From the IMG/VR virus record IMGVR_UViG_3300028025_003877, positions 1 through 27,422 of that record: a stretch of 27,422 nt of DNA; one strand, given 5' to 3'. Position numbers and translations under genes: made by a program. Below the pieces are notes generated by a model. The model was not told the DNA's origin and searched no databases. It saw only the letters and a list, made by a program, of their open reading frames with translations. Source of the DNA: a virus. Shown here one piece after another: positions 1 through 27,422 of this stretch (position 1 is its first letter; each line of letters starts with the position of its first letter).

Positions 1-177
1 CCAGAAGTTCTCTGGCTGAACGTTGTTAAGAATCGACATGATAGTATTGACCGAATCGGAGCAAAGTTCTTCTTGGACTATGGCGGTATCCTGCCAATGA
101 CAACAGAAGAACAAACAATGGCTGACCCAAATGCTGGTCGTAAGCCACGAAAGGAGAGCGGCAATGCAGGTGAGTGA
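1..177 (+). CDS. DnaB-like replicative helicase, C-terminal end (partial)
   Basis: Frame 1 is open from the window edge and ends at TGA 175-177, giving the last 58 residues of a larger protein. The segment VLWLNVVKNRHDSID followed by an IGAKFFLDYG stretch matches the last beta strands of the RecA-like core of DnaB-family helicases, where a K-N-R segment precedes a short strand and a variable polar tail. Known for the family: a hexameric 5'-3' helicase at the replication fork. The following gene starts inside its last codons, so the two are co-transcribed. Only the tail is visible, so a related RecA-fold ATPase is possible. Confidence 0.65.
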   Translation, partial: PEVLWLNVVKNRHDSIDRIGAKFFLDYGGILPMTTEEQTMADPNAGRKPRKESGNAGE

Positions 178-541
178 GCGAGAGCAGCAGATCTTGGCGA
201 GAGTATTAGAGATGCTTGGCTCAGGTCAGGCATCCGTTGCTGATCTTGAGGACTATGTGATTGGCTATTCCGTTCTGGGGCGCATTGTCGCCCTTGCGCA
301 GGGAGAGGCTGAAACTGCCGAGCAGGAGCGTAAACTTGCTTGGGCGCGAGCCTTCTCTGAGTCGAAGATGAGCGGAAAGGTCAGCGACAAACTGGCTGAG
401 ATGCAAGCCGAGATTCAGGTTGAAGACCATCGACATCGCGAGATCAGGGCTAGGGAGAAGTTGACCAACCTGCGCAACACATGGCAGGCTGTAGAGCAGG
501 CAATGAATGCCATTAAGTTCTTGGGGAGAAACGGCGGATGA
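164..541 (+). CDS. Hypothetical protein, helical, 125 aa
   Basis: I chose the ATG at 164 because AAGGAGAG lies just upstream with about 6 bases of spacing; an in-frame start at 131 lacks such a site. The product is charged and probably almost all helical. It has an E/Q/R-rich central stretch (roughly residues 45-100) that could form a coiled coil, and no Cys pairs or membrane segments. It overlaps the helicase gene by 14 bases and the next gene by ATGA, so it is translationally coupled inside the replication operon. I do not recognise the family. Its position suggests a replication accessory role, but that is context only. Confidence 0.7.
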   Translation: MQVSEREQQILARVLEMLGSGQASVADLEDYVIGYSVLGRIVALAQGEAETAEQERKLAWARAFSESKMSGKVSDKLAEMQAEIQVEDHRHREIRAREKLTNLRNTWQAVEQAMNAIKFLGRNGG

Positions 542-915
542 GCAAACTATACGCTGGCAATGGAGTCGTATGCGTAGACTTCGACGGAACCCTATTCCCC
601 TACCGACCACTCTACGAGCAGAACCCCCCTATGCCAAACGCCGTCGAGACAATGTGGTGGCTAAAGTCTCAGGGATACAAGATTGTAATCTTCACTTCCC
701 GCCTCAGCCCATCGTGGCTTGAGGAGTCTGGGGAGTCAGAACAGCGCAGTCTCGGTTGGGTAGAAGGTCTCCTTGTGCAGAACAACATCCCATATGATAT
801 GATTACGGCAGAGAAAGTTCCAGCAGAGTATTATATCGATGACCGAGCGATTGCCTTCAGGGGCAATTGGCTACAGGTAAAGAAAGAAGTAATGGACGGA
901 AAGGTGGAGAACTAA
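538..915 (+). CDS. HAD-superfamily phosphatase
   Basis: 125 aa. HAD motif I is DFDGTLF with the nucleophile and acid/base Asp at residues 14 and 16. Motif II is TSR at 52-54. A motif III Lys lies near 92, and motif IV is IDDRA with Asp 100 and 101. The protein is short, with only a minimal cap, like phage 5'-nucleotidase or polynucleotide-phosphatase HAD proteins. Known for the fold: Mg-dependent phosphoryl transfer through an aspartyl-phosphate. The substrate cannot be read from the sequence; the dNMP-kinase-like neighbour suggests nucleotides or DNA ends. It starts by ATGA overlap with the preceding gene and shares one base with the next start. Confidence 0.85.
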   Translation: MSKLYAGNGVVCVDFDGTLFPYRPLYEQNPPMPNAVETMWWLKSQGYKIVIFTSRLSPSWLEESGESEQRSLGWVEGLLVQNNIPYDMITAEKVPAEYYIDDRAIAFRGNWLQVKKEVMDGKVEN

Positions 916-1487
916 TGGTTCGCAAGAACATTGCCATCTCAGGAAAGTTTGCCGTCGGTAAGACTAGTGCTGCCGAAATCTTGGTAAACAATGCTGGCTA
1001 TAAGAGGCTGTCGATGGCACAGCCAATCAAAGACTTTGTGCTACAAGCATACGGAACCATTGATAAGGGTGCGACTCTAACAACTTACCCAGACGGGTCA
1101 AAGAGTGTCCGACAAGTAATGCAAGAAGTTGGGCAGCGCATGAAGGAAGTTGATCGAAACATTTGGCTGAAGATGCTGAAGTCTCAGATCGACGAATGCT
1201 TCTATGTCGGAACGCCAGTTGTCATTGACGACATGCGCTTTCCGTTCGAGGCTGACTTCCTTCGCGCCAATGGTTTTATTATTGCTAGGCTGACGGCTCC
1301 AGATTCAGTACGCTTCGCGCGTTATTCTGCAATCTACGGACGACCACCGAGCCATAAGGAAATCCACGACACAAGCGAAGTGCATGTACCGCTTATCTCC
1401 GCCGATGTTGAGATCGATGGCGAAGAGTCACCAGAGGCTGTTGCCGATAGGCTTGCAGCACTTGCAGAAGGTGAGATCAATGGATGA
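915..1487 (+). CDS. Deoxynucleoside monophosphate kinase-like P-loop protein
   Basis: 190 aa. The start is ATG 915 in a TAATG stop-start overlap, preceded by AAGGTGGAG. Residues 10-17 (GKFAVGKT) form a Walker A P-loop right after the first strand. A later DDMRFPFEADFLRANG segment matches the conserved D-x-R-F-x-x-E-A helix of phage dNMP kinases such as the T4 gp1 group, followed by a strand and an Arg-rich lid-like region. Known role of the family: phosphorylating dNMPs to dNDPs for phage DNA synthesis. Another small P-loop nucleotide kinase is the alternative. Co-location with the HAD phosphatase supports nucleotide metabolism. Confidence 0.7.
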   Translation: MVRKNIAISGKFAVGKTSAAEILVNNAGYKRLSMAQPIKDFVLQAYGTIDKGATLTTYPDGSKSVRQVMQEVGQRMKEVDRNIWLKMLKSQIDECFYVGTPVVIDDMRFPFEADFLRANGFIIARLTAPDSVRFARYSAIYGRPPSHKEIHDTSEVHVPLISADVEIDGEESPEAVADRLAALAEGEING

Positions 1488-1923
1488 TACTTTGTCCGCA
1501 CTGCAAGAAGAGGTTCAACATGTGGGAAGCACAGGTCAGAACGATCAAGAAGAAGCGCGTGGTTCAATGTCCACATTGTCTGGAATGGCTCTAAGCCCAG
1601 TTGATTATATTGTTAATCGACTTGACTCAGACCCTAACTACATTAAGTATCTTCTAGTGGTTCGACCCTATGTGGTTTCTGCGCTGACATATCCCCCTCA
1701 TCCATACGATGAAGAGGGTAGGCTGGAGATGCACTCTTCAGCCATCGGAAACCCCCTCCACTGCGACATAATCGAACTGAACACTTGGTTGGAGACATTA
1801 TCTGCAGAAGATAATCGTCTCCTTTTTTCTTGGGCTGAGAAGCAGGGCGCAAAGCCAGCATTCGGCGCTGCGAGAATCCGTCGTGTTGAAAGACTCGTCG
1901 GGGATTGGAATAAGCGACGATGA
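1480..1923 (+). CDS. Hypothetical protein, 147 aa
   Basis: The start at ATG 1480 (MDDTLSAL) has a GAAGGTGAG site upstream and overlaps the preceding gene by 8 bases; in-frame starts further upstream would lie deep inside that gene. The first 45 residues are polar and probably disordered. The rest looks folded, with a VDYIVNRLDSDPNYIKYLL helix-like stretch and a basic C-terminus. No Cys pairs, P-loop or membrane segment. The stop overlaps the next start as ATGA. Family not recognised; operon position suggests a replication-linked role. Confidence 0.65.
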   Translation: MDDTLSALQEEVQHVGSTGQNDQEEARGSMSTLSGMALSPVDYIVNRLDSDPNYIKYLLVVRPYVVSALTYPPHPYDEEGRLEMHSSAIGNPLHCDIIELNTWLETLSAEDNRLLFSWAEKQGAKPAFGAARIRRVERLVGDWNKRR

Positions 1924-2126
1924 ACCACAATAAACTAGATGATTCCCTTAGGTTCTTACTGGACCAGTATCACGATAAGGTTGAGAGAGGTGTTATTCCG
2001 AACGGAATAAGTTTCCATAAATGGCTGAAGAGTCTTGGGATTCTTTCGCCTGATGCCGAGAGGCTAATCCGCAAACGAGAAGTTCAATTTAGGGAACGTG
2101 GATATGAAGGAGAAGATAATGCCTAA
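1920..2126 (+). CDS. Hypothetical small protein, 68 aa
   Basis: It begins by ATGA overlap with the preceding stop and ends inside the leader of the metallophosphoesterase gene. The product is highly charged and helical, with a central FHKWLKSLGILS segment and an R/K/E-rich C-terminus. Overlapping organisation on both sides supports it as a real gene. No recognised family. Confidence 0.6.
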   Translation: MNHNKLDDSLRFLLDQYHDKVERGVIPNGISFHKWLKSLGILSPDAERLIRKREVQFRERGYEGEDNA

Positions 2127-3201
2127 CAAAGGTTTTTTCTGGAGCGAGAGCATTCTTAAAGACCTGCTAGTTCTTGGTAAGGAAGATTTCCGAGTCAAGT
2201 ACCCAGCAGTATCTGCGCACGCATACCGTCAGCGTCTTGCTGAGGAGCGTCGTAAACTTGGAGAGGAGCCGAACGCTATGGTTCAAGTACGACACGACAT
2301 TGCTGCCGTAAAGCCAGTTCCATTGAAGTATCTTAAGCGCGTAGGCAAGGCTCCATCTGGCAAGCGTGGCGAACTAGTTGTTGCCGCTGGCGACTTCCAG
2401 TTCCCATTTGAGGACGAGGATGTATTTGCTGCGTTCTTAACATTCCTAGCGGTCGAGCGACCCAATCGGATCGTCTTGACTGGCGATATCCTTGACCTGA
2501 CGAGTGTATCCAACTTCGACCGCGATCCAAGATTGGGCATGCCAGTGCAGCAGGAGTTGGCTCACGCCCACTCGCGTCTGGCTGAGATTCGCTGTGCTGC
2601 TGGTAAGGACGCGAAGATCTTCTTCGTGTACGGCAACCATGAGGCTCGCATGAGCAAGTGGCTGGCTCGCAAGGCTCCTGAGTTGGTTGGTCTCGCAGAT
2701 GCAGAAGGCAATGAGATTCTTTCTCTTGCCAATCTGCTACGCCTAGATCATCTCGACATTACCCCGTGCCTTAATGACGGGACTGAGTGGAGTGGTCCAG
2801 AGCACCTGCGATCCTATTATCAGATTGCTCCAGACCTTATCGCCACGCACGGCACATACTCACGAACTACTGGCGGTGGCGCATCTATTCTGCCAATTGT
2901 TGACGCTGCGGGCGCATCAGTTGTCGGCGGGCATGACCACTCGCAGGGCATGTCCTTCCGCACGGTCGGCGGATTTGCTGAACTTGAAGAGAAGCGCATG
3001 GTTGCGATCTCGACAGGGATGATGTGCCGAAGGACTGAACTCGGCTATCTAGCACAGCATCAGGTTGCTCGCTGGGCTGCTGGCTTTGCGGTAATCGAAC
3101 TGTGGGGACAGGGCGCTGGCGAATGGCAACCTGACTTTGCTTCGTGGACTGGCAAGGAACTAGTCTGGCGTGGCAAGCGATATGTAGGCAAGAATGGCTA
3201 A
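2119..3201 (+). CDS. Calcineurin-like metallophosphoesterase
   Basis: 360 aa from ATG 2119, which has AAGGAG 6 bases upstream; the longer reading from a GTG at 2098 has no good site. The metallophosphoesterase ligands appear in order: GDFQ (about 91-94), GDILD (122-126), YGNHEAR (171-177), a later THG and a GGHDH block. N-terminal residues 1-45 form a separate charged helical segment (WSESILKDLLVL, then AYRQRLAEERRKL) that could be a small DNA- or protein-binding domain. Known for the fold: two-metal hydrolysis of phosphoesters, with Mre11/SbcD-type nucleases among members. Next to a resolvase and a helicase a DNA substrate is plausible, but a nucleotide or protein phosphatase is possible. 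Confidence 0.8.
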   Translation: MPNKGFFWSESILKDLLVLGKEDFRVKYPAVSAHAYRQRLAEERRKLGEEPNAMVQVRHDIAAVKPVPLKYLKRVGKAPSGKRGELVVAAGDFQFPFEDEDVFAAFLTFLAVERPNRIVLTGDILDLTSVSNFDRDPRLGMPVQQELAHAHSRLAEIRCAAGKDAKIFFVYGNHEARMSKWLARKAPELVGLADAEGNEILSLANLLRLDHLDITPCLNDGTEWSGPEHLRSYYQIAPDLIATHGTYSRTTGGGASILPIVDAAGASVVGGHDHSQGMSFRTVGGFAELEEKRMVAISTGMMCRRTELGYLAQHQVARWAAGFAVIELWGQGAGEWQPDFASWTGKELVWRGKRYVGKNG

Positions 3202-3757
3202 GCGCAGGTACGGCGATAGCAAGATGCTATCTGACTCTTTCGGGAAGCCATTGACTGAGAAGGTCATTGCCAAAGATCCAGAGAGGACTAAGGCAAAGCG
3301 TGCGCTGCTGCGTCGGTCGAAGTCAGCAGAGCGAGAGTTTGCTCGCTGGCTGACTGACCGTGATGGCAGGGATGAGCGTCTCAAGGGTCTGACTTCATCC
3401 ACTGGTCGCATTGGTCATGTGACTGGGATTCAGGCGGACATCCTGTCCAAGACTTATCTTGGAGAAGCGAAGAACGAGAAGTTCCCGCTGAAGTGGCTGC
3501 GCTATTGGCATAAGATTGTTCAGAAGGCTACGGAGTGGGGCAAAGATCCCATCCTAATGATCTTGCCGCCAAATCGTGGCGAGGTCGACGCTCGACTGCC
3601 AGCCTTGCATATCATTACGCCAGAACGCCACGAAGAACTGCTTCGCAAGGAGAAGTACTACGACGACCACGATGGAGATGCTGAGGCTAAGTTCATTCAA
3701 CCAATCAACCCAGATCCCACTAAGAAGATGGCAAAGGAGTTAAAGAATGGCGGGTAA
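3194..3757 (+). CDS. Archaeal-type (Hjc-like) Holliday junction resolvase / PD-(D/E)XK nuclease
   Basis: 187 aa. After a basic N-terminus, SAEREFARWL (about 43-52) is the leading helix with the conserved Glu. Then come GLTSSTGRIGH, an acidic QADIL strand and YLGEAKNEK, together giving the E...D...ExK signature of the nuclease core. The helix after it and the KDPILMILP strand complete the fold. Known for Hjc proteins: symmetric cleavage of four-way junctions as dimers; phages use such enzymes to resolve DNA before packaging. The start overlaps the preceding gene by 8 bases. Another PD-(D/E)XK endonuclease is the alternative. Confidence 0.7.
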   Translation: MAKRRYGDSKMLSDSFGKPLTEKVIAKDPERTKAKRALLRRSKSAEREFARWLTDRDGRDERLKGLTSSTGRIGHVTGIQADILSKTYLGEAKNEKFPLKWLRYWHKIVQKATEWGKDPILMILPPNRGEVDARLPALHIITPERHEELLRKEKYYDDHDGDAEAKFIQPINPDPTKKMAKELKNGG

Positions 3758-3944
3758 GAAGACAGCAAAGTTGGCGATCAAGGGTGGCGGATCATCCCGT
3801 CCATTTTCCCCGAAGGAATGCCACAAGTGCGGCAAAGAGATTTCCGCGTCTAAGGATTATATGACCTTCTTAGAAATGGCTTGGGTAAACAATCACTTCG
3901 CTCGTCGCTACCGAAACACTCACAGGGCGTGCATCAAGGTATAA
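3747..3944 (+). CDS. Small zinc-knuckle protein, 65 aa
   Basis: ATG 3747 has AAAGGAG about 7 bases upstream and overlaps the resolvase gene. A basic, Gly-rich N-terminus precedes CHKCGKEI (CxxC); a second half-site, HRAC, comes near the C-terminus. The four ligands C-C-H-C would form one zinc site. It is the last gene before the hairpin at 3949. Likely a small nucleic-acid-binding or adaptor protein; no family recognised. Confidence 0.65.
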   Translation: MAGKKTAKLAIKGGGSSRPFSPKECHKCGKEISASKDYMTFLEMAWVNNHFARRYRNTHRACIKV

Positions 3945-3948
3945 TTAA

Positions 3949-3988
3949 AACGAGTTAGCAGTCGACCCTTCCCGACTGCTAACTCGTT
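3949..3988. terminator. Bidirectional terminator between convergent genes
   Basis: A perfect 16-bp inverted repeat (arms 3949-3964 and 3973-3988) with an 8-base loop lies between two convergent operons. A short CCCCTTTATA run follows on the plus side and TTTTAATTA-type sequence on the minus side. The position right after the stop at 3944 and just before the minus-strand stop at 3994 fits a shared terminator. Confidence 0.8.
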
Positions 3989-3993
3989 CCCCT

Positions 3994-4662
3994 TTATACT
4001 GACGCTACTTCCAACTCAACTACCCAAAGCCTAGAGTTCACAGACCCAGCGATAGCAGCAGCAAGCGAGTCTGAATCTAGCCAAGTCACTCCAACCTGAG
4101 AGAAGTTCTCGTCAAAGAAGTGGTGACCCTTTGCCGCAGACCATTTCTTATGACCTCCACTGACGATTGAGTCAATCTGCATTCGGTGACCAAGACGGAC
4201 AAACGAGTCAATGATATCAACCACTGAATCTAGCGTGATGCCGTACTCCTCAAATGCTTTCTTGTCCAGAGAAACAGAATCCTCGCTTCCAAAGTCTGGG
4301 CTGCTCGTAAGGATGTCGTAGACTGCGTGCGCAGATTTGATACCGCTCAGAACGCTATCAACTGGGATATTCTTGATCTGGCTACGGATAAACTTATCTA
4401 GTTCTGGGATAGTTTTGATCTTCGTTGGATTCTTTTCAGTATTTGCATCAGCGTTTTCTAGCGCAGATTTCTCGCCAGTACTAAAGACAAATCCATCAGA
4501 AGAGAATACAGACTTCGCGTAGATCTCTCCGATATTATCCAGTTTCTTTTGCTGTGCGAAATCGACAGATAGTTTGGCTCGGTTGATTGCCTCCTGCTCC
4601 GTCGGGTCAAAGTTCTTCTTAGTTGATTCTGCTGAGATAACGAAGTGACGATTGTATTTCAT
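3994..4662 (-). CDS. Hypothetical protein downstream of the VWA gene, 222 aa
   Basis: The start is preceded by TAGGAGGATAAA, a strong SD. The protein is soluble-looking, with no membrane segment and no Cys. A charged N-terminal third is followed by two blocks, IKTIPELDKFIRSQIKNIPVD and a C-terminal part with GHRMQIDSIVSGGHKKW and a closing hydrophobic strand RLWVVELEV. It follows the VWA gene by 9 bases and ends at the bidirectional terminator, so it is the third member of the AAA+/VWA operon. I do not recognise it; it may be a partner or substrate of that pair. Confidence 0.7.
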   Translation of the reverse strand: MKYNRHFVISAESTKKNFDPTEQEAINRAKLSVDFAQQKKLDNIGEIYAKSVFSSDGFVFSTGEKSALENADANTEKNPTKIKTIPELDKFIRSQIKNIPVDSVLSGIKSAHAVYDILTSSPDFGSEDSVSLDKKAFEEYGITLDSVVDIIDSFVRLGHRMQIDSIVSGGHKKWSAAKGHHFFDENFSQVGVTWLDSDSLAAAIAGSVNSRLWVVELEVASV

Positions 4663-4671
4663 TTTATCCTC

Positions 4672-6816
4672 CTATCCAATGATTCCCTGAGCCGTAAGTC
4701 GGCGCAAGATTTTCCCCATCTTTGATGGCAACTCGGCTGGGTTCTCCACCTTAACAAACTCGCTGCCGTAGATGGAAGCGTTCTCGTCTCGGATGCCCCA
4801 AGCACCGACACCGATACCAATGACTACGCCGCCATCTGCTCGGATTGTTGCGATCATATCCTTAGTGTTCTCCGATACCGCGCCATCCGTGATCTGAAGG
4901 ATGACCCGTCGCTTAGCGTCAATGCTCTTGAGACGCTCCCATGCGACCGCGAGACCCTCAGCGGCGGGAGTGCCGCCACCTCCCCACTTCCACATCTTCG
5001 CCAGCATCGTCTTTGTAATCCGCGACGAGAACTTCTTGGCGATCCCAACCTGATAGTTGCAGAATCCATGAATCTCGTACGGAATCCTATTGCGCTCCAA
5101 CGCTGAGCCAGCAATCGCTACCGACTGGATCGCGTACTCTGCTGGGCTTGCCGAGCAGTAGTAGCGGGTATCATCCTCTATCCACTCCTTCTCTGTCTGT
5201 GATGTTAGCCCGTAGGTTGCGCGCTCCTTTACATACTCTTGATATCGCTTTCCCTGACTGCCAATATATTGCGCTCGCGTAGTTAGGGTGTCATAGATGC
5301 TATTCCCGTTGATCTGACCGCCTTCGTACATTGAGCCGCTGAGGTCGACGCTTACGATAAACGCTGAGCCGCCGACATTGCCGTCATCCTGCTGATTGAA
5401 GATATCAACTTTACCCACTCGCATCTGCGAAGCGCGGCGAACATCCACGCGACCAGATCGCTCGTTGCGCTTGACGCGCTTACTCGCGGCAGTCTGCGAG
5501 ATGACTCGCATTTGCAGAGCCAGCGCATTAGCAACTCCACCGAACGGAGCGGTCAGCATGTCGATCGCCGAACCCTCCAACTTCTCTGACTCCTCAGCAT
5601 CCTTCCACTCATTATCCTTACGAGTCTGCAATCGCTCCTTGCCAATGTTGGCGACTCGGATTGTCTTGTCATCCTGATAGCCAAGCGCGCCAGACGAGCG
5701 AACCTCTACCGAGATAGAGTTCTGCTCCTCAAACAAGTCAAGATTCACATCACTGATGTCGCTCTTGGAGATGCCAGATGGCTTGACCGAAGCAACACCG
5801 CCGTATGATAGCGTCGGTGCTACGCGGTACATATCTCCCGCCTCTGGCTTGACGATGCCCTCAACGGCTCGCATGATTGACTTCGCGCGCTTACGCAGCG
5901 AGTCAGTCGTAGCCCCGCCGACGACCTTATCGTATCCGTCGGTAGTCAGGACGCGGCTGCTACCAGAAGTACCCTTGTCGTTGCCCATACGCTCGTCTAG
6001 GGCGTTCTTATGCGCCTGTTCCGTAGCATCATAGGTTCGGCTCTCTCGCAAGATAGGCTTGTCTGAGGACGGAGGAGTTGGTTCTCCATCGCCCTGCTCG
6101 TTGCCGCCAGTAGTGCCGTCCGAAGGGTCGGACTCGACCTCTTCCTTCTTGCCGTCACCCTTTGTGCGCTGCGTCGGGTCAGGCATGCCGCCCTTTTCTG
6201 GCTTCCCCGCTGCCGACTTCTTTGGCTTGCGACCTGCGCCCTTTGTATTTTCTGCGACCTCATCAAACAGCGACAAGATCAACGGAATCATCGGCACAAG
6301 TTCGCCCGTGTTCTTTGCGGCGCGTACCTTATTGAGATAGCGAGTAATGAATAGGGCGATTACTTTCTGGGCGCGCGGCTTGATCATGTGGGTAGCATAT
6401 TCATAGCCAGCCACTTCAAGGTAGAAGCATTTGATTGCCTGAATCGCCCACGGCTCAGTCAGCAGCGTTGGGAAGAACTCGTCCACCAACTGCGTCTGGA
6501 ACTGCCATTTTAGTCCGCGCTTTGCGTGGAAGGACTTGCGCTCCATGCGCCCATCTTCAAGGACATTGAGGATCAGGTGCTCCATCTGGTCAAGACCCTT
6601 GCCAGCATCTCCGTCTGTGCTAGTGATATGCAGAGCCTCGTGGCTCGCAAGAACCTGAGCGTTGCGCGCGCCGACTGGCAACTGCACGAAGCGCGTTGGA
6701 AGGTGCGTGCTCGCACCCTTCTCCGTGCTCGGCATGACAATCGTGCCACTCTGACCCGTGAAAGCGTCAATATAGGTAGCCAACTGGCTCTGGTTGAACA
6801 GATACTTCTTAGGCAT
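4672..6816 (-). CDS. CobT-like VWA-domain protein with N-terminal HExxH motif
   Basis: 714 aa. Start ATG 6816 follows GAGGAGGTTGCAA and overlaps the AAA+ gene by 8 bases. The N-terminal domain has HEALH at 59-63 and LNVLEDGRMER near 83-93, the arrangement seen in zincin-like domains of some VWA proteins. A low-complexity K/G/P/D/E-rich linker spans roughly 200-270. The C-terminal VWA domain carries the metal-ion-dependent adhesion site: DLSGS about 491-495, a GGTP Thr about 615, and TDG about 643-645. Known: VWA proteins of this kind work with MoxR/CobS AAA+ ATPases as chelatase-like or remodelling complexes. The phage substrate is unknown. A cobaltochelatase role is unlikely without other cobalamin genes. 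Confidence 0.8.
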   Translation of the reverse strand: MPKKYLFNQSQLATYIDAFTGQSGTIVMPSTEKGASTHLPTRFVQLPVGARNAQVLASHEALHITSTDGDAGKGLDQMEHLILNVLEDGRMERKSFHAKRGLKWQFQTQLVDEFFPTLLTEPWAIQAIKCFYLEVAGYEYATHMIKPRAQKVIALFITRYLNKVRAAKNTGELVPMIPLILSLFDEVAENTKGAGRKPKKSAAGKPEKGGMPDPTQRTKGDGKKEEVESDPSDGTTGGNEQGDGEPTPPSSDKPILRESRTYDATEQAHKNALDERMGNDKGTSGSSRVLTTDGYDKVVGGATTDSLRKRAKSIMRAVEGIVKPEAGDMYRVAPTLSYGGVASVKPSGISKSDISDVNLDLFEEQNSISVEVRSSGALGYQDDKTIRVANIGKERLQTRKDNEWKDAEESEKLEGSAIDMLTAPFGGVANALALQMRVISQTAASKRVKRNERSGRVDVRRASQMRVGKVDIFNQQDDGNVGGSAFIVSVDLSGSMYEGGQINGNSIYDTLTTRAQYIGSQGKRYQEYVKERATYGLTSQTEKEWIEDDTRYYCSASPAEYAIQSVAIAGSALERNRIPYEIHGFCNYQVGIAKKFSSRITKTMLAKMWKWGGGGTPAAEGLAVAWERLKSIDAKRRVILQITDGAVSENTKDMIATIRADGGVVIGIGVGAWGIRDENASIYGSEFVKVENPAELPSKMGKILRRLTAQGIIG

Positions 6817-7771
6817 TTGCAACCTCCTCAGTCTTAGGCGCGTCCTCCCCTGCGAAGGAGTCCAAGAACAACTTGTGAACGACAGGGCGATCCTCAGCGT
6901 TCACCTTGTTAGTGAACGCAATCTCTACCGCAGACATCATTGGGACATCGTTGGACAGGATCGCAATGTCAATGGCGCGTCGGGTACTAGCCGTCACGAA
7001 CATCGCCAGATTGTAGGCTGGCTGACCCTCCTTGACTGGCTCTGGCGCAATGCCACATGCTTTACGGATCGTATTCATTACCTCAACGATACGCATCGCT
7101 CGTGAATGTTTGATACCAGAAGCCCGTGCAATGACTACCGCTTCCTTCTCTGGCTGAGCCAGACCAAGATACTGAACCTCCGACACAATGAATCGGTCAA
7201 GGGTCGCCTCGTTGAGAATCTTAGCCCCAGCATATTGACCGCTATCGGCAGGGTTCGCCGTGGCGACGAGCATAAAGCCAGTCGTCGGAGATACCCGCTC
7301 TGAGCCAGAAGGATTCTCATAGATGTTGAGATCGTAATCGTTGGCGAGGAAGTCATGCAGTCGCATGAGTGTTCGCTCGTCGGCTGCGTTGATCTCGTCA
7401 AGGACAAGGATGCCGCCAGCACGGAGCGCATTAGGCAGAACGCCATCACGCCACTCCACCGACAGACCCTTGTCGCCGTTTACTGGGACTGGCAGACCGA
7501 TAAGGTTATCGCTCGTCGTGCCTTCTGCAAGGCTGACGACAAAGAGCGGCGCACCAATCTTGTTGGCGAACCAGCGAATCGCTGCGTTCTTGCCCGTGCC
7601 AGTATGACCCATCAGCATGACGGGACGATTGTGCTTGTACCCAAGAGCAAGCGCACTAATCTCTTCGCCCTGAGGTTCATAGTCCTCAACTGGCGGGATC
7701 AACGACTTATACTTGTCGTCTACAACTGGCTTAGTTAGTGAGATACCAGCAATCTCAATCGTGTTAGACAT
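6809..7771 (-). CDS. MoxR/CobS-like AAA+ ATPase
   Basis: 320 aa from ATG 7771, chosen because GGAGGTGGAT precedes it as in the neighbouring leaders; the in-frame start at 7801 lies in the leader. Walker A is GHTGTGKN (55-62), Walker B is ILVLDE (121-126) with INAADE after it, sensor 1 is TANP (171-174), and the EATLDRF block (188-194) carries the arginine-finger region typical of MoxR/CobS proteins. The Walker A ends in Asn where Thr or Ser is usual. It is the first gene of the operon with the VWA partner, a layout known for MoxR-VWA pairs. Expression starts from an R1 repeat (7811-7836) followed by a small hairpin. Confidence 0.85.
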   Translation of the reverse strand: MSNTIEIAGISLTKPVVDDKYKSLIPPVEDYEPQGEEISALALGYKHNRPVMLMGHTGTGKNAAIRWFANKIGAPLFVVSLAEGTTSDNLIGLPVPVNGDKGLSVEWRDGVLPNALRAGGILVLDEINAADERTLMRLHDFLANDYDLNIYENPSGSERVSPTTGFMLVATANPADSGQYAGAKILNEATLDRFIVSEVQYLGLAQPEKEAVVIARASGIKHSRAMRIVEVMNTIRKACGIAPEPVKEGQPAYNLAMFVTASTRRAIDIAILSNDVPMMSAVEIAFTNKVNAEDRPVVHKLFLDSFAGEDAPKTEEVANA

Positions 7772-7810
7772 ATCCACCTCCATACTCAACCCATAGGGCA
7801 ACTGCCCCTA

Positions 7811-7836
7811 CTATCAACCCGAATCATTACGGACTT
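7811..7836 (-). repeat. R1 repeat copy 1 (variant), leader of the AAA+ gene
   Basis: Minus-sense AAGTCCGTAATG, 4 variable bases, GGGTTGATAG. It is followed by a GGGCA/TGCCC hairpin (7796-7807), a second GTTGAGTATGGAGG and the start at 7771. The change CCC to TCC keeps pairing with GGGTT through G-U. Confidence 0.9.
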
Positions 7837-8190
7837 CGGCGGTGGTCTAGACCTTACGGCTCCTACCACCTCTGCCCATTGACTCTGATGTGCATTGAGC
7901 AGATAGGCAGAGTCGCCCTATCTTGACTGGCAAGCCAGCCTCAATGCGGTCTACGGGTCATCTCTATGGGGTAGACTAACTCCCCATACGCACGGCACTT
8001 TCAGAAACTTTTCGCCACGCTCCACATCGGTAGGCTATGATCACTTGCCCCACTCGTATTATGTATGACTACCTGTAATGAAACTGGTTCACATACACTT
8101 CGGCTTTCGCCTAATACGAGTTCCGTTGCTTTGCGAGGCTACCGCGAGCCTCTGTCTGTTCCGTTCCTGACTGAGAGGTTTTATCCTCCA
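7837..8190 (-). ncRNA. Candidate structured non-coding RNA
   Basis: This 354-base segment lies between R1 copies 2 and 1 and has no credible ORF on either strand: after the R1-linked GGAGG there is no usable start codon in the minus sense. It is rich in perfect complementary blocks: 8052-8061 with 8112-8121 (10 bp), enclosing 8062-8067 with 8092-8097 and a GGC-GAAA-GCC hairpin at 8102-8111 (a three-way junction); 8135-8152 (6-bp hairpin); 7949-7954 with 7971-7976, interleaved with 7965-7971 and 7982-7988 (pseudoknot order); 7881-7887 with 7908-7914, competing with 7870-7876 and 7906-7912; and 7841-7846 with 7865-7870. I saw no tRNA, tmRNA or RNase P signatures. The strand is inferred from R1. 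Confidence 0.5.
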
Positions 8191-8216
8191 CTATCAACCC
8201 AGACCATTACGGGCTT
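8191..8216 (-). repeat. R1 repeat copy 2, head of the non-coding cassette
   Basis: A full consensus copy followed in minus sense by TGGAGGATAAAACCTC, so its GGAGG can pair with a following CCTC, and no start codon follows. This copy heads the structured segment 7837-8190 instead of a gene. Confidence 0.9.
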
Positions 8217-8240
8217 GGATTTGACCAGAAATGTATGCAC

Positions 8241-8262
8241 CTACCTTCATCATTACACACTT
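8241..8262 (-). repeat. R2 repeat copy a
   Basis: Minus-sense AAGTGTGTAATG, variable bases, AGGTAG. It lies between the terminator at 8272-8338 and R1 copy 2, with no inverted partner. Confidence 0.8.
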
Positions 8263-8271
8263 GACTTCCAG

Positions 8272-8338
8272 AAAAATAGGCTGCTCATCTGAGGGCTGAT
8301 AGGAGGTGTCATACCAGCCCTCTGATGAACAGCCTATT
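8272..8338 (-). terminator. Intrinsic terminator
   Basis: In minus sense a stem of about 23 pairs (AATAGGCTGTTCATC and GAGGGCTG arms with one small mismatch) closes an 18-base loop and runs straight into TTTTT. It begins 4 bases after the stop of the gene at 8342. This is the only terminator in the accessory region with a clear U-tract. Confidence 0.9.
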
Positions 8339-8341
8339 GTC

Positions 8342-8536
8342 CTAGAAGCAGCGGTCGCAGGTGCAATGCTCCTTGCCGATGCAACCTTCGTGCTGCCGCT
8401 TACCGCCGCTATTGCAATAACGATTGAGAGCGTAGTGCGGAACTGGCTGCTCGCACGATTCGCACTCAACCACGCGCACGGCGCGGTAAGGCTCGTCATA
8501 CTCAACTCCACACAATCGGCAAACTTCCTGAGCCAT
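8342..8536 (-). CDS. Cys-rich zinc-binding small protein, 64 aa
   Basis: The start is the ATG in a TGATG overlap with the preceding stop, so it is translationally coupled. CxxC-type pairs occur as CRLC near the N-terminus, CESC in the middle, then CIGKEHCTCDRC at the C-terminus, enough for two zinc sites. Likely an adaptor or nucleic-acid-binding mini-protein; family not recognised. Ends just before an intrinsic terminator. Confidence 0.7.
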   Translation of the reverse strand: MAQEVCRLCGVEYDEPYRAVRVVECESCEQPVPHYALNRYCNSGGKRQHEGCIGKEHCTCDRCF

Positions 8537-8769
8537 CAGTTCCACGCGGTAATGATCCGAAGACCATCGTCCTTCATGACCCTGACCAGAGGAAGCACAT
8601 ACCGATGCTCCACTACTAATCCACGCTCGCCAATGCGGAACGCATCTTCGGTGATGTTGTCGTCTAGCCACTCTTTACCAGTCTGGCTCGTTGCAACAAA
8701 CAACATTACTGAACCGCCATCCTCAATGACTTTGATATCTCCACGATCTTTCTCTGTCGTATATCCCAT
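8536..8769 (-). CDS. Hypothetical protein, 77 aa
   Basis: ATG 8769 follows TAGGAGGTGGAT directly downstream of R1 copy 3; a GTG two codons earlier falls inside the SD. The product is mixed alpha/beta, with a DIKVIEDGGSVMLFVAT strand pair and no Cys or membrane segment. First gene of a two-gene unit ending at the terminator 8272-8338. Not recognised. Confidence 0.7.
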   Translation of the reverse strand: MGYTTEKDRGDIKVIEDGGSVMLFVATSQTGKEWLDDNITEDAFRIGERGLVVEHRYVLPLVRVMKDDGLRIITAWN

Positions 8770-8781
8770 ATCCACCTCCTA

Positions 8782-8807
8782 CTATCAACCCAGACCATTA
8801 CGGGCTT
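8782..8807 (-). repeat. R1 repeat copy 3
   Basis: Consensus copy directly followed by TAGGAGGTGGAT and the start at 8769. The TAA stop of the upstream gene (8806-8808) overlaps the first two bases of the repeat. Confidence 0.95.
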
Positions 8808-9216
8808 AGCCCCAGACATACTCCAAGTTGGTCGGCTCAGTCCATCCAAACTTGTAGTAGTAGTCTGGGTCTTTGCGTAGCAAGTTGCTGCGGTGCGACT
8901 CGTGAAAGTCATCGCGACCAAGCCACGGCGGTACTGCGATAGCCGTGTCGCTATCGTAGTATGCCAGAATCTTCTCCCGACAAGTGTCTTTGTAGCCACG
9001 CTTTATCCACTCGTCGCACATCGCTACGCCATAAACGACTAAGCAGTTCTCGTAGCCAGCCCACATCTTTGCGGCGGGATGATTGACCCAGCCCTTTGTT
9101 TCCCCGCTCAGGGCTTTGAGAAGTTGGAGTGTCTCTACTCGCTGCTTCCCAAGCCTCTGGCGGTCAAGGACTTGCGCCGACTTTGCGAAATCATTGTACG
9201 GCAGGAAGGTCTGCAT
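8806..9216 (-). CDS. Pyrimidine-dimer glycosylase-like protein (MSMEG_6728-type)
   Basis: 136 aa. The opening MQTFLPY, the AKSAQVLDRQRLGKQRVETL block, NHPAAKMWAGYE and the YGVAMCDEW helix match a family I know as MSMEG_6728-like, usually annotated as pyrimidine-dimer DNA glycosylase/endonuclease V-related. Known for T4 endonuclease V: base excision at UV photoproducts. That this protein has the activity is inferred from resemblance only. It starts in a TGATG overlap with the preceding gene, and its stop TAA is built into R1 copy 3. Confidence 0.7.
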   Translation of the reverse strand: MQTFLPYNDFAKSAQVLDRQRLGKQRVETLQLLKALSGETKGWVNHPAAKMWAGYENCLVVYGVAMCDEWIKRGYKDTCREKILAYYDSDTAIAVPPWLGRDDFHESHRSNLLRKDPDYYYKFGWTEPTNLEYVWG

Positions 9217-9929
9217 CAGCCGCCCCAGCCCCCATCAGGGAACAGAGCCTTAGCAGTAGCCCACCATACGAGCAAGCCGTCCTTCTCGGTATCAACATCA
9301 CACTCGTGCAGAAGCGTCTGAGGAGGTACGCCGTCATCGCCAGACATCCCGTACCACTCGTCTGAGTGCCTATCTCCACCGCAGGTGAGCGTTGCGAACC
9401 TGTCGCGCTTCTCCTCTGTGTCGGGGAAGTTGTAAATCTTCCGACCAGCGAATCCGATACCCTGCTCAATGTAGTCGTGGATAAAGGTGATATCGGGGAA
9501 CCGCTCACCCAAAGCCCGAATCACAGGCTCAGGTGGCGACCACGCCGTCTCAAACTCAACCACGCCATCAGTAATGTAGACATCGCTGGCACTCCACTTA
9601 GTACCCCAGTTCTCAATGTTCCAGTTGTACCAGTTGAGTGGCGACTCCATCACGCAAACAGCATCGTGCTCAGGACACTTGCCATCAACCAACGGATTGC
9701 CGTTGATTTGCCACTCGCCATCAGGCGACTCGCCAATATAGTCAGACTCACAGCCGCAGACATAAGTCGTGCTGCTCGCGCTGGCAGAATATTCTGGCGT
9801 TGTTGGGTGCGGCACAATCTTAGAGAAGTCAAACTTCTCGTCTTCGCCACCATCAACGAACGCTAGAACTGCTGCTCGCTCGGCATCGTCGCCGACAATC
9901 AAGACCCGATTCTTACACCAGTTAGGCAT
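9216..9929 (-). CDS. Api92/YubB-like ferredoxin-fold protein
   Basis: 237 aa from ATG 9929, with CTAGTAGGAGG-type SD from the R1 leader upstream. The N-terminal MPNWCKNRVLIVGD is the hallmark of phage Api92-like/DUF1281 proteins, and NWYNWNIENWGTKW followed by VEFETAWSPPEPVI matches the conserved core of that family. A C-terminal extension of roughly 70 residues is unusual and ends in a D/W/G-rich tail. Function of the family is not established as far as I know. First gene of a two-gene unit with the glycosylase-like gene. Confidence 0.75.
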   Translation of the reverse strand: MPNWCKNRVLIVGDDAERAAVLAFVDGGEDEKFDFSKIVPHPTTPEYSASASSTTYVCGCESDYIGESPDGEWQINGNPLVDGKCPEHDAVCVMESPLNWYNWNIENWGTKWSASDVYITDGVVEFETAWSPPEPVIRALGERFPDITFIHDYIEQGIGFAGRKIYNFPDTEEKRDRFATLTCGGDRHSDEWYGMSGDDGVPPQTLLHECDVDTEKDGLLVWWATAKALFPDGGWGG

Positions 9930-9943
9930 AACTCCACCTCCTA

Positions 9944-9969
9944 CTATCAACCCGAACCATTACGGGCTT
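9944..9969 (-). repeat. R1 repeat copy 4
   Basis: Consensus copy followed by TAGGAGGTGGAGTT and the start at 9929. Confidence 0.95.
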
Positions 9970-9970
9970 G

Positions 9971-10147
9971 TTATTTGCTACCTACTGCGATACCCGCAAG
10001 GTAGATTCCGAAGATTGCCAGAGTCAGACTTAGATAGGCAATCAGCAGGGTCGTCTTTCGCTCGCGCTCTCGTGCCTCCGTAAGAATCACGGAGTACGGG
10101 CGGAGCGACCGAACCTTCTTAGCCATCCGTAGTTTATTACTTGCCAT
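9971..10147 (-). CDS. Small single-pass membrane protein, 58 aa
   Basis: ATG 10147 has GGAGAG 8 bases upstream and overlaps the preceding gene by 11 bases; an internal Met seven codons on is an alternative. A strongly basic N-terminal half (R/K-rich) is followed by one hydrophobic segment, LLIAYLSLTLAIFGIYLAG, and a short tail. Topology would be N-in by the positive-inside rule. Candidate membrane-acting phage protein such as a superinfection or lysis accessory, but nothing specific shows this. Confidence 0.65.
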   Translation of the reverse strand: MASNKLRMAKKVRSLRPYSVILTEARERERKTTLLIAYLSLTLAIFGIYLAGIAVGSK

Positions 10148-10367
10148 AGCCGTTCTCTCCTTCCACAATATTCTCCACAAGTGCCGCGACATTGTGGATA
10201 TTATGCTTGCCCTCAACAGGGAACCCTGCGGTAGCACCAAGAGCGTAGTCGTTGCCGTCAGCCGACTTCTCCCAGATTGTCCCGCCCCAAGCGTGCGTTT
10301 CGTTGTCGTAGCATAATGCTGCCCAACGAACATCGTTTATCCGAACCCTAATATACCCGTCGTTCAT
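10137..10367 (-). CDS. Hypothetical protein, 76 aa
   Basis: ATG 10367 follows GGAGGTAGT after R1 copy 5; the longer open frame upstream is only translation of the repeat. The product has short beta-prone stretches (YIRVRINDVRWAALCYD) and GGTIWEKS, with no membrane segment. It is coupled to the membrane-protein gene by an 11-base overlap. Not recognised. Confidence 0.65.
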   Translation of the reverse strand: MNDGYIRVRINDVRWAALCYDNETHAWGGTIWEKSADGNDYALGATAGFPVEGKHNIHNVAALVENIVEGENGYGK

Positions 10368-10380
10368 ACTACCTCCTCTA

Positions 10381-10406
10381 CTATCAACCCGTACCATTAC
10401 GGGCTT
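10381..10406 (-). repeat. R1 repeat copy 5
   Basis: Copy with GTAC in the variable window, followed by AGAGGAGGTAGT and the start at 10367. The stop of the gene at 10405 overlaps it. Confidence 0.95.
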
Positions 10407-10671
10407 ACTTCCCGTCTGGCTCTGCCAAATCAGGTTCGCGGAAGTGATACGCTTCACCCGCGATTGTTAGCAGGTCTTCCTCTGGCTCAAACTGCTCTGC
10501 GTCGGACACAGCCGTCCACAGGTCATAGAGCACGGCAATCTGCGTAGCCGCGAAGGAATCTTCTTGCCGCGACCGAATCTCCACATCGGAGAGCACATCG
10601 CGGAGATACTGAATCTCCGTTTCGTTGAGCACGATGGTCGTCAAGTTGCGACCACTTACTACCTCAGCCAT
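10405..10671 (-). CDS. Hypothetical acidic protein, 88 aa
   Basis: ATG 10671 lies 8 bases inside the end of the preceding gene, with AAGGAGGTGG upstream. LNETEIQYLRDVLSDVEIRSRQ and AVLYDLWTAVSD are clear amphipathic helices; the C-terminus is acidic. Its TAA stop is shared with R1 copy 5. Not recognised; helical small proteins of this type are often binding proteins, but there is no direct evidence. Confidence 0.65.
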   Translation of the reverse strand: MAEVVSGRNLTTIVLNETEIQYLRDVLSDVEIRSRQEDSFAATQIAVLYDLWTAVSDAEQFEPEEDLLTIAGEAYHFREPDLAEPDGK

Positions 10672-10876
10672 TATCAGCCACCTCCTTGCGGTACATAACC
10701 ACCATATTCCTGAGGATATCAAAGCCCTCCTCAGTTAGCCTATCCCGAAACTTGCTACCGATTGCTCGCAGAAACTTCTCAGCCTCCGCCTCAGACATAA
10801 ACTCCTCGTCTTCGCGGACTACCGCTAGGACATCCGTAGCCGTGAAACCCATTACCTCTACGCCGACCTCATCCAT
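10664..10876 (-). CDS. Hypothetical helical protein, 70 aa
   Basis: ATG 10876 follows GGGAGGTAAGT after R1 copy 6. The sequence is acidic and helical (SEAEAEKFLRAIGSKFRDRL), with no Cys or membrane segment. First gene of a two-gene unit with the gene at 10405, which overlaps its end. Not recognised. Confidence 0.65.
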   Translation of the reverse strand: MDEVGVEVMGFTATDVLAVVREDEEFMSEAEAEKFLRAIGSKFRDRLTEEGFDILRNMVVMYRKEVADNG

Positions 10877-10888
10877 ACTTACCTCCCA

Positions 10889-10914
10889 CTATCAACCCAG
10901 ACCATTACGGGCTT
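10889..10914 (-). repeat. R1 repeat copy 6
   Basis: Consensus copy followed by TGGGAGGTAAGT and the start at 10876. Confidence 0.95.
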
Positions 10915-10915
10915 A

Positions 10916-11215
10916 CTATTCTGCGCCCTGCGGGATAAGGTCAATGAAGCCCAAGTTCGGGTCTTCGTGATTCGTGCTCACCGCGTTGATAAAGCGCAAC
11001 ATACAAGAGTTCTGATACCAAACTTTCAGCGTGTCTAGCATCTCGTCAATGGTCATCGTGTCGGAAGAAATCAGCGGGTCGTACCCGTACTCCTTCATCA
11101 AAGCCATCTGCTCGTCGTCCATCAAGACATAAATCTTGTGGCAATCGTCAAACGCAATACCCTTAGCGTCGTGGAGCCACGCCTCCACCTTGTTCCAATG
11201 CTTTGCCATAGACAT
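10916..11215 (-). CDS. Hypothetical protein, 99 aa
   Basis: ATG 11215 follows GGAGGTGGGT; a second Met two codons on is possible. The protein is mixed alpha/beta with a CHKIYVLMDDEQMALMKEYGYD block and an acidic TIDEMLDTLKVWYQ helix. Its TAG is followed directly by the TAAGCCC of R1 copy 6. Its own leader carries a GGGAG-AACAAT-CTCCC hairpin between R1 and the SD, so it is one of the structured leaders. Not recognised. Confidence 0.7.
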   Translation of the reverse strand: MSMAKHWNKVEAWLHDAKGIAFDDCHKIYVLMDDEQMALMKEYGYDPLISSDTMTIDEMLDTLKVWYQNSCMLRFINAVSTNHEDPNLGFIDLIPQGAE

Positions 11216-11250
11216 ACCCACCTCCTACTACTAGGGAGATTGTTCTCCCA

Positions 11251-11276
11251 CTATCAACCCAGACCATTACGGGCTT
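11251..11276 (-). repeat. R1 repeat copy 7 with ACAAT-loop hairpin
   Basis: Consensus copy followed by a hairpin at 11234-11249 (GGGAG arms, AACAAT loop), then a repeated TAGTAGTAGGAGG and the start at 11215. Confidence 0.95.
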
Positions 11277-11290
11277 GGTTTTATTATTTC

Positions 11291-11340
11291 CTACCTACAA
11301 CATTACACACTTCGCATTGCGGCAGACAAGTGCGTAATGA
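11291..11340. repeat. R2 copy b with inverted partner
   Basis: R2 in minus sense (11291-11312) faces a degenerate inverted copy with AAGTGCGTAATG (11328-11340). The pair can form a stem just after the stop at 11347, before R1 copy 7. Confidence 0.8.
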
Positions 11341-11346
11341 CTGCGG

Positions 11347-11478
11347 TTAGCCCTGCCGCTTCTGCCGCTCCTTCGCAGCAAGTTCGTTCTGCTGCCGAAT
11401 CGTCCCCTTGCCGCTCATCAGCATTGCGCGCTTGCGCTTCTCCACCTTGCGGTATCGGTTCTCTCCCTTGATAACCAC
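11347..11478 (-). CDS. Very basic small protein, 43 aa (GTG start)
   Basis: The GTG at 11476-11478 has AAGGAGGACAAA upstream, a strong SD, and opens a frame ending at TAA 11347-11349. The product is Lys/Arg-rich throughout (RYRKVEKRKRAML and AAKERQKRQG blocks) and probably one long helix or RNA/DNA-binding peptide. The stop is followed by the inverted R2 element. It lies 11 bases after the previous gene. No family recognised. Confidence 0.6.
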   Translation of the reverse strand: MVIKGENRYRKVEKRKRAMLMSGKGTIRQQNELAAKERQKRQG

Positions 11479-11489
11479 TTTGTCCTCCT

Positions 11490-11675
11490 TCACAAACTTA
11501 CTGGCTCAATCGCCTTACACTTGCCGCATTGCCACGATACGCCGTCCCACTCCAACGGGGTCGGCTCAACCAACTTACCCGTGTGTGGCTCAACGGGATA
11601 GAACCCGTCGCGCATCACATCATTACCGCAGTCGCAAACCAGAAACTCCCCATCTGGTTCGTCGCGCCTAATCAT
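11490..11675 (-). CDS. Zinc-ribbon mini-protein, 61 aa
   Basis: The start overlaps the preceding gene by 8 bases, with only a weak GGTGAG site, so coupling is likely. CDCGND and CGKCKA are two CxC/CxxC half-sites about 35 residues apart, in the pattern of a small zinc ribbon. It sits in the five-gene unit under R1 copy 8, which holds three Cys-rich mini-proteins. Function unknown. Confidence 0.65.
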   Translation of the reverse strand: MIRRDEPDGEFLVCDCGNDVMRDGFYPVEPHTGKLVEPTPLEWDGVSWQCGKCKAIEPVSL

Positions 11676-11958
11676 TGCTCACCACAATCGTGTTGGTGCG
11701 TGCGCTCTCGCGCTCGTCTACCTCGCCGACCACTAGCACGCCACCGCTGCCGTGTCCCGCAGGTTCGTCGCCCAAGACCTCAATGCCGTAGCCGTTGAGT
11801 AAGTCATCGCGACCAGAGTCGCTCATAAAGAGTTCCACATCGGTCGTCATTAGCCGACCCATAGCGTCGCCCTCATCCTCCGCGAAGATGACTACCCGCT
11901 TGACCGCGCGGAAGTCCACCTCAGCAAGAAACCGCTTTGTTTCCTTGATATGACTCAT
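11668..11958 (-). CDS. Hypothetical protein, 96 aa
   Basis: ATG 11958 follows CAGGAGGTTTAGG. An N-terminal strand-helix block (AVKRVVIFAEDEGDAMGRLM) and a Gly-rich GHGSGGVLVVGEVDE segment suggest a compact alpha/beta domain; residues 30-36 resemble acidic loops but no catalytic motif is clear. Fourth gene of the R1 copy 8 unit counting from the 3' end. Not recognised. Confidence 0.65.
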   Translation of the reverse strand: MSHIKETKRFLAEVDFRAVKRVVIFAEDEGDAMGRLMTTDVELFMSDSGRDDLLNGYGIEVLGDEPAGHGSGGVLVVGEVDERESARTNTIVVSND

Positions 11959-11959
11959 C

Positions 11960-12094
11960 CTAAACCTCCTGCCCGTGCTCGCAGTTCTCTGACTGCTCTA
12001 ACTCGTAGCACGCATTATCTCGTTCAGCGTTGTCTACGCACGCGCAGACAACCTCAAACCGCTCGCAGTCTTCGCACCATACCTTCGTGCTCAT
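11960..12094 (-). CDS. Cys-rich mini-protein, 44 aa
   Basis: A short frame that starts in an ATGA overlap with the stop of the upstream gene and ends at TAG 11960-11962, inside the SD region of the next gene. It has CEDC, CACV, a single C and a CEH motif, so one or two zinc sites are possible; the rest is very acidic. The coupling on both sides supports it as real. Not recognised. Confidence 0.6.
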   Translation of the reverse strand: MSTKVWCEDCERFEVVCACVDNAERDNACYELEQSENCEHGQEV

Positions 12095-12369
12095 TTTGAG
12101 CCACGCTCATATGCCACGATATTCTCCGCCGTGTGCGTCGCAAACTTCTGGTGCTCGCCGCACTCGCACGGCGTACACTCCAAGCAGTAGACTTTCGCGC
12201 CCTCTGGCACGCCAGTCCCAGTTTCATCCGTGATATCCGCCACGCTCAGCGTTGCGAAGATATTGTCCTTGACCGCAAGACCACCATCGTGAACCCAGAA
12301 GCCCACGGCAACCTCGTCGGGGTAGTACGCCATCTCCCCACACTCAGAGCAAGTCATCATCTCGTACAT
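12091..12369 (-). CDS. Zinc-binding protein, 92 aa
   Basis: ATG 12369 follows GGGAGGTGGAGT after R1 copy 8; the open frame upstream is repeat sequence. CSECGE near the N-terminus and CLECTPCECGEH near the C-terminus flank a beta-rich middle (VAVGFWVHDGGLAV), giving two CxxC half-sites and one extra CxC. Head gene of the five-gene unit 11347-12369. Function unknown. Confidence 0.7.
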   Translation of the reverse strand: MYEMMTCSECGEMAYYPDEVAVGFWVHDGGLAVKDNIFATLSVADITDETGTGVPEGAKVYCLECTPCECGEHQKFATHTAENIVAYERGSK

Positions 12370-12382
12370 ACTCCACCTCCCA

Positions 12383-12408
12383 CTATCAACCCTAACCATT
12401 ACGGGCTT
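12383..12408 (-). repeat. R1 repeat copy 8, head of a five-gene unit
   Basis: Copy with GGTTA before GGGTT, followed by GTGGGAGGTGGAGT and the start at 12369. Confidence 0.95.
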
Positions 12409-12422
12409 TGCCCGTTGCGACA

Positions 12423-12755
12423 CTAGTCTGCGTTCAGGTCATCCCCGAACTGATAGCCGCACGGCTCGCAATAGTCGCCTGACCAGCCAGCCATCGCATC
12501 GCACTTTGGGCAAACTCCCGAAGTGGTCTGCGCCGTACAATCAACCCACGATGAACGCTCATCGTCTAGTAGGTACTCGCACGCATCCTTCGCATCAGCC
12601 GCGCCGTACCCAGTCAGTTTGTAGGTCAGCGCAATCACCGCCGCGTCAGCCTCATCCTGCGTGTTGTACCACGAGCGATGATTATTATTCTCCCAATCGT
12701 CGCCCTGCCAGATAACCTCTACGAGAAAGAGCGTCGGAATATTCTCCTCTACCAT
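12423..12755 (-). CDS. Protein with C-terminal zinc ribbon, 110 aa
   Basis: ATG 12755 follows GAGGAGGTGAGCA. The N-terminal 80 residues form an alpha/beta domain (FLVEVIWQGDDW, then DEADAAVIALTYKL). The C-terminus has CPKCDAMAGWSGDYCEPCG, a compact CxxC-x10-CxxC zinc ribbon. Its stop lies 15 bases before R1 copy 8. Not recognised as a whole. Confidence 0.7.
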   Translation of the reverse strand: MVEENIPTLFLVEVIWQGDDWENNNHRSWYNTQDEADAAVIALTYKLTGYGAADAKDACEYLLDDERSSWVDCTAQTTSGVCPKCDAMAGWSGDYCEPCGYQFGDDLNAD

Positions 12756-12769
12756 TGCTCACCTCCTCA

Positions 12770-12795
12770 CTATCAACCCACACCATTACGGGCTT
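12770..12795 (-). repeat. R1 repeat copy 9
   Basis: Copy with GTGT in the variable window, followed by TGAGGAGGTGAGCA and the start at 12755. Confidence 0.95.
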
Positions 12796-12796
12796 G

Positions 12797-13213
12797 TTAT
12801 GCGAAGACAAGTTCCCCGAACATCGCGTACTGGAAGATGATATCCGCGCCCGTCGCGTCCACATCTATCTCGCCGCCGTATGCGCTGAACGAGATGGTAT
12901 GGGCGTACTCGCTATTGAGCACGGCACACACCGCTCGCTCCAACTTCTCCGTCGTAATCTCAAACCAGTCGTTCACATCGCGGCTAGGCTCGCCGTTGTC
13001 CTCGTCCTCCTTGATGCGAACGAGCACCTCGTCGCGGGGGATATCCCGCAGTTTGTCGTGGTCGGGGTCGTCAAACTTAGCGTCGGGATTCACATACCAA
13101 CGCTTCCACTTGTAGTCGGTACACTCTGCCCAATACCCCGTTCCGCCCTCAATCGCACCGACTACGATATTCACCGCGTCGTTCGGTTCTAGTACCACGC
13201 TAGTAATCTTCAT
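12797..13213 (-). CDS. Hypothetical phage protein, 138 aa
   Basis: ATG 13213 follows GAGGAGGTGGAGT. The opening MKITSVVLEPNDAVNIVVGAI and the GGTGYWAECTDYKW block resemble conserved phage hypotheticals with a GxxYWxE core. An acidic central part and WFEITTEKLERAVCAV helix follow. The architecture is a soluble alpha/beta protein. Function unknown; monocistronic behind R1 copy 10. Confidence 0.7.
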   Translation of the reverse strand: MKITSVVLEPNDAVNIVVGAIEGGTGYWAECTDYKWKRWYVNPDAKFDDPDHDKLRDIPRDEVLVRIKEDEDNGEPSRDVNDWFEITTEKLERAVCAVLNSEYAHTISFSAYGGEIDVDATGADIIFQYAMFGELVFA

Positions 13214-13227
13214 ACTCCACCTCCTCA

Positions 13228-13253
13228 CTATCAACCCAAATCATTACGGGCTT
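13228..13253 (-). repeat. R1 repeat copy 10
   Basis: Copy with ATTT in the variable window, followed by TGAGGAGGTGGAGT and the start at 13213. The stop of the 30-aa gene overlaps it. Confidence 0.95.
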
Positions 13254-13344
13254 ACTCGCAATCGTGTCCGTATGCCCACTCCTGCGCTTGCTCGTTGTTG
13301 TTCAGGTCAAAGACCCGACCACACTCATCACACCGAACCTTCAT
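13252..13344 (-). CDS. Zinc-finger micro-protein, 30 aa
   Basis: ATG 13342-13344 follows TAGGAGGTGAACG behind R1 copy 11, and the TAA stop is part of R1 copy 10. The whole unit is bounded by two repeats. CDECGRVF at the N-terminus and HDC at the C-terminus give a C-C-H-C set like one half of a zinc finger. Its own R1 leader and SD argue that even this 30-residue frame is expressed. Confidence 0.65.
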   Translation of the reverse strand: MKVRCDECGRVFDLNNNEQAQEWAYGHDCE

Positions 13345-13357
13345 CGTTCACCTCCTA

Positions 13358-13383
13358 CTATCAACCCGAACCATTACGGGCTT
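13358..13383 (-). repeat. R1 repeat copy 11
   Basis: Consensus copy followed by TAGGAGGTGAACG and the start at 13344. Confidence 0.95.
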
Positions 13384-13398
13384 GGTTTTATTTGCCAG

Positions 13399-13444
13399 TA
13401 CCTTGACCATTACACACTTACACACGCGCCGAAGCGCGTAATGA
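13399..13444. repeat. R2 copy c with inverted partner
   Basis: Minus-sense R2 (13399-13419) faces an inverted copy with GCGCGTAATGATTGCGGTTAG (core 13431-13444). A GCGC-CGAA-GCGC hairpin sits at its tip. It closes the gene at 13451, whose stop is the TTA of the partner's tail. Confidence 0.8.
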
Positions 13445-13450
13445 TTGCGG

Positions 13451-13672
13451 TTAGGCTTCGTCGTACCCGTCAAACCACGCTCCGTACTTCTCCGTACGGG
13501 CAACCGCTTCCGCGCTCGTCGCGGTGCTGCTGCTAGTTTCGGGGTCGCGACACCACTCCTGCGCTTCCGCAAGGGTCATATACTTCGCAACCACTACTGG
13601 CTCGTGCTCCTCAAAGAACATCCGAACCACCTTGTAATGCTCGCCATATCGCTCTGCGCTACCGATGAACAT
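13451..13672 (-). CDS. Conserved phage hypothetical (PETSS...WFDGYDE type), 73 aa
   Basis: ATG 13672 follows GGGAGGTGGAAT. The segment YMTLAEAQEWCRDPETSS followed by YGAWFDGYDEA matches a small-protein family I have seen repeatedly in actinobacteriophages, where TLxEAQxxC, PETSS and WFDGY are conserved. Function unknown to me. It ends at the R2 pair c. Confidence 0.75.
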   Translation of the reverse strand: MFIGSAERYGEHYKVVRMFFEEHEPVVVAKYMTLAEAQEWCRDPETSSSTATSAEAVARTEKYGAWFDGYDEA

Positions 13673-13685
13673 ATTCCACCTCCCA

Positions 13686-13711
13686 CTATCAACCCAGACC
13701 ATTACGGGCTT
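13686..13711 (-). repeat. R1 repeat copy 12
   Basis: Consensus copy followed by TGGGAGGTGGAAT and the start at 13672. The stop of the gene at 13710 overlaps it. Confidence 0.95.
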
Positions 13712-13946
13712 ACTTTGCGGGGAACCGCTCCACAAGCCACTCGTACGCTTTGATAGCGTCCGCGTCGTCCTGCGCCGCTGCGTTGCCCAAGTGCGCCGAA
13801 ATGTTGATAACCGAACCCAAGAGCGAGGTCATACGCTCGCGGTCGCTCTTACGGATATTGCCCAGAATATCCTCAGCGAACACCGCCGCCATCATTGCGT
13901 AGCCATCGCTGCTAGGCGTAATGTTGATAAACTCCTGCTCAGCCAT
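13710..13946 (-). CDS. Hypothetical protein, 78 aa
   Basis: ATG 13946 follows GTGGAGGTGAGT. Predominantly helical, with SSDGYAMMAAVFAEDILGNI and RERMTSLLGSVINISAHLG stretches of moderate hydrophobicity but no true membrane segment. Its leader has a CCCC-AAAG-GGGG hairpin (13963-13977) between R1 copy 13 and the SD. Not recognised. Confidence 0.65.
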   Translation of the reverse strand: MAEQEFINITPSSDGYAMMAAVFAEDILGNIRKSDRERMTSLLGSVINISAHLGNAAAQDDADAIKAYEWLVERFPAK

Positions 13947-13983
13947 ACTCACCTCCACTACCGCCCCAAAGGGGGGCTTCCTA

Positions 13984-14009
13984 CTATCAACCCGAACCAT
14001 TACGGGCTA
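13984..14009 (-). repeat. R1 repeat copy 13 with leader hairpin
   Basis: The first base differs (TAGCCC), because the upstream gene ends in TAG here. It is followed by TAGTAGGA, a hairpin at 13963-13977, a second GTAGTGGAGG and the start at 13946. Confidence 0.95.
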
Positions 14010-14378
14010 TGCTAGTTCCCTGCTTAGATTGACCACCGCGTTGAGAGTCTGACCCCACGCGCACTTGTAATGCTTGACCCGCAAGTCAGCCCATCCACGC
14101 CGCCACTCCACGAAGGGGCGGTTGTCCTGCCCGACTTCCTCAGTAATCATTACCCCGCACACCGCGCACGGAGTCGGCTCAATCCGATAGGCATCGTGAT
14201 GAGCAATCCCGCACTTCCAAGTACGGGTGCGCTTCCACGCTTGGCGGAAGTCGTCAAGGGTATCCGCACCCTCGTACGCCATCCACCGCCTAGTGCGCCG
14301 AACTACCCCATTATGGTCGGTGTGCTCAATCACACCCCAATGCTCTGGTAATGATGTATTCCCCTTGTAGTACGCCAT
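14007..14378 (-). CDS. Hypothetical protein with CxxC and C-terminal Cys, 123 aa
   Basis: ATG 14378 follows GTGGAGGTGTCT. It contains HDAYRIEPTPCAVCGVMI and a later HYKCAWGQ, so a zinc site of CxxC plus H/C is possible. The first half is basic with a WMAYEGADTLDDFRQAW helix. Its TAG stop is built into R1 copy 13. Family not recognised. Confidence 0.7.
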   Translation of the reverse strand: MAYYKGNTSLPEHWGVIEHTDHNGVVRRTRRWMAYEGADTLDDFRQAWKRTRTWKCGIAHHDAYRIEPTPCAVCGVMITEEVGQDNRPFVEWRRGWADLRVKHYKCAWGQTLNAVVNLSRELA

Positions 14379-14416
14379 AGACACCTCCACTATCAGGCAT
14401 CACACCGATGCCCTCA

Positions 14417-14442
14417 CTATCAACCCACACCATTACGGGCTT
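14417..14442 (-). repeat. R1 repeat copy 14 with leader hairpin
   Basis: Followed by TGAGG, a GGCATC-loop-GATGCC hairpin (14396-14412), then a second TGATAGTGGAGG and the start at 14378. GATAGTG therefore occurs on both sides of the hairpin. Confidence 0.95.
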
Positions 14443-14526
14443 CCCAAGAATCGCGCCGAAATACCGCAGAAATATGGCGATATATAGGGGAGTCTATACC
14501 GATTCCCTCTATGTCGCTATCTCCTA
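14443..14526 (-). other. ORF-less R1 cassette with hairpin
   Basis: This 84-base segment between R1 copies 15 and 14 has AGGAG after the repeat but no start codon. Most of it folds as an imperfect hairpin: GCGA, ATAG and GGGA on one side against TCCC, CTAT and TCGC on the other. Confidence 0.5.
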
Positions 14527-14552
14527 CTATCAACCCTCATCATTACGGGCTT
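14527..14552 (-). repeat. R1 repeat copy 15, ORF-less
   Basis: Full copy with ATGA in the variable window, followed by TAGGAGATAGCGAC and no ATG. Confidence 0.9.
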
Positions 14553-14578
14553 ACCCACTTTCACGGCTATTCCCCGCA

Positions 14579-14604
14579 CAATCAACCCAGACCATTACAG
14601 GCTT
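14579..14604 (-). repeat. R1 repeat copy 16, degenerate
   Basis: AAGCCTGTAATG...GGGTTGATTG, with two changes, one of which alters the GATAG tail. It has no SD and lies 26 bases upstream of copy 15, so it is probably a decaying duplicate. Confidence 0.85.
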
Positions 14605-14617
14605 GACCCTATCTATA

Positions 14618-14680
14618 TACCTCTACCATTACACGCTACATCCTACCTATTCCCGCCGCGCGATTATGTGTGTAATGGAT
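14618..14680. repeat. R2 copy d with inverted partner
   Basis: Minus-sense R2-like element (14618-14637, ending in ACACGCT) faces TATGTGTGTAATGGAT (14664-14680). Stem arms are imperfect. Confidence 0.7.
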
Positions 14681-14738
14681 AAGGTTTGGTTATGTTATCT
14701 TCACCATAATCCCACAATCCTGCCCAGTTCTGCCAGCC

Positions 14739-14798
14739 CTACCTCAATCATTACACATTTGCCAGCCCTGCCAGCCCTACCGCAAGCATTACACACTT
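14739..14798 (-). repeat. R2 copies e and f, tandem
   Basis: Two same-direction R2 copies (14739-14760 and 14778-14798) separated by GCCAGCCCT units, which occur three times between 14731 and 14778. The stretch 14605-14874 holds only R2 elements and hairpins; I see no gene. Confidence 0.8.
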
Positions 14799-14811
14799 GG
14801 GTATGGTAGTA

Positions 14812-14869
14812 GGGACGGCAGGGGGGTGCGTCCCTGCCGTCCCAGTAGTCGGGGGTAGTGCGTCCCCCG
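14812..14869 (-). terminator. Double GC-rich hairpin after the 62-aa gene
   Basis: A perfect 12-bp stem (14812-14823 with 14832-14843) and a CGGGGG/CCCCCG stem (14850-14855 with 14864-14869) lie just after the stop at 14875. There is no U-tract, so factor-dependent or RNA-stabilising action is possible. Confidence 0.6.
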
Positions 14870-14874
14870 TGTAG

Positions 14875-15063
14875 TTAGTTGCTCCCGAACACCGATACCA
14901 GTCCCGCCTGAACCAGTTGGTTCATCGTGCGCTGGTAATGCCCTTGTAGTTGGTTCCACACCCCAGAATCGTAGAGGTCTTGGAAGAAGTTCACGACCTC
15001 CTCGTCGTTCATCTCCCCTGCCTCATAGCGAATCAAGTCGGTTAGGTTCACGCCTACTGCCAT
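14875..15063 (-). CDS. Conserved small phage protein (YExGEM...LQGHY type), 62 aa
   Basis: ATG 15063 follows GAGGAGGTGTACC behind R1 copy 17. LIRYEAGEMNDEEVVNFFQ followed by WNQLQGHYQRTMNQLVQAGL matches a very common short phage protein (Y-E-x-G-E, FFQ-x-L-x-D-S-G, LQGxYxR). Function unknown to me; frequency across phages suggests a general role. It ends before a double hairpin. Confidence 0.8.
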   Translation of the reverse strand: MAVGVNLTDLIRYEAGEMNDEEVVNFFQDLYDSGVWNQLQGHYQRTMNQLVQAGLVSVFGSN

Positions 15064-15078
15064 TGGTACACCTCCTCA

Positions 15079-15104
15079 CTATCAACCCTGCCCATTACGG
15101 GCTT
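15079..15104 (-). repeat. R1 repeat copy 17
   Basis: Copy with GGCA in the variable window, followed by TGAGGAGGTGTACC and the start at 15063. Confidence 0.95.
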
Positions 15105-15125
15105 ACTAGGTGGCTCTTCCACCTA

Positions 15126-15151
15126 GTATCAACCCAGAGCATTACGGGCTT
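15126..15151 (-). repeat. R1 repeat copy 18, tandem
   Basis: Nearly full copy (GATAC instead of GATAG). It is separated from copy 17 only by a CTAGGTGGAAGAGCCACCTAG hairpin (15106-15126), so copies 18 and 17 form a tandem leader for the 62-aa gene. Confidence 0.9.
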
Positions 15152-15166
15152 AGGGTAGTTCGGCGC

Positions 15167-15223
15167 AACCGCAATCATTACACACTTGGGGAATCGGATA
15201 GATTCGGAAGTGTGTAATGGTAG
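15167..15223. repeat. R2 copy g with inverted partner
   Basis: Minus-sense R2 (15167-15187) and plus-sense AAGTGTGTAATGGTAG (15208-15223) give a perfect 12-bp stem with a loop of about 20 bases. Confidence 0.85.
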
Positions 15224-15231
15224 AGGGTACG

Positions 15232-15268
15232 CAAGAAGGGGACTACCCCGTCGGGTAGCCCCCTCTTG
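15232..15268 (-). terminator. GC-rich hairpin in cassette 15152-15465
   Basis: CAAGA and GGGG-CTACCC arms pair across a 3-4 base loop with GGGTAG-CCCC and CTTG. Very stable, without a U-tract. Confidence 0.5.
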
Positions 15269-15465
15269 TTCGGGTTGATTCGGGTTTGCCCCCGTCGGGG
15301 TTGCCCTCCTCGCGCCCTACCGCTCCTCCGATACATTGGTTTAGCGGTCATCGCCCTTTGCCCCTCTTATACCCGCATTTATGGCTGCGGCATAACTGCT
15401 CGCTCGTCCAAGAGCCTCACCATTGGAAGTCCGTACCGAGTCCTAGGATTCGGTCTGCCCCTCCA

Positions 15466-15491
15466 CTATCAACCCAGTCCATTACGGGCTT
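15466..15491 (-). repeat. R1 repeat copy 19
   Basis: Copy with GACT in the variable window, heading the ORF-poor cassette 15152-15465. Confidence 0.95.
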
Positions 15492-15520
15492 GGTCGGTAG
15501 TCTTGTTGCTTGTCCTTCCA

Positions 15521-15546
15521 CTATCAACCCACATCATTACGGGCTT
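15521..15546 (-). repeat. R1 repeat copy 20, tandem
   Basis: Copy with ATGT in the variable window, 29 bases upstream of copy 19, with GGAAGG but no ORF between. Confidence 0.95.
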
Positions 15547-15553
15547 GGGGTCG

Positions 15554-15640
15554 TACCTCAACCATTACACACTTAGGGTCTACCTCAATCATTACACACT
15601 TGCGTAGTTCGGCGCAGTTCGTAAGTGTGTAATGGTAGGG
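15554..15640. repeat. R2 copies h and i with inverted partner
   Basis: Two minus-sense R2 copies (15554-15574 and 15581-15601) and one plus-sense copy (15623-15640). Copy i and the plus copy form a 12-bp perfect stem after the gene at 15681. Confidence 0.85.
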
Positions 15641-15645
15641 GTATA

Positions 15646-15673
15646 GGGGGACGGGCTACCTCGCCCGCCCCCC
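15646..15673 (-). terminator. GC-rich hairpin after the 109-aa gene
   Basis: GGGGG-CGGGC arms with GCCCG-CCCCC around a 6-base loop, 7 bases after the stop at 15681, then the R2 pair. No U-tract. Confidence 0.55.
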
Positions 15674-15680
15674 GCCCCGC

Positions 15681-16010
15681 TTACGCTGCCGCTACGGGCT
15701 GCCCCGCTACCGCGCGGCGCACATATCCCTGATGCCGCCCCGTGCTCATTGAGTACTTGACGGGCGGGATAACCCAGCCCTCGCCCTCTACGAGCCAAGC
15801 GATAGGGGTTTCATAAGACCACACCGAGTAATGAATCTTACCCGCCGTCTGGTCTTTGTACCATCGCTCCAATGCTGCGCCGTTGAGATACCATCGCGAG
15901 CCGTGCGGTCCGCCGAAGGAGCCGTCTACCCCGCGAAAGTTAGACCCCGTGAACGGAATCCCGTTGCGAATATACGCCTCTGCGTGCTTATTGCTTACCC
16001 TTGCTGCCAT
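15681..16010 (-). CDS. Conserved phage hypothetical (SYxTPIAWL...KYSxxTxRHQ type), 109 aa
   Basis: ATG 16010 follows TGAGGTGTAGCA. The segment YSVWSYETPIAWLVEG and later VKYSMSTGRHQGYV match a widespread phage small-protein family with conserved Y-S-Y-x-T-P-I-A and Y-S-x-T-T-x-R-H-Q. The N-terminal HAEAYIRNGIPFTGSNFRG block is also typical of it. Function unknown to me. Its leader has one of the ACAAT-loop hairpins. Confidence 0.8.
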   Translation of the reverse strand: MAARVSNKHAEAYIRNGIPFTGSNFRGVDGSFGGPHGSRWYLNGAALERWYKDQTAGKIHYSVWSYETPIAWLVEGEGWVIPPVKYSMSTGRHQGYVRRAVAGQPVAAA

Positions 16011-16054
16011 TGCTACACCTCACACTACGGGGCGGGGATTGTCCCTGCCCTCCA

Positions 16055-16080
16055 CTATCAACCCAGACCATTACGGGCTT
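16055..16080 (-). repeat. R1 repeat copy 21 with ACAAT-loop hairpin
   Basis: Followed by TGGA, a hairpin at 16030-16050 (GGGCAGGG/CCCCGCCC, one mismatch, loop ACAAT), then GTAGTGTGAGGTG and the start at 16010. Confidence 0.95.
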
Positions 16081-16087
16081 TACCCCC

Positions 16088-16147
16088 TACCTTCACCATT
16101 ACACACTTGCCCGCGTATCGGAACACACGGAAGCGTGTAATGGTAGG
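16088..16147. repeat. R2 copy j with inverted partner
   Basis: Minus-sense R2 (16088-16108) and plus-sense AAGCGTGTAATGGTAG (16131-16147). Confidence 0.8.
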
Positions 16148-16177
16148 GGACGGGGGGATACGACCCCGCCCCCTACC
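16142..16177 (-). terminator. GC-rich hairpin after the 75-aa gene
   Basis: GGTAGGGG and GGGG arms pair with CCCC and CCCCTACC, 7 bases after the stop at 16184. The outer part shares GGTAG with the R2 partner. Confidence 0.55.
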
Positions 16178-16183
16178 GAAGTC

Positions 16184-16411
16184 CTAGCGGTGATTGCTAC
16201 GGATGACCGTCCCATACGCGGCGCGTTGCGCGTTTTCCGTAAGCATCACCTCGGTTGCGATTGTGCGCCCTTCCAGCGTTGCGGCTAGGGCGGTTGCGAG
16301 TTTCTTCGCCTCGCGGAATATTGCTTTATCGGTACGCCCCGCCAACTCCACCTCATAGAACGCCCGTTCATATGTGGTTTCTGCGAAGACCTGAACCATA
16401 AGTTTCACCAT
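16184..16411 (-). CDS. Hypothetical protein, 75 aa
   Basis: ATG 16411 follows AAGGGGTGCGAT, the alternative SD used by the right-hand cassettes. The product has an N-terminal strand (KLMVQVFAETTYERAFYEVEL) and a helix rich in K/A/L (AIFREAKKLATALAATLEG). It is a small alpha/beta fold with no Cys. Leader hairpin with loop ACAAT. Not recognised. Confidence 0.65.
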   Translation of the reverse strand: MVKLMVQVFAETTYERAFYEVELAGRTDKAIFREAKKLATALAATLEGRTIATEVMLTENAQRAAYGTVIRSNHR

Positions 16412-16454
16412 ATCGCACCCCTTACACTTGGGGGGTAGATTGTCTACCCCTCCA

Positions 16455-16480
16455 CTATCAACCCAGACCATTACGGGCTT
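16455..16480 (-). repeat. R1 repeat copy 22 with ACAAT-loop hairpin
   Basis: Followed by TGGA and a perfect 7-bp hairpin GGGGTAG-ACAAT-CTACCCC (16432-16450), then AAGTGTAAGGGG and the start at 16411. Confidence 0.95.
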
Positions 16481-16487
16481 ACCCCCC

Positions 16488-16547
16488 TACCCCGACCATT
16501 ACACACTTAGTATGGAAGGCACGCCAAAGCAAGCGTGTAATGGTACG
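16488..16547. repeat. R2 copy k with inverted partner
   Basis: Minus-sense R2 (16488-16508) and plus-sense AAGCGTGTAATGGTAC (16531-16547). Confidence 0.8.
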
Positions 16548-16551
16548 GGTA

Positions 16552-16575
16552 GGGAGCGGGCTTGCGCCCGCCCCC
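16552..16575 (-). terminator. GC-rich hairpin after the 113-aa gene
   Basis: GGG-GCGGGC pairs with GCCCGC-CCC around a 3-5 base loop, just after the stop at 16583. Confidence 0.5.
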
Positions 16576-16582
16576 GTCCCCC

Positions 16583-16924
16583 TTATGCTACGGCGTGCTC
16601 CGTAGCGGTTGCGATGTCGTACACCGCGCGCTGCTGGTAGCGTCGCCCCGCGTCCATAGCATCCGCTAGGGTAGGGACTACGGCTACGGGGTCTAGGTGT
16701 ACCCCGTCATCCGCTACCCAAGCCCCCACGAAGGCGCACTCATACGCCCCCGCTAGTAGGCTAAGGGCTAGCCCTAGCGTCGTATCATCCGCGTCGTCTG
16801 GTAGCATCAGGGCGGTTCCCTGCGCCATCCCTACGGCGTACCCTTCCGATAGTCCCGCGTCCGTAAGCGTTGCCGCGTCTAGCGTTGCGCCGCCCTTCGC
16901 GCGGATTGTTGCGAGTAGTCCCAT
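16583..16924 (-). CDS. Hypothetical Ala/Asp-rich protein, 113 aa
   Basis: ATG 16924 follows AAGGGGTACGATT. Rich in Ala, Asp, Leu and Gly (TLDAATLTDAGLSEGYAVGM, LALSLLAGAYECAFVGAWV), with Leu encoded heavily by CTA, unlike the head genes. The central stretch is hydrophobic but probably a buried helix. It shares composition with the 261-aa protein at 18005. The leader hairpin has loop GGTAT instead of ACAAT. Not recognised. Confidence 0.65.
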   Translation of the reverse strand: MGLLATIRAKGGATLDAATLTDAGLSEGYAVGMAQGTALMLPDDADDTTLGLALSLLAGAYECAFVGAWVADDGVHLDPVAVVPTLADAMDAGRRYQQRAVYDIATATEHAVA

Positions 16925-16969
16925 AATCGTACCCCTTCGCACTAGGGGAGCGGATACCCCGCCCCTCCA

Positions 16970-16995
16970 CTATCAACCCGAATCATTACGGACTT
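16970..16995 (-). repeat. R1 repeat copy 23 (TCC variant)
   Basis: Same AAGTCC variant as copy 1, followed by TGGA, a hairpin at 16947-16965 and TAGTGCGAAGGGG before the start at 16924. Confidence 0.95.
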
Positions 16996-17001
16996 ATTGC
17001 C

Positions 17002-17022
17002 TACCCCAATCATTACACACTT
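17002..17022 (-). repeat. R2 copy l
   Basis: Single minus-sense R2, no clear inverted partner, between the hairpin 17036-17064 and R1 copy 23. Confidence 0.8.
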
Positions 17023-17035
17023 GCTATACGGGTTC

Positions 17036-17064
17036 GGCTAGGGGGCATCCGTATCCCCCTAGCC
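17036..17064 (-). terminator. GC-rich hairpin after the 39-aa gene
   Basis: Perfect 10-bp stem GGCTAGGGGG/CCCCCTAGCC around a 9-base loop, 17 bases after the stop at 17082. Confidence 0.55.
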
Positions 17065-17081
17065 CCTTGCCCGTCCCGCCC

Positions 17082-17201
17082 TTAGCGCGGGATGATTATT
17101 GCGGCGGCTAGCAGCAGTCCCGTATTGAGTACCGCCACCGCTGACCAGAGCAGGATTGCCCGCCCCAAGTCATCACGCATCAAGTCCCTAATCGTATCCA
17201 T
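17082..17201 (-). CDS. Single-pass membrane micro-protein, 39 aa
   Basis: ATG 17199-17201 follows AGGGGTGTAGCA behind R1 copy 24 and a leader hairpin. An acidic/basic N-terminus (MDTIRDLMRDDLGR) precedes one hydrophobic helix, AILLWSAVAVLNTGLLLAAA, and a short IIIPR tail. It has a full R1 leader, SD, stop and closing hairpin, so I regard it as a gene. A small membrane toxin, holin-like or immunity peptide is possible; nothing specific supports one. Confidence 0.65.
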   Translation of the reverse strand: MDTIRDLMRDDLGRAILLWSAVAVLNTGLLLAAAIIIPR

Positions 17202-17247
17202 TGCTACACCCCTAGCCTATCGGGGAGCGGATTGTCCGCCCCTCCTA

Positions 17248-17273
17248 CTATCAACCCAGACCATTACGGGCTT
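17248..17273 (-). repeat. R1 repeat copy 24 with ACAAT-loop hairpin
   Basis: Followed by TAGGA and a hairpin at 17224-17242 (GGGGCGG-ACAAT-CCGCTCC, one G-U pair), then CCGATAGGCTAGGGG and the start at 17201. Confidence 0.95.
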
Positions 17274-17279
17274 TGCCCC

Positions 17280-17300
17280 TACCCCGACCATTACACACTT
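17280..17300 (-). repeat. R2 copy m
   Basis: Single minus-sense R2 between the hairpin 17312-17345 and R1 copy 24. Confidence 0.8.
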
Positions 17301-17311
17301 TCTATGCGTAG

Positions 17312-17345
17312 CGGGACGGGAGGGGGCTACCCCCTACCCGTCCCG
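17312..17345 (-). terminator. GC-rich hairpin after the 61-aa gene
   Basis: CGGGACGGG and GGGGG arms pair with CCCCC and CCCGTCCCG, 7 bases after the stop at 17353. Confidence 0.6.
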
Positions 17346-17352
17346 TCTACCC

Positions 17353-17538
17353 TTACGCCTTGCGGTAATGGTCTGCGAGTTTCTGGTCTACTTCCTGAAC
17401 GATTCCGTAGCCTACGCAGAGGATACCGACCCCTGCGAATCCACCGACTACCGCTCCGATGATGTTGCCGATGTGGTTCCCGACAATCGCCCCTGCGAGT
17501 ACCGAACCCACGAATAGAACCTTATCCGTTGTTTCCAT
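17353..17538 (-). CDS. Small Gly-rich membrane protein, 61 aa
   Basis: I chose ATG 17538 with AAAGGGG 8 bases upstream; a GTG three codons earlier overlaps the SD. Most of the protein is hydrophobic with Gly zipper spacing: VLFVGSVLAGAIVGNHIG and then IIGAVVGGFAGVGILCVGYG, two membrane segments with a tight turn. The tail is charged (QKLADHYRKA). Holin-like or Gly-zipper pore-like architecture; a holin would normally sit with lysis genes, and none is visible here. Confidence 0.65.
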   Translation of the reverse strand: METTDKVLFVGSVLAGAIVGNHIGNIIGAVVGGFAGVGILCVGYGIVQEVDQKLADHYRKA

Positions 17539-17586
17539 CGTATCCACCCCTTTACACTATCGGGGAGCAGATTGTCTGCTCCTCCA

Positions 17587-17612
17587 CTATCAACCCGTAC
17601 CATTACGGGCTT
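17587..17612 (-). repeat. R1 repeat copy 25 with ACAAT-loop hairpin
   Basis: Followed by TGGA and a perfect 7-bp hairpin GGAGCAG-ACAAT-CTGCTCC (17564-17582), then a second CCGATAGTG and AAAGGGG before the start at 17538. Confidence 0.95.
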
Positions 17613-17697
17613 ACTTGGTAGGGCGGCGGTCCCCTCCTCCCGCTGCGAGGGAGCGTATAGCCCCCGATGCTCTACCCCTTGCGGGGCTACCCTTCCA
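17613..17697 (-). other. ORF-less R1 cassette with hairpins
   Basis: 85 bases between R1 copies 26 and 25 without a start codon in minus sense. It contains TAGCCCCG-CAA-GGGGTA and an overlapping GGGGGCTA that can pair with the same TAGCCCC, plus a GCGGGAGGAGGGG stretch. Confidence 0.5.
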
Positions 17698-17723
17698 CTA
17701 TCAACCCAGACCATTACGGGCTT
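17698..17723 (-). repeat. R1 repeat copy 26, ORF-less
   Basis: Consensus copy followed by TGGAAGGG and no start codon; it heads the segment 17613-17697. Last copy of the series. Confidence 0.95.
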
Positions 17724-17730
17724 AGCCCCC

Positions 17731-17751
17731 TACCGCAATCATTACACACTT
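17731..17751 (-). repeat. R2 copy n
   Basis: Minus-sense R2 upstream of R1 copy 26, the outermost R2. Confidence 0.8.
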
Positions 17752-18004
17752 ACCCCCCGCGGATTATGCGAAGCCGTGCGGCGCGTCCGCGTATGCGCCC
17801 CGCTACGCCCCGCGCTAGGGCTAGGGGCTACAATCCCGCGCCGCGTCCCGTATCGCGTCCCTACGGGCTGCGTAGGGCTATGCTGCGGCATCCGTGCGGC
17901 GGCTGCGCGCTACCCGTAGACGCTATGAAGCCCCTACCCGCTATGGGTAAGGGCTTCACGGCTACGCGGTACGGGGAGGGGGCGCGTCCCCCTCCCCGCT
18001 AGGG
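17752..18004 (-). other. GC-rich spacer downstream of the 261-aa gene
   Basis: About 250 bases, very rich in CG and CTA/TAG words, with no gene I can support. It holds two strong hairpins: GAAGCCC-TACCC with GGGTA-GGGCTTC at 17926-17956, and the stem listed at 17972-17998. Confidence 0.5.
17972..17998 (-). terminator. GC-rich hairpin after the 261-aa gene
   Basis: Perfect 11-bp stem CGGGGAGGGGG/CCCCCTCCCCG with a 5-base loop, 7 bases after the stop at 18005. Confidence 0.65.
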
Positions 18005-18790
18005 CTAGTCCCGTGCGCTATGGCTATTCTCGCCGTCCGTGCGGCGCATCATCCGCGCTACGGCTACCCGTACGCGATTCATAGCGGCTAGACGCTGCGC
18101 CGCGGTAGCGTCCGCGGCTAGCCATCCAAGCGCAACCGCTACGCGGGCTGCGTATCCCTTCCCGCCGCCGTCCGCGCGGTAGGCTGCGCCTACCGCAGCG
18201 TCCGTATCCGCGCTGGCGGCTTGGTTAGCCGCGCCGCGGTTAGCGGCTGCGCTTCCGTGCGCCGCTGCGGTATCGTCCCGCAGGGCTGCGCTGCGTGCGG
18301 TGAGAATCGCATCCATCCCGCGGATGGTTGCGCCGTCCGCCGCGGTATAGGTTGCGCCGTCCGTATCGTAGCCGTCCGCGGCGTATACGATAGCGAAGCG
18401 GGAGCCGTCCGCGAAGACGCGCACGCCGTCCGTGCGTACGCCGTAGCCCGTAGCATCGTCCGCGATGCTCGCCATATCGTCCGCGATGGTAAGCCCGTCC
18501 GCGGTAGGCTGCGAAGCGTAGACCGCAACCGCAGTCCCGCTATCCGTTGCGGCTAGTCCCTCGCGGGACTCTCGCAGGGCTGCTACCGCTGCGAGAATCG
18601 CGCTGCGGACGCTCATCCCGTAGGGCTTCCCCGCGGCTAGCCACGCGGCGTAGGCTTCCGCCGCGATATCGTCCGCGTCCGCGATGCCTACCGCGTAGCG
18701 GCTAAGTCCGTCCGCAGCGTTGCGGAGAATCGTGAGAGCGTCCGCCGTTGCGATATCCGCAACCCGTAGCCCGTCCAATCCGTTGCTCAT
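18005..18790 (-). CDS. Ala/Asp/Gly-rich protein of unknown function, 261 aa
   Basis: ATG 18790 follows AAAGGGGCTCATA. It is the outermost minus-strand gene and the only one of the run without R1. Composition is extreme: Ala, Asp, Gly, Arg and Thr dominate, with ADG/AADG units between about residues 95 and 160 (VYAADGYDTDG, TAADGATIRG). The N-terminal third (DADDIAAEAYAAWLAAG, then SVRSAILAAVAALRESREGL) loosely resembles the helices of sigma region 2, and the C-terminus (RVRVAVARMMRRT) is basic. That likeness is weak. Codons favour GCG, CTA, ACG and TAC. Candidate early regulator or structural low-complexity protein; function unknown. Confidence 0.65.
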   Translation of the reverse strand: MSNGLDGLRVADIATADALTILRNAADGLSRYAVGIADADDIAAEAYAAWLAAGKPYGMSVRSAILAAVAALRESREGLAATDSGTAVAVYASQPTADGLTIADDMASIADDATGYGVRTDGVRVFADGSRFAIVYAADGYDTDGATYTAADGATIRGMDAILTARSAALRDDTAAAHGSAAANRGAANQAASADTDAAVGAAYRADGGGKGYAARVAVALGWLAADATAAQRLAAMNRVRVAVARMMRRTDGENSHSARD

Positions 18791-19290
18791 TATGAGCCCC
18801 TTTCGTATCCTACGCGGGGGGCTTGCCTATCGGCTAGCCGTCCCCGCTGCTCATATAATCGCGCACGCAGGAGCCAGAATCCGCGAATAAAACAATCCAA
18901 ATATTACCCTCAAATATGCTCCATCGTGCGCTCCCTATACTCAGGCTGGTAGCGACAGGAAATACATGTACTTTTCTAACTTTTTTACCAATACCCTGGT
19001 CTGACTGGCAGAAACTGGAACAATCTGGCAGGCGTGGGCAGAAAAAGAAAAAAACGCCGAAACAGGGCAAACGGGGGTGTTCCTTGGTCAAAGTCATACT
19101 CTATGTTTAATATCAGGACGAATCTGTACCCCAAATCCCATATAGAGTAGGAAGACTATTCTTACCAGGCTAAACTGGTAGATGGTCAGAAAAAAATTTA
19201 CGGCTACCCCCTGGCTGACCAGCCTGACTGGTGCAACTGATGTGGGAGTCAAAATTTTAAAAAAACGTTTACGAAAGTAGAGACACACAG
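18791..19290. other. Divergent intergenic region upstream of the terminase genes
   Basis: 500 bases without a supportable gene, separating the leftward accessory run from the rightward packaging genes, so it should hold promoters in both directions. The composition drops abruptly from very GC-rich to A/T-tract-rich at about 18880. CTGG words recur at 18996, 19005, 19015 and 19025, about 10 bases apart, and a CTGG-CTGA-CCAG inverted repeat is at 19211-19222. I could not identify a convincing -35/-10 pair on either strand. Confidence 0.5.
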
Positions 19291-19860
19291 ATGTCCGATT
19301 CAACCAAGCGTGCCGCGACTGCCTCGGTGGGCGCGGCAAACCGAGGACGACCCAAGGGGGCGCGGACCAAGCCAAAGACCGATTCGGTCTCTGTCGACGC
19401 GCTCAAAGACAAACTGGCTCCGTTCCTGTCCCGTGAGGACTGGAACTACCTGTCTGGGGTTCTCGGTGGTCAAGAAAAGCCCGTGCTTGAGAAGGACATA
19501 GACATCTTCTTGTCGCTCCAACTCAAAGCCTTGCTCCCCCAACTCGCCGACGAGATTACGGGTGGGCAACTAACACGGGAGGCGACACAGCGCTCCAGCA
19601 CCATCAAAGAACTCCTCGCGCTCCGTTTCCAGATGGAAAAGCACGAGAAGGGCGACGATGTGCCGAACGCGGTGACGTTCATACAAAATGTATTTGAATC
19701 CAGAGGAATTGACCCTGCACGGCTCGCAACCCTCTCGGGAGCAGTTGGCAGCCCTATTGAAGGAGTCGCCGTCGCTCTTCCTAGAACTCCTGACGGAGAC
19801 GAAGGGGATGCCGACGAAACTGGAGCCGTATCAGATTCGGTTCCTGAACGACAAGAGTAA
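19291..19860 (+). CDS. terS: Terminase small subunit (probable)
   Basis: 189 aa. Placement directly before the large subunit is the main argument. The N-terminal 40 residues are basic and disordered (NRGRPKGARTKPKTD), as in many DNA-binding TerS proteins. A helical middle (VSVDALKDKLAPFLSREDW, then EKDIDIFLSLQLKALLPQLAD) could form the oligomer core, and the last 60 residues are acidic. Known role: recognises the packaging site and regulates the large subunit. The SD is weak (AAAGTAGAG). Its 3' end overlaps the next gene by 173 bases. Confidence 0.65.
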   Translation: MSDSTKRAATASVGAANRGRPKGARTKPKTDSVSVDALKDKLAPFLSREDWNYLSGVLGGQEKPVLEKDIDIFLSLQLKALLPQLADEITGGQLTREATQRSSTIKELLALRFQMEKHEKGDDVPNAVTFIQNVFESRGIDPARLATLSGAVGSPIEGVAVALPRTPDGDEGDADETGAVSDSVPERQE

Positions 19861-21109
19861 GTTCCGCATCGTCGCCAAGTCGCGACAGATCGGCTTCTCC
19901 TACATCATCTCTGGCGAGGGACTGCACCGCATCTTGACCAATCGGTCCAAGAAGGTGAACTACGTCTCGATTAACCAGAAGGAAGCCTCCGACAAGGTTA
20001 ACTACGCCAAGCAATTCTACTTCTCTATCCCTGAACTATCGGGATTCCGAGCGCCGATCTATACATCGGCGGAATTCGAGTTTAGCCTCCACAACCACCC
20101 AGACACCTCCTATCTGATTTCGCAGCCTGCGTCTTCAGCGGTGCGCGGTGGTGAGAAGGATGTCTACTTCGACGAGTTCGCGTTTATTCGCGACGCTCGG
20201 AAACTCTACGACGCAGCAATTCCTGCGACCACTCGCGGTGACTCACGGCTCACGATCGTTTCAACGCCTCTCGGTCAGAGCGGCTTGTTCTTTGAGATCG
20301 CCAACGACCGTGCTCGTTACCCTGAGTATTCAGTTCACGTCGTCCCATGGTGGGAGTGCTCGATCATGACGATCGACCCCGCAGAGAGCACGGCGCTAGC
20401 AGCCGAATACGACACACCTGAGCGGGTCAACCGCTGGGGAACTGATTCGATTAAGTCCATCTTCAATAACATGGGCATTGACTCCTTCCGACAGGAGTAC
20501 GAGTGCTCGTTCGCCGACGAGTCGGTCAACTTTTACCCATGGGGTCTTATCGTCCAAAACGTCGATGACGAACTTCTTGGAAAAGCCTACGACCCGTCGC
20601 TTAAGTACTGTATCGGTATCGACCTTGCCAAGAAGGTAGACAAGACCGTCGTGACCGTCGCTCACCTCGATGAGGAGACTGGCGTGAAGACGATCGTGAA
20701 GACCTTTGAGACACAGGACGATTACGAGAAGCAGGTTCAGTTCTTCGAGAAATTGATTGCTGACCTGAAGCCTCTGCGAGTCACGGTCGACGCTACTGGC
20801 GTTGGCGCGGTGATTGCAGAGCGGCTCGTCGCTTCCCATGGGGGAATCGTCGAGCCTGTTGTCTTTACCCAGGCGCTCAAAGAGAACTGGGCAACGTCGT
20901 TCAAGAGTGACCTTCAGACGGGGAAGATTCGCATGCCTCGGCATCGCGACCTGCTCCACGAGATCCACTCCATTGAGCGCCGCAAGTCAGAGGCTGGGAA
21001 CTACTTGTTCCGAGCACGAGACAACGAACACGACGACTATTACTGGTCTGCAATGCTCGCACTCTACGGAGTCGGGCGCAAGTCACCAGCGATTAACTTC
21101 GCTTGGTAG
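19688..21109 (+). CDS. terL: Terminase large subunit
   Basis: 473 aa. The ATPase has a degenerate Walker A KSRQIGFS (64-71), where the usual Lys is replaced as in several terminases, and Walker B VYFDE (159-163), with STPLG as coupling motif (192-196). The C-terminal nuclease shows Asp 312 (IGIDLAKK), Asp 368 (VTVDATGVG) and Asp 450 (HDDYYWSAM), the RNase H-like triad. Known role: cuts concatemers and pumps DNA into the procapsid. The start is uncertain. ATG 19688 lacks an SD, but residues 1-40 (ESPSLFLELLTETKG) look like the normal lead-in, so a later TTG or the ATG at 19808 would remove plausible sequence. Confidence 0.85.
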   Translation: MYLNPEELTLHGSQPSREQLAALLKESPSLFLELLTETKGMPTKLEPYQIRFLNDKSKFRIVAKSRQIGFSYIISGEGLHRILTNRSKKVNYVSINQKEASDKVNYAKQFYFSIPELSGFRAPIYTSAEFEFSLHNHPDTSYLISQPASSAVRGGEKDVYFDEFAFIRDARKLYDAAIPATTRGDSRLTIVSTPLGQSGLFFEIANDRARYPEYSVHVVPWWECSIMTIDPAESTALAAEYDTPERVNRWGTDSIKSIFNNMGIDSFRQEYECSFADESVNFYPWGLIVQNVDDELLGKAYDPSLKYCIGIDLAKKVDKTVVTVAHLDEETGVKTIVKTFETQDDYEKQVQFFEKLIADLKPLRVTVDATGVGAVIAERLVASHGGIVEPVVFTQALKENWATSFKSDLQTGKIRMPRHRDLLHEIHSIERRKSEAGNYLFRARDNEHDDYYWSAMLALYGVGRKSPAINFAW

Positions 21110-21120
21110 GGAGCATCTAA

Positions 21121-21267
21121 ATGCCACTGAAGAAGGGCTATTCGCCCAAGACCATTTCAGCAAATATTAAAACTGAAATGAAGGCTGGTAAGCCGCAGAA
21201 GCAAGCAATCGCGATCGCACTCGATGTTGCGAAGCGAGCCAAGGCTGCTGCGAAAAAGAAAAAGTAA
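21121..21267 (+). CDS. Small Lys-rich conserved phage protein, 48 aa
   Basis: ATG 21121 follows TAGGGAGCATCTAA, 11 bases after the terminase. MPLKKGYSPKTISANIKTEM followed by GKPQKQAIAIAL and a poly-Lys tail is a very common short phage protein (MPLKKGxSxKTISxNI, GKPQKQAVAIAL). Its function is not established as far as I know; the basic tail suggests nucleic-acid contact. Confidence 0.8.
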   Translation: MPLKKGYSPKTISANIKTEMKAGKPQKQAIAIALDVAKRAKAAAKKKK

Positions 21268-21383
21268 CCCCACATCAACTTCCGTCTGCTCGCTTTGTAA
21301 GCAGCGGAACTTCCTGTGGGCGGGAGACATACCCAGAGGGTCACTGTCTGATAACGGTTGAGGCTGCCCCTCCCCCCGCCCAC
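21268..21383 (+). ncRNA. Structured intergenic RNA element, possible switch
   Basis: A first fold pairs CCCACA (21269-21274) with TGTGGG (21315-21320), enclosing a hairpin TTCCG-CTGCT with AGCAG-CGGAA (21280-21309). A second fold pairs TGGGCGGG (21317-21324) with CCCGCCCA (21375-21382), enclosing GACA-ACCC with GGGT-TGTC (21326-21348). The two folds share GGG 21318-21320, so they exclude each other in part. It ends 29 bases before the start of the zinc protein gene. No U-tract, so it is not a standard terminator. Confidence 0.5.
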
Positions 21384-21411
21384 TTAACGCACCTTAATGG
21401 AAGGGCTATGT

Positions 21412-21627
21412 ATGCCAAATCCTGTGAAGTGCCAGCACTGCGGGTCGCTTTTCGGGATTGAAGGCGACGATAACGTCCTGCGCATTAAGTTCAAAGACCT
21501 ATTCCGAGAGATCGATGGTCGCGTAAGCGGTCCTTGTCGCAAGTGCGCAATGACCGTAACGTGGCGAAGCGGCGATGCCGTCTTCATCTCAAGCAAGTCC
21601 AAGGAGGCTGAGAATGGCGAAGACTAA
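21412..21627 (+). CDS. Com-like zinc-ribbon protein, 71 aa
   Basis: ATG 21412 follows GGAAGGGCTATGT; an in-frame ATG at 21397 is inside that leader. CQHCGSLFGIEGDD and later CRKCAMTVTW form a two-half-site zinc ribbon, and RIKFKDLFREIDGRVSGPC is typical of phage proteins near portals, related in pattern to the Mu Com translational regulator. Role uncertain. Its end overlaps the portal start by 14 bases. Confidence 0.7.
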   Translation: MPNPVKCQHCGSLFGIEGDDNVLRIKFKDLFREIDGRVSGPCRKCAMTVTWRSGDAVFISSKSKEAENGED

Positions 21628-22855
21628 GGCTATCCAGGTCGAACGTGCGACCAATATTATTTCTATTGCTAATGATCAGAAGCGCGAAACGCCTGCCAAG
21701 TCGTGGGCAACCTACACGCGCATGTACAAGCAGCATCCTATCGTTCGCTCGGTAATCGACAAGATTGCTCGAACTGCCGTTGCCTCTGGCTTCCAGTTCA
21801 TCCCACGCGATCGAGCGAAGGCGCTCAACGAAAGCGCTGCTAACAAAGTCGCCGAGATCATGCAGCGGTCTAACTCCGTTGCGCTTCTCCGCGAAACCTA
21901 CCGTGACCTCCTGATTTATGGCGATGCCTACTGGTATTTGACCCCTGCTCGCAACGGGGTTCCATTCCAGATGATCCGCGTTGCACCATCGCAGGTAAAC
22001 ATTGTCATCAATAACCTCACCCGTGAGGTGACTTCGTACATCGTCCGAGATGCCAAGAATGGTACAGAGATCCAGTACGCACCAGATGAGTTTGTTCACT
22101 TCCGATTCGCTGACCCAGATAATGACCTCTACGGGCTTAGCCCGCTTGAGTCGTTGATCTCAACGGTCGCTCAGGACCTGTTCGCACAAACCTACAACGA
22201 AGCATTCTTCGCAAACTCTGCGCAGACTGGTATCGTCTTCAATATGCGCAACGCCTCCCGTGAAGAGGTTGAGCGCAACCGTGAGTTCCTGAAAAAGGAA
22301 TACACCTCTGCAGCAAACGCGCACAAGCCGTTGCTGCTCGAAGGTGACGTAGACGTTTCCAAGTCAGTCTCCTCGCCTGCAGAGATGCAGTTCATCGAGG
22401 GTCGAAAGCAGTTGACGATGGAGATCCTTGCGGTCTTCGATCTGCCTTACACAAAGTTGGGCGGAACGTCAGAGAGCGCTAACCGATCCCAGTCAGCCGA
22501 GAACGATAAGACGTTCCGATCTGAAACGATCAAGCCGCTGCAGTCTGTGATTGAGGAAGTCATTAACGAGCAACTGCTCTATGTGATTTTCAATATCAAG
22601 GACACGCTGTTCCAGCACGCAGAGGTCGACTACCGAGACGAATCAGCCCAGATGGATATGTACATCAAGGGTCTCTCGCACGGTATCTACACCATCAACT
22701 ATGTACGCAACAAACTTGGTCTTCCACCAATCGAAGGTGGCGACGTTGCTTCGCTATCGACTCCGCTTGGGCTAATGCCTGTGCAGGAAGTTGAGAGCGC
22801 CGCGCAAGCAATCCTTGCCTCCAAGACTGGCGCACCTGCAAATCCGCAGGGCTAG
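21614..22855 (+). CDS. Portal protein (HK97-type)
   Basis: 413 aa from ATG 21614, with AAGGAGG 7 bases upstream; the ORF opens earlier without an SD. It has the expected length and content of an HK97-type portal: WATYTRMYKQHPIVRSVIDKIA at the N-terminus, then RETYRDLLIYGDAYWYLTPARNG, VHFRFADPDNDLYGLSPLESL, FDLPYTKLGGTSESANRSQS and NYVRNKLGLPPIEGGD. Known role: dodecameric ring at the vertex, DNA channel and motor docking site. It sits between the terminase and the protease/capsid genes, the canonical order. Confidence 0.9.
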   Translation: MAKTKAIQVERATNIISIANDQKRETPAKSWATYTRMYKQHPIVRSVIDKIARTAVASGFQFIPRDRAKALNESAANKVAEIMQRSNSVALLRETYRDLLIYGDAYWYLTPARNGVPFQMIRVAPSQVNIVINNLTREVTSYIVRDAKNGTEIQYAPDEFVHFRFADPDNDLYGLSPLESLISTVAQDLFAQTYNEAFFANSAQTGIVFNMRNASREEVERNREFLKKEYTSAANAHKPLLLEGDVDVSKSVSSPAEMQFIEGRKQLTMEILAVFDLPYTKLGGTSESANRSQSAENDKTFRSETIKPLQSVIEEVINEQLLYVIFNIKDTLFQHAEVDYRDESAQMDMYIKGLSHGIYTINYVRNKLGLPPIEGGDVASLSTPLGLMPVQEVESAAQAILASKTGAPANPQG

Positions 22856-22863
22856 GAGAATAA

Positions 22864-24669
22864 ATGGCTGAATCATATAGTCCTCCAGAGGGCGTGAGAG
22901 CCGCTGCGAAGCGAGCACTCAAGTGGATTGAAGAGGGTAAGGCTGGTGCAAACTTTACCGACGTAGGTCGGAAGCGCGCATCAGACTTGGCTCGTGGCGC
23001 AGATATTTCTGTTGACACGATTAAGCGCATGAAGTCCTTCTTTGCTCGACATGAAGTAGATAAGAAAGCCACTGGATTCAGCGCAGGCGAAGAGGGATAT
23101 CCCTCACCAGGCAGAGTTGCTTGGGATGCCTGGGGTGGAGACGCTGGACAGTCATGGGCAAATAGCATCGTCGACAAAGAGTCTTCAAATGACAATAACG
23201 ACGATAATCGAGAAGAGCGGGCGCAGCCAAACGAACTTGCCGAGGGCGACTTCGTTATGTGGAACGCTAACGCTCGGGTTTCATACGGCAGAGTGATGTA
23301 TGTAATGACTCAAGGAAGACTTGGTTTTGCAGACTCACTATATAGCCTTGAATCAAGCCCAGAGAATCCAGCAGCACTAGTACAGACCTATGTAAACAAT
23401 GGCTTGAATTGGGAGGAGACACCAGACCTTACTGGTCAGCGTGTCCTAGATCTCTTGAAGATCGACTCTCTCAAGTCTATGAGCCAGCGTTCTGAGGAGT
23501 CTTTAATGTCAACTAACAACTGGAAGATTACGATCCCAGTTGACCGCGCAGAAGAGACCAGCGATGGTCTGTTCATCTACGGTCAGGCATCTGGTCCAGA
23601 GCGAGATTCGCACGGGACAGAGATGGATACCACTGCAATTGAGGATTTTGCGAAGCAGATTGAGGAGCGCGCTTCGGCGGGCGACCCAATCCCGTACCTC
23701 GACCACCATCAGAAGGATGGGGTTCTTCGCGAACTCGGCACTGTCGTTTCTGGCTCTGTCGATAATGACTATCGGTTGAACGTCGCCGTTCGCCTGGACG
23801 AAGAGAACCCAGCAGCCCGCTACCTGCACAGCAGGATCAAGCGCGGGAAGCAGTACGGGATGTCGATCGCAGGAGATGGCGTTCAATATAAGATGCTTCG
23901 TGATGAGACAACTGGTGAGCAGGTAATTCGTTTCCTGCGCATCGCTCTCAAGGAGATTAGCAACACGACGCGCCCTTCATGGGTACCGTCGTTTGGAACA
24001 GTACTCGCTCGCTCAATTGAAGGCGAGGAGAATGGAGAGGTTATGGCAGAGGAACTCGTCAAGGCTGACGCACCTGCTGAGCAGGTAGAGAACGTCGCCG
24101 CCGAGTCTGCGGCTCCCGTCGTCGCTGACGTGGTGGAAGAGCAGGCTCCTGTAGAGGCTGCCGCTGTTGAGGATGCTCCCGTTGTGGAGAATGCTCAGGT
24201 CGAAGAGGCTCCCGTTGCGGATGCCCCAGTAGAGGCGGAAGTAGAGCGCGCACGCATCGCCAAGAAGGACGCTAAGGCGTTCATGGCTGCACTTAAGGCG
24301 CTTCATGAGCAGGTTGCTGCGCTCGGCATCACCGAAGATGAAGAGACGGTTGCAGAGACCGTGGAGGCTACGCCTGTTGAGGCTACAGCCCCTGAAGATA
24401 ATGTGGACTTCAACGGGGTCGCTATTAACCGCGACCTTGCTGATGCGATTACCGCCTTTGTCACCTCTAAGGTTGACGAGAGCACGGCAGTCCTTCGCGA
24501 GACCGTTGAGAAGCAGGCTGACTATATCAAGGCTCTCGAAGAGATGCCTGCTGGTAAGGTCCCTGCGGCTTTGGTCCGTGGTAAGTTCGAGAGCGATGAG
24601 ATCGATTTGGGCAGTCTAACTCCCGAAGACCGACTTCGCTATGCTCTCAAGAACCTATATAACAAGTAA
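22864..24669 (+). CDS. Prohead protease-scaffold fusion protein
   Basis: 601 aa. Residues 1-100 form a helical module (RAAAKRALKWIEEGKAGANF, GRVAWDAWGG) of the type seen on phage head proteins, then an SH3-like stretch LAEGDFVMWNANARVSYGRV. The protease core follows from about 215: DGLFIYGQASGPERDSHGTEM, LDHH (His 281/282) and KQYGMSIAG (Ser 334), with a downstream ALKEISNTTRPSWV, matching the HK97-protease-like His/Ser arrangement. Residues about 394-510 are an A/V/E/P-rich linker. The last 60-90 residues are helical and resemble a scaffold C-terminus. Known: cleaves scaffold and capsid N-termini during maturation. The SD is TAGGAGAATAA. Confidence 0.8.
   Translation: MAESYSPPEGVRAAAKRALKWIEEGKAGANFTDVGRKRASDLARGADISVDTIKRMKSFFARHEVDKKATGFSAGEEGYPSPGRVAWDAWGGDAGQSWANSIVDKESSNDNNDDNREERAQPNELAEGDFVMWNANARVSYGRVMYVMTQGRLGFADSLYSLESSPENPAALVQTYVNNGLNWEETPDLTGQRVLDLLKIDSLKSMSQRSEESLMSTNNWKITIPVDRAEETSDGLFIYGQASGPERDSHGTEMDTTAIEDFAKQIEERASAGDPIPYLDHHQKDGVLRELGTVVSGSVDNDYRLNVAVRLDEENPAARYLHSRIKRGKQYGMSIAGDGVQYKMLRDETTGEQVIRFLRIALKEISNTTRPSWVPSFGTVLARSIEGEENGEVMAEELVKADAPAEQVENVAAESAAPVVADVVEEQAPVEAAAVEDAPVVENAQVEEAPVADAPVEAEVERARIAKKDAKAFMAALKALHEQVAALGITEDEETVAETVEATPVEATAPEDNVDFNGVAINRDLADAITAFVTSKVDESTAVLRETVEKQADYIKALEEMPAGKVPAALVRGKFESDEIDLGSLTPEDRLRYALKNLYNK
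23506..24669 (+). CDS. Possible internal start: protease-scaffold without N-terminal module
   Basis: An in-frame ATG at codon 215 of the fusion has CTGAGGAG about 6 bases upstream, in a stretch free of that need if it were only coding. It would give a 387-aa product starting MSTNNWKITIPVD, exactly at the protease domain. Inferred only from the SD and the domain boundary. Confidence 0.4.
   Translation: MSTNNWKITIPVDRAEETSDGLFIYGQASGPERDSHGTEMDTTAIEDFAKQIEERASAGDPIPYLDHHQKDGVLRELGTVVSGSVDNDYRLNVAVRLDEENPAARYLHSRIKRGKQYGMSIAGDGVQYKMLRDETTGEQVIRFLRIALKEISNTTRPSWVPSFGTVLARSIEGEENGEVMAEELVKADAPAEQVENVAAESAAPVVADVVEEQAPVEAAAVEDAPVVENAQVEEAPVADAPVEAEVERARIAKKDAKAFMAALKALHEQVAALGITEDEETVAETVEATPVEATAPEDNVDFNGVAINRDLADAITAFVTSKVDESTAVLRETVEKQADYIKALEEMPAGKVPAALVRGKFESDEIDLGSLTPEDRLRYALKNLYNK
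24043..24669 (+). CDS. Possible internal start: scaffold protein alone
   Basis: An in-frame ATG at codon 394 follows GGAGAGGTT with a further GAGGAG just before it. The product would be 208 aa, starting MAEELVKADAPAEQ: an acidic A/V/P/E-rich segment and a helical C-terminus, the composition expected of a scaffold. A nested scaffold inside a protease gene is known from lambda C/Nu3; the parallel is inference. Confidence 0.5.
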   Translation: MAEELVKADAPAEQVENVAAESAAPVVADVVEEQAPVEAAAVEDAPVVENAQVEEAPVADAPVEAEVERARIAKKDAKAFMAALKALHEQVAALGITEDEETVAETVEATPVEATAPEDNVDFNGVAINRDLADAITAFVTSKVDESTAVLRETVEKQADYIKALEEMPAGKVPAALVRGKFESDEIDLGSLTPEDRLRYALKNLYNK

Positions 24670-24694
24670 TAAATAATACTAAGGAGACTTAACG

Positions 24695-25567
24695 ATGGCT
24701 GACATCGAGCGAGCACTTAGCACGTCCGTCGGAACGACTGGCGCATACCTCATTCCTGAGGTTGTCGACCCAGTAATTCGCGACTACGTTTCTAAGGCTA
24801 CCCCACTTCTTGGTTTGGTTAACCGCGTACAGTGGCCTACCCAGACCTATTACATCCGCAAGCGCACAGGGCTTCCAACGGCTACGTTTAGTGCCGATGG
24901 TGGTTCCCTTCCAGCCGCTTCGGATTCGACCTACGCCAAGGTTGCGAAGAACGTCAAGTTCCTCTACACCCGTGGTGAGGTAACTGGTCCTCTTATCGCT
25001 GCCTCGGGCGGCGTAGTCAATGCGCTTCAGGAAGAGATCCGCGTTCATTCGAGCGTGATCGCTGAGCGACTGACTTCTGCAATCATCCACGGCGATGGCA
25101 CGGGCGACTCGAACAACGAGTTGGTCGGCGCACTTGCCCAGGTGAACACTTCGGCTCCTGGCGATGAGGGTGGTACGACCACTGCATCAGGCGCGCTGAC
25201 CCTTGCCATGATTGACAAGGCTCTCGACGACACCAAGGGCGAAGGCAACGTCATCATTACGACGATGGCAGTTCGACGCAAGATCAACGCACTTCTTCAG
25301 GCGCAGCAGCGCTTTGTGGACCGCGTTGAGGTTGGCGCTGGCTTCCGCGTCCTCTCGTACGACGGACTTCCGATCGTTACGGATGACCACCTTACCAGCG
25401 ACTGGATTCTCGTGGGTCGCCGCGAGGACATGAAGTTGATCGTCAATCAGGACTTTACGTTTGAGCAACTTGCTAAGACGAAGGACTCTGAGGACTTCTT
25501 CATCAAGGGTTACTTCGGCTTCGCGCTCGAAGGTCGCCCAGTGCTGCTTAAGGGCTTCACGATCTAA
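24695..25567 (+). CDS. Major capsid protein, HK97 fold
   Basis: 290 aa. AAGGAG precedes ATG 24695 by 8 bases. Features of the fold: LIPEVVDPVIRDYVSKATPLLGL at the N-terminus, the E-loop-like TYYIRKRTGLPTATF and GGSLPAASDSTY, the spine helix ALQEEIRVHSSVIAERLTSAIIHGDGTG, and the P-domain/A-domain part FRVLSYDGLPIVTDDHL ending in FGFALEGRPVLLKGFTI. It is of the short type with no long N-terminal delta domain, as expected when the scaffold is supplied separately by the preceding gene. Confidence 0.9.
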   Translation: MADIERALSTSVGTTGAYLIPEVVDPVIRDYVSKATPLLGLVNRVQWPTQTYYIRKRTGLPTATFSADGGSLPAASDSTYAKVAKNVKFLYTRGEVTGPLIAASGGVVNALQEEIRVHSSVIAERLTSAIIHGDGTGDSNNELVGALAQVNTSAPGDEGGTTTASGALTLAMIDKALDDTKGEGNVIITTMAVRRKINALLQAQQRFVDRVEVGAGFRVLSYDGLPIVTDDHLTSDWILVGRREDMKLIVNQDFTFEQLAKTKDSEDFFIKGYFGFALEGRPVLLKGFTI

Positions 25568-25573
25568 TTTTGC

Positions 25574-25640
25574 CCTAGTCTTCTGACTAGTGTAATGTTA
25601 GCGGCGGGGGGCTGACTCCAGTGAGGGTCGGCTCCCCGCC
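25574..25640 (+). terminator. Hairpin pair after the capsid gene
   Basis: A CTAGTC-TTCT-GACTAG hairpin (25575-25590) is followed by a 14-bp stem (25603-25616 with 25627-25640, two G-U pairs) with a 10-base loop. No U-tract. Because the next genes continue on the same strand, this is more likely a partial terminator or 3'-end stabiliser that keeps capsid mRNA abundant. Confidence 0.6.
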
Positions 25641-25664
25641 ACCAATTCTGAAAGGAGGCACATG

Positions 25665-25877
25665 ATGCCTAAGCGAGTAGAACCTCTTATCTCTCGGCTC
25701 GATGGCGAGCCTAAGGATGTCACGATGAAGCATGAAGTTTCTCTTGACATTAACTGCACCGAGTATTTCTACGACGGTGAAGTTGAAGTTGTAAATAGCG
25801 TAGCAGTGATTCCTGCGGATAAACCGCATTGGATCAACCGCATGCGCATGAACGGCTATGAGATTGTAGGGGAATAA
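25665..25877 (+). CDS. Hypothetical protein, 70 aa
   Basis: Two ATGs in a row follow AAAGGAGG; I chose the second (6-base spacing). Short and beta-prone (VSLDINCTEYFYDGEVEVVNSVAVI), ending HWINRMRMNGYEIVGE. It lies between capsid and glycosyltransferase, 1 base before the latter. Possibly a head decoration or accessory protein; not recognised. Confidence 0.65.
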   Translation: MPKRVEPLISRLDGEPKDVTMKHEVSLDINCTEYFYDGEVEVVNSVAVIPADKPHWINRMRMNGYEIVGE

Positions 25878-25878
25878 C

Positions 25879-27084
25879 ATGAAGATCCTGATGCTTGGGG
25901 ACTCTCCGTTTATTAAGACGGGCTTTGGCATTGTGAATGCCATTGCGTTCAAGGAACTATCCGATGCAGGTCATGAGTTGCTTGTTATCGGCGGGCAGGA
26001 TACTACTGAGCGGGAAATCCCGAACGGTAAGTTCTTCCCAGTCAAGAATCAGGCAATTGACTCAATTGGGTGGACGCTAGTAGATGCGATCGTTGAGGAG
26101 CATGCTCCTGATGCAATTCACATCATTGGCGATCCAGCAACGGTGACATCATGGCTGCTAAAGAAAAGTCTGTATCAACTGCCAATCACGGTGTACATGC
26201 CAGTAGAAGGCGCGCCGCTAAATCAGCAGTGGGTCGACGTACTAAGCCAGACTCCGAACCTAAACATAATCACCTGCTCCAACTACGGAGTGGAGATCCT
26301 GCGGGCAGCAGGTCTAACGGCGAAGATGGCGTACCATGGGGTTTCGAGCGACTTCGCACCAATGAGTGCGGATGAGCGAGATGCCAAAAGATACGCTGTA
26401 GGCTGGAACGATAAGTTTGTGATCATGTGCGTCGCTCAGAATGTTGAGCGCAAGCAATGGGGAAGACTCTTCGAAGCAGTCTCTATACTCTCAAAGAAGT
26501 ATAAAGATGTTATCCTCTACGCCCATACCGTTCCATTTAACAACTACTATCTAGGCGGTCACAATCTCCCACGACTTGCAGTCGAGATGGGCATTTCAGA
26601 CCGCGTGTTCTTTCCGCAGGATCATAAGCGTCACAACGATGCTATTGAGTTGCGCGGCGTGGACAAACCAGGGCTTATCGACCTATACAACATGGCAGAC
26701 GTATTCGTCTTGCCATCGCAGGTCGAAGGATTTGGTCTTCCACTAGCCGAAGCAATGGCTTGCGGCTTGCCTGTTATGCACACCAACTACGGCGCTGGCG
26801 CTGAAGTTATTGGCAATGCTGGAGTTAAGGTTCAAGTCAATGACTGGACCATTAACAAGAGCCATAGCCGATATGCAAACGTTAGCCCTGCGGTGGTCGC
26901 AGAAGAAATTTCCCGCGTTCGAAAAAGCGCTGAACGCCGCCAGATCATGTCCAAGAAGGGCATTGAGCAGGCGAAGAAGTTCAAGTGGGATGACTATCAA
27001 TCATATCTGAGGGAGGCTTTTAATGGCTCAACCCTTCTCGCGGAACAAGAGCCTGCTCAAGAGGGCGGTTCTCCAGCGGAATAA
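25879..27084 (+). CDS. GT-B glycosyltransferase (GT4-like)
   Basis: 401 aa. The N-terminal Rossmann half opens MKILMLGDSPFIKTGFGIV, typical of GT4 proteins, where the Gly-rich loop binds the acceptor side. The C-terminal half has FVIMCVAQNVERKQWGRLFEA, the usual nucleotide-sugar domain start, and VEGFGLPLAEAMACG with the E-x7-E pair at Glu 283 and Glu 291. Known role of the family: retaining transfer of a sugar from a nucleotide sugar. Its place right behind the capsid and before the connector suggests modification of virion proteins, but DNA or host-surface targets are possible. The last 62 bases overlap the next gene. Confidence 0.85.
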   Translation: MKILMLGDSPFIKTGFGIVNAIAFKELSDAGHELLVIGGQDTTEREIPNGKFFPVKNQAIDSIGWTLVDAIVEEHAPDAIHIIGDPATVTSWLLKKSLYQLPITVYMPVEGAPLNQQWVDVLSQTPNLNIITCSNYGVEILRAAGLTAKMAYHGVSSDFAPMSADERDAKRYAVGWNDKFVIMCVAQNVERKQWGRLFEAVSILSKKYKDVILYAHTVPFNNYYLGGHNLPRLAVEMGISDRVFFPQDHKRHNDAIELRGVDKPGLIDLYNMADVFVLPSQVEGFGLPLAEAMACGLPVMHTNYGAGAEVIGNAGVKVQVNDWTINKSHSRYANVSPAVVAEEISRVRKSAERRQIMSKKGIEQAKKFKWDDYQSYLREAFNGSTLLAEQEPAQEGGSPAE

Positions 27085-27235
27085 GTCCTTAGACCTTGGC
27101 GGTAAGCGCCGAGCAGTCTTTAGGCGACGTAAATTGCGCGTTATCAGCAGGGCAAGATTGCTTGCAGCAGTTCGTCGCCCAAAGATCTTCCGACGCATTA
27201 AGTCTGCATTCACACGTCTTCGCAGGAAGAAATGA
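27023..27235 (+). CDS. Very basic small protein overlapping the glycosyltransferase, 70 aa
   Basis: ATG 27023 has GGGAGGCTTTTA upstream, one of the clearest SDs of the region, although it lies inside the glycosyltransferase frame. More than a third of the residues are Arg or Lys (RRAVFRRRKLRVISRARLL, RRLRRKK), with an expected net charge far above +15. A capsid-interior DNA-binding or minor head protein is plausible from context. Not recognised. Confidence 0.65.
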   Translation: MAQPFSRNKSLLKRAVLQRNKSLDLGGKRRAVFRRRKLRVISRARLLAAVRRPKIFRRIKSAFTRLRRKK

Positions 27236-27243
27236 GGTAATCA

Positions 27244-27422
27244 ATGGCTCGAAAGTACATTACAGCGGATGAGTTCAAGAATAAGCCGCTGGGCGTGGCA
27301 CTTCGCCAGTACTCTTCGGACCAGTTGGACTCGCTTATCGAAATCGCTACGGAGCAGGTAGAATCCTACTGTGAGCGTATCTTTGAGCAGACCACCTACA
27401 CCGAAACGTTCCTTGGCGACAA
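27244..27422 (+). CDS. Head-tail connector-like protein (partial, 5' end)
   Basis: ATG 27244 follows TGAGGTAATCA; 59 codons are seen before the window edge. Pattern LGVALRQYSSDQLDSLIEIATEQVESYCER resembles the helical start of gp6-like head-tail connector proteins (a D-x-L-x-x-x-I-x-x-A-x-x-x-V-E-x-Y-C-x-R motif). Position after the capsid region fits. Partial, so moderate confidence. Confidence 0.6.
   Translation, partial: MARKYITADEFKNKPLGVALRQYSSDQLDSLIEIATEQVESYCERIFEQTTYTETFLGD

Follow-up and report, generated by a model that had tools for sequence, protein, structure and literature searches.

Large structured RNAs of phages are few, and their functions are mostly unknown. Among them, GOLLD and ROOL are elaborate, pseudoknotted RNAs of phages and prophages, with no known function, which measure from ~660 to over 800 nt, are often found near tRNA islands and are represented by models in Rfam (PMC12286853). 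Homo-oligomer cages are a further hallmark of these two RNAs. A different kind of phage element is found in mycobacteriophages of cluster K, whose start-associated sequences (SAS) and extended SAS are short asymmetric repeats placed in one orientation directly before many start codons, some of them with upstream inverted repeats, and these repeats sit at the ribosome-binding position (PMC3203893). The locus described here recalls both. It lies in the IMG/VR virus record IMGVR_UViG_3300028025_003877, whose 27,422 bases were analysed as a whole and are referred to below as the window, and it would add to the large phage RNAs a further one, with a core motif and a pseudoknot. This RNA is phage-encoded and pseudoknotted like GOLLD and ROOL but, unlike them, it is ~350 nt long, it precedes genes for an AAA+ ATPase and a VWA-domain protein, the 27,422-base window holds no tRNA genes, and neither of the two models matches it. 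As for the repeats, R1, which heads the RNA (and also R2), resembles SAS in being short, asymmetric, of one orientation and located before starts, although the sequence of R1 is different and R1 also heads a gene without a protein product. Taken as a whole, the best explanation, to which we assign a probability of roughly 0.6, is that the minus strand from 8190 to ~7840 carries a non-coding RNA gene of a new phage family, which would have R1 as its promoter and would yield a separate, trans-acting molecule.

The window contains terminase, portal and SU10-like capsid genes. The phage has no close cultured relative, as its terminase is 29.5% identical to the best match among named phages. From ~4 to 18.8 kb the minus strand is the coding strand of the window genes, and it is on this strand that the elements of the RNA locus are found (Table 1). 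The protein encoded at 4672-6822 carries, besides the DLSGS motif at its C-terminus, an N-terminal HEALH motif, as in metalloproteases. The terminator-like sequence at 8271-8338 consists of an almost perfect inverted repeat with over 20 pairs.

Table 1. Elements of the RNA locus in the window, with the parts of the RNA listed from 5' to 3'.
Feature	Position	Strand	Basis or remark
Terminator-like long hairpin, then U run; 5' of the RNA's R1	8271..8338	-	-47.9 kcal/mol, z -10.35
R1 repeat (CCCGTAATGGTCTGGGTTGATAG), promoter-like, heads the RNA	8191..8213	-	Exact copy of the 26-copy repeat
Candidate structured non-coding RNA	7837..8190	-	Fold, no ORF, covariance-model match 8167-7963; 5' end placed by inference directly 3' of R1; position of the 3' end uncertain
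5' hairpin GAGG-AUAAAA-CCUC, directly 3' of R1	8175..8188	-	MFE; a hairpin often follows other R1 copies too
P1, GUCA 8171-8168/UGAC 7960-7957	7957..8171	-	Weak, 4 pairs; costs ~1.6 kcal/mol
P2, CAGAGGCU 8154-8147/AGUUUCUG 8009-8002	8002..8154	-	MFE and covariance-model alignment
Internal loop CGCGGUA 8146-8140/GAAA 8013-8010	8010..8146	-	Same loop in three relatives
P3 (8139-8137/8016-8014) and P4 (8135-8133/8020-8018), beside the internal loop	8010..8146	-	
P5, three-way junction (8121-8112/8061-8052, arms 8111-8102 and 8097-8062)	8052..8121	-	
Hairpin-type pseudoknot, stem 7988-7982/7971-7965, loop 7976-7971/7954-7949	7949..7988	-	Exact complements
3' domain: 7947-7940/7899-7892, inner hairpin 7940-7927 and 7923-7917/7907-7901	7892..7947	-	Competes with 7912-7906/7876-7870
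3' terminal hairpin GUGGU...ACCAC, without U run	7841..7869	-	Probability ~0.94; piece z -2.98
Second R1 copy, between the RNA and the AAA+ gene	7811..7833	-	Same arrangement in three relatives
AAA+ ATPase, CobS/MoxR-like	6809..7771	-	AAA_5 1.9e-19; CobS model 3.3e-20, below cut-off
VWA-domain protein	4672..6822	-	VWA_CoxE, weak in the window protein, better in relatives (8.3e-06); DLSGS motif

The first-pass annotation had singled out 7837-8190 as an ORF-less segment with an R1 of its own. Both statements were borne out: stop-to-stop frames inside the segment reach at most 45 aa on the strand of the RNA, no ORF of note exists on either strand, and the R1 copy at its head is exact. The minus strand, from 8190 to 7837, folds at -125.9 kcal/mol, compared with -108.3 +/- 5.6 kcal/mol for dinucleotide shuffles (z -3.16, with 0 of 100 shuffles as good), and the plus strand of the same segment folds less well (z -1.90). 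The three-way junction that had been proposed is made of exact complements, its pair probabilities are mostly 0.9-1.0 and the piece alone reaches a z of -4.24; it has no counterpart in the three relatives described below, where a plain hairpin occupies that position. The pseudoknot had been read correctly as to its blocks, GUCUAC 7976-7971 with GUAGAC 7954-7949 and UAUGGGG 7988-7982 with CCCCAUA 7971-7965, which are exact complements, and a topologically equivalent hairpin pseudoknot is present in the relatives. However, both helices as drawn make use of base 7971, so that one pair must give way. The alternative pairing announced for 7906-7914 was also recovered, since in the ensemble the helix 7912-7906/7876-7870 has a probability of ~0.5 and its competitor, 7923-7917/7907-7901, one of ~0.3.

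A search with the terminase led to 17 viral loci, and the AAA+ gene was reached in two records, once in G005 (57 kb) and twice in G008 (83 kb). The AAA+ proteins of these records are 73-74% identical to that of the window, and their VWA proteins 44-47%. In G001 and G002, which have the most similar terminases (98-99%), neither an AAA+ gene nor any match to the RNA beyond R1 copies was seen, apparently because their contigs stop before that region. In G008 (IMGVR_UViG_3300027608_000021, 83,149 bases), terminase, AAA+ gene and RNA are each present twice and the repeat dialects differ; this record is probably made of two phages joined in assembly. In all three places, G005 and both halves of G008, an ORF-less segment lies directly 5' of the AAA+ gene, and a conserved ORF, which had been named as the finding that would speak against an RNA, occurs in none of these segments. 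They share 90% and 85% identity with each other over ~290 bases (blastn), and 77-88% within the aligned cores.

The alignment of the three relatives (A6) yielded a structure with 11 helices and 80 pairs, in which 96.6% of the cells are paired. Among these three sequences, which are few for an estimate of covariation (the whole family is known from four), 14 pairs changed on both sides, a figure reached in 0 of 500 shuffles. As a control, one partner was slid by one to three columns, upon which pairing fell to 37-49%, a comparison that favours the A6 structure, mainly on the share of cells paired, through its having been predicted from A6 itself. In helix 2 (columns 9-21/108-120), invariant columns amount to 5/21 and 4/19 in the two arms, yet 96% of the cells are paired. 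The 3' domain of the relatives is invariant in 81 of 86 columns, and the single-stranded blocks are nearly invariant too. Covariation in homologous loci had been set beforehand as a check on the first-pass annotation, and the helices do covary; judged from the alignment, the pattern of conservation is that of a real RNA. An ordinary spacer that folds by chance has thus become extremely improbable as an explanation: a z of -3 alone can occur in spacers, but the covariation and the conservation of the slot in relatives speak against it and, as far as alignments can tell, this reading is already refuted for the relatives.

It could still be argued that the RNA of the window and that of the relatives are unrelated, two structured RNAs that came to occupy the same slot by chance and whose common loop and pseudoknot order are coincidental. 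Indeed, plain alignment of the window RNA with those of the relatives gave scores mostly within the shuffled range, with one of six tests nominally low (5 of 300 shuffles). A covariance model was built from the relatives alone (model R1, not to be confused with the repeat) and applied, with filters off, to both strands of the full window. Its best match was 8167-7963 on the minus strand, with 11.1 bits and an E-value of 0.018 over 54.8 kb of both strands, ahead of a second-best match with 7.2 bits and an E-value of 0.27, these E-values being rough by the tool's own statement. Since a pattern-selected control, a plain inverted repeat, scored 10.4 bits with the relatives' model, the modest bit score alone is no proof.

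The core common to both consists of the internal loop CGYGGUA opposite GAAA, with covarying flanks, which are ACU/GGU and ACC/GGU in the relatives versus GCU/AGU and GCC/GGC in the window; the loop and its flanking stems are then followed by GAGC/GCUC and CGC/GCG. The MFE fold of the window RNA, computed before the relatives were known, already held this loop. The window holds one instance of the motif, at the RNA, and of 20000 shuffled versions of the RNA 14 contain it, in a test framed after the match had been seen. The order of elements is likewise common, namely P1-P2-loop-P3-P4-P5-pseudoknot hairpin-P1'-pseudoknot strand, and in the window, as in the relatives, P1 closes off both the 5' domain and the pseudoknot hairpin. 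The hairpin pseudoknot after the 5' domain is common by topology only, as the sequences differ: in the window GUCUAC of the hairpin loop pairs with GUAGAC, in the relatives GGCAGA with UCUGCU, the second block in each case lying just 3' of the hairpin, beyond the short P1 strand. When the nested topology of the family was imposed on the window RNA, the energy was 1.9 kcal/mol above the MFE, with the pseudoknot not counted; P2 has a pair probability of ~0.37, versus 0.59 for a local hairpin. A second model (R2), made from the 3' domain of the relatives (~86 nt), gave no match at the RNA of the window, and by this comparison the 3' third is not recognisably common to window and relatives; TCAAGATNGG follows a hairpin in both the window and the 3' domain of the relatives.

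The modest score, the plain alignments and the unmatched 3' domain would suit two unrelated RNAs. Against this stand the ranking of the right place and strand first in 54.8 kb, the rarity of the loop motif and the same succession of elements from P1 to the pseudoknot strand, which make independent origins quite unlikely. We conclude from these comparisons that the window RNA can be taken as a diverged member of a new candidate family of structured RNAs, present in a small group of uncultured tailed phages.

This RNA appears to be missing in Rfam, in 50,697 phage records searched at the nucleotide level and, as judged by its core pattern, in the genomes of 84,980 species of bacteria and archaea. 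Neither the window nor the relatives' loci gave a match in Rfam at the gathering score, in agreement with the initial impression that no known RNA class was involved. At E-values up to 10, the window, the relatives' loci and the RNA segments alone gave only low-score matches dismissed as chance, which were to microRNA-type hairpins, to a frameshift element, to the model of a CRISPR repeat and to a snoRNA. The queries for the phage records were the window RNA and that of one relative, and neither gave a match. Viral contigs were scanned with the AAA+ and VWA proteins, singly or as alignments, with the repeat R1 and with patterns of the RNA core, which brought no members beyond G005 and G008; eight other loci with a 16-mer were rejected as chance, as they had no other similarity. 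In the cellular genomes, the core pattern gave 7 matches, and the sole one with the loop motif (L072) was a simple inverted repeat beside a gene.

The pseudoknot and the long conserved internal loops would also be in keeping with a ribozyme or an intron remnant, either group I-like or self-cleaving. Such an origin is very unlikely, given that no Rfam ribozyme or intron matches down to E 10, that no split gene surrounds the RNA and that neither a reverse transcriptase nor a homing nuclease was noticed beside it in the part of the neighbours that was searched. A group I intron in particular was rejected, as its model did not match and the genes flanking the segment are whole. The CobS-like nature of the AAA+ protein led to consideration of the cobalamin riboswitch, which the RNA resembles as a pseudoknotted element before a cobaltochelatase-like gene, the relatives even containing a GGUGAAA string; however, the corresponding Rfam model does not match, and a repeat copy of its own separates the RNA from the gene. 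Similarly, the vicinity of a VWA protein gene is reminiscent of bacterial Y RNA and Ro60/Rsr, but no Rfam Y RNA (YrlA) matches and the VWA protein of the window shows no TROVE (Ro) domain at E-values up to 1, only VWA families.

The arrangement of the repeats provides a further line of evidence. R1 occurs in 26 copies in the window, all on the minus strand, where 0 are expected by chance, and an ATG follows the end of most copies after ~12-48 bases, a stretch that often includes a small hairpin or a ribosome site. The relatives lack R1; instead, TGTTAGGGTTTAGGGTATATGG is found in G005 and in one half of G008, and TGAAATGGTTTCGGCTAGAGG in the other half, both used like R1, in one orientation and just 5' of starts. 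These dialects B and C take the place of R1 before the RNA. As dialects A, B and C are found at equivalent genes of related phages (L042, L043, L044), the repeat and its reader must co-evolve. In all four genomic places (the window and the three of the relatives) a repeat copy lies on both sides of the RNA, which is headed by one copy, but by two in tandem in L042 and L043, and in all four the copy between the RNA and the AAA+ gene has a leader and a ribosome site of its own behind it. The persistence of one arrangement with three dissimilar repeats provides good evidence that the RNA is treated as an independent gene. The presence of R1 before a gene without protein product fits a promoter better than a translation signal, and R1 is the putative promoter of the RNA. 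A scan for sigma-70 promoters gave nothing above chance at R1 on the strand of the RNA, and a search for an RNA polymerase of the T7 type that might read R1 gave no match, a negative that carries no weight, since the control genomes were without a match too.

The main rival explanation holds that the RNA is a cis-acting leader, that is, the 5' UTR of the AAA+/VWA mRNA, working as a riboswitch or through autoregulation by its own products, with the R1 copy at 7811-7833 as an internal element instead of a separate promoter. The RNA does lie directly 5' of the AAA+ start in 4/4 genomes, on the same strand and within ~100 nt, and no intrinsic terminator was found 3' of it, before the AAA+ gene, in the window or the three relatives, so that read-through into this gene is possible; moreover, the competing helices of the 3' half would suit a switch. 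On the other hand, the ribosome site of the AAA+ gene lies beyond the helices of the RNA, none of the riboswitch families matches, and a full gene-start repeat, with its own leader and ribosome site, intervenes in every case. This last arrangement favours a separate RNA over a simple leader, which we hold to be possible but clearly the less likely of the two. The earlier proposal, in which R1 heads a structured RNA placed ahead of the AAA+/VWA operon, thus gains from the syntenic, covarying homologues, the match of the covariance model, and the lack of both an ORF and an Rfam counterpart, and the RNA is probably a separate transcription unit acting in trans.

A mechanism can be outlined as follows. 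R1 would start transcription of the RNA, with the 5' end just after the repeat, and the hairpin 8338-8271 would stop transcription arriving from the preceding gene, so that the RNA would accumulate as a separate molecule of ~300-350 nt. With less certainty, and speculatively, it might be the RNA component of a trans-acting ribonucleoprotein, in which the CGYGGUA/GAAA loop, the pseudoknot and the 3' domain invariant in the relatives could serve as binding surfaces, and the partner could be the AAA+/VWA proteins or a host machine. A CobS/MoxR-like AAA+ protein paired with a VWA protein is usually a remodelling machine. The constant presence of the RNA beside the two genes suggests a common task or common timing, without implying contact. 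A new class of trans-acting phage RNA forming a ribonucleoprotein with the CobS-like AAA+ and VWA proteins, hence an RNA-dependent MoxR/VWA machine made during infection, is rather unlikely, and the fixed pairing with the operon makes the partner hypothesis directly testable.

Two additional observations concern the repeats elsewhere in the window. A second repeat, AAGTGTGTAATGGTTGAGGTAG, is found on the minus strand between 14.6 and 17.8 kb, often as inverted pairs (CTACCATTACACACTT...AAGTGTGTAATGGTAG) just 5' of R1, a disposition like that of the extended SAS of cluster K. In addition, R1 copies are clustered at 14417-14601 and 15466-15543, some of them without a clear ORF behind, and these may represent the heads of further non-coding RNAs or of dead genes.
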